From Lacibacter sediminis (GTDB lineage Bacteria; Bacteroidota; Bacteroidia; Chitinophagales; Chitinophagaceae): DNA of 64,000 nt. Positions 1 through 64,000 of the stretch are shown here, in pieces. Location of the stretch: positions 806,001 to 870,000 of the forward strand of contig NZ_CP060007.1 of assembly GCF_014168535.1 (NCBI RefSeq), in the 5' to 3' direction. The notes below the pieces were generated by a model that was given only the letters and a program-made list of their open reading frames with translations, searched no databases and was not told the origin of the DNA. The position numbers were made by a program, and so were the translations under genes. Numbering within the stretch: position 1 is the stretch's first letter; each line of letters starts with the position of its first letter.

Positions 1-69
1 AAACACTCATTCAGCGAATAGATTTTGCTGCCTGCCCGTCCTTTCCGAATTTCGCCCAAAATTCAGCAC

Positions 70-1491
70 ATGATCGCCGTTGATAAATATGCAAAAGTTG
101 ATCTGGAAATTGTTCAGCAACTCAAAGCCATTGTTGGCGAACAATATGTTTTTGTTGATGAAGAATCGCTCAGCAACTATGCGCACGATGAAACAGAGAA
201 TCTTCATTTTCCTCCCGAAGTGGTAGTGAAGCCACGTACAACAGAAGAGATCAGCCGCATCATGAAGCTTTGTAATGAGGCAACTATTCCCGTTACGCCA
301 CGTGGTGCAGGTACGGGTCTGGCAGGTGCCGCACTGGCAGATAAAGGCGGTGTGTTACTTTCGACTGAACGTTTGAATTCCATTTTAAAAATAGATGAAC
401 GCAATAACCAGGTTATTACCGAGCCGGGTGTTATTACCGAAGTGTTGATGGATGAGGTAAAGAAAGTAGGTTTGTTTTATCCACCTGATCCAAGCAGCAG
501 AGGCAGTTGTTTTATTGGTGGAAATATTTCTGCAAACAGTGGCGGTCCAAAAGCAGTGAAGTATGGTGTAGTAAGAGATTATGTATTGAATCTTGAAGTG
601 GTATTGCCAAGCGGTGAAGTGATCTGGACAGGTGCCAACGTATTGAAGAATTCAACAGGTTATAATCTTACGCATCTAATTGTTGGCAGTGAAGGAACCT
701 TGGGCATCGTTACGAAGATTGTATTGCGGTTAATTCCGTTGCCGAAATACGATTTGCTCATGTTGGTGCCTTTCAGAAATTTAGAACAGGCAGGTGAAGC
801 AGTGAGTGAAATTTTCAGAGCAGGATTTGTACCGAGCGGATTAGAGTTGGTGGAGATCGATGCATTGCAAATTGTAAGTAAGATGGTTGATAGTTCTGCC
901 GTTCCTCTTACAGAAGATACAGAAGCGCATCTTATCATTGAAGTAGATGGAAACGATGTTGATGTATTGATGAAAGAGATGGAAGCAATTAGCGAACTCT
1001 TAACGAAATATGATATTGGTGAATTGTACTTTGCAGACGATGCACAGCAGAAAGCAGAGTTGTGGAAATTGCGCAGACGTGTTGCTGAAGCAGTGAAGAT
1101 AGTTGGATATACAATTGAAGAAGACACCGTTGTACCAAGAGCAGAATTACCAGCGTTGATCCGAGGTGTAAAAGCGTTGGGCAAGCAGTATGATTTTAAT
1201 GTGGTGTGTTATGGTCATGCAGGTGATGGTAACCTGCACATCCGTATTCATAAAGAAGGAACGCCTAACAGTTACGGTGATGCAGAAATGAACAAATGCC
1301 TGCGTGCAATGTTTGAATTGGTTTATAAGTTAGGTGGAACGATCAGCGGAGAACACGGCGTTGGGTTGATCCAGAAAGGATATATGAATATTGTGATGAA
1401 AGAAGCCAACCTTCGTTTGATGCGTGAGATTAAACGTGCATTCGATCCAAATAACATCTTGAATCCCGGTAAAATTTTTGATCTGCAATAA
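70..1491 (+). CDS. FAD-linked oxidase, GlcD-type (glycolate/D-lactate dehydrogenase family)
   Basis: The protein (473 aa from the ATG at 70) is a PCMH-type FAD-binding oxidase with a C-terminal FAD-oxidase domain. Such enzymes oxidise 2-hydroxyacids such as glycolate or D-lactate. The N-terminal half has the FAD signature PRGAGTGLAG near residue 80 and GGNISANSGGPKAVKYG near residue 155. The C-terminal part has CYGHAGDGNLHIR and ends GEHGVGLIQK...FDPNNILNPGKIFD, typical of this family. No iron-sulfur domain is fused. An in-frame TTG at 25 would add 15 residues, but the ATG at 70 leads into a normal family start. The next gene follows after 12 bp, so they may be co-transcribed. The exact substrate cannot be read from sequence. 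Confidence 0.93.
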   Translation: MIAVDKYAKVDLEIVQQLKAIVGEQYVFVDEESLSNYAHDETENLHFPPEVVVKPRTTEEISRIMKLCNEATIPVTPRGAGTGLAGAALADKGGVLLSTERLNSILKIDERNNQVITEPGVITEVLMDEVKKVGLFYPPDPSSRGSCFIGGNISANSGGPKAVKYGVVRDYVLNLEVVLPSGEVIWTGANVLKNSTGYNLTHLIVGSEGTLGIVTKIVLRLIPLPKYDLLMLVPFRNLEQAGEAVSEIFRAGFVPSGLELVEIDALQIVSKMVDSSAVPLTEDTEAHLIIEVDGNDVDVLMKEMEAISELLTKYDIGELYFADDAQQKAELWKLRRRVAEAVKIVGYTIEEDTVVPRAELPALIRGVKALGKQYDFNVVCYGHAGDGNLHIRIHKEGTPNSYGDAEMNKCLRAMFELVYKLGGTISGEHGVGLIQKGYMNIVMKEANLRLMREIKRAFDPNNILNPGKIFDLQ

Positions 1492-1503
1492 AACCTTATA
1501 CAA

Positions 1504-2094
1504 ATGAAAAAATCACTCTTCCTATTTTTGATGTTGATGACTTCACTTCTTTCGTTTGCACAAAATGTAGAAGAAGATGAAAAAGAAAAAGGTTTCAAAC
1601 GGGATCAGTTATTTATTGGCAGCGGTGTTAACCTTGGTTTTTTCAACGGATTTATCCTTGGGTTAAACCCTGAAATTGGTTACAGCTTAAATCGTTTCAT
1701 TGATGTGGGTATAGGCACCAATGTAAATCTTATTACACAAAACGATCCCAATTCTCCAACAACCTACAGGCAATGGACATTTGGTGGTGGACCATTTGTT
1801 CGTGTGTGGCCAGTGAATATGCTGTTCATTGGAGGACAATTTGAATACAATAGTATTGCATACAGTGTGAAGTCAGGGGGAGATATTGTTTTCAAGGAAA
1901 ATCGTAATGCGCCGAGTATATTAGTTGGTGCCGGTTATGGAAACCGCACCATTGGTGGTAACCAGTTTTATACAAGTATTATGGTGGATGTGCTCCGCAA
2001 TCCTAATTCGCCATACATTGATAGCTACAGACGATTGCAGCCTGTGTTCCGCACAACGTTCTTATTTTATTTTAAACCTAAGCGGGAACGGTAG
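1504..2094 (+). CDS. Secreted outer-membrane beta-barrel-like protein
   Basis: This 196-aa protein has a clear signal peptide (hydrophobic core LFLFLMLMTSLLSFAQ), then an acidic stretch and alternating Gly/aromatic strands, for example GSGVNLGFF, VGIGTNVNL and FGGGPFVRVW. It ends in an aromatic strand (FLFYF) followed by basic residues. This pattern fits a small 8-10 strand outer-membrane barrel. No specific function is recognised. It lies 12 bp after the FAD oxidase. Its 3' end overlaps the convergent LOG-family gene by 17 bp. Confidence 0.8.
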   Translation: MKKSLFLFLMLMTSLLSFAQNVEEDEKEKGFKRDQLFIGSGVNLGFFNGFILGLNPEIGYSLNRFIDVGIGTNVNLITQNDPNSPTTYRQWTFGGGPFVRVWPVNMLFIGGQFEYNSIAYSVKSGGDIVFKENRNAPSILVGAGYGNRTIGGNQFYTSIMVDVLRNPNSPYIDSYRRLQPVFRTTFLFYFKPKRER

Positions 2095-2620
2095 AAAAAA
2101 TTTCTGCAGGTTCGTTTACAATTACAATACGTTCTTCAGGCAGCTCGTAAAGAAAATCTTCACGAAACATCCGGCGCATATGCTCAATTAAATGCGTGTA
2201 AAACCCATTGCTGTTAACAATGAATATTTTCTTATTGTGTATCTTCAGCGTATTCCACGTGAGCATTTCAAATAATTCATCCAATGTGCCATAACCACCT
2301 GCGAGTACCACTGCCGCATCACACAATTCATACATCATCTTTTTACGCACATGCATATCTGTTACCACATGTAACTCAGTAATGCCTTTGTGCTGTGCTT
2401 CCCATTCCAATAATACTTCAGGAATAACACCAACTACATTTCCTTGTGCTTCCATTACGGAATCTGCAACAGCACCCATGATGCCTTTGCCGCCACCGCC
2501 ATATACGAGTTTGATATTTTTTTCAGCCATCAACCGGCCCAGTTCTTTTGCATGTGTAATGTAGAGAGGATCGGCGCCGGCTTTTGATCCGCAAAAAACT
2601 GCAAGTGAAGTGAATTGCAT
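2078..2620 (-). CDS. LOG family protein (TIGR00730; nucleoside 5'-monophosphate phosphoribohydrolase)
   Basis: This 180-aa Rossmann-fold protein matches the Lonely Guy family, which cleaves the N-glycosidic bond of (cytokinin-like) nucleoside monophosphates. It carries an N-terminal nucleotide-binding start (LAVFCGSKAGADP), GGGGKGIMGAVA near residue 40, and the paired motif RKKMMYE ... GGYGTLDE near residues 93-115. The family motif is usually PGGxGTxxE; here the first proline is alanine (LAGGYGTLDE), while the catalytic Arg and Glu are kept. The length is normal. It is convergent with, and overlaps by 17 bp, the beta-barrel gene, with no room for a terminator between them. Confidence 0.93.
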   Translation of the reverse strand: MQFTSLAVFCGSKAGADPLYITHAKELGRLMAEKNIKLVYGGGGKGIMGAVADSVMEAQGNVVGVIPEVLLEWEAQHKGITELHVVTDMHVRKKMMYELCDAAVVLAGGYGTLDELFEMLTWNTLKIHNKKIFIVNSNGFYTHLIEHMRRMFREDFLYELPEERIVIVNEPAEIFSTVPA

Positions 2621-2700
2621 ACGATAAAAATATGCTGCAAAGTAAGCAAACTGTATGACCGTTCGATTAATTCTTTATCTTCATTTTTAAACAAGTCCTT

Positions 2701-4164
2701 ATGTCGCCAGTCTTGCTGTTCTCTTTTGTATTTGGTTATTTTCTATTGCTGCTTGTGGTAGCATGGTACACTTCCAAAAATTCAAATAACGAATCATTTT
2801 TCATAGGCAACCGCAGCAGCAATTGGATGTTGGTGGCGTTTGGTATGATCGGTACTTCGCTCAGCGGTGTTACGTTTGTGAGTGTGCCTGGTGCAGTAGC
2901 AAAAGAGTCGTTTGCATATTTTCAAATTACTATCGGTTACCTTATCGGTTATATTACTATTGCATATGTATTGTTGCCCTTGTATTATAAACTCAATCTT
3001 ACATCCATCTACAATTACCTGAGCGGAAGGCTTGGTTTTAAAGCTTATAAAACAGGAGCGTCTTTTTTCATTCTGTCTAGAACCTTAGGTGCAACAGCAC
3101 GCTTATACCTCGTGGTGAAAATTTTACAGGATGCATTACCTGCATCAGTAAATATTCCATTTTGGGTAACAACACTTGTGATCCTTATCATGATCCTGCT
3201 TTACACCTATGAAGGTGGTGTAAAAACAATTGTATGGACCGATACCTTGCAAACAACCTGTATGCTGGCCGGGCTTGTAATTTGTGTGGGCTATCTTCTC
3301 AACCAAATGGATTTGAGTTTTGGCGACAGCCTCGTCGCCATGAATGAAAAAGGATATTCAAAGATCTTCTTCACTGATCCAGGCAGTAAATTGTTTTTTG
3401 TAAAACAGATATTGGCAGGTGCATTCATCACCATCACCATGACGGGTATGGACCAGGAGATGATGCAGAAAAATATTTCTGTAAAAACGTTAAAAGATTC
3501 GCAGAAGAATGTGCTTACACTGGGTGTAATATTAATGGTTGTGTTGATGTTGTTCCTCTTCCTCGGTGGCGTGTTATTATTGTTTGCAGAACAACAAGGC
3601 ATAACTGCTGTTGGTGATAAATTATTCCCTGCTATTGCATTGAATCATATGCCGCCAATTGTGTCGGTGATCTTTATCATTGCGTTAATATCGGCCTTGT
3701 TCCCAAGTGCCGATGGTGCAATTACAGCTCTCACTTCATCGTTCTGTATCGATATCATTGGTATGCAACGGAGAACAGATCTTACTGATGCTGAAAAGAA
3801 AAAAATGCGTCAGCGTGTGCATCTTGTTTTTGCTGCTGTGTTTTTGTTATTGGTGATGGTGTACAAATGGGTGAATGAACCCAGTATGATTGGTGTCATT
3901 TTAAAAGTAGCAGCCTACACTTATGGCCCATTATTGGGTTTGTTTACGTTCGGAATTATTACCAAACGGGCCGTAAACGATAAGTTTGTTCCTTTCGTTT
4001 GTATCATCGCTCCCGTCATTTGCTTCTTCATTGATAAGTTTCAAAAACAACTGTTTGGCTCGTTTGAAGTGGGTCTTGAGCTACTCATCATCAATGGACT
4101 TTTAACCTTTATTGGGTTGTTGATGATCTCGCATAAGCAACAGGCAACAGGCAATTTGCAATAA
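2701..4164 (+). CDS. Sodium:solute symporter family transporter
   Basis: The protein (487 aa) has about 13 hydrophobic helices spread over its length. It begins with a first helix (VLLFSFVFGYFLLLLVVAWY) and the SSS-family segment NRSSNWMLVAFGMIGTSLSGVTF. The region ARLYLVVKILQ and the later DGAITALTSSF segment also fit sodium/solute symporters. The substrate cannot be assigned. The last codons (QQATGNLQ) lie inside a CAGGCAA-repeat island that continues into the intergenic region, so the extreme C-terminus may be recently changed. A weak -7-like element (TATCTTCA) lies at 2677-2684. Confidence 0.92.
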   Translation: MSPVLLFSFVFGYFLLLLVVAWYTSKNSNNESFFIGNRSSNWMLVAFGMIGTSLSGVTFVSVPGAVAKESFAYFQITIGYLIGYITIAYVLLPLYYKLNLTSIYNYLSGRLGFKAYKTGASFFILSRTLGATARLYLVVKILQDALPASVNIPFWVTTLVILIMILLYTYEGGVKTIVWTDTLQTTCMLAGLVICVGYLLNQMDLSFGDSLVAMNEKGYSKIFFTDPGSKLFFVKQILAGAFITITMTGMDQEMMQKNISVKTLKDSQKNVLTLGVILMVVLMLFLFLGGVLLLFAEQQGITAVGDKLFPAIALNHMPPIVSVIFIIALISALFPSADGAITALTSSFCIDIIGMQRRTDLTDAEKKKMRQRVHLVFAAVFLLLVMVYKWVNEPSMIGVILKVAAYTYGPLLGLFTFGIITKRAVNDKFVPFVCIIAPVICFFIDKFQKQLFGSFEVGLELLIINGLLTFIGLLMISHKQQATGNLQ

Positions 4165-4250
4165 GCAAGAAATAACAGGCAATATAAAGAGGGAATACTA
4201 CCCTGGTATAACGGCTTTGCCATTTGCCTATTAACTATTCCCAATTGCCA
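4134..4250. repeat. Short-word repeat island (CAGGCAA / TTGCC)
   Basis: The stretch overlaps the end of the symporter gene and the spacer after it. It contains three CAGGCAA words (4141, 4148 and about 4176) and AAGCAA/AAGCAAG words, followed on the other side by TTTGCC, TTTGCC and ATTGCC, which are the same word inverted. No reading frame or strong single hairpin explains it. It looks like duplicated short-word DNA of the kind also seen at 24580, 29426 and 43467. Confidence 0.55.
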
Positions 4251-4292
4251 GTTTTAAAACTATCTGTTTTATCTTTACCGAAACGTTTTTAC

Positions 4293-4931
4293 TTGGAGTT
4301 GATCAACCCGAAGGCCGAACTTTATGCAGCACGCTTCTCTTCAACGGAAGATATGGTGCTGAAAACCATCTCAGCTGAAACGGAAGCATCACATGTACAA
4401 CCCCACATGATGAGTGGGCATCTCCAGGGACAGTTCCTTGAAATCATCAGCAAACTTGTTCAGCCGAAACGCATTTTAGAGATCGGCACCATGATCGGTT
4501 ACAGCACAATCTGTCTTGCAAAAGGACTTGCTGTAGACGGAGTACTACACACCATCGAGATGCGGGAGCAGGATGCAGCTATCGCCAAAAATAATTTCAT
4601 CAGGGCCGGGCTGAAAGATCGTATTCAACTGCATGTGGGTAATGCGCTTGAAATCATTCCTCAACTGCAGGAAACATGGGATCTCGTATTTATTGATGCC
4701 GATAAACCCGGCTACGAAAAATACTATCAGCTGCTAAAATCACGTTTAAAGAGCGGCGGCCTCATCCTGGCAGATAATGTATTGTTTCATGGTGATGTGC
4801 TGGAAGAGGAGATCAAAGGAAAGAACGGTAAAGCCATTCATGCATTTAATGAAATGGTGAGTGCTGATGATGAAGTTGAAAAAGTAATGTTAACCCTGAG
4901 AGACGGACTGTTTCTCATTCGTAAAAAATAA
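4293..4931 (+). CDS. Class I SAM-dependent O-methyltransferase (caffeoyl-CoA/catechol OMT family)
   Basis: This is a family-3 O-methyltransferase of about 212 aa. It has the SAM-binding motif LEIGTMIGYSTICLA, the acidic segment DLVFIDADKPGYEKYY, and the metal-site motif LILADNVLFHGDV. I chose the TTG at 4293, which gives MELINPKAELYAARF, the usual family N-terminus. The longer frame from the TTG at 4224 would place the promoter-like element TATCTTTA (4270-4277) inside the coding region and add unrelated residues from the repeat island. The next gene starts 8 bp downstream, so this probably opens an operon with the glucosaminidase and hpt. The methyl acceptor is unknown. Confidence 0.9.
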   Translation: MELINPKAELYAARFSSTEDMVLKTISAETEASHVQPHMMSGHLQGQFLEIISKLVQPKRILEIGTMIGYSTICLAKGLAVDGVLHTIEMREQDAAIAKNNFIRAGLKDRIQLHVGNALEIIPQLQETWDLVFIDADKPGYEKYYQLLKSRLKSGGLILADNVLFHGDVLEEEIKGKNGKAIHAFNEMVSADDEVEKVMLTLRDGLFLIRKK

Positions 4932-4939
4932 AATATACT

Positions 4940-6001
4940 ATGCAAAGACTGGTTTATTTATTCATTGCTCTTTTGTCGTTTACAGCAGTATCTGCTCAAA
5001 CAATAACGATTGAAGAGTACGTAAATACCTACAAAGAAATTGCCATCAAAGAGATGATACGCACCGGCGTACCTGCATCAATTACATTAGCGCAGGGTAT
5101 TGTGGAAACGGAAAGTGGAAACAGCAAGCTGGTAAAAAAATCAAACAATCATTTTGGTATTAAGTGCAAAGAAACATGGACAGGTCCAACGGTAAGTCAT
5201 GATGATGATGCGCCCGGTGAATGTTTCCGTAAATATGAAAATCCGGAGCAGTCGTATATTGATCATTCTGATTTTCTACGCACACGCAAGCACTATAATT
5301 TTCTCTTCGGTCTCGATCCTGCAGACTACAAAGCATGGGCTTATGGGTTGAAGAAAGCCGGCTATGCTACCAATCCTGCTTATCCGCAGATGCTCATTAA
5401 GTATATTGAGAAATACAATCTCAACGAATATTCGTTGATCGCATTAGGTAAGAAGCAAGCTGCTGATCCGATCATCGCAAAAAAAGATGAGCCTGTTGCG
5501 CCTCAGCAAACTGTGGTGGTTGAGCCACAACAACAGATGCAAACAACAACTGTTGCTGTAGTTGAAGAAGTGAAAAAGCCGGCTGTCAATTACCCAACAG
5601 GTGAATTCAAGATCAATGAAACAAAAGTGGTGTATGCACCAAAGGGAACATCGTTTCTTGCTATTGCACAACAACACAATGTGCCGTTGAAGTGGTTATT
5701 CGATTTTAATGATCTGAAAGAAACAGAAGTGTTGGAGAAAGATCAGCTCATTTACCTGCAACGTAAACGTCGTATTGGTGTTAACCAATTCCATGTAGTT
5801 GCAAGTGGCGAAACATTGTATGATATTGCACAGGCAGAAGGCATCCGCTTAGAAGCATTGTTGCAGTTGAACTATTTGCCAGTTAATAAACAGCCTGCGC
5901 CTGGGGAGCAATTGTATTTGCAACAACCTGCACCTGCTGCACCAAAACTTCTTACAGTTGTAAATACTAAAGAAAGATCAGAACTCATCATTACTAAATA
6001 A
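4940..6001 (+). CDS. Secreted N-acetylglucosaminidase (GH73) with two LysM domains
   Basis: This 353-aa exported cell-wall hydrolase has a signal peptide (residues 1-20, ending VSAQ), then a glucosaminidase domain at about 25-165. That domain includes ITLAQGIVETESGNSKL, with its catalytic Glu, and NNHFGIKCK. A Pro/Gln/Val-rich linker follows at about 180-215. Two LysM-like modules come next (about 230-275 and 283-325, the latter VASGETLYDIAQAEGI). It probably cuts peptidoglycan glycan chains and is held to the wall by LysM. It sits between the O-methyltransferase (8 bp) and hpt (5 bp), in an apparent operon. Confidence 0.93.
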   Translation: MQRLVYLFIALLSFTAVSAQTITIEEYVNTYKEIAIKEMIRTGVPASITLAQGIVETESGNSKLVKKSNNHFGIKCKETWTGPTVSHDDDAPGECFRKYENPEQSYIDHSDFLRTRKHYNFLFGLDPADYKAWAYGLKKAGYATNPAYPQMLIKYIEKYNLNEYSLIALGKKQAADPIIAKKDEPVAPQQTVVVEPQQQMQTTTVAVVEEVKKPAVNYPTGEFKINETKVVYAPKGTSFLAIAQQHNVPLKWLFDFNDLKETEVLEKDQLIYLQRKRRIGVNQFHVVASGETLYDIAQAEGIRLEALLQLNYLPVNKQPAPGEQLYLQQPAPAAPKLLTVVNTKERSELIITK

Positions 6002-6006
6002 ACTGC

Positions 6007-6552
6007 ATGTCAACCATCAAAGTCCACGATAAGTATTTTATTCCTTACATGACGGAGGCAACAGTGCTTGCCCGAATTGCTGAAATAGGAAAAGACATTG
6101 ATCGTGATTATGCAGGTAAGAAGCCGCTTTTTATCGCCATTCTGAATGGTTCGTTCATGTTTGCTTCTGATCTTTTTAAATGTGTGAGCATTGATGCAGA
6201 GATCTGTTTTATCAAACTTGCTTCTTACAAAGGAACAAAGTCAACCGGGCAGGTGATCACAGCAATAGGTCTTGATACTGATATTGTCGATCGTCATGTG
6301 ATCATTGTGGAAGACATTATTGATACAGGTAAAACCATGAATGAGTTTTTGCCACAGCTGCACAATCAGCAACCTGCTTCATTAAAAATTGCGGCTTTGT
6401 TACATAAACCCGAAGCAACAAAATATCCGATCACCATTGATTATTTAGGCTTTTCAGTTCCTAATAAATTCTTACTTGGTTATGGTTTGGATTATGACGG
6501 TCTTGGCCGTAACTTGAAAGAGATATACCAGCTGACCGAAAACCCTTCCTGA
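6007..6552 (+). CDS. hpt: Hypoxanthine phosphoribosyltransferase
   Basis: This 181-aa type I phosphoribosyltransferase makes IMP/GMP from hypoxanthine/guanine and PRPP in purine salvage. The PRPP-binding motif VIIVEDIIDTGKTM is at about residues 98-111. The family-typical ILNGSFMFASDL and KLASYKGT segments precede it, and the C-terminus has VPNKFLLGYGLDYDGLGRNL. The length is normal. It starts 5 bp after the glucosaminidase stop. Confidence 0.96.
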   Translation: MSTIKVHDKYFIPYMTEATVLARIAEIGKDIDRDYAGKKPLFIAILNGSFMFASDLFKCVSIDAEICFIKLASYKGTKSTGQVITAIGLDTDIVDRHVIIVEDIIDTGKTMNEFLPQLHNQQPASLKIAALLHKPEATKYPITIDYLGFSVPNKFLLGYGLDYDGLGRNLKEIYQLTENPS

Positions 6553-6590
6553 TTTACCACTTACTAACCCGGTGAAGCAGGAATTGAACT

Positions 6591-8375
6591 ATGAACCTAA
6601 GGTGCATTGCTTTGGTATGCTTGCTTCTCATCGCCGCAACAGCGGATGCACAATTTTATTTTCGTGGTGAAGTGAAAGATGCTGCTGGTAATGGGTTAGC
6701 ATTGGTGCAGATACGACTTCACACATCCAATTCATTTTATACTTCAGGATCAACGGGAGCATTTGGTATCCCATCAACAAAAACAAAAGATACGGTCAGC
6801 TTTTTTCTGCACGGGTATGAAGAAAAAACAGTTGTGCTGAACAGCAATGAATACAATACGGTTTTGATGAAACCAAGTGTAGCCATCAGTAATCCTAAAC
6901 GGAAACTTTTATCTGTAACCAGAGATAAGAAAGAAGACACAAAGGGACATTATTTTACTTCGGGAGAAACCTATTCGTCACAAGTAGAGAACAGTTTTAA
7001 CCAGGCTGCTGATTATGCTTCTGTTGGTTTTGCCATGAATGTTGACAAAGCATCGTACAGCAACATTCGTCGTTTCATCAATATGAATTCAAGGGCGCCA
7101 ACAGATGCCGTGCGTATTGAAGAGATGTTGAATTATTTTCCGCAGCCTTACAAAGAACCTGAACCCGGTAAAGATTTTCATGTGCAATCACAGCTTACAG
7201 ATTGTCCGTGGAATCCATCGAACCGTTTATTGTTTTTACAATTGCAGGCAAGAAAGATCAATTACGATTCGTTGCCACCCAGCAATTTTGTTTTCCTGAT
7301 CGATGTGAGCGGTTCAATGGATCTGCCCAATCGTTTGCCTTTATTGAAAACTGCATTTCGTATGATGGTGCAGAACCTGCGTAGCATTGATACCCTATCC
7401 ATCATGTTATATGGCGGAACAGTTGGTATTGTATTGCAACCAACAGGCGGTAATGAAAAAGACAAGATCATGTCGGTTATTGATTCATTAGCAGCAGGTG
7501 GTGATACGCCGGGTGAATCAGCTATACGACAAGCTTATCGGTTGGCGCAAAGTCAGTTTATTATTGGAGGCAACAATCGTGTGATACTTGCAACTGATGG
7601 TGATTTTAATGTGGGTGAATCAAGTGAAGAAGCATTGATGCAACTGATCACACAAAAACAGCAGACAGGAATTTATTTAACCTGCCTTGGTGTTGGTATG
7701 GGTAACTATAAAGATTCAAAATTGGAAGCATTAGCGAAAAAAGGCAATGGCAATTTTGCATATCTCGATAATGTGATGGAGGCAGAGAAAGTATTGGTGA
7801 AAGAATTGATGCAGACCTTGTATGTGGTGGTTGATGATGCGTATCTCAACACCATCTTTCAAGCATCACAGGTAAAGCGATACCGTTTGATTGGGTTTGA
7901 TAATCGTAAAGATGTACTCGCTGACAGCAACAGTATTCTGGAAGGTGGTGAAATAGGAACAGGTCATACGGTAACAGCTGTGTTTGAAGTGGAACTCGAA
8001 AAAGATTACAATACCGAAACACCCGTTGCTGAAGCAGAGTTAAGTTATCAATCGGTAAAAACGAAAAACAGGGTAAATGAAAAAATTCAACTGCCGTTTA
8101 ATTACCAATCGTTGTATCGTGTTGACAGCAGCTATCGTTTTGCAGCAGCAGTGGCAATGTTTGGTTTGATGTTAAAACAATCGCCTTATATCAAAAATCC
8201 GAATTGGGATGCGTTGATAAACCTGCTGACTACCTGTGTAGATCCAAAAGATTACTGGCAAAATGAAATGCTGATGCTGGTGCGCAAGGCTAAAGAATTG
8301 TACAAGCCGGTAAAAGAAAAGAAACGCTGGTTTAGAAAAAGAGAACGAAAGAAAGATGAGATCATTTTATTTTGA
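6591..8375 (+). CDS. Secreted von Willebrand factor A protein (YfbK-like, with carboxypeptidase-regulatory domain)
   Basis: This 594-aa protein has a signal peptide (about 1-21) and a CarboxypepD-reg-like beta domain (about 22-90). The family-specific N-terminal vWF domain follows (ASVGFAMNVDKASYSNIRRF). Next is a vWA domain with an intact MIDAS motif DVSGS starting at Asp238, plus LATDGDFNVG. A YfbK-type C-terminal region and a basic tail (KKRWFRKRERKK) complete it. Such proteins are envelope-associated metal-dependent ligand binders; the ligand is unknown. It lies 38 bp after hpt and ends at a bidirectional terminator. Confidence 0.9.
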   Translation: MNLRCIALVCLLLIAATADAQFYFRGEVKDAAGNGLALVQIRLHTSNSFYTSGSTGAFGIPSTKTKDTVSFFLHGYEEKTVVLNSNEYNTVLMKPSVAISNPKRKLLSVTRDKKEDTKGHYFTSGETYSSQVENSFNQAADYASVGFAMNVDKASYSNIRRFINMNSRAPTDAVRIEEMLNYFPQPYKEPEPGKDFHVQSQLTDCPWNPSNRLLFLQLQARKINYDSLPPSNFVFLIDVSGSMDLPNRLPLLKTAFRMMVQNLRSIDTLSIMLYGGTVGIVLQPTGGNEKDKIMSVIDSLAAGGDTPGESAIRQAYRLAQSQFIIGGNNRVILATDGDFNVGESSEEALMQLITQKQQTGIYLTCLGVGMGNYKDSKLEALAKKGNGNFAYLDNVMEAEKVLVKELMQTLYVVVDDAYLNTIFQASQVKRYRLIGFDNRKDVLADSNSILEGGEIGTGHTVTAVFEVELEKDYNTETPVAEAELSYQSVKTKNRVNEKIQLPFNYQSLYRVDSSYRFAAAVAMFGLMLKQSPYIKNPNWDALINLLTTCVDPKDYWQNEMLMLVRKAKELYKPVKEKKRWFRKRERKKDEIILF

Positions 8376-8377
8376 TA

Positions 8378-8412
8378 AAAGAAGAAGGGCAGCTTAGCTG
8401 CCCTTCTTCTTT
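8378..8412. terminator. Bidirectional terminator between the vWA and M14 genes
   Basis: A perfect 16-bp stem with a 3-nt loop spans 8378-8412. The GC-rich core is GGGCAGC/GCTGCCC and the outer arms are A/G-rich against T/C-rich. It lies between the convergent stops at 8375 and 8439 and can end both transcripts. Confidence 0.85.
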
Positions 8413-8438
8413 AGGTATAAGTTTTCTGATTTCTTCTT

Positions 8439-11174
8439 TTATTTCACAGCCGTCAACTGGTTAAACAAAAACTTAAACGTGCCGTGTGTTTGAGAACGGA
8501 AGGCGATCTCTGGTCCAAACACGTATAAATTTCCTTTGCCCACTTTTGCAGCAAATGCAGCAACACCATCCTGTAAGTATTCCTGTCCCCATGCCCAACC
8601 ACTACGCAATGGTTTCGGTGAAGCATACCATGCAATAGGAGTTACTATACCTTTCGCAATAGCATCAGGTGATAATTTAAACACAGGACTGCTCGATACA
8701 AATACATCTGCTTCACCGTTCATTCCCCATGCTGTTTGTTGTGTTGAATCAACTTTTACACGTAATACACTACCGGGGATATAATATTTTTCACCGGGGA
8801 GGTTACGTTCAACTCCGTTATTCATTTCAACCAATGCATTTTTTACAGGCAGTTTAAAATGATAAGCAAGATTTGCACTGTTGCCAATCGTTACAATATT
8901 GCCACCTGCTTCAGCAAATAATTTCAATTGTGCAATAGATGTATCGGGTGTAATTCTGCCCAATGTTTTTTGATATTCAGCGGGCACTTCATCAGCTCTT
9001 GGTCCACGTCCACCAAAACCACCTCGACCACCTCCGCCAAGTGCAGGGATTGCATCACTCACAAAAACGATCACATCATATTGATCAATTAATTTACCTG
9101 CATCAATATCTTTTGCATAGATAACTGTGTAAGGGAAATGATGCTGTTCAAATATCCAACGCATCCAACCCGATGCCATCGAGCCACCATACACATCCCA
9201 CAAACCAATGCGTAGTGATTTTATTTTCTTTGCAACACCGGCTGGTTGTTTGCTTACAGCAATTACCTGCGCACCATAATCTTTCGCTGCTTTTTCGAGA
9301 ATTGATTTTGATTTTGCAGTTGCTTTCACAAAGAAAGATCCTTGTGCTGTGCCACTTGCCGTTGCATCAGTTATACGCATTACTTCTACACCGGCCTGCA
9401 ACAGATCATTTACTGCAATGAACGATGCATTACCTGCAGCATTCAGTACATAGCCGTTGGCGCTGTTGCTGAATTTGCCCGGCGTCATTTGTTCTGCACC
9501 ATAAGCAATACTTTCAAATGGTCCATCGAAACCATTCATGATCCGATCGAAACGGAAGCCCATCGTAAAGGCAGGCGTCCAACCGGCAGCATCATACGGA
9601 CGAACAGGAGGCCCACCCGGATATAAGAAATCATTCGGGTGATCCTGTGGTTCAAACATATCAATTACATGCGGACGGAATGCCTGGTTTGTTTTCACTA
9701 CATAAGAACCCGCTGGATATTCTTTACCTGCAACAGAAAAGTTGGCAGTTGCTTTTTCAACTTTGATACCCGAAAGAATCAATGCATTTACAAACTTCAC
9801 TGCTGAACTGAGATCAGGTTGATTAGCAGGAATGATAAATCCTCTTGGATCACGCTTAGCAGGATCTTTAAAAACTGCATCATAATATTTCAACGGAATG
9901 GTATCAACAAAATTCTGACTATTGTTCTGTGCAGATGGACGTTGATCTTTTTGGAACGCTTCTTTAATTGCTTCCACTTTATTGGGCGATAAGGACCAAT
10001 GATCTCTATTGCCTTTGTCAATTGAATTCTTTCCCATCTTGTAAATGTTATACAACAATGGTTCACGGTTACGCACTGCATAATCAAGCACCGCATAGTT
10101 CAGTGAAACAGAATAATCGATCGACTGACGGAACAACCATTGTTGCGGAGTTACAGGAAAGGGTGTTGCTGCATTCGGAATAAGTCGTGCTGTTACCAAG
10201 GGGACTCTTGCAGGAGTTGGATTGCCTATTATTTCAGTAAGCAAACCAATGATGTTATGAAAATAAGCTGTGGTGCGTAACCCACCGTTCCACCATGTAG
10301 AGAATACAGAGCCTGCACGTTGTGTGTAGCCTGGTTTATCTTCCACATTTAAACGATTGATCATAGCCGCACCAACTCCATCAATACCTGTCACTAATAA
10401 AGGATCAAAAGCAAAATTGAATGGATCACGATAAGGAGGACCAGCAACAACAGAACCTGCGGGGCCAGCCTGGTGATGATTGTATAAGATCTGCGGCATC
10501 CATTCAATGTATTGCTGACGGCTCATGTTCTTTGTTTCACTCATATTGTTCATGAAGAAATCACGGTTGTTATCATGGCCAATATATTTCTGGTACAAAC
10601 GTGGAAGATTGTTGAGTGTACGTTTCAAGGTATCTGCATGACGCATATACCAGTTTGAAACAAGTTCCTGTCCGTCAGGATTTGCATGAACAAAAAGAAT
10701 GATGGCATCATTGAGAATGCGTTGTGTTTCTTCATCATTACGACTGATAAACTGCCAGATGGTTTCAATCAACTGATGTGCACCCACTGTTTCAGTTGCA
10801 TGCAAACCACCATCCACCCACACAATTGCTTTCCCTTCTTTTGCTAAGTCACGTGCCTGCGCATTGGTGAGATTTTCTGCACGAGCAAGTCGTTGTGAAA
10901 TGCTCTTGTATTTTTCCAGTTGTTTCAGATTTGCAGGTGAAGAAACGATCACCATGTATTGTGTACGGCCTTCTTCTGTTTTACCAATATCAACCAGCTT
11001 CACCCTGTCTGATGCCGATGCGATCTTTTTAAAATACGCCTCGGTTTGGGTATATGTAGCTAAATGATAATTATCGCCAATGTTGAACCCGAAATGTTCT
11101 TTGGGCGAAGGAAGCTTTTGCGAATAAACTGCTGTGCCGATAAACAGCAATAGAGAAATGAAAACTAGTCTCAT
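8439..11174 (-). CDS. Secreted M14 family zinc carboxypeptidase, large form
   Basis: This 911-aa exported metallopeptidase has a signal peptide (1-18, ending VYSQ). The M14 catalytic domain is N-terminal, with the HxxE zinc pair in GGLHATETVGAHQLIE, the segment FVHANPDGQEL, and NNRDFFMNNMSE. The third histidine is probably in YNHHQAGP. The C-terminal ~300 residues form a separate alpha/beta region resembling class I amidotransferase-like folds (YDVIVFVSDAIPAL ... GGNIVTIGNSA). It is interrupted by a Gly/Arg-rich stretch (GGGGRGGFGGRGPR). This arrangement is common in large Bacteroidota M14 proteins. It is followed by a shared terminator; a TATCTTTA promoter element lies about 70 bp upstream. 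Confidence 0.92.
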   Translation of the reverse strand: MRLVFISLLLFIGTAVYSQKLPSPKEHFGFNIGDNYHLATYTQTEAYFKKIASASDRVKLVDIGKTEEGRTQYMVIVSSPANLKQLEKYKSISQRLARAENLTNAQARDLAKEGKAIVWVDGGLHATETVGAHQLIETIWQFISRNDEETQRILNDAIILFVHANPDGQELVSNWYMRHADTLKRTLNNLPRLYQKYIGHDNNRDFFMNNMSETKNMSRQQYIEWMPQILYNHHQAGPAGSVVAGPPYRDPFNFAFDPLLVTGIDGVGAAMINRLNVEDKPGYTQRAGSVFSTWWNGGLRTTAYFHNIIGLLTEIIGNPTPARVPLVTARLIPNAATPFPVTPQQWLFRQSIDYSVSLNYAVLDYAVRNREPLLYNIYKMGKNSIDKGNRDHWSLSPNKVEAIKEAFQKDQRPSAQNNSQNFVDTIPLKYYDAVFKDPAKRDPRGFIIPANQPDLSSAVKFVNALILSGIKVEKATANFSVAGKEYPAGSYVVKTNQAFRPHVIDMFEPQDHPNDFLYPGGPPVRPYDAAGWTPAFTMGFRFDRIMNGFDGPFESIAYGAEQMTPGKFSNSANGYVLNAAGNASFIAVNDLLQAGVEVMRITDATASGTAQGSFFVKATAKSKSILEKAAKDYGAQVIAVSKQPAGVAKKIKSLRIGLWDVYGGSMASGWMRWIFEQHHFPYTVIYAKDIDAGKLIDQYDVIVFVSDAIPALGGGGRGGFGGRGPRADEVPAEYQKTLGRITPDTSIAQLKLFAEAGGNIVTIGNSANLAYHFKLPVKNALVEMNNGVERNLPGEKYYIPGSVLRVKVDSTQQTAWGMNGEADVFVSSSPVFKLSPDAIAKGIVTPIAWYASPKPLRSGWAWGQEYLQDGVAAFAAKVGKGNLYVFGPEIAFRSQTHGTFKFLFNQLTAVK

Positions 11175-11242
11175 GCAGGAGGTTTTGAAAAGTAAATAAT
11201 GGAGAAGAAAGCAATAGTGCCCGGCTTCTCATGCTGATGCTT

Positions 11243-11250
11243 TAAAGATA
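11243..11250 (-). promoter_or_regulatory. -7 element (TATCTTTA) upstream of the M14 gene
   Basis: Reverse-strand TATCTTTA differs at one base from the Bacteroidota consensus TAnnTTTG. It lies 69 bp before the M14 start. No clear -33 TTTG was found at 19-21 bp, so support is moderate. Confidence 0.4.
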
Positions 11251-11333
11251 AGAAGCATCCCCATCCGTAATTAATGGAATGGATGAGCGGCGGGTGGCTG
11301 GTATGTCTGTATTTCCCATCCCGAATAAAAAGG

Positions 11334-11359
11334 AAACGGGCAGCGTAAGCTGCCCGTTT
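11334..11359 (-). terminator. Terminator of the A2M gene
   Basis: An 11-bp stem (AAACGGGCAGC/GCTGCCCGTTT) closes a GTAA loop. It lies 30 bp past the A2M stop on the reverse strand and is followed there by a T-rich run. It uses the same GGGCAGC core as the terminator at 8378-8412. Confidence 0.82.
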
Positions 11360-11388
11360 TATACTGATGATTGATTACTCATCACTCA

Positions 11389-14300
11389 TTATTCGCTCAC
11401 CTTCACCCTCACTCCTTCGCTATGGCTCGTGAACTCAGGTGCATACATACATTGAATAGTTGTAATACCACTGCTGTAGTTGCCGGCATGTGTAATAAAC
11501 ATTGAATACTCAAAAACGTATGTGCCTTTGTTTAACCAGCTGAAGAAAAAGTTCGTGCTGGCATCTTTGGTACTTTCATAATATCCAAGTCCACCTTGCC
11601 ATTTATATTGACTCAGCACATTCACCGGTTCCATACAGCTTGGACGCATATCTTTCATATGCACGTATTCCATACTGCGATCAACACGCAATTCGATGCG
11701 GACTTTTATTTTGTCACCCACTTTCAGTTCATCGCCTTCATTCACCGGAGTAAGAACCGGACCATTAGCTGTGTTGCGTTCAACAAAATATTTCTTCTGC
11801 AATTTCAACGGTGTTTCTGCCGAAGTGATCTTGTCGAGGTTTTCAAAATACTGCCAGTAAGCAGCACCCCAACCTGGTTGCCCGTTTGATTTGCTGACAG
11901 TCACATTAATATTTCCAAATGCCGGTTTTACAAAATTACCATCGATGCTCCGTTTGAAATAGCCTGTGCCTGCTTCTGTTTTTTCGGTTGATGTACTGAA
12001 CAACTGATCACCGGCTTTTATTTCAACAACCGGTTCAGCAGCAATCCATTCACCACCTTGCAGCAACAATGCATAACAAGCTTCAGCAGTGGCGATGGTT
12101 GTTTTCCAGTTCTGCGTTTGCTTTTGTTTCAGCAACCATGTCTTCAGATCGTTTACTGCTTTTTTATCAGCAGTTACATCGTTAAACACTTCTATCATTA
12201 AAGCCTGTGCTGCCACCGGCGCCTGGTACCAGTAGTATCCTGCATTGAATTCTCTCCAGTACATACCCATCTCTTCGCTGAAGAGTGCGTTTTCTTTTAA
12301 CGATTTTACAATGGCAGTTGCAGTGTTTGCATCTTTACTGCGATGCATCGCCAAAGCAATCATACCCTGCATGTAAAGGCTTTGATTTACCCAAAACGTA
12401 CGTGCCTGTGTATTGTAATAGCTGAACGCTGTTTCTGTTCCTTTTGTTTGTGCAACAGAAGGGAAGAAGCTACGCATATACAAATACTGGATCTGTGTGT
12501 AACTGATATTGTTGTTCTTCAACGGTGTTTTGTATTTCAACAATTGATCATAGTCTTCTTTTAATTTTTTATCGAGATAAGAAATGGCTTTTGCTACAAT
12601 TGCATTCAATGCAACCTGCTGTTCTTTTGGCACGGCATTTAATTTTTGCAAATGACCAATACCGCTGATGATGTATTGTGTGATGTATCGATCATCTGGT
12701 CCGCCTTTGAACCAGACAAATCCACCATTGGGCGATTGCATTTGTTGCAGTTGTGAAAGATTCTTGCTGAGTTGCGTATTCATTCGCACCATATCAAACA
12801 GCAAAGCAATGTTTTTCTTTTGTTGCTCTTCATTCTTTGCCTGCAATACCCATGGCGTTTCAGCCAGCAGTGCTGCTTTCAATTCTTCATTCTTTTGCAG
12901 GTTGCTCATAAGTGCAGCTGTGTCTTTTAATTTCCATTGCTGCATCACCTGCTGAATGCGGGGTAGTTTTTGTGTGATGTGTGATGCCAGTGCATTCGCA
13001 TAAAAACGATTCCATGTCTGCTCCGCACATTCGTACGGATATTCCATGAGGTATGGCAATGCCTGCACTGCATACCAAACAGGATTACTGCTGAACTCGA
13101 TCGTAAAGCGATGATGTGTTAAACTTTCTGATTGTTCTGCGTTCAGCAGTTTCGTAAAGTTGAAAGTCTTTGTACCATCACCTCGCATGTTCAAGGGTAA
13201 CGATTCTGTTACCAGCATACGATTAGTTAACACAGGTAGTGTTGCTTCTTCGCCATCACTTCTATTAGCTGCTTTTGCCGTGATACGGTAGGTGAGTGCT
13301 TCATTAAAGTTGTACGGCACTTCGGTGCGGAACTTCACCACTGTACTCTGGTTTGCACCTACTGTAAAATGTTGCACGGGGAATGTATTCTGGAACCAGC
13401 CATCAACAGGTTGCATGGTAGAGGTGTTCAGTAATTCAAGATTACTGATACCTGTCATTTCTTTATCGGTGAGGTTCGTGATCTTGGCGGTGAATTCAAA
13501 ACGATCACCTTCACGTAAGAACCGTGGAGCAAATGGCTGCACCATCAGATCTTTTTGGGTGATGATGCTTTGTTCACTTAAACCAAGCGACAGATCTTTC
13601 GTATGTGCGAGCAACTGTGCCTTCCATTTAGTTAAAGATTCAGGTATGGTAAAACTGAAAGAGATATTTCCTTCTGCATCTGTTTTCAGATCTGAGAAGA
13701 AGAAAGCTGTTTCGGAAAAGTTGGTGCGAATTGGAGATATTTCGTTTGAATTTTTAGTTTGTCCTTTTTTAGTTTGGAAGTTGAATTTAATCGAATCGGC
13801 CTCAAAATGTTTTTCGTCTCTCTCTTTACGCTTCATAACTTTTGCCTCACCCGGTGCTGCCGCAGCAACCATTTGCTGGTCTGCAACAACGAGATATCTC
13901 CGAATCCTGCCACTCTTATACATGATATCGTTGTTGGCAATTGAATTGAGTTGATCATATTCTTTCGAAAAGGAATTGTCTTGATTTAGTTCCCATACTT
14001 TCTCTTCCGAATTAATCATTGTAAATCCGCCACCTCTCCAATTATTCCGTAAATAATTCACCGGAAACAAATCAGGTTTGTTCCATTGATGTGGTTTAAA
14101 CTGATCAAGTGATGCATCGTACATACTTGCCAATAATTCTGCTGCTACTTTATCACCTTTATAGCCGCTGATCTTGATCTTCCATTGTTCTTCGCTGCCA
14201 GGCAATGTTTTATCACGGAAAGTTTCATACGTGATCTTTAATTCTTTGTTGGTCCATGGCACGCTTACATACCTGGTGAAACTGTAAAAGCGGTTGTGTT

Positions 14301-17300
14301 TTACAAATGAATAAGCATACCCAAAGCCACCACGTTGTTCTTCCGTTACGGGAATTGTTAATTCTTTCTTGTTCCTGTTCAATAGATGATAGTTGAGTTT
14401 GTCTTTTTCATTTATTTCGTTGATCTGGATAAGATGCACACTGTCAGCACTGGAACCAAAACCAATCGTAGCAATTGTGCCCGGCTCTGCCGTAACAGCC
14501 AAAGGTAATTTCCAAACATACTCAGGCGATGAAAGTTTACCACTGTCATCCGTCAATTGCACATAAGTTTGATTCTTCACTTCCTTGCCATCTTTATCTG
14601 TTGTTACAGCTTCAATCAAATACCATCCAGGTGACCATTGACCACTGACCACTGACCATTCACCACTCACTTTCACACTGTCTTTTCTTTCATACACTTT
14701 CTCGCCACGTTCCCAATTCTCTTTATCTGTTTCATTGTTGTATTCATCGTAAGGGAAATCTGCACGGTACTCTTTTTCATTCATGATGAATTGATCGGGC
14801 TGTTCCCAATAACGATCACGTATTAATCGGTCAGGCGCATTCAGTTTGTACATACGCACTGTTACCATGCTCTTCACAAACTCATCCATCATATTTTTTG
14901 TACTGATGTTGAGGCTGTTGAATTGATTGATTGTTTGCAATTCACCTTTAGGCAAACTGATTTGCAATTGCAGGGAACTATAACCAACACTTATTGTTGT
15001 TTCACCGGTTCTTGTTTCGCCATTCAGATCAGTTACATCAGCGATCACTTTATAATCGAACACAGGCTCCAGTTCTTTACGCACCTGTTTATCGGGAATA
15101 GTAGTAAACGAAATATCGAAGCTTCCATCAGCTTTCGTTGTTGCTTCGCCATGTGCAATTTCCTGTTCCTGCATTACCGGCCATCCCCATTTCCAACTGA
15201 GCCATGGATAAAGCAACCGTGGTTGACGAACCACACGGTATTTCACTTTTGCACCATCAACGTTATTGCCTGCATAAGCTTTTGCATTACCTGTAAGATT
15301 GATCTTATCATTTACACGAAAACTTTGTTTGATGGGCTGATACTCTACAAAAAATTTCGGACGCTTGTATTCTTCAACAGAAAAAGAGACAATGCCATTT
15401 GTTACCGATTCTTGTAATTGGTATTGTCCGCTGATCCTTCCTACTGGTAAAGTAAACTTTCCGCTGTAAGAACCATATTCATTACTGATCACTTCAACTG
15501 AATCCACTTTTTGATAATTCGCATCGTAGAGATAAATTTTTGTTTTAAGACCGGCAACTACCTTCGGCTTGTCTGTTGCTGCATCTTTTGTTGTAACAAT
15601 GCCTTTGAAATATAGTAGCTGTCCGGGACGATAAATTGAACGATCTGTAAAGAAAAATGTACGACGGCTTTTTGTTTCATCAACCGCTTCTTTTTGTTCA
15701 TTGTACACATAGCTGTAAGCACGGTCGTCCAAATACAGGTGATCATTTTGATAACTTACTTCGAGTGTACGATTATAGGCATTGTTACCTGTCGGTTTGT
15801 TTACAAGAAAATAACCATTCGCATCACTGGTATAGTTACCGGCTTTTACCGAAACATTTTTCCGTTGATCATAATTGTACGACTGTTCCCACAATGTAAT
15901 GTTTGCTTTTTGCAAGGGCTGGCCGCTTTCACGGTTCACCACAAAAAAATTATTATCATGATGCATCCATGCAATATTGCTCACATGAAAGAACTGAACA
16001 GCCAATACATTTTTTGCAAGACTGAATTTTTCATCGGCACTTGCAAGCAGAAGATAGGTGCCGACAGGTAATGCATTTACTTTTATTTCGGTGCTGTGCT
16101 TCTGGTAATCATCTGTTGCAGGAAGTGAATATGAAAAACTTACGGTTGGTTTTAATGCTGTAAGATCTTTCCAGTAACTATCTTCCCAACGGTTCTGCCC
16201 CATCTCTTCAAATTTCTTTGGATCGATCTTCACAATTCTGAACCATGCCTTTACCGTGTTACGGTATTGAAGCAAGGAACGGAAAGGTTTGCCGGGAACA
16301 TTTACTTTTTCAGATGTGATGGAAAGTTGTTTGCTTTCAATTTCATGTAAGAGGTTGCTGCAATTTGCCTTGCCTTCTGTTAACTGTATTTGTGCAATTA
16401 CTTTTTTACATAGCTCAGCTGCTTTCTGATAATAATAACGTGGATTCTGTTCATCATTTACTTTGTGCTTTTTGAAATCATAAGTAGCTGCAAAATCAGC
16501 ATAATCTCTTGCCAGCAAATAAGCAGCCTGCGAAACAATTGGCTGATGATTATACTGATGGAGCAGATGATTCAACGACATCCGGTACAACTCTTTTTTG
16601 TTCTCCAGTGTAGCATAACGATGAACAAACTGAAAACGCAACAGATCAACATCCATTAAGGCATCTGCTTTTTTATCAGCAAGGTGAAAAGCGATCAATT
16701 CCTGGTAAAGTAATAATGCTTTATAGGTAAGCGAAAGAGAATCGCTTGTTTTAAATTTCCTTGTCACAAAATCGGCAGCAGGATCATAAGCCGAAGCTAG
16801 ATCTATTTCAAATGCATCAGCCGGTTTTGTAATGCTGCGTTCATCGTTTTGAAAGTAGTCAATGGCTCTATGCGTGAGCAGATCATAAAGGGTAGGGCGG
16901 AGATGGCGAACGTTGCCTTTACTGATCACAGGATCAAATGCATCAAGCTTTGTTTGCTGAAGTATTTTTTTATTTTGTAGTGATGAAAGATATAAGCTGC
17001 TGATCTTTTTATGAAGGTCATCAATCGTCCATGTGCTTACGTCGTCTTTAACAAAAGCAGTTGTGTTGGTGCGTTGGTAAAACTTCCATCGGTTGTTTTG
17101 TAAATATTGCCAGTATGCTTCGGCAGCATAATTGGTTAGTACAGATTTCAATGGTTCCGTAGCTGTACTTATTTCTTTCTCAACTTCTCTTATCGTTTTG
17201 ATATCGGTATCCTCTTCCTTCATTTGCTGCAGACTTAAACGAAACAGCAGAGCTTTTAATAACTGTCCGTTATTCTTTTCTTTTTTCGCCGCATCATAAA

Positions 17301-17463
17301 TGAGCTTTACTTCTTTTAATGCCGATTCAGTAAGACCTTTCTTTTCAATAAGATCTTCTGCTTTTTTCCATGCTGCGGTATAGTTGAATTTGTTTTGTGC
17401 AAAAAGCGACATGCTGAACAAAAGGATAAAAAGGTTAACAAGAGAAATACGTTTCAAAAACAT
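11389..17463 (-). CDS. Alpha-2-macroglobulin family protein (MG2/thioester type)
   Basis: This very large exported protein (2,024 aa from the ATG at 17463) starts with MFLKRISLVNLFILLFSMSL and AQ, a signal peptide. The open frame upstream to 17529 lacks such a start. A helical N-terminal third precedes the macroglobulin domains, including the MG2 hallmark FFFTDRSIYRPGQLLYFKG. The C-terminal part has the A2M linker LPLNMRGDG and the helical thioester domain with CAEQ (Cys1479), where Ala replaces the usual Gly of CGEQ. In bacteria these proteins trap proteases in the envelope. A 7-bp tandem repeat lies inside the gene at 14633-14667. The gene is monocistronic with its own terminator. Confidence 0.93.
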   Translation of the reverse strand: MFLKRISLVNLFILLFSMSLFAQNKFNYTAAWKKAEDLIEKKGLTESALKEVKLIYDAAKKEKNNGQLLKALLFRLSLQQMKEEDTDIKTIREVEKEISTATEPLKSVLTNYAAEAYWQYLQNNRWKFYQRTNTTAFVKDDVSTWTIDDLHKKISSLYLSSLQNKKILQQTKLDAFDPVISKGNVRHLRPTLYDLLTHRAIDYFQNDERSITKPADAFEIDLASAYDPAADFVTRKFKTSDSLSLTYKALLLYQELIAFHLADKKADALMDVDLLRFQFVHRYATLENKKELYRMSLNHLLHQYNHQPIVSQAAYLLARDYADFAATYDFKKHKVNDEQNPRYYYQKAAELCKKVIAQIQLTEGKANCSNLLHEIESKQLSITSEKVNVPGKPFRSLLQYRNTVKAWFRIVKIDPKKFEEMGQNRWEDSYWKDLTALKPTVSFSYSLPATDDYQKHSTEIKVNALPVGTYLLLASADEKFSLAKNVLAVQFFHVSNIAWMHHDNNFFVVNRESGQPLQKANITLWEQSYNYDQRKNVSVKAGNYTSDANGYFLVNKPTGNNAYNRTLEVSYQNDHLYLDDRAYSYVYNEQKEAVDETKSRRTFFFTDRSIYRPGQLLYFKGIVTTKDAATDKPKVVAGLKTKIYLYDANYQKVDSVEVISNEYGSYSGKFTLPVGRISGQYQLQESVTNGIVSFSVEEYKRPKFFVEYQPIKQSFRVNDKINLTGNAKAYAGNNVDGAKVKYRVVRQPRLLYPWLSWKWGWPVMQEQEIAHGEATTKADGSFDISFTTIPDKQVRKELEPVFDYKVIADVTDLNGETRTGETTISVGYSSLQLQISLPKGELQTINQFNSLNISTKNMMDEFVKSMVTVRMYKLNAPDRLIRDRYWEQPDQFIMNEKEYRADFPYDEYNNETDKENWERGEKVYERKDSVKVSGEWSVVSGQWSPGWYLIEAVTTDKDGKEVKNQTYVQLTDDSGKLSSPEYVWKLPLAVTAEPGTIATIGFGSSADSVHLIQINEINEKDKLNYHLLNRNKKELTIPVTEEQRGGFGYAYSFVKHNRFYSFTRYVSVPWTNKELKITYETFRDKTLPGSEEQWKIKISGYKGDKVAAELLASMYDASLDQFKPHQWNKPDLFPVNYLRNNWRGGGFTMINSEEKVWELNQDNSFSKEYDQLNSIANNDIMYKSGRIRRYLVVADQQMVAAAAPGEAKVMKRKERDEKHFEADSIKFNFQTKKGQTKNSNEISPIRTNFSETAFFFSDLKTDAEGNISFSFTIPESLTKWKAQLLAHTKDLSLGLSEQSIITQKDLMVQPFAPRFLREGDRFEFTAKITNLTDKEMTGISNLELLNTSTMQPVDGWFQNTFPVQHFTVGANQSTVVKFRTEVPYNFNEALTYRITAKAANRSDGEEATLPVLTNRMLVTESLPLNMRGDGTKTFNFTKLLNAEQSESLTHHRFTIEFSSNPVWYAVQALPYLMEYPYECAEQTWNRFYANALASHITQKLPRIQQVMQQWKLKDTAALMSNLQKNEELKAALLAETPWVLQAKNEEQQKKNIALLFDMVRMNTQLSKNLSQLQQMQSPNGGFVWFKGGPDDRYITQYIISGIGHLQKLNAVPKEQQVALNAIVAKAISYLDKKLKEDYDQLLKYKTPLKNNNISYTQIQYLYMRSFFPSVAQTKGTETAFSYYNTQARTFWVNQSLYMQGMIALAMHRSKDANTATAIVKSLKENALFSEEMGMYWREFNAGYYWYQAPVAAQALMIEVFNDVTADKKAVNDLKTWLLKQKQTQNWKTTIATAEACYALLLQGGEWIAAEPVVEIKAGDQLFSTSTEKTEAGTGYFKRSIDGNFVKPAFGNINVTVSKSNGQPGWGAAYWQYFENLDKITSAETPLKLQKKYFVERNTANGPVLTPVNEGDELKVGDKIKVRIELRVDRSMEYVHMKDMRPSCMEPVNVLSQYKWQGGLGYYESTKDASTNFFFSWLNKGTYVFEYSMFITHAGNYSSGITTIQCMYAPEFTSHSEGVRVKVSE
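14633..14670. repeat. 7-bp tandem repeat (GACCAYT) inside the A2M coding sequence
   Basis: Five consecutive 7-bp units read GACCATT, GACCACT, GACCACT, GACCATT and CACCACT, then a partial CAC. They lie in the A2M gene and encode, on the reverse strand, the segment GEWSVVSGQWSPGW. Because 7 is not a multiple of 3, gain or loss of one unit would shift the frame of a 2,024-residue surface protein. Confidence 0.9.
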
Positions 17464-17633
17464 AGAAAACATTTTATGTAAGGTAATCAATACTGTGCTG
17501 ATGAGATGCAAAGAAACAAGGAATTGCATAAATGTAATTGTCCACTTTTGAAGGCCGGGTAATTAGTCCTTTAACGAATCTTTATCAGCTTTTTATTTTC
17601 CACGGCATTTGTTTTGACATCTAATTAAAAAAC

Positions 17634-17641
17634 AAAGGAGG
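17634..17641 (+). promoter_or_regulatory. Strong Shine-Dalgarno sequence AAAGGAGG
   Basis: AAAGGAGG ends 5 bp before the ATG at 17647. It is fully complementary to CCTCCTTT at the 3' end of this window's 16S gene (60914-60921). Nearly all other genes here lack any such site, as is usual in Bacteroidota, so it stands out. Confidence 0.8.
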
Positions 17642-17646
17642 TTTCT

Positions 17647-18429
17647 ATGAAGAAAATTTTTACCCTGATTACAATGCTCTTTTTAACAGTAGCAACATTT
17701 GCTGCCTGGGATGATGCCCGGTTAAGTATTACCAGTATGAGTAATACGCCTGTACGTATCATGATCGATGGCCGGCAGGTGCAACAAGGCAACAGAGAAA
17801 TTCGCATCAACAATCTCAGCCCAGGTATTCATCGTATCCAGATCTACAGTACGAACTATAACAACAACAGGCGAAAAGGCTTGTTCGGTGGTAACAACAA
17901 CCGTGATGAGCTGATCTATAACAACAGTGTGAATATCCGCAGAGGTATGCATACTGATATTGTGATCAATCGTTTTGGTAAAGTATTCATCGATGAAGAA
18001 CGTATCGAAAACCGTAATGATGATAACTGGAACGATAATGACCGTAACAACGGTGGCTGGGGCAACGATAACAACAATAATGGCGGTTGGGGAAATGATA
18101 ACCGTGATTACAACAACCGTGACAACAATTACGGTACAGTGATGAGTTACGAAAGGTTTCAACAACTCAAGCAATCAGTTGAACGTGAAAACGCCGATAA
18201 AAATAAAATGGACCTGTTACGTTCAACCCTGCCTTACAACCGTGTAAACGCACAACAGGTAAGAGAACTTGCTGAACTCATCTCGTTTGAACAGACAAGA
18301 CTGGAACTGGCAAAATTTGCCTACCGTTATACAATCGACAGAGGCAACTATTTTGTAGTGAATGACGTCTTTAACTTCGGAAGCAGCAAGACCGAGCTTA
18401 CAAGGTATATTTCAACTTATAGAGATTAA
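17647..18429 (+). CDS. Secreted DUF4476 protein with Asn/Asp-rich linker
   Basis: This 260-aa protein has a signal peptide (about 1-19, ending TFAAW). A beta-rich N-terminal region resembles a PEGA-like fold (PVRIMIDGRQV ... LSPGIHRIQIY). A low-complexity Asn/Asp/Gly linker lies at about 120-160 (repeats of GGWGNDN). The C-terminal DUF4476 domain covers about 165-258 (YERFQQLKQSV ... LRELAELISFEQTRLELAKF-like helices). The function of DUF4476 is unknown. A perfect Shine-Dalgarno precedes it. A second DUF4476 protein is encoded at 56665. It ends at a shared terminator. Confidence 0.88.
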   Translation: MKKIFTLITMLFLTVATFAAWDDARLSITSMSNTPVRIMIDGRQVQQGNREIRINNLSPGIHRIQIYSTNYNNNRRKGLFGGNNNRDELIYNNSVNIRRGMHTDIVINRFGKVFIDEERIENRNDDNWNDNDRNNGGWGNDNNNNGGWGNDNRDYNNRDNNYGTVMSYERFQQLKQSVERENADKNKMDLLRSTLPYNRVNAQQVRELAELISFEQTRLELAKFAYRYTIDRGNYFVVNDVFNFGSSKTELTRYISTYRD

Positions 18430-18465
18430 ACAATTAAAATATTAAGCAGAAGCATCTATGAAAAT

Positions 18466-18487
18466 AATCCCCCGGCAGCGGGGGATT
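18466..18487. terminator. Bidirectional terminator after the DUF4476 gene
   Basis: A 9-bp stem (AATCCCCCG/CGGGGGATT) with a GCAG loop sits between the convergent stops at 18429 and 18490. A-rich sequence lies to the left, and TTGTTATTT to the right supplies the T-run. Confidence 0.8.
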
Positions 18488-18489
18488 TG

Positions 18490-19119
18490 TTATTTCTTCA
18501 CGAATAGCAAAGTGAGTAATCGGGGAATAGTGTTTCGGTTGTCATCATCAAAGTATTCAGCAAGGGTTACAAGTGACAAACCATTTGCATTTGCTGCATC
18601 CGTAAAATCTGTGATGTGATGATTGAAACAGGTTACTACCTGTATGCCTGTCTCTGTTTCAAATCTTGCTTTACTTCCATTGTATTGTTTGAAGGGATGC
18701 AATTCGCTGATGTATAAATAACCGCCGGACTTTAGCGCTGCTGCTGCTTTTTCCATAACGGGTTGCAGTAATTCAATATGCTCCAATACCAAACTGAATC
18801 CAACAAGATCGAATTGTTTCGTTGCAAAATCCCATGGTTGTGTAATATCTGCCTGCACAAACATGACATTGGGTGATGTGATCTTTTCTTTTGCTTTCGC
18901 CAACATTTCTTCACTAAGATCAGCTGCAGTAACGGTTGCTGCTTTCTGCATCAGCCACACTGTATTCTTTCCTGTGCCGCAACCAATTTCTAAACAGTGC
19001 TCAAATGAGAGAGGTGCTAATGTCTCCCGCAATGATTTCGCTTCAAGGTCACGTGTTTTGTTTTCGTTGCTGTCGTATTGTTGCGCCCAGCTGTTATAGG
19101 CTTGTTGTACATCGCTCAT
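18490..19119 (-). CDS. Class I SAM-dependent methyltransferase
   Basis: This 209-aa methyltransferase has motif I LEIGCGTGKNTVWL (about 42-55), the acidic loop VTAADLSEEMLAKA, NVMFVQADI, and motif IV-like FDLVGFSLVLEHIE. The fold is the small-molecule type with no target-recognition domain, so the substrate is unknown. It starts 9 bp after the pentapeptide-repeat gene and is probably co-transcribed with it. It stops 2 bp from a bidirectional terminator. Confidence 0.9.
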   Translation of the reverse strand: MSDVQQAYNSWAQQYDSNENKTRDLEAKSLRETLAPLSFEHCLEIGCGTGKNTVWLMQKAATVTAADLSEEMLAKAKEKITSPNVMFVQADITQPWDFATKQFDLVGFSLVLEHIELLQPVMEKAAAALKSGGYLYISELHPFKQYNGSKARFETETGIQVVTCFNHHITDFTDAANANGLSLVTLAEYFDDDNRNTIPRLLTLLFVKK

Positions 19120-19128
19120 AAAAAATAT

Positions 19129-19701
19129 TTATTCGATTACCAGGTCATATTTGTGCAAGAGCCCGCTTAAAGCTGAAGAAGAAAATTTCGTTTTCTTTAA
19201 TTTGTTTCGTTCAGGATCAATCGAAAAGTTGATGGCTGTGCGAAGATCTGCTTTTTCAAGAATGGTATTATCAAATACCGCCTGCAACAGGTTGCAATTG
19301 TCGAACTCTGCAGACGTAAGATCAGTCTCGGTAAAATCTACATCCTGCATACTGCAATTTGTGAAACGGGTGTTTTTTAGTTTCATCTTATAGAACGTTG
19401 ACAGATTCAACAGACAACCGGTAAAGCTTACGGTAAATAAGAATTGATTACAGTCTTCGAACCGCAGCCCCATCAGTTTGCAATTACTGAAACTAATTTC
19501 CTGAAACGCTGTGCCATTGATATTGGCTGCACTCAGGTTACAGTTATCAAACACACAATCAATGAACGTGATCTTTGAAAGATTGCCTTCAGCAAAATTG
19601 CAGTTGATGAATCTGCAATTTTCGTATTCGCCGACGAGTAATTTTTTGACTGTATAATCAATGCCTTCAAACTGTTTGTCTTCTTCGTAAGCTCTTTCCA
19701 T
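19129..19701 (-). CDS. Pentapeptide repeat protein
   Basis: The protein (190 aa from the ATG at 19701) consists mostly of A(D/N)LxX-type pentapeptide repeats, for example CRFINCNFAEGNLSKITF, CVFDNCNLSAANI, CSMQDVDFTETDLTSAEFD and TILEKADLRTA. It should form a right-handed quadrilateral beta-helix. The family resembles QNR/McbG-like proteins, but no quinolone resistance can be inferred. The ATG at 19701 is preferred over a TTG at 19737 because a promoter-like TACATTGG (19706-19713, reverse) ends 4 nt before it. The methyltransferase gene follows after 9 bp. Confidence 0.88.
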   Translation of the reverse strand: MERAYEEDKQFEGIDYTVKKLLVGEYENCRFINCNFAEGNLSKITFIDCVFDNCNLSAANINGTAFQEISFSNCKLMGLRFEDCNQFLFTVSFTGCLLNLSTFYKMKLKNTRFTNCSMQDVDFTETDLTSAEFDNCNLLQAVFDNTILEKADLRTAINFSIDPERNKLKKTKFSSSALSGLLHKYDLVIE

Positions 19702-19751
19702 GGAACCAATGTAAAAAGGATTTACGAAAAATATCAAAAGTCATGCAGAGT

Positions 19752-20168
19752 TTATTTTATGCGGTACACGATATCTTTTATATGCACTGTTTTTCCTTGC
19801 TTATTTATCGCTTCTGCAACAATTCCAACGTGTAAACCTGAAGTCATAGTCTTTATCAAATCCTTGGCCTCTTTGCAAATTATATTGTTATGGCATCTTC
19901 TGACTTCGACACCATCATATACATGATCCCGGTCTTCAGGCTTTACAAAATCACAATAGACAGTTATGCTTTTTACAACGATCCATGAAAAATTTGCTGT
20001 AACCTCTTTCAATTTCAACAGTTCGGAAACAGAAATGCTGTTAATTGAATCAGAGTAAAGTTTACCATCTATCATCAAACGAAAATCTTTCTCTGTAAGA
20101 GATTGACCTCTTGTTGTCAGACCAAAAAATAAGCACGAGAAAAGGAGAGGGATGAACAGTAGTTTCAT
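19752..20168 (-). CDS. Small secreted protein of unknown function
   Basis: The protein (138 aa from the ATG at 20168) begins with a signal peptide (MKLLFIPLLFSCLFFGL ... RGQS). The rest is a compact beta-rich domain with two cysteines (RCHNNIICKEA) and KTMTSGLHVGIVAEAINKQG. I do not recognise a family. The frame upstream to 20216 starts at a TTG and adds charged residues ahead of the signal peptide, so I reject it. It lies 50 bp upstream of the pentapeptide gene and is separated from sucD by a terminator. Confidence 0.7.
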   Translation of the reverse strand: MKLLFIPLLFSCLFFGLTTRGQSLTEKDFRLMIDGKLYSDSINSISVSELLKLKEVTANFSWIVVKSITVYCDFVKPEDRDHVYDGVEVRRCHNNIICKEAKDLIKTMTSGLHVGIVAEAINKQGKTVHIKDIVYRIK

Positions 20169-20220
20169 CTTTTCTTTTTTAGATAACGACAAATGTTGAT
20201 TTGAATTATCTATCAAAAAA

Positions 20221-20248
20221 GAAACCCCGCAATCAATTGCAGGGTTTC
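20221..20248 (-). terminator. Terminator of sucD
   Basis: A hairpin with arms GAAACCC and GGGTTTC extends inward as GCAA/TTGC around one C-A mismatch, with a TCAA loop. On the reverse strand it is followed by a T6 run. It lies 23 bp past the sucD stop. Confidence 0.82.
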
Positions 20249-20270
20249 AATATAATAATTCAAAATAGCC

Positions 20271-21146
20271 TTACTTCTTCTTCAACACCTCAGCCATTGT
20301 TTTACCAATATCAGCTGGGCTTGCTACCACATGAATACCACACTCAGTCATGATCTGCATTTTTGCAGCAGCAGTATCTTCGGCACCGCCAATGATGGCA
20401 CCCGCATGCCCCATACGACGGCCGGGAGGCGCTGTTTGTCCGGCAATAAAACCAACCACAGGTTTCTTTGCATTCTCTTTATACCAACGTGCAGCTTCCG
20501 CTTCCATGCCACCACCAATTTCACCAATCATTACTACTGCATCCGTGTTGTCATCGTTCATAAATAATTCCAGTGCTTCTTTGGTAGTTGTGCCAATGAT
20601 TGGATCGCCACCAATACCAACAGCTGTGCTAACACCCAAGCCAGCTTTCGCTACCTGATCAGCTGCTTCATAAGTAAGCGTTCCGCTTTTTGATACAATA
20701 CCAATACGACCGGGAATAAATACAAAGCCCGGCATGATGCCCACTTTACATTCACCCGCAGTGATAACACCCGGACAGTTAGGTCCGATCAATCGTGTAT
20801 TTGTTCCAACTAAATAATTCTTTGCTTTCACCATATCCTGCACCGGAATGCCTTCTGTGATACACACCACCAGTTCAATACCTGCATTCGCAGCTTCCAT
20901 AATAGCATCAGCAGCAAAAGCCGGCGGCACAAAAATGATACTTACGTTAGCACCTGCTTTTTGTACAGCTTCTTCCACTGTGTTAAACACAGGACGATCG
21001 AGATGCGTTGTGCCACCTTTACCCGGTGTAACACCACCAACGAGATTAGTACCGTATTCGATCATTTGCGTTGCATGGAAAGTACCTTCTGTTCCGGTAA
21101 AACCCTGAACAATGACTTTGGAATTTTTATTAACGAGGATGCTCAT
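20271..21146 (-). CDS. sucD: Succinyl-CoA ligase [ADP-forming] subunit alpha
   Basis: This 291-aa protein is the full-length alpha subunit of the TCA-cycle succinyl-CoA synthetase. It has the N-terminal CoA-binding domain ([23 protein letters not shown]), GPNCPGVI near residue 125, [11 protein letters not shown], and the active-site histidine in [11 protein letters not shown] near residue 245. It pairs with SucC, which is not in this window, so the two subunits are unlinked here. A TATCTTTG promoter element lies 20 bp upstream. Confidence 0.97.
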
Positions 21147-21166
21147 TTGGAAACTTTATTAGGCCG

Positions 21167-21174
21167 CAAAGATA
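21167..21174 (-). promoter_or_regulatory. sucD -7 element (TATCTTTG)
   Basis: Reverse-strand TATCTTTG is a perfect TAnnTTTG match, 20 bp before the sucD ATG. No good TTTG was seen at -33. Confidence 0.55.
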
Positions 21175-21410
21175 AGGGATGATGGTCTAGGATTTTGGAA
21201 TTAACCGCTAAGATTTGGGGCTTTTTGCAGTTGTGCAAAAACGAACAATTGTTCCGGCTTTTCGCTGTACCTCCGCTTCGCTGTGGTGCCGCTTCAATCC
21301 GGCAGCCTGTCAGCATTCGATTCATTAATCAGCGATTTATTCCACACCTTCGGGGTTTGGCACATAAACATTTTGTGTTTCTATAATAAGATCACCTCTT
21401 CGAGTTTTTA

Positions 21411-21485
21411 AAATCCTGAAGGGATGATCGTATTGTAGAGTAAATGAAATACAAAAAGAATTAAAACCCTGAAGTGGTGAAATCG
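21411..21485. repeat. Pair of related intergenic words (AAATCCTGAAGGGATGA / AAACCCTGAAGTGGTGA)
   Basis: Copy 1 is AAATCCTGAAGGGATGATCG at 21411-21430. Copy 2 begins AAACCCTGAAGTGGTGA at 21464. An A/T-rich stretch that includes TACAAAAAGAATTAAAA separates them. They look like a decayed intergenic repeat and do not encode anything. Confidence 0.5.
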
Positions 21486-21533
21486 AAACTCAGGTTGCTC
21501 CGAGGCTTTGAACTTGCTTTTGTTCTAACAGTT

Positions 21534-21938
21534 TCAGTCGAGATATTTCAAAAAGAGAATCGTAAAACCGGTTGATACAGCCGGGCTCAGTGTTGTTTGT
21601 CCAACACTGTAACTTCCATTTGCAATCGAATCGGTTCTGATTACAGAGTTGATTGTTGCTCCCGTATGTTGAACTGTAAAATCAAGAAACAGAACAGCAT
21701 CAGCACCAATCTTTTTTGCTTGCTTAACTGATTTTCGTTGCATCGTTTCTTCAACCTTTCGATCAAAACTGCCTGGCTTTAAAAAACCCTTGCCCATGAT
21801 CTTGTAGGGTCGTAGAATACTCTTTTCAGTAACGTATACATCTGTTGTTGATGTTGGGCTTGTCTTGTTGCCAATGTAACTGATCTTGGTTGTGCAGGAA
21901 GTAAAAAGTAGAAAGACTGCTGAGTATAGTTTTAGCAT
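21534..21938 (-). CDS. Small predicted lipoprotein of unknown function
   Basis: This 134-aa protein has a short hydrophobic start and a lipobox-like LFTSC at residues 11-15, so it is probably lipid-anchored at Cys15. The body contains VKQAKKIGADAVLFLDF, resembling YbjQ/heavy-metal-binding-like 'GADAVL' segments, but I cannot assign a family. It stands alone. Confidence 0.65.
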   Translation of the reverse strand: MLKLYSAVFLLFTSCTTKISYIGNKTSPTSTTDVYVTEKSILRPYKIMGKGFLKPGSFDRKVEETMQRKSVKQAKKIGADAVLFLDFTVQHTGATINSVIRTDSIANGSYSVGQTTLSPAVSTGFTILFLKYLD

Positions 21939-22082
21939 AAGCGAACTGTTTCATCTTTCACTTCATACTTTATGCCATGAGCTGATTCGGTGCTGTAAAT
22001 GCTTGTTAAATAATCTGACAGAATATTTAACGCTTATACATTGCAAATCTAAAATCGTATATTTAAAATCTGCAATCCAATA

Positions 22083-22916
22083 TTATCTTGCCATGATCGT
22101 ACTCTTATTCTTTCCCGTATAACCCCAGGTTAAACTACCCCAATAGCTCTGCCATTGCGCTTTTGGATCATCAGTAAGACGAATCATCTGTACACAACTC
22201 ACCATCCATTCACCCGTTGTACTAACAGTGAAACTGATCTCACCTTTTTCATTACTCATAAACGAAGTGTCAACAACACGGCCCATCAGTTTATGCCATA
22301 CACGAATTTTGCTATTCACCAACGGTTCATTTTTGAAGAAAATTTTTACTGTAAGTGAATCACCATTTTTTAATTGGTACGGGTGGGAGAGGGGAATAAT
22401 ATCAACCGGTAATGTTGTTTGCTTTTTAAACACGGCCGTTTTTAAAGCACCTACCTGCACAATAGTTTTTACAGAACGCTGGTATAACTCACAACCGGGA
22501 GAATCTGTTTCATTATGTTGCTTACGATAATCAATAGCTGATTGTAAGCCATCTTCTGATAAATAGGCATTGAATTTTTCTGCTTCCAGTTCAATAAATG
22601 AATTGGTATTGTTGAAGGTAACTACTGCTGTTCCTTCTTCGTGTATGGAAAATTGCAGTGAATCTCCTTCCTCATCGCTGATGGCATCACTCAGATCATC
22701 GACTATGTCGGCGTAATATAATTTCAGTTCATTAATTTTTTCACGACTGCCTTTCCAGTTGTCACTGGTAAATGATTCACCTACTCTGAATCGGATATTG
22801 ATCTCATCGGTGCGGGAGAAAATATACTGTTGGGGTTCCAGCCAAAATTCGTGTGCAAGTGCGGGAAGTATAAGAAGTAAAATAAGTAAATAAGTAAGCT
22901 TGTATTTTAACCTCAT
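22083..22916 (-). CDS. DUF4198 domain protein, exported
   Basis: The protein (277 aa from the ATG at 22916; the frame upstream begins with a TTG) has a signal peptide (LTYLLILLLILPALA). The family hallmark HEFWLEPQQYIFSRTDEINIRFRVGESF follows directly, then an Ig-like beta domain ending in EKGEISFTVSTTGEWMVSCVQM. DUF4198 members occur in metal-uptake settings (NikM-like) and next to TonB receptors. No transporter of that kind adjoins it here, so the role is open. It lies 54 bp after the ABC ATPase gene and may be co-transcribed. Confidence 0.85.
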   Translation of the reverse strand: MRLKYKLTYLLILLLILPALAHEFWLEPQQYIFSRTDEINIRFRVGESFTSDNWKGSREKINELKLYYADIVDDLSDAISDEEGDSLQFSIHEEGTAVVTFNNTNSFIELEAEKFNAYLSEDGLQSAIDYRKQHNETDSPGCELYQRSVKTIVQVGALKTAVFKKQTTLPVDIIPLSHPYQLKNGDSLTVKIFFKNEPLVNSKIRVWHKLMGRVVDTSFMSNEKGEISFTVSTTGEWMVSCVQMIRLTDDPKAQWQSYWGSLTWGYTGKNKSTIMAR

Positions 22917-22969
22917 ATTATTCAATTAAAAAAGCTGTATTATTTATCTTCTGCCGGGAAGTTGCCTGT

Positions 22970-23779
22970 TTACTTCATCAGCTTATCCATATCCCGGTCG
23001 TCACTGATCTTTCCTTTTGCTTCCAGCATACGCATGTCTTTAGCATCCTGCAAAAAGTCGGATGCAAAAATGAATTGATTGAGTTCTTCATTCTTGCTGA
23101 AGATGATGTCTTTGTTTGTGCCTTCCCATTCTTTATGTCCCTGGTGCATGAAAATGATCTTATCACCAATTTCCATTACACTGTTCATGTCGTGTGTATT
23201 CACCACAGTGGTCATACCGTATTCGATTGTGATCTCTTTAATCAACTTATCAATCACTAATGAAGTTTTTGGATCAAGACCTGAGTTCGGTTCATCACAA
23301 AACAAAAATTTCGGATTCAATACAATGGCACGTGCAATACCCACACGTTTTTTCATACCGCCACTGATCTCAGCCGGGAATTTATCGTTGGCACCGGTAA
23401 GGTTTACTCTTGCCAGCACTTCATTTACTTTATCGTGTTTTTGTTTGAGGTTGAGTTTGGTAAACATGTCCAACGGGAAACGAACATTCTGTTCCACCGT
23501 CATCGAATCAAACAATGCCGAACCCTGGAAAAGCATACCTATCTGCTGACGCAGCATTTTTCTTCCTTCCTCATTCATACTGGTGATACTTTCACCATCG
23601 TACAATACTTCGCCGCTATCAGGTTCAAACAAACCAACCAGGCATTTCATCAATACCGTTTTACCACTGCCACTCGCACCGATAATAAGATTGCATTTAC
23701 CTGTTTCCAAAGAAGCAGATACATTATCGATCACCGTGCGGCCATCAAAACCTTTATGTATGTTCTTGATCTCAATCAT
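22970..23779 (-). CDS. ABC transporter ATP-binding protein, MlaF-type
   Basis: This 269-aa ATPase has Walker A GASGSGKT (about 34-41), Q-loop GMLFQGSALFDSMTV, signature ISGGMKKRVGIARA and Walker B FLFCDEPNSGLDP. The LFQGSALFDSMTV and PNSGLDP segments are typical of MlaF/Ttg2A ATPases, which drive phospholipid transport between the membranes. The permease gene ends 3 bp upstream, so the pair is one operon. The substrate-binding MlaD component is not in the window. Confidence 0.94.
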   Translation of the reverse strand: MIEIKNIHKGFDGRTVIDNVSASLETGKCNLIIGASGSGKTVLMKCLVGLFEPDSGEVLYDGESITSMNEEGRKMLRQQIGMLFQGSALFDSMTVEQNVRFPLDMFTKLNLKQKHDKVNEVLARVNLTGANDKFPAEISGGMKKRVGIARAIVLNPKFLFCDEPNSGLDPKTSLVIDKLIKEITIEYGMTTVVNTHDMNSVMEIGDKIIFMHQGHKEWEGTNKDIIFSKNEELNQFIFASDFLQDAKDMRMLEAKGKISDDRDMDKLMK

Positions 23780-23782
23780 GTG

Positions 23783-24520
23783 TTATAATAATAATGCAGC
23801 GAGTGCATAATCTGCCAATAAAATTAAAATACAACTTACGATCACCGATTTGGTACTTGCACGACCAATCTCCAGTGAGCCGCCCTGTACATGGTAACCA
23901 TAATAAGCAGGTATACTTGAAATAATGAATGCGTACGTATAAGTTTTGCTCAATGCAAATATGACGTTGTAAGGAATAAAATCTTCGAGCAAACCATCGT
24001 TGTAAATTTCCGGTGGAAGAATACCCGATAAAGAACCGGCCATTTTACCGCCCCAGATACCTAACACCGCTGCAAGCACCACTAAGCATGGAACAACAAT
24101 TAGTGCTGCAACAATTTTTGGTAAGATGAGATAAGTTTTTGTGTTGATGCCCATGATCTCCAATGCATCGATCTGTTCACTGATACGCATATTACCCAAC
24201 TCTGATGCAATACGTGAACCAACCACACCTGCGAGTACCACGCAAATAAGTGTTGGTGCCAGTTCAAGAATGATATTGTCACGCACAATAATGGCGATCA
24301 CCGTTTTTGGAATGAGAGGTGTGATAAGCTGGTAAGCTGTTTGTACAGTTGTTACCGCACCAAGAAAAACAGAGATGATAACAACGATACCAACAGATCG
24401 TATACCGATCTCATTGCATTGGTGCATCAACTCTTTCCAGTAAAGACGCATATTCTCCGGCCTGGAAAACATGCCCTTGATCATTAACAGGTAACGGCCG
24501 AAGTGTGTGAAGAAATCCAT
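23783..24520 (-). CDS. ABC transporter permease, MlaE-type
   Basis: This 245-aa protein matches the MlaE permease family. It has an N-terminal amphipathic part (FTHFGRYLLMIKGMF) and about five membrane helices. The hallmark VVGSRIASELGNMRISEQIDALEIMGIN is present, as is the late GGSLEIGRASTKSVIVSCILILLADYAL-type tail. With the ATPase it forms a lipid-transport ABC module. It is the first gene of the pair. A 13-bp inverted repeat lies between it and the malic enzyme gene upstream. Confidence 0.94.
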   Translation of the reverse strand: MDFFTHFGRYLLMIKGMFSRPENMRLYWKELMHQCNEIGIRSVGIVVIISVFLGAVTTVQTAYQLITPLIPKTVIAIIVRDNIILELAPTLICVVLAGVVGSRIASELGNMRISEQIDALEIMGINTKTYLILPKIVAALIVVPCLVVLAAVLGIWGGKMAGSLSGILPPEIYNDGLLEDFIPYNVIFALSKTYTYAFIISSIPAYYGYHVQGGSLEIGRASTKSVIVSCILILLADYALAALLL

Positions 24521-24579
24521 AGTTTAATATCAATATTCAAAAGGACTAATTATAAGCATTGAAGATACAATTCAAAATG

Positions 24580-24625
24580 CAAATCTCAAGTTCGGGCCTA
24601 CAAAGTAATCCAAACTTGAGATTTG
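24580..24625 (-). repeat. 13-bp perfect inverted repeat after the malic enzyme gene
   Basis: The arms CAAATCTCAAGTT (24580-24592) and AACTTGAGATTTG (24613-24625) pair perfectly around a 20-nt loop. The repeat lies about 65 bp past the malic enzyme stop. It could act as an AT-rich terminator or 3' stabilising hairpin; only a weak T-run (CATTTTG) follows on the reverse strand. Confidence 0.6.
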
Positions 24626-24689
24626 ACTGATTTTGATATTTTCCCGATTTGCAGTTGTTTACCCGGTACTCATGACTATCGGCTCTCAA

Positions 24690-27035
24690 CTACATATCAT
24701 GGCTCACCTTGCGAAACCTTTTCCACCACGGTGATTTTTTTACAGCTTCCTGTGTGTTGCTTTTGGTTTTCATTTGTGCATCAACCACAGAGATCAACAC
24801 CATGTTGAAAATAGAACGTACAGAACTGCCCAATTGCAGAATGTGTACAGGCTTTTTCAATCCAAGTAAGATGGGGCCGATGGCATCGGCTTCACCAACT
24901 TCCTGTAACAGGTTGTAAGCAATATTACCGCTGGCAAGGTTGGGGAAGATCAACACATTCGGTTCACCATTCACCAATTCACTGAACGGATAATTTTCTT
25001 TCAATATCTCTTTGTTGAACGCAACAAGTGGTTGTACCTCACCATCGCATACAAGGTTTGGTTCACGTTCTTTCACAATTTCTCTTGCTCTTGCAACAAT
25101 TTTTGATTCGTTGCCCTCGCTGCTGCCAAAGTTTGAATAGCTAAGCATAGCCACACGTGGTGTAATACCAAAAGATCTTACTTCTTTTGCTACAAGTTGT
25201 GTAATGTCTGCAAGTTCATCAGCACGTGGATTAAAGTTTACTGTTGCATCAGCAAGGAACAACGGTCCACGTTTGGTGAGCATGATATACATGCCGGCGA
25301 TCTTGCGTACATTTTCATCTTTGCCGATGATCTGCAGTGCAGGACGGATAGTGTCAGCATATTTGCGGCTCAATCCACTGATCATTGCATCAGCTTCACC
25401 TGTTTCCACCATCATACAGCCAAAGTGTGTGCGTTCTTTCATTGACTTTGCCGCTTCATAACGGTTCAAGCCTTTGCGTTGACGCTTCTGGAAAAACAGT
25501 TCGCCAAATTTCTGACGCATCTCTTCCATCTCTTTGCTCTTAGGATCAAGCACAGGGATACCTTCCAGTTCAATACCATTTACGTCAGCAATTTCATTGA
25601 TGTTTTTAACATCACCCAATAAAATGGGGTAGGCTACTCCTTCTTCATACGCCAGTTGTGCAGCTTTCAACACCTTTACATTTTCTGCATCAGCAAACAC
25701 CACACGCTTGGGATCTTTTCTCGCCTTGCTGCCAATTGCACGCATCAATTGGTTATCGATACCCAGTCGGTGATTCAATATGTTCTCATATTCTTCCCAA
25801 TTGGTAATAGGATGTTGTGCCACACCACTATCCATTGCTGCTTTTGCAACAGCAGGTGCAACATAACTCAGCAAACGGGGATCAAGTGGTTTTGGAATAA
25901 TATAGTTTGGACCAAACGCAATATTCGTTTCGTTGTAAGCCATATTTACAATATCAGGCACAGGTGTTTTGGCTAGTTCTGCCAGTGCTTTTACAGCAGC
26001 CAGTTTCATTTCTTCGTTGATGGTTGTTGCACGCACATCCAATGCACCACGGAAAATATAAGGGAAGCCTAACACGTTGTTGATCTGGTTGGGATAATCA
26101 CTTCGTCCCGTACCCATGATCACATCTTTTCTTGTTTCTGTTGCATCTTCGTAAGTAATCTCCGGATCAGGATTGGCCATAGCAAAAACGATCGGGTTCT
26201 TCGCCATGCTTTTTACCATTTCTTTCGAAACAGTATTTCCTTTACTCAAACCAATGAACACATCAGCATTCTTCATGCCTTCATCCAATGTCATTGGTTT
26301 GCTTTTGATCACAAACAACTGCTTCTGTTCATCAAGATCGGTTCTTCCATCATGGATCAATCCTTTACTGTCGAACACTTTGATGTTTTCTTTCTTTGCA
26401 CCCAATGCCACATATAACTTGATACAGGAAATAGCCGCAGCGCCTGCGCCATTTACAACGATCTGTACTTTGTCGATTTTCTTTTTCTGTAATTCCAATG
26501 CATTCAGCAATGCAGCAGCACTGATGATGGCCGTACCATGCTGATCATCGTGCATCAGCGGAATTTTCATTTCCTCTTTTAAACGCTGTTCAATATAAAA
26601 GCATTCGGGAGATTTAATGTCTTCGAGATTGATACCACCAAACGTTGGTTCAAGCGCCTTTACAATTTGTACAAACTTCTCAGGATCTTTTTCGTTGATC
26701 TCGATATCAAACACATCAATATCAGCAAAGATCTTGAATAGTACTCCCTTTCCTTCCATCACGGGTTTGCCCGCTTCGGGACCAATATCACCAAGACCCA
26801 GTACCGCAGTGCCATTGCTGATCACCGCTACTAAGTTTCCTTTTGCTGTGTATTTGTAAACGTCTTCGGGGTTGTTGAAAATTTCCATGCAGGGCACCGC
26901 AACACCAGGTGAATATGCTAATGATAAATCACGCTGTGTTTTGGCTTCTTTCGTAGGAATTACTTCAATTTTCCCCGGTCTTCCTTTGGCATGATATTCC
27001 AATGCCTGTTGCCGGCGCAGTTCTTCTTTGTTCAT
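24690..27035 (-). CDS. maeB: NADP-dependent malic enzyme with C-terminal phosphotransacetylase domain
   Basis: This 781-aa fusion protein decarboxylates malate to pyruvate with NADP. The malic enzyme half (about 1-430) has [39 protein letters not shown] and the NAD(P) site [12 protein letters not shown]. The C-terminal half (about 440-760) resembles phosphate acetyltransferase ([51 protein letters not shown]). In the MaeB family this half is regulatory and not a working Pta. Length and domain order are normal. The upstream spacer has a TACCTTGC element but no strong promoter match. Confidence 0.95.
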
Positions 27036-27164
27036 ACGTATTAATTAATCAAACAATCGGTTTACCTCACTAAGGGCGGCAAGGTACGAAAAGAATGAAA
27101 AGTGGATTTTCTGATAGAAAAGTCACACTTAGATCGGAAATTTACAAGCGGAAACAGATAGAGA

Positions 27165-28373
27165 TCAAGCAGGAATATTCTTCAACAGATCATCAAAGCT
27201 TTCCCGCTTGCGAATGAGGATTGCTTCTCCATTTTTCACCATTACTTCTGCAGGGCGGTAGCGTGAATTATAATTACTGCTCATTTCAAAACCATATGCA
27301 CCTGCATTATGGAAGCAAAGCAGATCGCCTTCTTTTATTTCAGGTAATAAACGATCGCTGGCAAACGTATCTGTTTCACAGATATAACCTGTGACCATGT
27401 ATTTTTTTTCTGTACCGTTGAGGTTTGAAAGATTAGTGATGTGATGATACGCATCATACATCATTGGTCTAATCAAATGATTGAGTCCTGTGTTTACGCC
27501 TGCAATGATGGTATCGCCATTTTGTTTCAGCACATTTACTTCAGCCACTAAATAACCACATTCACTCACTAAAAACTTACCGGGCTCAAACCATACTTGT
27601 AATTTTCGGTTGTTCGCTAATGGATGTGCATCAAATGCCTGTTTTAATTTTTGTCCAATCGATGCAACATCTGCCGTTTTTTCTCCGGGGATATAAGGCA
27701 CTTTAAAACCACCGCCGAGATCGATCACTTCAAGTTCAGGAAAATGAGGAATAAGATCGAACAACACTTCAATACCTTTTACAAACACATCAGCATCTTT
27801 TATTTCACTTCCGGTGTGGATGTGTAATGTTCGGATGAAAATGTTATTTGCTTTCACAATCGCTTCCAGTTCTCCGATCTGCTCAACGGGAATCCCAAAC
27901 TTACTTTTATTATGACCGGTTGAAATTTTGATGTTGCCACCTGCCATGATGTTTGGACGAAGCCTTACACCAACAGGGTAACTATGTCCGTACTTCTTAC
28001 CGAATTTTTCAAGGTTCGATAAACTATCGATATTCACATGCACACCTGCTTCTACTGCTTCTTCAATTTCAGCAAATGAAATACCGTTGCTGGTGTACAA
28101 TACATTTTCAGGAGCTACGCCTGCATGCAGCGCCAGTTTTACTTCGTTGATGCTGCTGCAATCGATATTACAACCAAGACTGTTGAGGTAACGGACAATA
28201 TGAATATTCGTTAATGCTTTGGATGCATAAAAGATGCGTATATCCAACACAGAAAAAGCATTGATCAATGTTTCGTATTGCTGCTTAATTTTTTCTGCAT
28301 GATAAACATAAACCGGCGTGCCATATGTAGATGCGATCTGCTGTAAAAGATTGGTTGGGATAGAAGGAGTCAT
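27165..28373 (-). CDS. lysA: Diaminopimelate decarboxylase
   Basis: This 402-aa PLP enzyme performs the last step of lysine synthesis (meso-diaminopimelate to lysine). The PLP lysine is in FYASKALTN (about residue 50). The other conserved sites are HIHTGSEI, DLGGGFKVPY, EPGKFLVSECG and the active-site CETDTFASDR near residue 335. The C-terminus has GAYGFEMSSNYNSR. No other lysine gene is adjacent. A TAAATTCG element lies 20 bp upstream. Confidence 0.95.
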   Translation of the reverse strand: MTPSIPTNLLQQIASTYGTPVYVYHAEKIKQQYETLINAFSVLDIRIFYASKALTNIHIVRYLNSLGCNIDCSSINEVKLALHAGVAPENVLYTSNGISFAEIEEAVEAGVHVNIDSLSNLEKFGKKYGHSYPVGVRLRPNIMAGGNIKISTGHNKSKFGIPVEQIGELEAIVKANNIFIRTLHIHTGSEIKDADVFVKGIEVLFDLIPHFPELEVIDLGGGFKVPYIPGEKTADVASIGQKLKQAFDAHPLANNRKLQVWFEPGKFLVSECGYLVAEVNVLKQNGDTIIAGVNTGLNHLIRPMMYDAYHHITNLSNLNGTEKKYMVTGYICETDTFASDRLLPEIKEGDLLCFHNAGAYGFEMSSNYNSRYRPAEVMVKNGEAILIRKRESFDDLLKNIPA

Positions 28374-28393
28374 GTGTCGATATTGCTAGGTTG

Positions 28394-28401
28394 CGAATTT
28401 A
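28394..28401 (-). promoter_or_regulatory. lysA -7-like element (TAAATTCG)
   Basis: Reverse-strand TAAATTCG lies 20 bp before the lysA ATG. It has the same TTCG ending as the gap and pgk elements, one base off TAnnTTTG. Confidence 0.4.
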
Positions 28402-28477
28402 GTTTAAAAACCAATCGTTCATTGCGAATCATGGCAAAGGAAGTTGTGAACGATTAGTTGTAAGTTATTTTAAATGA

Positions 28478-28503
28478 AAAGCCCCCGTTTCATCGGGGGC
28501 TTT
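28478..28503 (-). terminator. Terminator of scpB
   Basis: A 10-bp stem (AAAGCCCCCG/CGGGGGCTTT) with a 6-nt loop lies 6 bp past the scpB stop and is followed on the reverse strand by a T-rich run. Confidence 0.88.
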
Positions 28504-28509
28504 CTATCA

Positions 28510-29421
28510 TTAATCTTTTTTCTCTTCTTCATCTTGTTCTTCTTCCACATCACTGTCTTCCGTTTCTTCCTCTTCCTGCGGTTCTTCTACAACATGCTCT
28601 TCACTTGCTTCTTCTTCAGTTTGTGCTTCCTCTTCGTCCTGTGAAATCGATTCTTCTTCTGCAACAATTTCTTCCTCGTTTATTTCTTCCGTAACAATGA
28701 TGTCTTCAACAACAGCTTCTTCCTGTTGATCTTCTTCCACACTGCTGATGGGTTGTTCCAATAACTCACCATCTTCCGTAACTACCAATGCTTCAGTTGA
28801 AGAAAGTTCCTGTTCTTCTTCACCCGCAACATTCAATGTGTCGCTTTGTACACCTGTCGGGTCAATAATATCTGTAGAGATAACTTCTTTGATCTTTGGC
28901 AGATCTTCCGGTGAGTTAATACCAAAATAATCCATGAATGAACGGGAGGTGCCATACACCAATGGATGACCCGGCATCTTTTCATTTCGACCAAGTATAA
29001 CGATCAGTTCTTTTTCTAATAATTTCTGTACTGCGTAATCACAGCTTACCCCACGAATAGCTTCCATTTCACCTTTGGTGATTGGTTGCTTGTACGCAAT
29101 AATGGAAAGAGTTTCCAATGCTGCCGTACTTAAACGTTTCAGGAATTTATCGCCATTGATCTGCGCAACGGTCTTGTGATATTCTTTTTTTGTAAGAAAC
29201 TGCCAGCCACCGCCGCTCTCTCTCACTTCAAACGGATAAAACTCAGAAGTATATTTTTCTTTGATAGCTGAAATAGCTGCTTCTGTCTGGTCCAGGTTTG
29301 CACGGTCTTCAATAAAACCTAATGCACTGTTCACAAGATCGCAAAGCTCCAATGTGGTAAGCGGACGTTCAGCTGCAAAGATGAGCGCTTCAATATGCGG
29401 GATGATAACACTAAGTTCCAT
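28510..29421 (-). CDS. scpB: SMC-Scp complex subunit ScpB with long acidic C-terminal tail
   Basis: The N-terminal ~185 residues are ScpB, a paired winged-helix partner of ScpA/SMC in chromosome segregation. Signs are IPHIEALIFAAERPLTTLEL, LETLSIIAYKQPITKGEMEAIRGV, and the second winged helix with PLVYGTSRSFMDYFGI. From about residue 195 a tail of over 100 residues is dominated by Glu, Asp, Gln and Val with almost no basic residues. It makes the protein 303 aa, against about 180-220 for a usual ScpB. The frame is intact and ends at a strong terminator. Confidence 0.93.
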   Translation of the reverse strand: MELSVIIPHIEALIFAAERPLTTLELCDLVNSALGFIEDRANLDQTEAAISAIKEKYTSEFYPFEVRESGGGWQFLTKKEYHKTVAQINGDKFLKRLSTAALETLSIIAYKQPITKGEMEAIRGVSCDYAVQKLLEKELIVILGRNEKMPGHPLVYGTSRSFMDYFGINSPEDLPKIKEVISTDIIDPTGVQSDTLNVAGEEEQELSSTEALVVTEDGELLEQPISSVEEDQQEEAVVEDIIVTEEINEEEIVAEEESISQDEEEAQTEEEASEEHVVEEPQEEEETEDSDVEEEQDEEEKKD

Positions 29422-29425
29422 TCGT

Positions 29426-29482
29426 AATTTGAAAAATTTGAAGATTTGAGAATTTGAAAATTAAGCAAAAGCTCAAATCTGT
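29426..29482. repeat. AATTTGAA-word repeat island upstream of scpB
   Basis: Repeated words AATTTGAAAAATTTGAAGATTTGAGAATTTGAAAA-type, at most 9-10 bp each, fill the scpB leader. AGATTTGAG (29441-29449) and CTCAAATCT (29472-29480) form a perfect 9-bp inverted repeat. Confidence 0.55.
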
Positions 29483-29515
29483 GAGGGCCTTTATTTCCCT
29501 TTCAGGAATCAGGGC

Positions 29516-30403
29516 TTAACTATTCAATGCTGCTGCACCACTTACGATCTCAGTCAACTCAGTTGTAATGGCTGCCTGGCGTGCACGGTTATAGCTGATG
29601 CGGAGTGAACGCAACAATTCGTTGGCGTTATCACTTGCCTTATCCATGGCCGTCATACGTGCACCATGCTCCGATGCATTTGCATCAAGCACTGCTTTGA
29701 ATAATTGTGTATTGAGGATCTTCGGCATCAACTCGGTAACGAGTTCTTCTTTACCCGGTTCGAAGATGAAATCAGATTTTGTTTTGGCAGCACCTTCTTT
29801 GCTCACCACTTTTGGAATAGGGAGGAAGCGCTCCAGTTTAAATTGTTGTGTAGCTGCGTTTTTAAATTGGCTGTATACCAGTTCAACCACATCAAACTCA
29901 CCTTTTACAAACGCATCCATTGCCGCAGCTGAAGCCTGTTGTACATTTTCAAAACTCAGGTGAAGGAAAATATCTTTATACGTGTCGCTTGTCTTGTAAC
30001 CGTTACGCAACATTGCTTCAAAGCCTTTTTTACCAATACCCCACACCTGCACATTACCTTTTTGCTGTTGCTCTGCGTATTGCTCAGCAATTGTAAGGCG
30101 GGCAAGTTTTACCAGATTGGCATTGTAACCACCGCATAAACCACGATCGCTGGTAACAAGAATGATCAATACTTTATTTACCGGACGCTCAGCTGCCAGT
30201 TTCATGTTTACACTACCATCGCTGTTGCTCACAATATTGCTCAGCATATCCTGCAGTTTCTGTGCATAAGGGCGCATCTGGATGATGGCATCCTGTGCTT
30301 TACGGAGTTTGGCTGCACTCACCATTTTCATGGCTTTCGTGATCTGCTGGGTGCTTTGAACACTTTTGATCCTGTTACGTACCTCTTTTAATTGTCCGGG
30401 CAT
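29516..30403 (-). CDS. atpG: F0F1 ATP synthase subunit gamma
   Basis: This 295-aa protein is the rotor shaft of the F1 sector. The N-terminus LKEVRNRIKSVQSTQQITKAMKMV is a clear gamma signature. VTSDRGLCGGYNANL lies near residue 85, and the C-terminus RMTAMDKASDNANELLRSL ... AAITTELTEIVSGAAAL is the other long coiled-coil helix. Length is normal. No other ATP synthase gene adjoins it: the divergent neighbour is a DUF3667 gene and downstream is scpB. A perfect TACCTTTG promoter lies about 108 bp upstream. Confidence 0.96.
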   Translation of the reverse strand: MPGQLKEVRNRIKSVQSTQQITKAMKMVSAAKLRKAQDAIIQMRPYAQKLQDMLSNIVSNSDGSVNMKLAAERPVNKVLIILVTSDRGLCGGYNANLVKLARLTIAEQYAEQQQKGNVQVWGIGKKGFEAMLRNGYKTSDTYKDIFLHLSFENVQQASAAAMDAFVKGEFDVVELVYSQFKNAATQQFKLERFLPIPKVVSKEGAAKTKSDFIFEPGKEELVTELMPKILNTQLFKAVLDANASEHGARMTAMDKASDNANELLRSLRISYNRARQAAITTELTEIVSGAAALNS

Positions 30404-30510
30404 GTGGTTGAACGTTTAACGTTTAAAAGTTGAATGTTTAAGGTTACATCGTATCAGAACAGTCGCTTTTTCACTTGAAACCTTAAACTTTACACTGAAA
30501 TTTCAGGCCG

Positions 30511-30518
30511 CAAAGGTA
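30511..30518 (-). promoter_or_regulatory. atpG promoter, -7 TACCTTTG
   Basis: Reverse-strand TACCTTTG is identical to the -7 box of the rRNA promoters. CTTG at 30540-30543 (reverse) is spaced 21 bp and may be the -33 element. The leader is about 100 nt and holds a 10-bp inverted repeat (GTTTAAGGTT at 30436-30445 and its complement at 30479-30488). Confidence 0.6.
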
Positions 30519-30654
30519 ATGGAAACAGGGTTACAAGTGCAAGCCCGCAGCGAAATTGTGGAAAAGCTGAACCTGTTTTTTTGAGGCGGGACGTACGGGC
30601 GTTTTTCAGGGGGAATGAAGTGATTTTATTATTTTCACCACAGCCAAACCAACT

Positions 30655-31395
30655 ATGCAATCTAACAACTGCCTAAACTGCGGCTCCGTACTGGAGTCCT
30701 CGTCAATTTTCTGCCCCCAATGCGGACAAAAAGCCGATACGCACCGGCTTAACTTCCATCATATCTGGCACGATCTGGTGCATGCGTTCACCCATGCCGA
30801 TAAGGGGATCTTTCCACTGATCTGGCAGCTGGTATTCAGGCCGGGTATTGTGGCGAGGGAATATGTGGATGGAAAACGAAAAAGATATTTCAACCCTTTT
30901 ACGTTTGCTTTTGTGGTAGTAGGCTTTGCCTCAGTGATCTTGATCGGTTCAGGGTTTGCCAGTTTTTCGGGAGGCTCAGCCATGCCTGCAAACCCCATTT
31001 CGATCTTCCTTGATAAACATGTAAACCTGCTTATTTTTTTAAACATCCCGTTGCTGGCATTATTTAACCGACTGCTTTTCCGTCGTTCTGGTGCGAATTA
31101 TTCCGAGAACCTGGTACTTGCAGCGTACACATCGGGCCAACGTTCGATCTTTTTCAGCATGCTGGTAGCACCAATCTGGTTAATGTTTCACCCGCCATTT
31201 TATCCTTTTCTTGCTTTTTACCTTTTTTGCTGGAGTTGTTACTATGGTTGGGCCTGCACACAATTTTATAGTGGAAGAAAAACAGTCTCGTTTTTTAAAG
31301 GCATGCTTTCAACTCTGCTAACTCAGGTTGTAACCGTGATCCTGGTATCAGTGACCTTTTATATTTATTTCAGGTTCTTTTATAAAAGACATTAA
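30655..31395 (+). CDS. DUF3667 membrane protein with N-terminal zinc ribbon
   Basis: This 246-aa protein starts with a CxxCG...CxxCG zinc ribbon (CLNCGSVLESSSIFCPQCG, residues 7-25). The family hallmark follows (HADKGIFPLIWQLVFRPGIVAREYVDGKRKRYFNPF). Several membrane helices come next (FAFVVVGFASVILIG, LLIFLNIPLLALF, a Cys/Trp-rich pair and a final helix near the C-terminus). The function of DUF3667 is unknown. It ends at a strong bidirectional terminator. Confidence 0.88.
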   Translation: MQSNNCLNCGSVLESSSIFCPQCGQKADTHRLNFHHIWHDLVHAFTHADKGIFPLIWQLVFRPGIVAREYVDGKRKRYFNPFTFAFVVVGFASVILIGSGFASFSGGSAMPANPISIFLDKHVNLLIFLNIPLLALFNRLLFRRSGANYSENLVLAAYTSGQRSIFFSMLVAPIWLMFHPPFYPFLAFYLFCWSCYYGWACTQFYSGRKTVSFFKGMLSTLLTQVVTVILVSVTFYIYFRFFYKRH

Positions 31396-31427
31396 AAAAG
31401 CAGCCATTTTTGAATGGCTGCTTTTTT
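31394..31427. terminator. Bidirectional terminator between the DUF3667 and outer-membrane receptor genes
   Basis: A 15-bp stem (AAAAAAGCAGCCATT and its complement) with a TTTG loop lies between the convergent stops at 31395 and 31443. The A6 and T6 flanks make it work in both directions. Confidence 0.9.
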
Positions 31428-31442
31428 ACTATTGCGAAGTTC

Positions 31443-34280
31443 TTACTGGTTATCGTTATTCATCATCATTGTTCTTTCTCCTCCCATACGGCGCATATTG
31501 TTTTGCTGCTGCGGCTGCTGGGTTCCTTTAAATCTGTTGAGACGATAAGTAAAGCTCAACATGAAATATTGTGTAAGCCTGTTTGTTCTTGTATCAACAA
31601 TAAAGTTGTTATTGACGCTGCGGCTCACATTGGTATTCTGTTTAAAAACATCGAAACCTGCGAGACGGATAATCCCGTTTTTCTTTTTGAACACTTCTTT
31701 TTCAAGCGATGCATTTAACAATGCAATGTTTTTTTGAACACCTGCGGCCAGTCCTTGGTTGATGGTATAATCAAAATCCCAACGGAAAATAAAACCTGCA
31801 CCAAGATCAAAGCGGGCATCACTGCTCAATACCCAGGTAGTAGTCTTGGTAGTAGGATTACTTGCATTACTGAAATCATTATAAATAAGGCTATACCTTG
31901 CTCCTGTAACTAACTCTAACCAAGGAATATTGAACTCGAAATTTAAACCCTGGGTATAAAGCCAGTTTTTACCAATGTTGCGCTCACTATCAACAAGGCT
32001 GATGTTGTTGTTGTAATTCACCATACTGTTGGCACTGATCACATATTTTCTGTTCTTGAAAGGGCGGGAATAAGTACCAAACAGATTTGCATTATAATAC
32101 CCGTTTACATTTTCCGGTCTTGTCAGTTGTCCACCCGTCTTATCTCCACTGGAATTCCTGAAGAAAATCACATTATTTACGATCTGATCCTCAATAAAGT
32201 TGAAACCTAAATTCACTAAGAAAATTCGGCCGGAACTAAAGTTGAAATTGTTGAAGTTGGCATTAAAGTTATGACTGTTAGACGGTCGAAGTAAAGGGTT
32301 ACCTATGGTTTGATATTGCAGATTACTTCTGTCGGGCACAGGTTGTAATTGTTCAAAGCTTGGCTGGCGTGCGATACCATTGTAGTTGAAATTAATTGCC
32401 TTGGTACGTGTGAAATTGTATGTAAAACGTGCAACCGGGAACCAATTAAAATTTTGGATAGTTTTATAAGCACTGTCTTTGTTTGTATCATACCCACGCA
32501 TAATCACAGGCTGAAAAATAACGCCTACACTGTAGTTGTACTTTTTCTTAACTGTACGCAAACTTGCTCCTATTCGATTGTAATCGAAATTATTTTCGTA
32601 AGCGTTGCTAAAAGAATCAATCAGTGTATAATTCGTGTTGCCGGGAAGCTGTATATAGTTCTGACGGTCGTTGCTTCCGAAGTTTTTATTATAGTTATAA
32701 CTAAGATCAAGAAAACGATCAACTGCTAATGGCTCGGTGTAAGTTGCACGCAGATTGATATTACGGGTGCGGTTATCCTGCAGAATATTTTGCTTAAGCG
32801 TGGAATCTTTCGTTCCGTTTGTTAAATAAAATACAGACTCGTTATTTGTAAACTGATCACTTTCGTTTGATGAGAAATTGAGGTCACTGTTAAACGAGAA
32901 ATTGCGGCCACGTTTTTTAAAGCGGTGGTTGTATAATAAGTTACTTCTGAAGTTCGGACGGTCGCTTAAGGAGGTATTCATGTTAGTACCATCTTGCAAA
33001 AGCGAGCTTTCATTAAAAATATCGAACACACTTTGAGAACGGTTGTTCGATTCCGTGAGCGTAAAGCTTGGACTGAATTTGATGTAATTAAATGAATCGA
33101 TCCAAAGTTCTAGGTTGCCAAACGCACGGTGTGTGCCGTTTTTATTTAATGATCCCTGGTCTGTATTTGTAAAAATTGATCCGGCTCCTGTTTTCCCGAT
33201 ATTTTCCTGGGCTGTGTATTGCTCAATGCTGGTTGCTCTGTGCGAATAAGTATAACTACCGTAAAACGAGTTACGTGTTCCAAAATCGTTACGGTAGTTC
33301 AAGCCAATAGAATTCAACTTGGTAACACCATTTTGATTGCCACCAGTATTACCGCCGCCTCCACCGCCGCCAAAAGTCATACCTCCTCGGCCACCACCTC
33401 CACCACCGGTGTTTCCGCCACCGCTGCTGCCATCCTGTTGGAAAGTAGACGTGTTTACGTTATTACTGTTTGCAATAATTGAAAGCTGTTTGCTGTTGTT
33501 GAACCTGTTTACGGTAACGGCACCGTTATAACGGTCATTCGTACCGTAACCAGCTTGCGCCCTTCCGAATATCCCTTTATTCTTATCTTTTTTCAGTTGA
33601 AGGTTAATTACTTTCTCGGGCTCGCCATCACGAATACCCGACACTGTTGATTGATCGCCATAATCATCAATTACCTGCACTTTATCGATCATATCAGCGG
33701 GTATTTCTTTGGTAGCTGTTTTAGGATCGCCTGTGAAGAAGTCTTTCCCGTTTACTTTTACACGGGTTACGGCTTTGCCCTGCGCAGTTACATTGCCTTC
33801 TCTGTCCACCTGCACACCGGGGAGTTTTTTCAATAGCTCTTCAGTAGTTGCATTTGGTTTGGTTTGAAAGGCACCTGCACGGTATTCAACCGTATCTTCT
33901 TTCATGGTTACTGCGGGGGCCTCGATCACAATTTCTTTCAGGTCAAGGTAGGAGTTCACCAGCACCAGTTCGCCCAGATCAATATTGGATACACCGGCAG
34001 ATGGCTTAAAGAATTCTTTGATCATTGGCTTGTAGCCTGTGTAGCTGATCACAATGGAATAAGCTGAAGTAGGAATTTTTGCAAAGCTGAATTCACCCTT
34101 CGCATTGGTGGAGGTCCTTGATGTATCGTAAGGGAAACTTTTTTCTACCAGCTTAACAGTGGCTTTGTCCAAACCTTTTGAACCTGTTGAATCGGTTACT
34201 TTTCCGGTGATGCCGGCTGTTTGTGCTTTTACGGATACGGATGCGATGATGACAAGGAGAATGAGTAGTAATTTCTTCAT
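31443..34280 (-). CDS. Outer-membrane beta-barrel protein, TonB-receptor-like, with carboxypeptidase-regulatory domain
   Basis: The protein (945 aa from the ATG at 34280) has the signal peptide KKLLLILLVIIASVSVKAQ. The frame upstream to 34358 has no such start. A CarboxypepD-reg domain (about 22-100) is followed by a plug-like domain (EELLKKLPGVQVDREGNVTAQGK; then VKVNGKDFFTGDPKTA). A long barrel follows with many alternating aromatic/polar strands, ending in a Phe-rich strand (QYFMLSFTYRLNRF) before a Gln/Asn/Met-rich tail. A Gly-rich stretch of about 35 residues (GGGNTGGGGGGRGG) near residue 290 probably lies in an exposed loop. No TonB box or ligand can be assigned. Confidence 0.9.
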   Translation of the reverse strand: MKKLLLILLVIIASVSVKAQTAGITGKVTDSTGSKGLDKATVKLVEKSFPYDTSRTSTNAKGEFSFAKIPTSAYSIVISYTGYKPMIKEFFKPSAGVSNIDLGELVLVNSYLDLKEIVIEAPAVTMKEDTVEYRAGAFQTKPNATTEELLKKLPGVQVDREGNVTAQGKAVTRVKVNGKDFFTGDPKTATKEIPADMIDKVQVIDDYGDQSTVSGIRDGEPEKVINLQLKKDKNKGIFGRAQAGYGTNDRYNGAVTVNRFNNSKQLSIIANSNNVNTSTFQQDGSSGGGNTGGGGGGRGGMTFGGGGGGGNTGGNQNGVTKLNSIGLNYRNDFGTRNSFYGSYTYSHRATSIEQYTAQENIGKTGAGSIFTNTDQGSLNKNGTHRAFGNLELWIDSFNYIKFSPSFTLTESNNRSQSVFDIFNESSLLQDGTNMNTSLSDRPNFRSNLLYNHRFKKRGRNFSFNSDLNFSSNESDQFTNNESVFYLTNGTKDSTLKQNILQDNRTRNINLRATYTEPLAVDRFLDLSYNYNKNFGSNDRQNYIQLPGNTNYTLIDSFSNAYENNFDYNRIGASLRTVKKKYNYSVGVIFQPVIMRGYDTNKDSAYKTIQNFNWFPVARFTYNFTRTKAINFNYNGIARQPSFEQLQPVPDRSNLQYQTIGNPLLRPSNSHNFNANFNNFNFSSGRIFLVNLGFNFIEDQIVNNVIFFRNSSGDKTGGQLTRPENVNGYYNANLFGTYSRPFKNRKYVISANSMVNYNNNISLVDSERNIGKNWLYTQGLNFEFNIPWLELVTGARYSLIYNDFSNASNPTTKTTTWVLSSDARFDLGAGFIFRWDFDYTINQGLAAGVQKNIALLNASLEKEVFKKKNGIIRLAGFDVFKQNTNVSRSVNNNFIVDTRTNRLTQYFMLSFTYRLNRFKGTQQPQQQNNMRRMGGERTMMMNNDNQ

Positions 34281-34689
34281 AAACGTGTTTGAAATGCGAA
34301 ATACGAAAATATTCGTCAATAATTTATTTTTCGATTTGTTAAAAGTAATAGACGTCAATGCCTCGAAAAGTTTGCTTTTGGCTGAGTAATCAGTATAAAA
34401 GGCAAATCTACCGTTTCGGTGGCGGCAGCTGGCCGTGCTACTGGGTAAACTGTTTTTTGCCGGGTTTATTGTGAATTACTTAACGCTTAAACGGATGCTA
34501 AAGCTGTGGTTTCTAATTGTATTCAGGTCGTTCAAAATTTAATCGGGCTCATCGCACTCAACAGTTAATCATTACCTTTGTCGGCCTGTAAAAAAGGGGC
34601 TTCTGTCAAATTGGCTCTGTTTTAAACTTTGCATTGTATTTGACACAAGGAAGCTTTAATCAAAATAATTGACTTATTAATCTATACAT
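34281..34689. other. Spacer between the outer-membrane receptor and secA genes
   Basis: This divergent intergenic region has no supported gene. It contains the probable secA promoter (34573-34580). No strong hairpin was seen. Confidence 0.5.
34573..34580 (+). promoter_or_regulatory. Probable secA promoter, -7 TACCTTTG
   Basis: TACCTTTG is a perfect -7 match, identical to the rRNA promoter boxes, about 110 bp before the secA ATG. No clear TTTG was found at -33. Confidence 0.5.
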
Positions 34690-37600
34690 ATGTTAGGATT
34701 CCTATCGAAACTGTTTGGTGGCAGCAAGAGCGAAAAAGACGTACAAAAGCTTTCGCCTATCGTTGAAAAGATCAACCACTATTTCCAGCAGTATCAAAGC
34801 TTAACCAATGATGAACTCCGTAATAAAACACAGGAATTCAGACAGCGTATTAAATCGCATCTTCAAAGCATTGATGAAGAGATCGCTTCACTTACGGTAA
34901 AAGCTGATGCATTTACCGAAGACCAGATCCAGGAAAAAGATGCCACTTACCAGGAAATAGATAAACTGCGTAAGGAAAGAGATAAAAAAATTGAAGAAGT
35001 ACTGGAAGAAATTCATCCCGAAGCTTTCGCTGTAGTAAAAGAAGCAGCACGCAGGTTTACCAATAATGAAGAGTTGCAGGCAACTGCTACTCCATTAGAC
35101 AGGGATCTTGTGATCAAGCGACCACATATGCGTATTGAAGGCGACCAGGTGTTTTATAAAAAATCCTGGTTGGCAGGCGGATCGGAAGTAACCTGGAACA
35201 TGGTGCATTACGATGTGCAGTTGATCGGTGGTAGTGTATTACACCAGGGAAAAATTGCTGAGATGGCTACCGGTGAAGGTAAAACGCTTGTATCAACATT
35301 ACCTGCTTACTTAAATGCATTGCCAGGTGAAGGTGTGCATCTTGTAACGGTGAATGATTACCTGGCCCGTCGTGATAGTGAGTGGAATGGAACCTTGTTT
35401 GAATTCTTAGGACTTACAGTTGATTGTATTGATAAGCATCAACCGAACAGTGAAGATCGTCGCAAAGCATATTTAGCAGATATCGTTTACGGAACCAATA
35501 ATGAATTTGGCTTCGATTACCTCCGTGATAACATGGTGGTGAACACAACCGAGAAAGTTCAACGCAAGTTGCATTTTGCAATGGTGGATGAGGTGGATAG
35601 TATCTTGATTGATGAAGCCCGTACACCATTGATCATTGCCGGTCCTGTTGGTACAGGTAGCAACGAGCAGCAGTTCCACAACATGAAACCACGTATTGAA
35701 AAACTCGTGGATGCACAAAAACGTTTGGCGCAGCAATATTTAAATGAAGCAAAGAAAGCTATTGCAGAAGGTGATGATGATCCGAAGAGCGGTGGTCTTG
35801 CTTTAATGCGTGCATGGAGAGGTTTACCAAAGTATGGTCCATTGATCAAATACTTAAGTGAGCCTGGTATTAAAGTGAAATTGCAGAAAGCTGAGAACTA
35901 TTACCTCGCCGATCAGCAAAAAGAAATGCCGAAGGTGGATGAAGGTTTACTGTTTCATATTGATGAGAAAAGCAATTCGGTTGATCTTACAGACAAAGGT
36001 TTGAGCATGATCACCAAAGACAATGAAGATCCAAACTTCTTTGTGTTGCCCGATATCAGTACTTCTCTTGCAACCTTAGATAGAAGTGATCTTGCTGCTG
36101 ATGAGAAGTTACGTCAGAAAGAAGCTTTTTTAAATGAATACTCAGCAAAAGCAGATCGTATCCATACCATTCTGCAAATGCTGAAAGCATATTCTCTGTT
36201 TGAAAAAGATGTGGAGTATGTTGTGTTAGATGGACAGGTGAAGATCGTTGATGAACAAACAGGTCGTATTCTTGATGGCCGTCGTTACAGCGATGGATTA
36301 CACCAGGCCATTGAAGCAAAAGAAAACGTGCACATCGAAGCTGCTACACAAACTTATGCAACCATCACACTGCAGAACTACTTCCGTATGTATCACAAAC
36401 TTTGTGGTATGACGGGTACTGCGGAAACAGAAGCAGGTGAGTTCTGGGACATTTACAAATTAGATGTGGTGAAGATTCCTACCAACCTCAACATGGTGCG
36501 TGAGGATAAGCAGGATCTTGTTTACAAAACCAAGCGTGAGAAATACAAGGCAGTCATTGAAGAAATAGAAACTATTCGTGCTGCAGGTCGTCCTGTACTG
36601 GTTGGTACAACATCAGTAGAGGTGAGTGAATTGCTGAGCAAGATGCTGCAGGTGAAAAAAATTCCACACAATGTATTGAACGCAAAACAACATGCCCGTG
36701 AAGCACAGGTTGTTGCTGAAGCTGGTTTGCCAAGTGCCGTAACCATTGCAACAAACATGGCCGGTCGGGGTACCGATATTAAACTCGGTGCCGGTGTGAA
36801 AGAAGCAGGTGGTTTGGCGATTCTTGGTACTGAACGTCACGATAGCCGTCGTGTTGATCGCCAGTTGCGTGGTCGTGCCGGTCGCCAGGGCGATCCCGGA
36901 TCATCACAATTCTATGTATCGCTTGAAGATGATCTGATGCGTATGTTCGGCAGTGACCGTATTGCCGGCATGATGGATAAACTTGGTTATAAAGAAGGTG
37001 AAGTGATACAGCACAGCATGATCACCAAATCAATTGAACGTGCACAAAAGAAAGTAGAAGAAAACAACTTCGGTATACGTAAGCGTTTGCTGGAATATGA
37101 TGATGTGATGAACAAACAACGTGGTGCAGTGTACACACGTCGTAACCATGCATTGAGTGGTGAACGTTTAACGCTTGATACAGATAATGCATTTTATTCT
37201 GTTGCTGATGGATTGATCGCTTCGTTCAAAGAGCAAAACGATCACGAAGGATTTAAGATGGCTTGTATCATCAACTTCGGTATTGATACACAGATCACGG
37301 CAGAACAACTCGATAAAGCTGACAGCAATACGTTGGCAGAAGCATTGTATGTGGAAGCAAAAACGGCTTACCTGCGTAAGAGTGATCTGTTGAAGAAAGA
37401 TGCATTGCCGGTGTTCCAGAACATTAAAGCAACACAAGGTTCGCATATTGAAAATGTATTTGTTCCCTTCAGCGATGGGAAACGTGGTTTGCAGGTGTTG
37501 ACACCGATGAACAAAACCATCGAATCAAATGGAGCAGAGATGGTAAGTGCGTTGGAACGTACTGCAACGCTCGCCTTTATAGATGAAGCATGGAAAGAAC

Positions 37601-38019
37601 ATCTTCGTGCAATGGATGATCTGCGTACTTCTGTACAAAATGCAACGTACGAACAGAAAGATCCGTTGGTGATCTATAAAGTGGAAGCCTATACCTTGTT
37701 TGAGCAATTGAACAGTGAGATCAACAAAAATATCGTTTCCTTCCTTGCACATGCAGGGTTACCTGTTGAAGAAAATACAGCCGGACAAATTCGTGAAGGC
37801 CGTCAGCAGAAAACTGATATGAGCAAGATGCGTCAACGCAAAGAAGATATGGTAGCTACAGGCGGCGGTTCTGAAATGATGGAAACCCCTGATTACTATG
37901 ATCCATCGGAAAATGTAAAACAGGAACCAATTATTGCCGGACCGAAAATCGGACGTAACGATCCTTGTCCTTGCGGCAGCGGTAAGAAATACAAACAATG
38001 TCACGGTAAAGATTTATAA
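34690..38019 (+). CDS. secA: Preprotein translocase subunit SecA
   Basis: This 1,109-aa ATPase pushes preproteins through SecYEG. Walker A is [15 protein letters not shown] (near residue 195), followed by [10 protein letters not shown], the DEVD box [34 protein letters not shown], and [28 protein letters not shown]. The C-terminus has a SEC-C zinc motif ([14 protein letters not shown]). It is about 200 residues longer than E. coli SecA. The extra sequence lies mainly after the DEAR motif (about residues 310-420, Lys/Asp-rich) and before SEC-C, as is usual in Bacteroidota. It is monocistronic with a strong terminator. Confidence 0.97.
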
Positions 38020-38022
38020 GCG

Positions 38023-38048
38023 AAAACCTCCTTCAGGAGGTTTTTTTT
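38023..38048 (+). terminator. Terminator of secA
   Basis: A hairpin AAAACCTCC/GGAGGTTTT with a TTCA loop is followed by a run of eight T, 3 bp after the secA stop. It is a textbook intrinsic terminator. Confidence 0.92.
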
Positions 38049-38085
38049 GCTGATCTCCGCCAGCTGGTTTCTACTGATTAAAAAA

Positions 38086-38093
38086 TACATTTG
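38086..38093 (+). promoter_or_regulatory. deoC -7 element (TACATTTG), 4 nt from the ATG
   Basis: TACATTTG is a perfect TAnnTTTG match ending 4 nt before the deoC ATG at 38098. Transcription would start at or next to the start codon, implying a leaderless mRNA. The -33 element is not clear. Confidence 0.6.
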
Positions 38094-38097
38094 CGCC

Positions 38098-38757
38098 ATG
38101 AACATTGCTTCTTATATCGACCATACGGTTCTGAAACCAACCACACTCATCAGTGATATTGAACAACTCTGCACAGAAGCAACCCTCTATAATTTTGCAG
38201 CAGTTTGTGTACCGCCGCCTTTTACACGTTTTGCAAAAGGATTGCTTGGCGGTTCATCGGTGAAAACAGCAACGGTCATCGGATTTCCGTTCGGCTATTC
38301 AGCCATTGAAGCAAAGGTGACTGAAACTTTATTGTCGATTGTTGACGGTGTAGATGAAATTGATATGGTGGCGAATATTTCAGCCATTAAAAACGGCGAC
38401 TGGAACTTTGTAAAGCATGAAGGGGAAACGATCATCCCCATGGCGCACAAAAAAGAAAAGCACATCAAGATCATTATTGAAAGTGGGGTTTTGACTGACG
38501 AAGAGATCATCCGTTGTTGTGAGATCTATGCAGAACTTGGCGCAGATTTTGTAAAAACCTCTACCGGTTACGCAGAAAAAGGCGCTACATTGGAAGCCGT
38601 GCAACTGATGCGGAAGCATTTACCGTCTAACATCAGGATAAAGGCTTCAGGTGGTATTCGTAATTATGCTTTTGCCAAACAATTGATTGAAGCAGGAGCC
38701 GACAGGTTGGGTTGCAGTGCCAGCGTTGCCATCGTAAAAGAAAGTTTGAACCAGTAA
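38098..38757 (+). CDS. deoC: Deoxyribose-phosphate aldolase
   Basis: This 219-aa enzyme splits 2-deoxyribose-5-phosphate into glyceraldehyde-3-phosphate and acetaldehyde. The Schiff-base lysine is in ELGADFVKTSTGY. Other family parts are IDHTVLKP at the start, TVIGFPFGY, VDEIDMVANI and IKASGGIRNYAFA. The start at 38098 gives the standard N-terminus. The longer frame from the TTG at 38047 runs through the secA terminator and the promoter and is rejected. No nucleoside-catabolism genes adjoin it. Confidence 0.96.
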   Translation: MNIASYIDHTVLKPTTLISDIEQLCTEATLYNFAAVCVPPPFTRFAKGLLGGSSVKTATVIGFPFGYSAIEAKVTETLLSIVDGVDEIDMVANISAIKNGDWNFVKHEGETIIPMAHKKEKHIKIIIESGVLTDEEIIRCCEIYAELGADFVKTSTGYAEKGATLEAVQLMRKHLPSNIRIKASGGIRNYAFAKQLIEAGADRLGCSASVAIVKESLNQ

Positions 38758-38767
38758 TATGAAATGA

Positions 38768-38819
38768 GTCATAAAGTTTTCGAGCTATATTTTTGATAAT
38801 GCGATGAAAACTTTATGAC
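38768..38819. promoter_or_regulatory. 14-bp perfect inverted repeat flanking a -7-like element
   Basis: GTCATAAAGTTTTC (38768-38781) and GAAAACTTTATGAC (38806-38819) are perfect inverted copies with a 24-nt loop. The loop contains TATTTTTG at 38788-38795, a TAnnTTTG match 66 bp before the SPOR gene. The arms therefore bracket a possible promoter, as an operator would. No T-run follows, so a terminator is less likely. Confidence 0.55.
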
Positions 38820-38861
38820 GAATAACATCTGGCAATTAATAAAAAAATAGAAAGAGTGCAG

Positions 38862-39308
38862 ATGAAAAAGATCATCTTGTTTTGTCTTATCGTAAGTGTT
38901 GCTTCAATCAGCAAGGCACAAATGGTTGTTGATACTGTTGGCGCTAATGTGTTTGTAATGAAAGACAGCCGTTTTGATTTGCTGGTGAAAAAGAAAGCAG
39001 AGATCAACAAGAAATCTGCTGATGCAAAAAAGCCGAATAAAGGTTACCGTATCCAGGTACTTAACACCACCGACCGTAACCAGGCATTGGCAACCAAATC
39101 AAAATTACTGACACTCTATCCTGAGCAGAAAACATACCTGATGTACACCGCTCCTTATTTCAAAATACGCATTGGCAACTTTGTTGAAAAGAGTGAGGCT
39201 GATGAATTGAAAAAAGAATTGGCGAGAATGTTCCCTACCGGTGTGTTTGTGATTCCAAGCGATATTGAATACAAAGCACCTCCGGAAAAAGAAGAAAATA
39301 TAAAATAG
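38862..39308 (+). CDS. Secreted SPOR-domain protein
   Basis: The protein (148 aa from the ATG at 38862; a GTG lies 6 bp upstream) has a signal peptide (KKIILFCLIVSVASISKAQ). A Lys-rich segment follows, then a C-terminal SPOR-like fold (KGYRIQVLNTTDRNQALATK ... YFKIRIGNFVEKSEADELKKEL). SPOR domains bind peptidoglycan stripped of stem peptides, usually at division sites. It stands alone between deoC and the amidohydrolase gene. Confidence 0.85.
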   Translation: MKKIILFCLIVSVASISKAQMVVDTVGANVFVMKDSRFDLLVKKKAEINKKSADAKKPNKGYRIQVLNTTDRNQALATKSKLLTLYPEQKTYLMYTAPYFKIRIGNFVEKSEADELKKELARMFPTGVFVIPSDIEYKAPPEKEENIK

Positions 39309-39395
39309 TACACGCCCCGTCTGGCGGAATTAAGAGCAATTGTCATCCTTCTTATGAACAGTTATCATTAAAGCCTGCCACGTTGCAGGTTTTTG

Positions 39396-39403
39396 TATTT
39401 TTG
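39396..39403 (+). promoter_or_regulatory. -7 element (TATTTTTG), 7 nt from the M20 gene ATG
   Basis: TATTTTTG matches TAnnTTTG and ends 7 nt before the ATG at 39411, again leaving almost no leader. Confidence 0.5.
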
Positions 39404-39410
39404 CCGCTCT

Positions 39411-40592
39411 ATGTTAAAAGATCAGATACAGCAACTCGCCAAACAGTACAAAGAAGAGTTCATTACGGTACGTCATCATCTGCATGCAAACCCCGAACTC
39501 AGTTACAAAGAATTTGAAACATCAAAGTTTGTACAGGCAAAACTCAAAGAGTTTGGTATTCCTTTTACAATAATGGCCGAAACGGGTGTGGTTGGTTTGA
39601 TCGAAGGAAAGAATCCTTCTTCAAAGATCATTGCACTACGTGCTGATATGGATGCATTGCCGATACTGGAAGAAAATGATGTGCCTTATAAATCGAAAGT
39701 AGATGGGGTGATGCATGCATGCGGACATGATGTGCATACCACCTGCTTACTTGGTGCTGCAAAAATTCTCAATGAATTAAAAGCAGAGTGGGAAGGAACG
39801 GTGAAGCTCATCTTTCAACCCGGCGAAGAAAAAAATCCCGGCGGTGCAAGTATCATGATCAAAGAAGGCGTACTGGAAAATCCCAAGCCACAATGCATTT
39901 TCGGTTTGCATGTGCATCCGGGTCTGCAATTAGGTCAATTAAGTTTTCGTGGCGATAAAGTAATGGCAAGTGCTGATGAATTATACATGACGGTGAAAGG
40001 GAAAGGAGGTCATGCTGCATCGCCGCATTTATCTGTCGATCCTATTTTAATTGCATCGCATTTGGTGGTTAGTCTGCAGCAGATCATCAGCCGAAACCGC
40101 AACCCACACAATCCATCTGTATTATCAATCACTGCATTTAATGCCGGCACAACTACCAATGTTATTCCCAACGAAGTAAAGATCATGGGCACCTTCCGTG
40201 CAATGGATGAAGCATGGCGTTTTGAAGCACATGAACTTATTCGTCGTAATGCAAAGCTGTTAGTTGAAAGTATGGGTGGTGAACTCGATCTGCATATTGA
40301 TGTTGGTTATCCCACTGTTTATAACAACGAAGCGCTCAACGAAAAAGCAAAAGTGAAAGCAACAGAATTGTTTGGTTCAGCTCATGTAGAAGAAACAGAA
40401 CTCCGCATGGGTGCCGAAGACTTTGGATACTACTCACAGGTAATTCCGGGTTGCTTTTTCCGTTTAGGGGTAATGAACAAAGAAAAAGGAATCAGCAGCG
40501 GAGTACACACACCAACGTTTAATATTGATGAAGATGCCATTGAAACAGGAATGGCGATGATGGCTTGGTTGGGAAGTACAGTCGAGCCATAA
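39411..40592 (+). CDS. M20 family amidohydrolase (N-acyl-L-amino acid amidohydrolase type)
   Basis: This 393-aa metalloenzyme belongs to the M20D/hippurate hydrolase group, which removes acyl groups from amino acids. The metal ligands are in HACGHDVHTTCLLGAA (about residue 104), FQPGEEKNPGGASIMI, FGLHVHPGLQLGQL and GAEDFGYYSQVIPG. The dimerisation lid has GGHAASPHLSVDPI. I chose the ATG at 39411; the frame from the TTG at 39393 covers the promoter element. The cofactor Cys of the family (ACGHD) is kept. The substrate is not determined. Confidence 0.95.
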   Translation: MLKDQIQQLAKQYKEEFITVRHHLHANPELSYKEFETSKFVQAKLKEFGIPFTIMAETGVVGLIEGKNPSSKIIALRADMDALPILEENDVPYKSKVDGVMHACGHDVHTTCLLGAAKILNELKAEWEGTVKLIFQPGEEKNPGGASIMIKEGVLENPKPQCIFGLHVHPGLQLGQLSFRGDKVMASADELYMTVKGKGGHAASPHLSVDPILIASHLVVSLQQIISRNRNPHNPSVLSITAFNAGTTTNVIPNEVKIMGTFRAMDEAWRFEAHELIRRNAKLLVESMGGELDLHIDVGYPTVYNNEALNEKAKVKATELFGSAHVEETELRMGAEDFGYYSQVIPGCFFRLGVMNKEKGISSGVHTPTFNIDEDAIETGMAMMAWLGSTVEP

Positions 40593-40647
40593 TTATGCTG
40601 CAAGAAGCAGCATTGCGTCTTTGCTACTCTGCGCTCTTTGCGAAAAA

Positions 40648-41184
40648 CTATTTTTGCTTCAAGTATTCCTTAGGTATCAGCAAATCTTTATTCTCTGTTT
40701 GCCAGAACACAGTTAATATCCACCAACGTTTTCCATCGTTATACAATTGAATGCTGTTGATGCCACGCATAAACGGTTCAACATCGGTCGCTGTTCTTCT
40801 TGCTTCGTACGTGCTGAAACAATGTGCAATATGTCCGTACACCTCCTGCCTGCGGTGAATTTCCTTTTCAAAAAATCCGTTCTTCTCAATTACTGGTCCG
40901 CTTTGTGCAATATAATCTTCAACAGTTAATACACGTTTCACTACTTCGCCAGTAGGACGAACTGCTGTTGCCACTAATTTCCCTTCAGGCAAAAACAAAC
41001 TTCGCATACGGTTCCAGTTTCTTGCTTCACCTGCTGGTCCGCTGATGACGTTGTATAATGCTGCAACAATTGCATCAACAGTTTCTACATCTTTCGTGTC
41101 GGCAGTAACCGTGTCTTTTTTTGTTTGTGCATTTGTTGAGCCAATAAAACAAAGGACGAGTAAAACCATGAAAAGTTTCTTCAT
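40648..41184 (-). CDS. Secreted NTF2-like/SnoaL-like protein
   Basis: This 178-aa protein has a signal peptide (MKKLFMVLLVLCFIGSTNAQ). It then has one alpha+beta cone domain typical of NTF2/SnoaL-like proteins (ETVDAIVAALYNVISGPAG, NWNRMRSLFLPEGKLVA, HIAHCFSTYEARRTA, GINSIQLYNDGKRWWILTVFW). Catalytic residues cannot be named. It is convergent with the amidohydrolase gene. Confidence 0.8.
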   Translation of the reverse strand: MKKLFMVLLVLCFIGSTNAQTKKDTVTADTKDVETVDAIVAALYNVISGPAGEARNWNRMRSLFLPEGKLVATAVRPTGEVVKRVLTVEDYIAQSGPVIEKNGFFEKEIHRRQEVYGHIAHCFSTYEARRTATDVEPFMRGINSIQLYNDGKRWWILTVFWQTENKDLLIPKEYLKQK

Positions 41185-41279
41185 GTTATTTTTTTGAAAG
41201 ATACATTTAGTATCGTTTGCAGTTAGTTCCGTTCTTCAAAAATTGCATTACATTTAATCAACATTAAAAACACTTAGCT

Positions 41280-42899
41280 ATGCCAATACGAATGACAGAT
41301 GATCCGCAGGATCAACAGGAACAGCAAAGTAATGATGGTGGAGGCGGAGGTTTTCCCGGAGGTGGAGGTGGACGAGGTGGCGGAGGATTACTTAGCTTAT
41401 TGCCGCTGTTGTTGAGTTTATTTGGTCGTGGAGGCGGAGGCGGCGGTAAAGGAATTATTCTTTTGCTGGTTATAGCCGGAGGTGCTTATTTTTTACTCGG
41501 CCGTGGTGGTTGTAATGTGAGTGATATTGCCAGTCTTGCAACAGGTGGTTTTTTAGATCCGCAGCAATTTGAAAAGGCAGAGATCTACGAGCCATTGGCT
41601 GATGATGATACAAAAAATCCGTTGCCGGAATCTGCAAACCTGCAACGTTTTTGTCCCACACCTCAAAACCAGGGTTCACAAGGAAGTTGTGTTGCCTGGA
41701 GCAGTGCGTTTGCAGCGCATACAATTTTAGAATCATCTCGTACAGGTAAACAACCAAACGAAGTGGTGTTCTCTCCATCGTTCATGTATAATCAAATTGG
41801 GTTAGAAGGTTGCCAGGGTTCATACATTATCCGTGCGATGGAATTTATGACCAAGCGTGGTGATGTACCTTATGATCAGTTTCCATATACTGATCAGGAT
41901 TGCCAACGTCAACCGGATAACAGTTTGCAGCAGCAGGCCGCTCAATATCGAATGCGTGGTTTCAACCGTTTGAGTTTAGGCGATCGGAATGATGCTGTTG
42001 ATATGCGTGCTATTAAAGAAAATTTATCGCAAGGTGCGCCAGTTGTGATTGGTATGATGGTTGGGCAAAGTTTTATGCAACCAATGATGGGGCAGGACGT
42101 GTGGATTCCGGCAAGTGGCGACAGAAGTATGATGGGCTTTGGTGGTCATGCAATGTGTGTGGTTGGGTATGATGATAAAAAATATGGCGGTTCTTTTTTA
42201 TTGATGAACAGCTGGGGACAGGAATGGGGCACCAATGGTTTTGCATGGGTGCGATACGGCGATTTTCAAACCTATGTTCGTGAAGCATATGGCGTAAATC
42301 CAATGCACGCAGGTAATGAAAATGTGCAGCAGTTTGCGTGTGAAGTAGGATTGGTTAGTGTGCAATACGATGGTAAGAAAACTGTAGCAGGTGATTATAT
42401 TGCTTTACAAAATATTGGCGGCAATCGTTTCGAAACAACTGCGCCTGTTCGCCCTGGTGATAAATTTAAAATGGAGTTGAAGAATACAACTGAATGTTAT
42501 GTGTATGTATTCGGTAAAGAAGTGGATGGTACGAGCTATACCTTGTTTCCTTATCCAAGAACGGATGATCCAACCAAAACAAAGTATTCTCCATTCTGTG
42601 GTATTACGGGTGTGCGTTTATTTCCGAAAGATAAAAGCATGACACCCGATAGCATTGGTGTTGGCGGCAGGGATGTAATTGCTGTGGTGATAAGTAAAAA
42701 AGAATTGGATTGGTATCAACTGAATCAACAGATAAGTGCTGATCCTTCAAGTGATTTTGGCAGCAGGATCAACCGTGCATTAAGTTCATCGCTCATCCGC
42801 AATGTTCGTTATTCTTCAACCGGTAATGGTACGCTTCGTTTTGATGTAACGGGAGATGCCAATAATGTAGTAGCTTGTATTGTTGAAGTAACAAAGTAA
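41280..42899 (+). CDS. Membrane-anchored papain-like (C1) cysteine protease with Gly-rich N-terminus
   Basis: This 539-aa protein lacks a normal signal peptide. Residues 1-57 are Gln/Gly-rich (runs of GGGG), then comes one membrane segment (KGIILLLVIAGGAYFLLG, about 59-77). The C1 peptidase domain runs from about 115 to 340 with the full catalytic set: oxyanion Gln and Cys137 in NQGSQGSCVAWSS, His in GGHAMCVVGYDD, and Asn in LMNSWGQEWGTNG. A beta-rich domain of about 190 residues follows (DKFKMELKNTTECYVYVFG), similar to DUF4384-type domains beside Bacteroidota C1 proteases. There is no propeptide-like helical segment. Confidence 0.88.
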   Translation: MPIRMTDDPQDQQEQQSNDGGGGGFPGGGGGRGGGGLLSLLPLLLSLFGRGGGGGGKGIILLLVIAGGAYFLLGRGGCNVSDIASLATGGFLDPQQFEKAEIYEPLADDDTKNPLPESANLQRFCPTPQNQGSQGSCVAWSSAFAAHTILESSRTGKQPNEVVFSPSFMYNQIGLEGCQGSYIIRAMEFMTKRGDVPYDQFPYTDQDCQRQPDNSLQQQAAQYRMRGFNRLSLGDRNDAVDMRAIKENLSQGAPVVIGMMVGQSFMQPMMGQDVWIPASGDRSMMGFGGHAMCVVGYDDKKYGGSFLLMNSWGQEWGTNGFAWVRYGDFQTYVREAYGVNPMHAGNENVQQFACEVGLVSVQYDGKKTVAGDYIALQNIGGNRFETTAPVRPGDKFKMELKNTTECYVYVFGKEVDGTSYTLFPYPRTDDPTKTKYSPFCGITGVRLFPKDKSMTPDSIGVGGRDVIAVVISKKELDWYQLNQQISADPSSDFGSRINRALSSSLIRNVRYSSTGNGTLRFDVTGDANNVVACIVEVTK

Positions 42900-42900
42900 A

Positions 42901-42956
42901 ATGCGGTGAGTCACCCGCATATCCTGAGCTTGTCGAAGGAAGGGGTGGCTTACCCG
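42901..42956. repeat. Intergenic repeat with CCTGAGCTTGTCGAAGG core
   Basis: The core CCTGAGCTTGTCGAAGG is at 42923-42939. It is flanked by two related arms, GCGGTGAGTCACCCGCA (42903-42919) and GGGGTGGCTTACCCGCA (42942-42958). The left arm can also fold on itself (ATGCGG/CCGCAT). Variants of the core are widely repeated between genes in many bacteria. Confidence 0.6.
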
Positions 42957-42966
42957 CAAAAGACAT

Positions 42967-43452
42967 ATGAAAGAATCTGCTGCACAATTTATCAAGCAAA
43001 TCACTCATCCCATAAAAGGAAAGTTATTCCTGTTGCTGAAACTCCCTTCTGCTTTTTTCAGTGGCGTACGAATACAATCTGTTACAGATGAATGTTGCGT
43101 GGTAACGGTGCCGTACAAGTGGTTTTCACAAAACCCTTTTCGCTCAACTTACTTTGCGTGTTTGGCCATGGCTGCAGAAATGACAACAGGCGTGTTGGGT
43201 TTAATGCAGATCACCGGACGAAAACCTGCCGTGTCAATGCTGGTTGTAAATATTGAAGGGAGCTTTTTCAAGAAGGCAACCGACATAACAAGTTTTGTTT
43301 GTGAAGACGGAAAACAGATGGAGCAGTTGGTAGATGAGGCTATTTCAACAGGTGAAGCAAAAAGTATCAAAGCAAGATCTGTAGGCCGTAACAAAGCTGG
43401 AGAGATTGTTGCAGAGTTCTATATCACATGGTCGTTTAAAGCAAAGAGTTAA
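42967..43452 (+). CDS. DUF4442 (hotdog-fold, thioesterase-like) protein
   Basis: This 161-aa protein matches the DUF4442 group of hotdog-fold thioesterase relatives. It has FFSGVRIQSVTDECCVVTVPYKWFSQNPFRSTYFA and a helix AMAAEMTTGVLGLMQITGR, then beta strands ending in GEIVAEFYITWSF. It is probably a cytoplasmic acyl-thioester-related protein. No catalytic residue is certain. The start ATG at 42967 lies right after the intergenic repeat. Confidence 0.8.
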   Translation: MKESAAQFIKQITHPIKGKLFLLLKLPSAFFSGVRIQSVTDECCVVTVPYKWFSQNPFRSTYFACLAMAAEMTTGVLGLMQITGRKPAVSMLVVNIEGSFFKKATDITSFVCEDGKQMEQLVDEAISTGEAKSIKARSVGRNKAGEIVAEFYITWSFKAKS

Positions 43453-43466
43453 CAAAAAATGGATTG

Positions 43467-43520
43467 TTTGAAAATGTATTTGCATTTTCAAATTTTCAAA
43501 TTGAATCATTTTCAAATTGT
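43467..43520. repeat. TTTTCAAATT-word repeat island before the metallohydrolase gene
   Basis: TTTTCAAATT occurs three times in 50 bp (about 43485, 43493 and 43509), with a partly inverted TTTGAAAATG at 43467. It falls in the leader of the beta-CASP gene and contributes to the false N-terminal extension of that reading frame. Confidence 0.55.
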
Positions 43521-43524
43521 CTTT

Positions 43525-44922
43525 ATGAAACTTTCATTTCACGGAGCTGCACGTTGTGTTACAGGCAGCAAACATATACTCACAGTAAACGGTAAACGCC
43601 TGTTGCTCGATTGTGGTTTGTTTCAAGGCATGGGGAAAGATACGGATGCCATGAACAGGCATTGGGGTTTTGATCCTGCTTCTATTGATTACATGATCCT
43701 CAGTCATGCACATATTGATCACAGCGGATTGATTCCAAAGCTGTGTAAGGATGGATACAAGGGTGATATTCATTGTACAGATGCAACAGCATCACTTACC
43801 ACCGTATTATTGGAAGACAGTGCAGAGATACAGGAAGATGAAGTGAAGTATGAAAATAAACGTCGTGCTGCAACCAATATGCCCTACCTGCAACCTTTGT
43901 ATACAATTGAAGATGCAAAGGCGGCACTTGACAGGTTTGTGCAGCATGAATATGGCAATTGGTTTAAAGTAGCTGATGGCATAGAGGCAATGTTCACCGA
44001 TGCCGGACATATCATCGGCAGTGCCTGTGTGCATTTGCGGGTTACCGAAAACGGCAAGACAAAGACCATTACTTTTTCGGGTGATATTGGCCGTTACCGT
44101 GATGTGATCTTAAAATCACCACAAGAGTTTCCGCAGGCAGATATCATCATCATGGAGTCAACCTATGGTAACAGTTTGCATGATAATGCAATCTCAACCC
44201 CCGATCAGTTATTGCAATGGATTGAAAAAGCATGCTTGCAGAAGAAAGGCAAACTGATTGTTCCTGCATTTAGTGTCGGTCGCACACAGGAACTGTTGTA
44301 CGATCTGAATCAACTGGAACTGGAACGCCGTTTACCGGAGCTGGAGTATTTTGTAGATAGTCCATTGAGTATGGAAGCAACACAGATCGTGAAAAGCTAC
44401 CCGGAGTATTTTAATAAACGTATTCAGAAAGTATTGCAAACCGATAATGATCCGTTTGGTTTTAAAGGGTTGAAATTTGTGAAGACTGTTGATGAATCAA
44501 AATTATTGAACTTCAAAAGTGGTCCTTACGTAGTGATCAGCGCAAGTGGCATGGCAGATGCAGGAAGAGTAAAGCATCACATCAACAATGCAATTGAAAA
44601 CAGTCGTAACACCATTTTACTTACAGGATATTGCGAGCCACGTTCTTTAGGCGGTAAATTGCTGGAAGGTCGTAAAGAGGTGAAAATATTTGGTGTTGAG
44701 AAGGAAGTGCATGCTGAGATCGGGCAAATACGCAGCATGAGTGCGCATGGCGATTATGAAGATATGAGTCAGTGGCTTGCCTGCCAGGATCCAAAATTGG
44801 TCGATAAACTATTTATTGTTCACGGCGAGTATGATGTACAGCATGCATTTCAGCAACGGCTGATGCGTAAAGGATTTACAGATGTAATTGTGCCGGAAAT
44901 GCATTTTGAAATAGGTATATAA
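43525..44922 (+). CDS. MBL-fold beta-CASP metallohydrolase (RNA-processing type)
   Basis: The protein (465 aa from the ATG at 43525, start MKLSFHGAARCVTGS) has the metallo-beta-lactamase motif HAHIDHSGLIPKL. It also has TDAGHIIGSACVHL, FSGDIGRYRD and ESTYGNSLH, followed by the beta-CASP domain and a C-terminal RMMBL-type segment (SMSAHGDYEDMSQWL; FIVHGEYDVQ). This is the CPSF73/YSH1-like bacterial branch, probably acting on RNA. The frame extends to 43459, but that part is repeat-island DNA. A hairpin follows the stop. Confidence 0.93.
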   Translation: MKLSFHGAARCVTGSKHILTVNGKRLLLDCGLFQGMGKDTDAMNRHWGFDPASIDYMILSHAHIDHSGLIPKLCKDGYKGDIHCTDATASLTTVLLEDSAEIQEDEVKYENKRRAATNMPYLQPLYTIEDAKAALDRFVQHEYGNWFKVADGIEAMFTDAGHIIGSACVHLRVTENGKTKTITFSGDIGRYRDVILKSPQEFPQADIIIMESTYGNSLHDNAISTPDQLLQWIEKACLQKKGKLIVPAFSVGRTQELLYDLNQLELERRLPELEYFVDSPLSMEATQIVKSYPEYFNKRIQKVLQTDNDPFGFKGLKFVKTVDESKLLNFKSGPYVVISASGMADAGRVKHHINNAIENSRNTILLTGYCEPRSLGGKLLEGRKEVKIFGVEKEVHAEIGQIRSMSAHGDYEDMSQWLACQDPKLVDKLFIVHGEYDVQHAFQQRLMRKGFTDVIVPEMHFEIGI

Positions 44923-44926
44923 AAAA

Positions 44927-44947
44927 GCCCTCCGTTATCCGGAGGGC
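44927..44947 (-). terminator. Hairpin with reverse-strand T-run (terminator facing left)
   Basis: An 8-bp GC-rich stem GCCCTCCG/CGGAGGGC with a 5-nt loop is preceded on the + strand by A6. Read on the reverse strand it is a hairpin followed by T6. The + strand side has no T-run. It therefore best terminates a leftward transcript coming from the repeat region, and may also stabilise the metallohydrolase mRNA 3' end. Confidence 0.75.
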
Positions 44948-44992
44948 ACCCGTCAGGAAAAATCCGTTGTGGATTTTGGGTTTGGGTAAACT

Positions 44993-45070
44993 TCACTTCT
45001 TCTGATGTGGGTGGTTAGCAACAATTCCGTCTGTACCAAGAGACCAGCTAATATTTTTATAAGAATCCAA
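44993..45070 (-). other. Possible 25-residue reading frame in repeat unit A
   Basis: From a TTG at 45070 the frame reads DSYKNISWSLGTDGIVAN and then HPHQKK before TGA. The frame is open back to 45118 without an ATG. The NISWSLGTD segment is encoded by the repeat and is also found, in shorter frames, in units B and C. There is no standard start codon, so coding is doubtful. It lies just upstream of the leftward terminator. Confidence 0.2.
45011..45060. repeat. Intergenic repeat unit A
   Basis: This unit has two blocks: GGTTAGCAAC (45013-45022) and GTACCAAGAGACCAGCTAAT (45033-45052), followed by a T-rich end. The ends TTAGC/GCTAA are inverted. The spacing between the blocks is one base shorter than in units B and C. 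Confidence 0.85.
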
Positions 45071-45110
45071 ATATGGATTTCGGGTAAACCAGTTGTGTAT
45101 GAAAAGAGGT

Positions 45111-45166
45111 GTAGGCGGTTAGCAACTTAGTTTGTCCGTACCAAGAGACCAGCTAATATTTTTTAT
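45111..45166. repeat. Intergenic repeat unit B
   Basis: This unit has GGCGGTTAGCAAC (45114-45126) and GTACCAAGAGACCAGCTAAT (45138-45157), then ATTTTTTAT. It starts 104 bp after unit A and has TTAGC/GCTAA ends. Confidence 0.88.
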
Positions 45167-45284
45167 GAATTGATTCTTTTATATTCTTCACGTAAACAGG
45201 TTGCAGTTGAGTAAAACCAAATGAAGGTAATTTCAGGCTTTTTGGTTTAAACAGATCTGCCAGTATTTTGATCATGTATTCCAT
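45153..45284 (-). CDS. Candidate 43-residue small protein within the repeat array
   Basis: This frame is too short for routine gene finding. It runs from the ATG at 45284 (A-rich leader AAAAAAATACAA, typical of Bacteroidota) to TAG at 45153. It begins MEYMIKILADLFKPKSL and ends NIKESIHKKY. It is basic with a hydrophobic N-terminal helix, and I know no family for it. Its stop lies in repeat unit B. One A fewer in the A6 run at 45160-45165 would extend the frame through the repeat to NISWSLGTDKLSC, matching the peptide segment of unit A. It may be a real small gene, a decayed one, or chance. Confidence 0.35.
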   Translation of the reverse strand: MEYMIKILADLFKPKSLKLPSFGFTQLQPVYVKNIKESIHKKY

Positions 45285-45317
45285 TTGTATTTTTTTATTC
45301 TTGTTTTAATAAAAGGT

Positions 45318-45370
45318 GCAGGCGGTTAGCAACATGTTTAGTCCGTACCAAGAGACCAGTTAATATGTTT
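45318..45370. repeat. Intergenic repeat unit C
   Basis: This unit has GCAGGCGGTTAGCAAC (45318-45333) and GTACCAAGAGACCAGTTAAT (45345-45364). One base of the inner end differs (GTTAA for GCTAA). It starts 207 bp after unit B; the small reading frame fills most of the gap. Confidence 0.85.
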
Positions 45371-45404
45371 GTTGTACAATGTGGATGTTGAGTAATAGGT
45401 AAAA

Positions 45405-45440
45405 GGTTAGCAACAGTGTTTGTCAGGCCAGCAACATATA
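45405..45440. repeat. Degenerate intergenic repeat unit D
   Basis: Only the first block GGTTAGCAAC (45405-45414) is preserved. A second, weaker CCAGCAAC word follows near 45428. It lies 17 bp past the stop of the T9SS gene on the reverse strand. Confidence 0.5.
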
Positions 45441-45456
45441 GTCTATACCGGAACCG

Positions 45457-46689
45457 TTATTGTTTAATGAATGTTGAAGCACTGCTGTTTGTACCGTTAT
45501 TTACTTTCAGTATATAATTGCCGGTATGTAGTTGTTGAACATTTAATTGTTGTACCTGTGCAGCCTGTTTGTTTTGATAACGCTGCACCAGAATTCCTGT
45601 GCTGTTATAAATTTCATACGTGACCATTTTCTCCTGCCAGTCATTCGGAATCATTACACGCACTTCGTTCGTTGCAGGATTCGGGAAAGTGCTGATCTGC
45701 AGGTTATGTTCTTCTGTTAAACGCACCATTCTTGTTTCAGAGTAAGATGACTTGCCATCTACATCAACCATTTTCAATCGATAGTAAATTGTTTTGTCGG
45801 TGCTGTTCTGCAGGTTGTCTTTGTAGTTGAAATTATTTTCAGAAGATGTTGTTTCAGGAGCAAATACAATAGCAGCTTCTTTAAAATTTCTTGTATCAAC
45901 ACTTTTCTCGATTACGAAATGACTGAAGTTGTAATGGTTGGTTGTTGACCAGCTTAATACTGCATTCTTTTCTTTGAGATTAGCCTGGAAGCTAAGTAGT
46001 GAAACAGGCAATGTAGAAGGGAGGGTGAAGTTGTTGAAATATAAGCTGTATTGCCTTGATGCATGTGAACCTGTTTCTGAGTCTACTCCAAATTTTACTT
46101 CAAACGTAGAAATGTTTATCCCGGCAACCTGGAACATGACCTCCGTTGCACTTGTACTGATACCGCCAATTTCAACACCGGCAGTATTGTGCGCAATTAC
46201 CTGGTTTATGTTGTTTTGAAGCGCAATATGCGGTGTTGCATTCATGAGCGCAGATACGCCATTGTTCATATTTAATTCCGCAAATTCCTTCAGTTGATTG
46301 CTGCCATCAATATCAAGAATCATGGCATTCATTGTAGGAAATAGAAATGGCTGACCCGTCAGGGAATGTACAAACTGGAAGGTGAATGTTACATAAGACT
46401 CATCCATACCGCCCGATTTGATAAGTGGCTGAAAACCGCCGTCGTACCCGAATCCGTTTTCATCCATGTGCAGTATTGTACTGCCATTTTCAATTTGGCT
46501 GATCGTAACAAATGCATTTACAAATGGCGCTACGTTGTCGTAACGGTAAACAGCACCTTGCTGTAAGTCAGTTCCGCTTACGAGCTGGGGATTATTAAAA
46601 TAAATTTGAGAAAAACCTGCTTGAGAGTTTAAAAGCAGGACAAGGACAAGCACAAAGGCTCTTTTTACTGTTGGGTAGAGGTACGTCAT
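45457..46689 (-). CDS. Secreted protein with type IX secretion (T9SS type A) sorting domain
   Basis: This 410-aa protein has a signal peptide (VKRAFVLVLVLLLNSQAGFSQ). A unique N-terminal beta domain covers about 29-230. The common Bacteroidota module LPVSLLSFQANLKEKNAVLSW follows, then NFSHFVIEKS, which has fibronectin-like character. The C-terminal sorting domain is at about 335-410 (ISTFPNPATNEVRV ... TGNYILKVNNG). This domain sends the protein through the type IX secretion system to the cell surface or medium. The function of the N-terminal domain is unknown. Downstream on its strand lies the repeat array. Confidence 0.88.
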   Translation of the reverse strand: MTYLYPTVKRAFVLVLVLLLNSQAGFSQIYFNNPQLVSGTDLQQGAVYRYDNVAPFVNAFVTISQIENGSTILHMDENGFGYDGGFQPLIKSGGMDESYVTFTFQFVHSLTGQPFLFPTMNAMILDIDGSNQLKEFAELNMNNGVSALMNATPHIALQNNINQVIAHNTAGVEIGGISTSATEVMFQVAGINISTFEVKFGVDSETGSHASRQYSLYFNNFTLPSTLPVSLLSFQANLKEKNAVLSWSTTNHYNFSHFVIEKSVDTRNFKEAAIVFAPETTSSENNFNYKDNLQNSTDKTIYYRLKMVDVDGKSSYSETRMVRLTEEHNLQISTFPNPATNEVRVMIPNDWQEKMVTYEIYNSTGILVQRYQNKQAAQVQQLNVQQLHTGNYILKVNNGTNSSASTFIKQ

Positions 46690-47155
46690 TGTTGTTCTTT
46701 TTATAGGGTCGGGATCTGTACGGGCTAAAGAATCTTACTATTCGTCTGTCGGTAAACTATCAATTCGTCTAAGGGTATCTTCTTATCTGGAACAAAGTTG
46801 CACCGAGTTTTCAACATACGCAATAGTAGAACTACGAAGTAGTTTTCGCAAAACATCGAAACAGTAAATTTCGCAACAGAAAAACGTTGAAAATCAATAC
46901 TTCTTTCAAGAAAAATAAATTCAAAAAAACCAGAATAAATGATAAAACGGCTAAAAACAGACTCAATTCGATCTCAAAAAGCCGGGACAAGTGGCAAATT
47001 CACGTCGTAAAAACAAGAAATAGGAGGTAATTCTGCTGTTGAGTTTACAGGGAAAACAGTAAAAATTCCAATCACTTTTCAAAGGTGATAGAGCATTTTT
47101 CAGATGGCATACGAATAAACAAGTTTTGCAGAAGAGGCTTAGATGAAACAAAAAA
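46690..47155. other. Gene-free AT-rich spacer
   Basis: I see no supported gene, RNA or repeat between the T9SS gene and the tRNA-Glu terminator. The sequence is strongly A-rich from about 46860 to 47150. It presumably holds the T9SS gene's promoter near 46700-46760, which I could not pin down. Confidence 0.4.
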
Positions 47156-47172
47156 CCCCGCTAAAAGCGGGG
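47156..47172 (-). terminator. Terminator of tRNA-Glu
   Basis: A 7-bp stem CCCCGCT/AGCGGGG with an AAA loop is followed on the reverse strand by a T-run. It begins 5 bp past the tRNA 3' end, so the tRNA is a single-gene unit. Confidence 0.88.
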
Positions 47173-47176
47173 CTTG

Positions 47177-47248
47177 TACCACGTACGGGATTCGAACCCG
47201 TGATTCCTCCGTGAAAGGGAGGCGTCTTAACCCCTTGACCAACGCGGC
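47177..47248 (-). tRNA. tRNA-Glu (anticodon UUC)
   Basis: A 72-nt cloverleaf has acceptor arm GCCGCGT/ACGTGGT with two G-U pairs, anticodon loop CTTTCAC (anticodon TTC) and T arm ACGGG-TTCGAAT-CCCGT. CCA is not encoded. It is a single gene with its own terminator. Confidence 0.95.
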
Positions 47249-47435
47249 ATTTATTTTTGGGAGTGCAAAGATAGGTTTGGGCATATTACCTCCCAAACAA
47301 TTTTCAGAAATTTATTCAAAACAAGGATACAAATCAGTAAAATGAGTCCGGCACCTTTCAATCAGCCTGTATTTTCATGATAAGAATTATCTGTTCACGA
47401 GGCAAAAACTAACAGGCTTTAATGGTTAATCTCAT

Positions 47436-47443
47436 TAACTTCG
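47436..47443 (+). promoter_or_regulatory. gap -7-like element (TAACTTCG)
   Basis: TAACTTCG lies 33 bp before the gap ATG. The same octamer lies upstream of pgk (49341), suggesting a shared promoter type for these two glycolytic genes. Confidence 0.45.
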
Positions 47444-47476
47444 CAGCGCATTTTTAACTACTAAATTATATTTCTC

Positions 47477-48487
47477 ATGAGCACAGTAAAAGTTGCGATT
47501 AATGGTTTTGGACGTATCGGCAGGTTGGTTTATCGTCAAATTTCTAAAATGGAAGGGATTGATGTGGTGGCGATCAATGATCTTACTTCTCCAAAAGTGT
47601 TGGGTCACTTATTAAAGTATGATACAGCACAGGGTCGTTTTGATGCGGAAGTGAAGAGTACCGATAATTCGATCATTGTTAATGGCGACGAGATCAAAAT
47701 CTATGCTCAAAAAGATCCTGCACAAATTCCATGGGGAACACACCAGGTAGATGTGGTGCTGGAGTGTACCGGTTTCTTTGCAGATAAAGCAAAAGCTGAA
47801 GGTCACATTGCTGCCGGTGCCAAGAAAGTGGTGATCAGTGCACCTGCAACAGGCGATCTGAAAACAATTGTATTTAATGTTAACCATAATATTCTTGACG
47901 GAAGCGAAACAGTGATCAGCTGCGCAAGCTGTACAACAAACTGTCTGGCTCCAATGGCACAGGTGCTTGAAGAGAAGTACGGTATTGTGAACGGTTTAAT
48001 GACAACTGTACACGCTTACACAAACGATCAGAACACACAGGATGCTCCTCATCCAAAAGGTGATCTGCGTCGTGCACGTGCAGCAGCACAAAACATTGTG
48101 CCTAACAGCACAGGTGCTGCAAAAGCAATTGGCCTGGTATTGCCAAGCTTAAAAGGCAAATTGGATGGTAGTGCTCAACGTGTACCAACGCTTACCGGTT
48201 CATTAACTGAAGTAACTGCGTTGTTGGGTAAGAAAGTAACTGTTGAAGAAGTGAATGCAGCCATGAAAGCAGCTTCAAACGAAAGCTTTGGTTATACGGA
48301 AGATGAAATTGTAAGCAGCGATATCATTGGTACAAGCTTCGGTTCTTTGTTTGATGCAACACAAACTAAAGTGCAGAATGTTGGTGACACACAATTGGTG
48401 CGTGTGGTTAGCTGGTACGATAACGAAATGAGTTATGTAAGCCAGTTGGTACGTACACTTCACTATTTTGCTAAACTTATCAAGTAA
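47477..48487 (+). CDS. gap: Glyceraldehyde-3-phosphate dehydrogenase, type I
   Basis: This 336-aa glycolytic enzyme forms 1,3-bisphosphoglycerate. The NAD-binding start [16 protein letters not shown] and the catalytic cysteine in [14 protein letters not shown] (about residue 154) are intact. [14 protein letters not shown] and the C-terminal [16 protein letters not shown] fit the family. pgk follows about 0.9 kb downstream with a lipoprotein gene between them, so the two consecutive glycolytic steps are encoded nearly side by side. Confidence 0.97.
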
Positions 48488-48494
48488 GATTTTT

Positions 48495-49307
48495 GTGAAT
48501 ACAAAACTGTTAAAGGGATATTTCGTTTGGAGTATCCCTTTTTTATTCCTTGCCTGCAACAGCGGCCCCGGCACTGCAAAGTTGCTGCCTCCTGATCCTA
48601 AGAACAGCGAGTGGTATGTGCAAAAAGAAAAAGATGAAGATGACAGTGACAACAAACTTGGTTTGTATGCACTTCGTTTTTATCCCGATGGTAACTACAC
48701 ACTTTGTGCTGATCTGTTGTTTGAACAGGGTAAGTGGGCATTTGATGCGCAGAAAAAATTATTGGTACTTGATCCTGAAAAAGGCGATACCACAATTAAA
48801 GAACGATACCTCATTGATCAATCGCAACCAAAAGGGAAAGCGCAATTCAGTTTTTACAGTGCATACCCGATTGATAAAGCCAATCCTGATGAATTGGTAA
48901 AAGTGTTGGCGGTAACAAACAGTTCAACAAACGATCCGTTCAAAAAGGATATGCATGGCTGGCGGAACAGGCCAACTCAGCAGGAGAATGATGTACAGTT
49001 AAAACAACGTGTTGTTGCCTACCTGCAATTTCTGCTGGCATTTTATCAGCATGCAAAAGATAATAACCTGGAAAATCCGGGAGGCACCTGGTATCCGCAG
49101 CCCATTAAGTTTTACAGCAACAAAGTGAGTATGGCTTATGAAAATGAGCTGGGCGATTGGTACACTTGTTTTTTCAGCAAGGAAGATGCAGTAAAAGGTT
49201 ATCAACTCATCAGCGGTGCATTGATGAAAGCAAAGATCGAAGGAGAAGATGATGTGAGCCGTAACATTCACTGCGTTGAACAACTATTGGTAGCAGTGCA
49301 TAAATAA
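48495..49307 (+). CDS. Predicted lipoprotein of unknown function between gap and pgk
   Basis: The protein (270 aa from the GTG at 48495) has the lipoprotein signal LLKGYFVWSIPFLFLAC, with the lipobox cysteine at about residue 21. The body is a beta-rich domain (LGLYALRFYPDGNYTLCADLLFEQGKW) followed by a helical half (VAYLQFLLAFYQHAKDNN ... WYTCFFSKEDAV). I know no family. A frame from the TTG at 48468 would overlap gap and put extra residues before the signal, so I reject it. It begins 7 bp after gap and is likely co-transcribed with it. Confidence 0.75.
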   Translation: MNTKLLKGYFVWSIPFLFLACNSGPGTAKLLPPDPKNSEWYVQKEKDEDDSDNKLGLYALRFYPDGNYTLCADLLFEQGKWAFDAQKKLLVLDPEKGDTTIKERYLIDQSQPKGKAQFSFYSAYPIDKANPDELVKVLAVTNSSTNDPFKKDMHGWRNRPTQQENDVQLKQRVVAYLQFLLAFYQHAKDNNLENPGGTWYPQPIKFYSNKVSMAYENELGDWYTCFFSKEDAVKGYQLISGALMKAKIEGEDDVSRNIHCVEQLLVAVHK

Positions 49308-49340
49308 TCATGAACTGAATTATTTTTCTGCAGCAGACTG

Positions 49341-49348
49341 TAACTTCG
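49341..49348 (+). promoter_or_regulatory. pgk -7-like element (TAACTTCG)
   Basis: TAACTTCG, identical to the gap element, lies 36 bp before the pgk ATG. Confidence 0.45.
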
Positions 49349-49384
49349 TTTTACACTTAAACTATTGAACAAAACCATAGCATT

Positions 49385-50587
49385 ATGAGCAAATTTTCAA
49401 ACCATAATTTCAGCAATCAGAAAGCATTGATCCGTGTTGATTTCAATGTGCCGCTTGATAAACAAACACAGGCAATTACTGATGATACAAGGATGACAGC
49501 AGCTATCCCAACCATCAAAAAAATACTGAACGATGGCGGTAGTGTTATTCTCATGAGTCATCTCGGTCGTCCAAAAGATGGTCCTGAAGAAAAATCATCA
49601 CTCAAACATCTCATTCCACACCTTGCAGAATTATTGGGTGGCAACACAACTGTTTTATTTGCCAATGATTGCATTGGTGAACAGGCATACCTCACTGCAG
49701 GTATGATGAAGCCGGGTGAAGTATTGTTACTGGAGAATCTCCGTTTTTATAAAGAAGAAGAAAAAGGTGATGCAGCTTTTGCAGAAAAACTCAGCAAACT
49801 GGGTGATGTGTATGTGAATGATGCATTTGGTACTGCTCACCGTGCTCATGCTTCAACGGCGGTAATTGCACAATTCTTTCCATCCGAAAAAAGAATGTTT
49901 GGTTTATTGATGGAAGGCGAAGTGGCAGCAGGAGAAAAAGTGTTATTACAAGCCGAGAAACCTTTCACAGCAATTATTGGTGGCGCCAAGGTGAGCGACA
50001 AAATTCTCATTATCGAAAACTTACTGGAACGTGCAACCGATATTATCATCGGCGGTGGTATGGCCTATACGTTTATGAAAGCAATGGGAGGAACAATTGG
50101 CAATTCATTGTGCGAGGAAGACAGACTGGATACTGCAAAAGAAATTCTTGAAAAAGCTGAAGTAAAAGGAGTTTCTATTCACCTGCCAAGCGATTCAGTG
50201 ATTGCCGACAAGTTTGCAGCCGATGCAAATACTTCAACAGCTCCAAGCAATCACATCCCCAATGGCTGGATGGGTTTGGATATCGGTGTAAACGCCTGTG
50301 AGCAATTCAGAAATGTATTGCTGCATTCAAAAACCATTTTATGGAATGGCCCGATGGGTGTGTTTGAAATGGAAAAATTTCAACACGGAACCAAAACTGT
50401 TGCACAGGCTGTAGCTGATGCAACAGGAAAAGGTGCTTTCTCTTTAGTAGGTGGCGGCGACAGTGTTGCGGCGGTAAATGACTTTGGGTTTACTGATAAG
50501 GTGAGCTATATCTCTACCGGTGGTGGTGCCATGCTTGAGTTTTTTGAAGGAAAAACATTGCCAGGCATAGCTGCAATCAAAGAATAA
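49385..50587 (+). CDS. pgk: Phosphoglycerate kinase
   Basis: This 400-aa enzyme makes ATP and 3-phosphoglycerate. It has RVDFNVPLD at the start, [33 protein letters not shown], the hinge region [12 protein letters not shown], and the C-terminal nucleotide motif [12 protein letters not shown] followed by [10 protein letters not shown]. The length is normal and both domains are complete. It ends at a strong hairpin terminator. Confidence 0.97.
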
Positions 50588-50614
50588 CGATCTTGACAGA
50601 TACAAAAGAACGTC

Positions 50615-50646
50615 AGGGTGTCAGCTTTTAAAGCTCGGCACCCTTT
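50615..50646 (+). terminator. Terminator of pgk
   Basis: A hairpin has an outer stem AGGGTGTC/GGCACCCT (one G-U pair) and an inner stem AGCTT/AAGCT, followed by TTTGTGTTT. It lies about 28 bp past the pgk stop. Confidence 0.8.
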
Positions 50647-50713
50647 GTGTTTATTAAAATTCATCTTGGCAAGTAAAATGTTTCGTTTAAATTTAATGTG
50701 TATTGCATAGCCT

Positions 50714-50721
50714 TACCTTTA
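50714..50721 (+). promoter_or_regulatory. Probable promoter of the LemA/TPM operon, -7 TACCTTTA
   Basis: TACCTTTA is one base off the consensus. TTTA at 50692-50695 may be the -33 element (18-bp spacing). It lies about 70 bp before the LemA ATG. Confidence 0.4.
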
Positions 50722-50791
50722 AGTTTTACCTGCCGGTTGTAACAAATACAGATATCATCACACTCATCATTAAATAAAAAATAATAAACAC

Positions 50792-51382
50792 ATGAAACCC
50801 GGACGCATCATTACCATTGTTGTAGCTGTTCTTTTAGCCTTTATCCTCTTCAGAGGTTGCAGCGGTTATAATGGCCTGGTAAAGCAGGATGAAGTTGTAA
50901 AAGAAAAATGGAATAACGTACAGAGTGACTATCAGCGTCGTGCTGATCTTATTCCTAATCTTGTAAACACCGTAAAAGGTGAAGCGAACTTCGAGCAACA
51001 AACGCTCATCAACGTTATTGAGGCACGTTCAAAAGCAACAAGTGTAAAAGTAGATCCTTCAAATATTACTCCTGAAAAGCTGGCGGAATTTCAGCAGGCA
51101 CAAAGTGGTGTAAGCAGTGCCCTGAGCCGTTTATTGGCAGTAGTGGAGAATTATCCCAACCTCAAAGCCAATGAAGGTTTCCGAAACCTGCAAACACAAT
51201 TGGAAGGAACGGAAAACAGGATCAAAGTAGCACGTAACGATTTCAACGGTGCTGTGAAAGATTATAACACACAGGTGCGTTCATTCCCGATGAACTTATT
51301 GGCTGGTATGTTTGGCTTTAAACCGAAAGAAGGTTTTGCAGCAGAACCAGGCAGCGATAAAGCTCCTGAAGTAAAATTCTGA
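50792..51382 (+). CDS. LemA family protein
   Basis: This 196-aa membrane-anchored helical protein starts with one N-terminal membrane helix (ITIVVAVLLAFILFRGC). The LemA hallmark YNGLVKQDEVVKEKWNNVQSDYQRRADLIPNLVNTVKG follows, then long helices (SALSRLLAVVENYPNLKANEGF, ENRIKVARNDFNGAVKDYN). The tail PMNLLAGMFGFKPKEGF is typical. The function of LemA is not known. Two TPM-domain genes follow at 10-bp and 6-bp gaps, the usual partners. Confidence 0.94.
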   Translation: MKPGRIITIVVAVLLAFILFRGCSGYNGLVKQDEVVKEKWNNVQSDYQRRADLIPNLVNTVKGEANFEQQTLINVIEARSKATSVKVDPSNITPEKLAEFQQAQSGVSSALSRLLAVVENYPNLKANEGFRNLQTQLEGTENRIKVARNDFNGAVKDYNTQVRSFPMNLLAGMFGFKPKEGFAAEPGSDKAPEVKF

Positions 51383-51392
51383 TAAACAACGA

Positions 51393-51854
51393 ATGGGTAT
51401 TTTTTCCTTCTTCACGAAACAGAAAGACTGGTTTACGCCGGCCGAGCATGAAGCAATTGTAAATGCAATCCGTGCTTCGGAGAAACGTACATCAGGTGAA
51501 ATACGTGTGTTCATCGAAAGCCGTTGCAGCTATGTTGACCCGGTTGATCGTGCTGTTGAAGTTTTCTTTGGATTGAAAATGGAGCAAACGGAAGACCGCA
51601 ACGGTGTGTTGCTTTATATTGCCATGAAAGATCATCAGCTGGCAGTGTTTGGCGATAAAGGAATTCACGAAAAAGTAGGCACCGCATTCTGGAATAATGA
51701 AGTAAGGCAAATGCTTTCATCTTTTGGTAAACAGAATTATGCAGAGGGTATTGTAAAGATCATTACCGACATAGGTGATGCATTGGTTACACATTTTCCT
51801 TACGAAAACGAAGACAGGAACGAATTACCCGATGATATTGTTTTTGGACGATAA
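51393..51854 (+). CDS. Cytoplasmic-type TPM domain protein
   Basis: This 153-aa protein has a TPM (YgcG/DUF477) domain: WFTPAEHEAIVNAIRASEKRTSGEIRVFIE, then RNGVLLYIAMKDHQLAVFGDKGIH. It has no signal peptide and no membrane segment, unlike the next gene. It is the middle gene of the LemA-TPM-TPM operon. TPM domains are implicated in membrane-associated quality control in plants; the bacterial role is unclear. Confidence 0.9.
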   Translation: MGIFSFFTKQKDWFTPAEHEAIVNAIRASEKRTSGEIRVFIESRCSYVDPVDRAVEVFFGLKMEQTEDRNGVLLYIAMKDHQLAVFGDKGIHEKVGTAFWNNEVRQMLSSFGKQNYAEGIVKIITDIGDALVTHFPYENEDRNELPDDIVFGR

Positions 51855-51860
51855 CCCATT

Positions 51861-52670
51861 ATGAGATCAATTCAGTTAACCATACTTTCTTTTCTATTCC
51901 TTCTGCTGGGCCTTGCTGCTCATGCACAGGGAATTGAAAAGTATATTCCACCTGTTCCCAACCCGGCAAGGTTGGTGAATGATTACCTCGATAAACTTAC
52001 CCCTGAACAGGAAGAAGCGCTTGAACGCAAACTTGTTGCTTACGACGACAGTACATCAAACCAGATCGTTATTGTAACCATTGGCGATATTGGTGATTAT
52101 GATATTGGTGATTTTGCGGTTGCTCTTGGCCGTAAGTGGGGCGTGGGTGGTAAAGAGTTTAATAATGGATTGATCATTGTAGTGCTGGAAGATAAAGAGC
52201 GGGGTAAACGAAAAGTGTGGATCGCTACAGGTTACGGTCTTGAAGGCGCTATTCCTGATATTACCACTAAGAAGATCATTGAAGCTGATATTGTTCCAAA
52301 CTTTAAAGCCAATGATATTTATCGTGGACTCGATGAAGGTACCAGCGACCTGATGCGTGCAGCAGCAGGAGAATACAAAGCACCGGCCGGTTACAGTGAC
52401 CGCAAAAAAGGCAAAGGTGGCGGCAGTATTCCCGTGGCAATGATCATTTTTATCGTGATCATGATCATTATTTCCAACATCAATAAAAGAGGTGGCGGTG
52501 GCATGATGAGCCGCAGAGGTTATCGCAGGTGGGATAATAGCGTGCCACCTATCTGGTTCCCCGGTGGTGGCGGAGGCGGCTGGGGCGGCGGAGGCAGTAG
52601 CGGAGGTGGAGGGTTTGGTGGTTTTGGAGGAGGTAGTTTTGGTGGTGGTGGAGCAGGAGGTGATTGGTAA
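51861..52670 (+). CDS. Secreted/membrane TPM domain protein with Gly-rich tail (YgcG-like)
   Basis: This 269-aa protein has a signal peptide (about 1-22, ending AHAQG). The TPM domain is at about 30-165 (PARLVNDYLDKLTPEQEEALERKL, NNGLIIVVLEDKERGKRKVWIATGYGLEGAI). A membrane helix follows (PVAMIIFIVIMIIISNI), and the C-terminus is about 50 residues of mostly Gly and Ser (GGGGGGWGGGGSSGGGG). This is the standard YgcG architecture. It is the last gene of the operon, with a terminator 13 bp after the stop. Confidence 0.92.
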   Translation: MRSIQLTILSFLFLLLGLAAHAQGIEKYIPPVPNPARLVNDYLDKLTPEQEEALERKLVAYDDSTSNQIVIVTIGDIGDYDIGDFAVALGRKWGVGGKEFNNGLIIVVLEDKERGKRKVWIATGYGLEGAIPDITTKKIIEADIVPNFKANDIYRGLDEGTSDLMRAAAGEYKAPAGYSDRKKGKGGGSIPVAMIIFIVIMIIISNINKRGGGGMMSRRGYRRWDNSVPPIWFPGGGGGGWGGGGSSGGGGFGGFGGGSFGGGGAGGDW

Positions 52671-52682
52671 TAATAATTACAG

Positions 52683-52714
52683 GAAAGGTTCGCTTTTGCG
52701 AACCTTTCTTTTTA
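52683..52714 (+). terminator. Terminator of the LemA/TPM operon
   Basis: An 11-bp stem GAAAGGTTCGC/GCGAACCTTTC with a TTTT loop is followed by T6. It is placed between the convergent TPM and GH16-like genes. Confidence 0.9.
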
Positions 52715-52727
52715 GCAGAGAAATGGT

Positions 52728-53558
52728 TTACTCTTTCATATACCCCAGCACATAATCAACAAGAAATGTTTTAGGATATGCATCTTCATTGGCTGTATGA
52801 AGTTCGGTTGGAACTTCATAAACACCTAACATCAATTGCATGGGATAATCAGGAGCCTGTTTTAATTCACGAATCAGTTGATGATCGATATAGAAACGTG
52901 TACGTCCTTTTTCCCACTCAACAGCGTAGATGTGAAATGTAGTTGCATCAAGCCGGAACTCTTCCTCAAAAAAAGCTTCTTTCAGTTTGGGATCATTGAA
53001 TTGATGAATACCATAACCAATCATTGCTTTATCGGCAAATACATTCCATCCTTTTACTTCAAACACACAGATTTCCGCTGAACGCTCCGGTTCGTCTTCA
53101 TAACCAATCATCCAGAGTGATACCACATTATTGGATGATTGGATCGCTTTTGCCCTGATCTCAACATAGCCATATTGCGGTGTATAAAGTTGAACCGGTT
53201 CCTGTTCTTCTGTCACTACACAGTTTGGGTTAAAGAAACCATGCTGCCCGATACCTGACCCTAACGGGCCTGCATACACGCCTGTTTGAATGGATGAACA
53301 TTTTACTTCTCCGTTGAATTCAGGACACCAGGGTTGTTGATCTTTTGTGATCTGCAGTGCAAGGTTGCTGTCTTTTATAAAGTAATTCGGTGCTGCTTTT
53401 TTTCTTGAACTCCAGTGTGGCAAATAGAAAGGAAACCAGTTCTGCACGTTCAGGTTGTGATCTGTAAAGTGATCTTCAAACACGAGCCTGTATTTCTCAT
53501 TTATAACTTTATTGGCGCTGAAACTGTTCTTCTTTTTACGCATAGATGGATGATGCAT
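52728..53558 (-). CDS. Glycoside hydrolase family 16-like protein with altered catalytic motif
   Basis: This 276-aa beta-jelly-roll protein shows GH16-type order: YRLVFEDHFTDHNLNVQNW, then YGYVEIRAKAIQSSNNVVSLWMIGY, then RSAEICVFEVKG, and the late IYAVEWEKGRTRFYIDHQLI. The catalytic motif of active GH16 enzymes is ExDxxE-like (EIDIxE); here the central Asp is Cys (EICVFE), while both Glu remain. There is no signal peptide, which is unusual for a polysaccharide hydrolase. It may be a non-canonical or non-catalytic member. A second ATG at 53543 is also possible as the start. Confidence 0.82.
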   Translation of the reverse strand: MHHPSMRKKKNSFSANKVINEKYRLVFEDHFTDHNLNVQNWFPFYLPHWSSRKKAAPNYFIKDSNLALQITKDQQPWCPEFNGEVKCSSIQTGVYAGPLGSGIGQHGFFNPNCVVTEEQEPVQLYTPQYGYVEIRAKAIQSSNNVVSLWMIGYEDEPERSAEICVFEVKGWNVFADKAMIGYGIHQFNDPKLKEAFFEEEFRLDATTFHIYAVEWEKGRTRFYIDHQLIRELKQAPDYPMQLMLGVYEVPTELHTANEDAYPKTFLVDYVLGYMKE

Positions 53559-53840
53559 TGTTTCAATTCAAATTACAATCCTTTAAAAAAATGAGCAAGA
53601 CTTCCATGCGTTTATACTTCTGTAGTCTGCAATAACTCTGTCCGCTTTATTTCCCGCATCAATCATTCTTTTCCTTTTTGGCTATGCCATAGCGCCTGTT
53701 TTAACCTGAATAGCTAAATGGCTGTTAGCAGGGGATAATTGTAAAAGTTGTTGAAGTTTTACATAATCGGGTTGACACTTGACTTTAAAAGTAAAAAAGA
53801 ATGTTTGATTGCGAATATTGAAAATATGGTTATAGCAATA
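53559..53840. other. Gene-free spacer between the GH16-like and M1 genes
   Basis: No supported gene is present. A short inverted word GCTATG-C-CATAGC lies near 53682. No consensus promoter was found for the leftward GH16-like gene. Confidence 0.4.
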
Positions 53841-53868
53841 AAAATAGCGGCACAATGGCCGCTATTTT
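53841..53868 (-). terminator. Terminator of the M1 aminopeptidase gene
   Basis: An 11-bp stem AAAATAGCGGC/GCCGCTATTTT with a 6-nt loop lies 23 bp past the M1 stop. A/T-rich flanks sit on both sides. Confidence 0.85.
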
Positions 53869-53891
53869 TTATTATTTGAAGTTGGTGATTT

Positions 53892-56375
53892 TTATTTCAT
53901 CTTACTCTTAATATAATCGATCTGTTCCTGTAACGCATTCACATCTTCGCCTGCTTTCTTCAGTGTTTCTTTTTTACCGATGATGGTTTTCAGGAAATTC
54001 TCAAACACGGGACCTAAACCGTATTGTTCAGGAATAGCATCACGGAACTTTACCATTTCATCAATACCACGTTTTACTTTTTCTGTGTTCTTGATCGTGC
54101 CAAGCATATTGGCATAGGTAGCAGTTAAATTGAATTTTGCCTGCGATAAGCCCATGCTGCTGTATGCCTTGGTGATCTCATCAAATGAATTTTCATCACC
54201 ACTTTTGATCAATGTGTTGGCAACTGCTTCAAGAAGATTTCCTTTCATGGGTTGTTTTGATAAACGCTTAGCTTCTGTTAATGCAGCAGGCGGATCAAGT
54301 TTTTCCAATGCTGTTAACGCAGCGGCACTTAACGTGTAGGATGAATCATTCACCAATGATGTAAACAGTGTTTTGTAAGCAGGCTTTTTTAAGTTGCCTA
54401 AGAAGGTAACGGCTGCACTGCGTACAATACGGCTGGGATCTTTTTTTGCAATGGCTTCAAGCGAAGTTTCTGTTACATCAACAATAGCAGTTTTCTTAGC
54501 ATCCAGTTTACCAATAGCAAAATTGCGGAGACCGCTGTATTTGTCATTGATGGCTTCTTTCATAAAGGCAACAGCTTTTGCATCGTCCTGTTTCTTCGAA
54601 ATAAAATCGATGGCTTCTCTTCTGTCTAAATACAAACCTGCATACTTGTACTGATGAATATATTCGTCAAGTGTTTTGTTTTCTTTCTTAACTGCCAGTA
54701 ACACTTTGTCGCCATCAAAATTTACCAGGTCAGGTTTTGAAGAAACAGCAAAGGAGAAAGTATCAACCGCATTTTTTACCCACACCTGCTCACGTGTTTT
54801 GTTGCTGCCATTGTAAATATCAATCGCAACAGGAAGTTGAAACAGTTTGTCTTTCTGTGTTTGTTTTACGATCACGTTTACTTTCTTTCCACTCTCGTCG
54901 TAACTGTAAGTAATATCCAATACCGGGTGTCCTGCACCAAAATACCATTGATTGAAGAACCAGTTCAGATCCCTGCCGGTTATTTCTTCAAACGCTATAC
55001 GCAGTTGATGTGCTTCAGCTGATTTGTATTTGTTGGTTGTTAAATAAAGATTGATTGATTTAAAGAAAGCACTGTCGCCAACATAGTTACGGAGCATGTG
55101 CAGAATGCGGCCGCCTTTGCTGTAACTTACTGCATCAAACATGTCTTCTTTATCACGGTAGTAATAACGTACCAGGTGTTTGCTTTCGCTGCCACTGCCC
55201 AAATATCCCTGCATGGCACTGTAATGTGTGGCATCTGCTTTGTCTTTGCTGAATTTATATTCATCCCACAGGTATTCGCTGTAGTCAGCAAATGATTCGT
55301 TAAGCGTAAGGTTACTCCAGCTTTCAGAAGTTACATAATCACCAAACCAATGGTGAAACAGTTCATGTGCAATGGTGCCTTCCCATCTGTTGCCATCCAC
55401 TAGTTCACGTGCATCCTGCTGTGCACTCTCCTGGTGAAGTGTAGCAGTTGTATTTTCCATAGCACCGCTTACATAATCACGACCAACCATCTGTGCATAT
55501 TTCACCCATGGATAATCAACACCGGTGATCTTTGAGAAATAGGTCATCATCTCAGGCGTGTTACCAAATATTTTCTTTGCAACAGAAGCATATTCCTTAT
55601 CAACATAATAACTTACTTCTTTTCCTCTCCAGCTTTCTTTCACCATTGCAAAATCGCCTGCACCCATAAAGAAGAGGTAAGGAGAATTGGGTTGATCCAT
55701 TTTCCAGTAATCCGTACGTGTGCCATTGCTGTTTGGTTTCTGACTCATCAGTTTGCCATTGCTTAAGGTTACCCATTTTGCAGGCACTGTTAAATAGAAA
55801 TCCTGTGTTGTTTTCTGATTTGTCTTGTCGATCGTTGGGCACCAAACGCTGGTTGCTTCTGTTTCACCCTGTGTCCAGAATTGGGTTGGCTTGTCTTTCT
55901 CTTCGCCTTTAGGGTTGATAAAGTACAATCCTTTTGCATCGGTGATGGCAACACTGCCTTCTGTTTTAAAATCGTTAGGCTTTGCTACATAATTGATGTA
56001 CACAGTATATGCTTCGCCACCTTTGTAGGTTTTGTCGAGCGTTACTTTCAACAGCAATCCATCATATTCATATTTGAGTTTGGTACGTGCAGTTCCTTTT
56101 TGGATGGCTACTTCCTTAATCTCCATTCCTTTTGCATCCAATACCAATGTATTGCTGGGATAGAAATAAGGTTTCAATGTTAGCCAGGCATTTCCTTTTA
56201 ACTGTGCATTGGGGATATCAAAACTGGCTTCAAGTTTTGTATTAACCAGGGCATGTGTTTTTTCAGGTGTTGATCGATAGATTTTTTTCCAGCTTGTATC
56301 AGCCTGTTGCTGCTCCTGGGCAAAAGCTACGTTAAGACTAAGGGCCAGCAGACCGATGATGAGATTTCTTTTCAT
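53892..56375 (-). CDS. Secreted M1 family metallopeptidase (aminopeptidase N-like) with HEAT-type C-terminus
   Basis: This 827-aa protein has a signal peptide (NLIIGLLALSLNVAFAQ) and an N-terminal beta saddle domain. The catalytic domain has the exopeptidase motif GAMENTTATL (about residue 305) and the zinc motif HELFHHWFGDYVTSESWSNLTLNESFADY (HExxH-x18-E). The C-terminal ~280 residues contain HEAT-like repeats (DPSRIVRSAAVTFLGNLKKP, LSAAALTALEKLDPPAALTEA). It probably trims peptides in the periplasm or at the surface. It is monocistronic. Confidence 0.95.
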   Translation of the reverse strand: MKRNLIIGLLALSLNVAFAQEQQQADTSWKKIYRSTPEKTHALVNTKLEASFDIPNAQLKGNAWLTLKPYFYPSNTLVLDAKGMEIKEVAIQKGTARTKLKYEYDGLLLKVTLDKTYKGGEAYTVYINYVAKPNDFKTEGSVAITDAKGLYFINPKGEEKDKPTQFWTQGETEATSVWCPTIDKTNQKTTQDFYLTVPAKWVTLSNGKLMSQKPNSNGTRTDYWKMDQPNSPYLFFMGAGDFAMVKESWRGKEVSYYVDKEYASVAKKIFGNTPEMMTYFSKITGVDYPWVKYAQMVGRDYVSGAMENTTATLHQESAQQDARELVDGNRWEGTIAHELFHHWFGDYVTSESWSNLTLNESFADYSEYLWDEYKFSKDKADATHYSAMQGYLGSGSESKHLVRYYYRDKEDMFDAVSYSKGGRILHMLRNYVGDSAFFKSINLYLTTNKYKSAEAHQLRIAFEEITGRDLNWFFNQWYFGAGHPVLDITYSYDESGKKVNVIVKQTQKDKLFQLPVAIDIYNGSNKTREQVWVKNAVDTFSFAVSSKPDLVNFDGDKVLLAVKKENKTLDEYIHQYKYAGLYLDRREAIDFISKKQDDAKAVAFMKEAINDKYSGLRNFAIGKLDAKKTAIVDVTETSLEAIAKKDPSRIVRSAAVTFLGNLKKPAYKTLFTSLVNDSSYTLSAAALTALEKLDPPAALTEAKRLSKQPMKGNLLEAVANTLIKSGDENSFDEITKAYSSMGLSQAKFNLTATYANMLGTIKNTEKVKRGIDEMVKFRDAIPEQYGLGPVFENFLKTIIGKKETLKKAGEDVNALQEQIDYIKSKMK

Positions 56376-56651
56376 GTGTTTCGTTTAAATTGATGTTTGG
56401 TCACCTGTTATTCAACCACACAAACGATTCATTCCTTTTTGGGAGAATAATGAATCGTTGGTTAAGTCTTATTGAATAAATAAGTGATTTGATTTTTCGG
56501 AATTACCTGTTTGCAAATATTGTGTATGACGACAAGTATTTGTTACAGGTTTCCGGTATTCTTGATTAAAATGCCTGTAAAGATAAAGTGGCTCGTGATT
56601 TGGACAGTAGATTTTGACAAATGGTTTGTGATTCAGATAAACAAAAAAAAT

Positions 56652-56659
56652 TAGCTTTG
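56652..56659 (+). promoter_or_regulatory. Promoter of the DUF4476/truA pair, -7 TAGCTTTG
   Basis: TAGCTTTG matches TAnnTTTG. TTTG at 56626-56629 is a -33 candidate (22-bp spacing). The -7 box ends 5 nt before the ATG at 56665, so the mRNA should have almost no leader. Confidence 0.6.
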
Positions 56660-56664
56660 TTGCT

Positions 56665-57927
56665 ATGCGAACATCAGTGATCAGAAGACTTGCATTAGTT
56701 ATGGTGGTTTCAGCCTTTTTCAGCGTTCAGGCAAAAAGCCAGTTAAATCATTTCATTTATCTCCAGACCGATAACCAGCAACCTTTTTATATCAAGTATA
56801 ATAACAGGATCATCAGTTCATCTTCTTCGGGCTATCTGATTCTTCCAAAGTTGAAGGACGGAGTAGTGGATTTTGCCGTTGGTTTCCCCAAAAGCGACCA
56901 GCAGGAGCAGCAGTTTCGCTATACCATTGATAAAGCTGACAAAGGGTTTCTCTTGAAAAACTTCAGTGATAAAGGCTGGGGGCTGTATGATCTTCAGACT
57001 TCGTCCATCGTATATACAGCGGTTAAAACCGCAGAAACGAATAATAATCCAGGCAGCACAGTTGCACCTGCAAATGATCCTTTCAGTAATATGCTTTCGA
57101 AAGTAACCCAGGACAGCACCGTGAAAACAGTAACGGTGGTAAAAGAAACAAAACCAGTTGTTGTCGACACACCCAAGCCTGCAAAAGTGGAAGTAGTAGT
57201 GACAGCGCCTGTAAAAGATACCATAACTGTTAAGCCCGAGATAAAGCCTGAAAAGCCGATTGAACAGCCGGTTGTAACCGAACCCGAATGGACTGCACCG
57301 TCAAAATCACCCATTAAACAGGTGCGCAAGTTTGAAAGCAGGGAAGGTGCCGATTTTGTGTTTGAAGTAGGCGAAGCCAATGGTCTTAAAGATACCGTCC
57401 GGTTATTTATTGAACGGGATACCGTTATCAATCCTGTTGTATCGCCGGCCGTTATTGATACACCCAAAGCAGAGGTCGTACTAAAAGATACCGTTGCGGT
57501 GGTTCAGCAACCCAAAAAAGAAGAACCGGTTGTAAAGAATGAGGAAGTGGTTGAAAAGAAAGAACCTGTTACGCCGCCCGTAGTTTCCGAACCCGTTCAG
57601 AAAAAGGAAACAGCATCATTACCAAATAGTAACTGCAAGGATTTTGCAACGGAAGATGATCTCATCAAACTTCGCCGTCGCATGGCTTCTCAGCGAAAAG
57701 ATGAGCAGATGGTAGATGAAGCAAAGAAAGCTTTCCGCGCAAAATGTTTTACTACAAGTCAGTTGAAAAACCTCTCTGCACTGTTCCTTTCAGATGAAGG
57801 GCGGTATCGTTTTTTTGATGCTGCATTGCCATTTGTAACAGATTACAGTAATTTTAAGTCGTTGGGTGAAACAATCAATGACGATTATTACAAGCGCAGG
57901 TTTATAGCACTATTGCCCAATCAATAA
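56665..57927 (+). CDS. Secreted DUF4476 protein with Pro/Val/Lys-rich linker
   Basis: This 420-aa protein has a signal peptide (about 1-24, ending VQAKSQ). An N-terminal beta domain covers about 25-115 (HFIYLQTDNQQPFYIKYNNRIISSS), and a long low-complexity linker rich in Val, Lys, Pro, Glu and Thr covers about 120-320. The C-terminal DUF4476 domain (about 325-415: EDDLIKLRRRMASQRKDEQMVDEAKKAF, CFTTSQLKNLSALFLSDEGRYRFFDAA) is complete. The N-terminal domain and DUF4476 together occur widely in Chitinophagaceae, with unknown role. truA follows after 3 bp. Confidence 0.88.
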   Translation: MRTSVIRRLALVMVVSAFFSVQAKSQLNHFIYLQTDNQQPFYIKYNNRIISSSSSGYLILPKLKDGVVDFAVGFPKSDQQEQQFRYTIDKADKGFLLKNFSDKGWGLYDLQTSSIVYTAVKTAETNNNPGSTVAPANDPFSNMLSKVTQDSTVKTVTVVKETKPVVVDTPKPAKVEVVVTAPVKDTITVKPEIKPEKPIEQPVVTEPEWTAPSKSPIKQVRKFESREGADFVFEVGEANGLKDTVRLFIERDTVINPVVSPAVIDTPKAEVVLKDTVAVVQQPKKEEPVVKNEEVVEKKEPVTPPVVSEPVQKKETASLPNSNCKDFATEDDLIKLRRRMASQRKDEQMVDEAKKAFRAKCFTTSQLKNLSALFLSDEGRYRFFDAALPFVTDYSNFKSLGETINDDYYKRRFIALLPNQ

Positions 57928-57930
57928 ATT

Positions 57931-58674
57931 ATGCCACGTTACTTTCTGGAACTTAGTTATAAGGGAGAAGGGTACAGTGGTTTCCAGGTGCAGCAAAATG
58001 CCATCACCATTCAGGAAGAAGTGGAGAAAGCATTCCGGATCTTTTTCAAAAAAGATGTGGAACTGACCGGATCTTCCCGCACGGATGCGGGGGTGCATGC
58101 ACTACAGAACTATTTTCATTTCGATTGGGATGATGGGTTTCCTCAGGCTTCGGTTTATAATCTTAACGCTATTCTGCCTGCCGCAATAGTCATAAAGTCG
58201 GTAAAGGAAGTAAAGCCCGATGCGCACAGCCGCTTTCATGCAACAGCCCGGGAATACAAATACTTTATTTACGATAAAAAGAATCCCTTTATTGATGACA
58301 GAGCCTGGTACCTTCCTTACACCCTTGATGAGGCTTTATTAGATGCATGTGCCCAAAAGGTCAAGAACAACCTCGATTTTTCTGCTTTTTCGAAACGTAA
58401 TACGCAGGTAAAAACCTTTCAATGCAGTATTTCAGTAAGTGAATGGATAAGTGAAGACGGATGTCTTGTTTACCATGTACAGGCCAACCGGTTTTTGCGT
58501 GGAATGGTACGTGGCCTGGTTGGAACAATGGTTCGGGTAGCCAGGGGAACGATGTCGCTTGATGCTTTTGAAGCATTACTGGCACAAAGAACACTTGCTT
58601 CCGCAGATTTTTCGGCACCTGCAAAAGGCTTGTTTTTGGTAGGTGTAAGCTATCCGGAGGCTATCTTCCTGTAA
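57931..58674 (+). CDS. truA: tRNA pseudouridine(38-40) synthase
   Basis: This 247-aa enzyme isomerises uridines 38-40 of the tRNA anticodon stem-loop. The catalytic aspartate lies in GSSRTDAGVHAL (about residue 52). YKGEGYSGFQVQ at the start, FHATAREYKYFIY, FSKRN and RFLRGMVRGLVGTMVRVARG are all conserved. The length is typical. It is co-transcribed with the DUF4476 gene and ends before a strong hairpin ahead of the rRNA promoters. Confidence 0.96.
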   Translation: MPRYFLELSYKGEGYSGFQVQQNAITIQEEVEKAFRIFFKKDVELTGSSRTDAGVHALQNYFHFDWDDGFPQASVYNLNAILPAAIVIKSVKEVKPDAHSRFHATAREYKYFIYDKKNPFIDDRAWYLPYTLDEALLDACAQKVKNNLDFSAFSKRNTQVKTFQCSISVSEWISEDGCLVYHVQANRFLRGMVRGLVGTMVRVARGTMSLDAFEALLAQRTLASADFSAPAKGLFLVGVSYPEAIFL

Positions 58675-58694
58675 GCCCTAAAAAAACTTTTCGG

Positions 58695-58723
58695 CTGAAA
58701 TGCTTTGCAGCAAAGCGTTTCAG
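58695..58723 (+). terminator. Hairpin after truA
   Basis: A 13-bp stem (CTGAAATGCTTTG and its partner, one G-U pair) with a CAG loop is followed by GTTTTGG. It separates the truA unit from the rRNA promoter array. The T-run is short. Confidence 0.65.
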
Positions 58724-58752
58724 GTTTTGGCAGAAAAAAAGAACCAGAAAGG

Positions 58753-58785
58753 TTTGGTTTGTAACTCACTTCACCGTTACCTTTG
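58753..58785 (+). promoter_or_regulatory. rRNA promoter P1
   Basis: TTTG at 58753-58756 and TACCTTTG at 58778-58785 are spaced 21 bp. The transcript start is followed by a CCCG...CGGG hairpin with a GAAA loop (58789-58808) and AGTTCTTCAAAAGG. Confidence 0.7.
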
Positions 58786-58895
58786 CAGCCCGCTTTGAAA
58801 AAAACGGGTAGTTCTTCAAAAGGTGACGTTCTCTTCTTAACTATATCGGTTACAGCTTTTTACAAGAAAAAAGTTTGAAATAAAACGAAGAAAAA

Positions 58896-58926
58896 TTTGG
58901 CAGATAAAAATAGCCGCTTACCTTTG
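58896..58926 (+). promoter_or_regulatory. rRNA promoter P2
   Basis: TTTG at 58896-58899 and TACCTTTG at 58919-58926 are spaced exactly 19 bp. An A-rich stretch lies upstream. The hairpin CGCTTT-GAAA-AAAGCG (58932-58947) and AAGTTCTTCAAAAGG follow. Confidence 0.85.
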
Positions 58927-59044
58927 CAACCCGCTTTGAAAAAAGCGAAAGTTCTTCAAAAGGTTGGCACTGTAAGTCTGCACAAAAACAAATTCTTTCC
59001 CTGGTTTAAATCGATAAAAAAAGTTGAAATAAAACAAAGAAAAA

Positions 59045-59075
59045 TTTGGCAGATAAAAATAGCCGCTTACCTTTG
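59045..59075 (+). promoter_or_regulatory. rRNA promoter P3
   Basis: TTTG at 59045-59048 and TACCTTTG at 59068-59075 are spaced 19 bp, exactly 149 bp after P2 and nearly identical to it over about 70 bp. The hairpin CGCTTT-GAAA-AAAGCG is at 59081-59096. Confidence 0.85.
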
Positions 59076-59193
59076 CAACCCGCTTTGAAAAAAGCGAAAG
59101 TTCTTCAAAAAGGTTGGCAGTGAAAATTCACATCAAAGCAAGTTTTTCTTCGAATGAAAGCGACAAAAAAAGTTGAAAGAAAACAAAGAAAAA

Positions 59194-59224
59194 TTTGGTG
59201 AATTTAAAAAACCACTTACCTTTG
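59194..59224 (+). promoter_or_regulatory. rRNA promoter P4 (closest to 16S)
   Basis: TTTG at 59194-59197 and TACCTTTG at 59217-59224 are spaced 19 bp, exactly 149 bp after P3. The hairpin is CCGTTT/AAACGG (59229-59243), and the following word is AAGTTCTTTGAAAG. Confidence 0.85.
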
Positions 59225-59261
59225 CACTCCGTTTAAAAAACGGGGTCACGAAAACAAACAA

Positions 59262-59273
59262 AGTTCTTTGAAA
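59262..59273 (+). promoter_or_regulatory. boxA-like antitermination element in the 16S leader
   Basis: AGTTCTTTGAAA resembles the NusB/S10-binding boxA of rRNA operons. The same AAGTTCTTTGA word occurs before 23S at 61291. A palindromic stem TTAATTCT/AGAATTAA (59351-59368) lies between it and 16S. Confidence 0.6.
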
Positions 59274-59391
59274 GTTTGAAAGCAACAGCAACGTTTTAAT
59301 TAATTAGAACGGGTAAATTTTAAGCGTAAAATAATTCGATTTTTGAACTGTTAATTCTTGAGAATTAATAGTCAGTATCAAACAACATTTA

Positions 59392-60922
<1,531 letters not shown>

Positions 60923-61039
60923 TAGAGTACGTCTTTTTTTACTGCTGTTGCTTTTTTCTTTCAAGATTTTAAGTTCTTATAAAGTATTATTCGGCCAGTT
61001 GCTATGGATTTGTAGAGGCCACTTGGCTAAAGATTAGAT

Positions 61040-61114
61040 AGATCCGTAGCTCAGCCTGGTTAGAGCACTACACTGATAATGTAGGGGTCCCCAGTTCAAA
61101 TCTGGGCGGGTCTA
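61040..61114 (+). tRNA. tRNA-Ile (anticodon GAU)
   Basis: A 75-nt cloverleaf in the 16S-23S spacer has acceptor AGATCCG/CGGGTCT, anticodon loop CTGATAA (GAT) and T arm CCCAG-TTCAAAT-CTGGG. It is the standard spacer tRNA. Confidence 0.95.
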
Positions 61115-61124
61115 CAATAACCTC

Positions 61125-61198
61125 GGGGGGTTAGCTCAGTTGGCTAGAGCATCTGCCTTGCACGCAGAGGGTCATCGGTTCGACTCCGATATCCTCCA
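61125..61198 (+). tRNA. tRNA-Ala (anticodon UGC)
   Basis: A 74-nt cloverleaf 10 bp after tRNA-Ile has acceptor GGGGGGT/ATCCTCC with two G-U pairs, anticodon loop CTTGCAC (TGC) and T arm ATCGG-TTCGACT-CCGAT. Confidence 0.95.
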
Positions 61199-61290
61199 CG
61201 AAAATTAGTTCTTTATTGATGTTGACTTTCAGGTCTGATGATTCGTAATCATAACATCAGCTTTTCATTTGAACGCAAGTTTATTTGATT

Positions 61291-61303
61291 AAGTTCTTTG
61301 ACA
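61291..61303 (+). promoter_or_regulatory. boxA-like element before 23S
   Basis: AAGTTCTTTGACA repeats the leader boxA word. Its position in the spacer about 60 bp before 23S is the usual second boxA site in rRNA operons. Confidence 0.6.
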
Positions 61304-61360
61304 TATTGGGATAAAACAAGTTGTAATTGTTTAGTAAGGCGATTTTAGTAATAACTCTTT

Positions 61361-64000
<2,640 letters not shown>

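Follow-up and report, generated by a model that had tools for sequence, protein, structure and literature searches.

A tandem array of four putative rRNA promoters, each followed by a predicted hairpin and a boxA-like site, ahead of the only 16S rRNA gene match of Lacibacter sediminis

The output of rRNA limits bacterial growth, and the copy number of rRNA operons is its usual proxy. Bacteroides thetaiotaomicron is said, in work by Mastropaolo from 2009, to have two 16S rRNA promoters about 150 bp apart; we know of no report of amplification of Bacteroides 16S promoters, or of a boxA in each unit. Serial rRNA promoters are described in other bacteria: in the available excerpts of the papers concerned, mycobacterial rrnA has two promoters in M. 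tuberculosis and five in M. chelonae (PMC10218544), M. fortuitum has five rrn promoters (PMC2443159), and the rrn operons of E. coli have tandem P1-P2 promoters (PMC10250234, PMC5179076) and, behind P2 where the operon begins, a single boxB-boxA-boxC set (PMC10250234). A search of open-licence papers, in which absence carries little weight, found neither tandem rRNA promoter arrays in Chitinophagaceae nor a description of promoter, hairpin and boxA amplified as one unit with chimeric junctions.

Our study reports on a stretch of 64,000 nucleotides of the Lacibacter sediminis genome (the window), in which a promoter array faces the 16S rRNA gene. We consider it likely that the array comprises four housekeeping-sigma promoters, each with a hairpin and a boxA-type NusB/S10 site, and that it grew by unequal recombination from a pair. 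Should promoter number prove to be a second dial that changes faster, predictions of growth from operon counts would miss it.

The promoter units and their leaders

The array occupies the gap between truA and the 16S rRNA gene and is oriented towards the latter. The features of the locus are as follows.

57931..58674, plus strand: truA (TIGR00071, above cut-off), the upstream neighbour, outside the array
58753..58785, plus strand: P1 promoter; TTTG 58753-58756, 21-bp gap, TACCTTTG 58778-58785
58788..58821, plus strand: P1 leader; predicted hairpin 58788-58809, boxA-like GTTCTTCAAAA 58811-58821
58896..58926, plus strand: P2 promoter, putative chimeric unit; TTTG 58896-58899, 19 bp, TACCTTTG 58919-58926
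58932..58961, plus strand: P2 leader; predicted hairpin CGCTTT/AAAGCG 58932-58947, boxA-like GTTCTTCAAAA 58951-58961
59045..59075, plus strand: P3 promoter, putative chimeric unit; TTTG 59045-59048, 19 bp, TACCTTTG 59068-59075
59081..59110, plus strand: P3 leader; predicted hairpin 59081-59096, boxA-like GTTCTTCAAAA 59100-59110
59194..59224, plus strand: P4 promoter; TTTG 59194-59197, 19 bp, TACCTTTG 59217-59224
59226..59273, plus strand: P4 leader; predicted hairpin 59226-59246, boxA-like GTTCTTTGAAA 59263-59273
59279..59290, plus strand: leader strand AAAGCAACAGCA of the 16S leader-trailer helix, a 12-nt perfect complement of 60943-60954
59391..60921, plus strand: 16S rRNA gene, the only 16S match of the genome
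60943..60954, plus strand: trailer strand TGCTGTTGCTTT of the 16S leader-trailer helix
61293..61303, plus strand: boxA-like GTTCTTTGACA in the 16S-23S spacer, upstream of the 23S gene (61359)

The -7 boxes (TACCTTTG, four exact matches to TAnnTTTG) begin at 58778, 58919, 59068 and 59217, exactly where an earlier note on this DNA had placed them, and the TTTG -33 boxes begin at 58753 (21-bp gap to the -7 box) and at 58896, 59045 and 59194 (19-bp gap each). All four units have the -33 TTTG at the spacing of about 19-21 bp typical of Bacteroidota housekeeping-sigma promoters, and the reading of the array as tandem promoters of this type serving the rRNA operon, which the note had advanced, is supported by these four box pairs in series ahead of the 16S gene and on its strand; the gap of 21 bp in P1, instead of 19 bp, is a point against the four-promoter explanation. 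The distance from P1 to P2 is 141 bp, and those from P2 to P3 and from P3 to P4 are both 149 bp; the exact period claimed for the last three promoters, with TTTG at 19 bp, therefore stands, and it is the strongest array that Tandem Repeats Finder reports in the window (period 149, 2.5 copies, score 500). The description of the repeats as nearly identical holds for P2 and P3 (97% identity over a 95-nt reference) and fails for P4 (69% to the same reference), because P4 agrees upstream of the -7 box only and departs downstream of it. No plus-strand terminator-like site was found in 58600-59500, array interior included.

The 16S gene is the sole 16S match in a single-contig genome of 5,119,652 bp (5.12 Mb), and the comparison with other rrn operons of the same genome that the earlier note had proposed comes down to this one operon. 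The gene is followed by tRNA-Ile, tRNA-Ala and the 23S gene (from 61359). The leader strand of the predicted leader-trailer helix lies downstream of all four promoters. Further pairing of the upstream regions with the 16S trailer was considered and dropped; control stretches gave RNA duplex energies (-37.8, -40.9 and -43.7) similar to that of the candidate pairing (-40.9), and our claim is therefore restricted to the 12-nt perfect match. Behind truA, at 58693-58723 of the window, lies a strong inverted repeat, probably a terminator, to which another place in the genome matches at 94% over 31 nt.

Analysis of the letters downstream of each -7 box indicates that the repeating unit is larger than the promoter, taking in, besides the promoter, the boxA-like AGTTCTT and a short predicted hairpin where the RNA should begin. 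A hairpin is predicted in all four units of the window, at or near the expected RNA 5' end, with AGTTCTT behind it; the four transcripts are predicted to begin near 58790, 58931, 59080 and 59229, as judged from the placement of TAnnTTTG at -12 to -5 in Flavobacterium psychrophilum, given in an excerpt of PMC9723704. Across the family, a boxA-like motif ([AG]TTCTT or GATCTT, at most 80 nt away) accompanies 222 of 312 distinct units, compared with 8% of shuffles. It is present in 93 of 111 last units and 129 of 201 non-last units, with 72 of the latter lacking it by the rule used, and one boxA per promoter appears to be usual, not universal. For hairpins the signal is moderate, in that the first 32 nt can form a stem of 5 bp or more in 200/312 family units, against 36% of shuffles; among the last units of the genus the stems differ in sequence and keep their pairing, as in CCCATT/AATGGG and CCCGTT/AACGGG.

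Boxes of this kind stand between promoter and 16S gene (GTTCTTCAAAA three times and GTTCTTTGAAA) and again before the 23S gene (GTTCTTTGACA), and by eye these rRNA sites fit 10 of 11 positions of GYTCTTTAANA, a gamma-proteobacterial boxA consensus quoted in the available part of PMC5725501. A scan of the window's own genome for CTTTGC N13-43 AGTTCTT returned 24 matches, four of which are the rRNA units, compared with 11 for the reversed control pattern; seven of the other 20 were inspected, and four of these seven have a promoter-like core. Recurrence before the 23S gene, fit to the consensus and matches in the genome-wide scan are three signs that AGTTCTT is probably a Bacteroidota boxA.

The four sites with a promoter-like core and AGTTCTT precede a tRNA-Thr/Tyr/Gly/Thr-tuf cluster, an operon containing rplA, a tRNA-Leu adjoining a trigger-factor-like gene, and nusB; we take the tuf, rplA and trigger-factor-like genes to be such from their sequence. 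The identity of nusB is given by TIGR01951 and PF01029, and the gene was matched in 117 of 117 family genomes. In the window's own genome AGTTCTT sits a few bases ahead of the start codon of nusB (G000:C1:3745997-3746031). With a pattern broader than AGTTCTT alone, applied to 30 loci of which 29 could be oriented, a boxA-like motif was present no more than 40 nt upstream of the nusB coding sequence at 26/29 loci, against 42/725 windows further upstream and 10% of shuffles. This placement suggests a feedback on NusB in Bacteroidota. In gamma-proteobacteria, the excerpt of PMC5725501 describes no boxA directly upstream of nusB and only one upstream of ribH-nusB, in Pseudomonas. The boxA-like AGTTCTT taken from the arrays thus points to likely Nus-controlled genes, nusB among them.

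Promoter number among relatives

The genus set comprised 14 genomes, 11 of them with a 16S match, including the window's own (G000). Four units are present in G000 and G006, three in G010 and G013, and two in the other seven (G001, G004, G007, G008, G009, G011 and G012; for G001, with only 355 nt of upstream DNA, two is a lower bound). An identical copy number in all relatives together with no trace of duplication, which the earlier note had named as a finding that would speak against its reading, is not what the genus displays. A full-length TruA match was found in the upstream DNA of 11 of 12 genomes looked at (ten of the genus, G001 being left out, and G017), and a partial one in G016; of three operon loci tested in G009, one adjoins it. 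The genus therefore holds natural two-, three- and four-promoter versions at the same truA-16S site, which makes the idea of promoter number as a dial directly testable. The number of 16S operons also differs among close relatives, with four in G009 and one each in G000 and G006.

In the family, 200 of 392 genomes have a 16S match, and upstream DNA was read in 106 genomes (133 loci) that were hand-picked for a match reaching the 16S start and are not a random sample. With a unit defined as TAnnTTTG plus four of five letters of TTTGG at 18-22 bp, the 133 regions hold 2.59 units each on average, against 0.06 in first-order Markov copies, and none on the reverse strand. The maximum number of units per genome, tallied for 97 genomes with at least 650 nt upstream (11 shorter loci dropped), was 0 in one genome, 1 in three, 2 in 30, 3 in 44, 4 in 16, 5 in two and 9 in one; at least two units are thus found in 93/97 and at least three in 63/97. 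The nine of G120 become seven by eye, two matches being the -33 regions of the next unit, and both the mean and the tally keep the nine. These seven or so units fit into 900 nt and form the largest array found. The median spacing between neighbouring units in the family is 117 bp. In another family member, the 16S match is split in two pieces with a poorly matching middle (G162:C5:2957-4281).

Outside the family, 19 same-class loci were scanned under a looser -33 rule that was run without a control; five were dropped as too short, and 12 of the 14 that have 400 nt or more upstream hold two or more units. Under the same looser rule, none of eight loci from other parts of the phylum had two or more. 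Tandem rRNA promoters therefore look like a habit of the class, and their number appears to be what varies. A same-class genome of another family (L145) has five units, two of them near-identical at a 107-bp period, which looks like an independent duplication of units. Most of the 12 stretches in named genome records that contain an exact 22-nt unit pattern belong to Chitinophagaceae or Chitinophagales, one belongs to Bacteroidales and two to less specific records; the window's own genome was possibly excluded from these.

The single operon is suggestive of a role of the array in boosting or tuning rRNA synthesis, which the earlier note had held likely. The array might substitute for rRNA gene copies, one-operon species adding promoters and multi-operon species losing them. 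G000 and G006, with one 16S match and four promoters each, compare in this way with their close relative G009, which has four 16S matches and two promoters, and promoter number falls with operon number over 32 genomes (Spearman rho -0.36, P 0.04). However, nothing of the trend is left when 18 genus means are compared (rho 0.00), single-contig genomes give P 0.33, and total promoters per genome still increase with operon number. Draft assemblies may also collapse operons, and 12 of 44 genomes were excluded, two of them with a single match and 0 or 1 units; the reasons were a partial 16S match (G044, G103, G162, G286, G334), short upstream DNA (G080, G111, G323) or more than ten contigs (G016, G250, G316, G403), and in G246 one operon had been counted twice. 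An array that makes up for a single operon is plausible and weakly supported; as the trend is not robust we do not adopt compensation as the main reading, and judge the exchange of operons for promoters unlikely.

Origin and use of the array

A comparison of all six middle units of the four genus genomes with three or four units bears on how the array grew. In every one of the six, the upstream 60 nt have identities of 0.70-0.82 to the last unit (P_last) and 0.45-0.59 to the first (P_first), and the downstream 45 nt have identities of 0.71-0.81 to P_first and 0.53-0.56 to P_last. On this alignment the middle units are chimeras, with an apparent P_last-like upstream half and P_first-like downstream half. 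The tandem duplication proposed in the earlier note is thus supported as duplication; it was not simple copying of a promoter, the hairpin and boxA-like site being included and the middle units chimeric. In two-promoter relatives the promoters are 149 bp apart in G011 and G012, 151-152 bp in G007 and G008, and 126-130 bp in G001, G004 and G009. Chimeric middle units and a period of 149 bp equal to a two-promoter spacing fit unequal recombination between promoter cores. We propose that the array descends from two promoters, P_first and P_last, spaced by about 149 bp, and that the P_last core of one copy recombined with the P_first core of another at the near-identical -7 cores. The product would be a middle unit whose upstream half comes from P_last and whose downstream half comes from P_first; recombination at the cores would keep the 149-bp period, which would be the distance between the two original promoters.

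The four-unit array is common to G000 and G006, and the inter-unit spacers match by position across the two species. P2 and P3 both have GATAAAAATAGCC in G000 and both have GATTAAAATTGCC in G006; this is suggestive of local conversion, and the sites are too few for a claim of concerted evolution. By TruA, the two-unit G009 is the closest relative of the four-promoter pair G000 and G006, and the three-unit G010 groups with the two-unit G011 and G012; because of these placements promoter number has probably altered more than once, with branch support low and the direction of change not settled. Most forks in the 16S and TruA trees are poorly resolved, and an order of species based on them was not retained.

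In the pair G000 and G006 the motifs of all four units are conserved. For P1-P3, 157/159 columns that belong to a -33 box, -7 box, hairpin or boxA agree in the two genomes, compared with 218/245 for DNA outside the units (Fisher P 1e-4, one species pair; the outside DNA includes conserved leader, which makes the test conservative). This conservation argues for constraint, and therefore the extra promoters are probably used. Alternatively, P4, and perhaps P1, would be the only promoters that count, and P2 and P3 would be passive by-products of recombination between similar sequences that hardly affect rRNA output: copy number varies within the genus, two-promoter genomes manage without middle units, and recombination of the kind that formed them needs no selection. 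Such passivity seems improbable to us, given the greater conservation of the P1-P3 motifs and the frequency of arrays of two, three or more units in the family. Upstream promoters in tandem may nevertheless be partly occluded.

A further possibility, which we hold to be rather less than even, is that promoters of differing strength or sensitivity serve different growth conditions, as reported for mycobacterial rRNA promoters. Gap length, flanks and the first transcribed bases are not the same in P1, P2/P3 and P4, and the excerpt of PMC10218544 describes unequal use of M. kumamotonense promoters under stress; P2 and P3, however, are almost identical in core and leader, which speaks for dosage between those two.

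Our preferred model is that of four promoters in use. The RNA from each would open with a short hairpin, and a boxA-type NusB/S10 site would come next, so that RNA polymerase from any promoter could early on become resistant to termination and pass the downstream promoters and untranslated leader on its way into the 16S gene. By analogy with E. coli (PMC10250234), a boxA of its own for each promoter would shield polymerases from termination in the untranslated leader, including those that start as far as 600 nt upstream. We infer the use of all four promoters, the loading of Nus factors and a gain in rRNA output, as we do the recombination route. It is a long shot that, across Bacteroidia, rRNA promoter and boxA form a self-sufficient, recombination-prone module, gained or lost ahead of a fixed operon so that rRNA dosage changes instead of, or before, operon duplication, and that NusB, the reader of each module's boxA, is under feedback through a boxA over the start codon of nusB.

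Comparison with known rRNA promoter regions

The 16S promoter pair of Bacteroides has the same -33 TTTG and -7 TAnnTTTG boxes as the units described here; there are two promoters there and four here. The hypervariable multiple promoter region of mycobacterial rrnA, as far as the excerpt of PMC10218544 describes it, resembles the locus in its tandem promoters, few operons and species-variable promoter number, and promoter duplication has been invoked there too (PMC10218544). It differs in its sigma boxes, whereas the near-identical, fixed-period units here carry a predicted hairpin and boxA-like site and are chimeric in the middle. The E. coli rrn operons, in the available portion of PMC10250234, resemble this locus in their tandem promoters, in a second boxA before the 23S gene (boxA-like here) and in a leader-trailer helix, and their hairpin followed by boxA has a putative counterpart here; the leader set there follows P2 only, whereas here a predicted hairpin and boxA-like site follow each promoter. 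Arrangements of this kind are known, and the array is a variable form of them.
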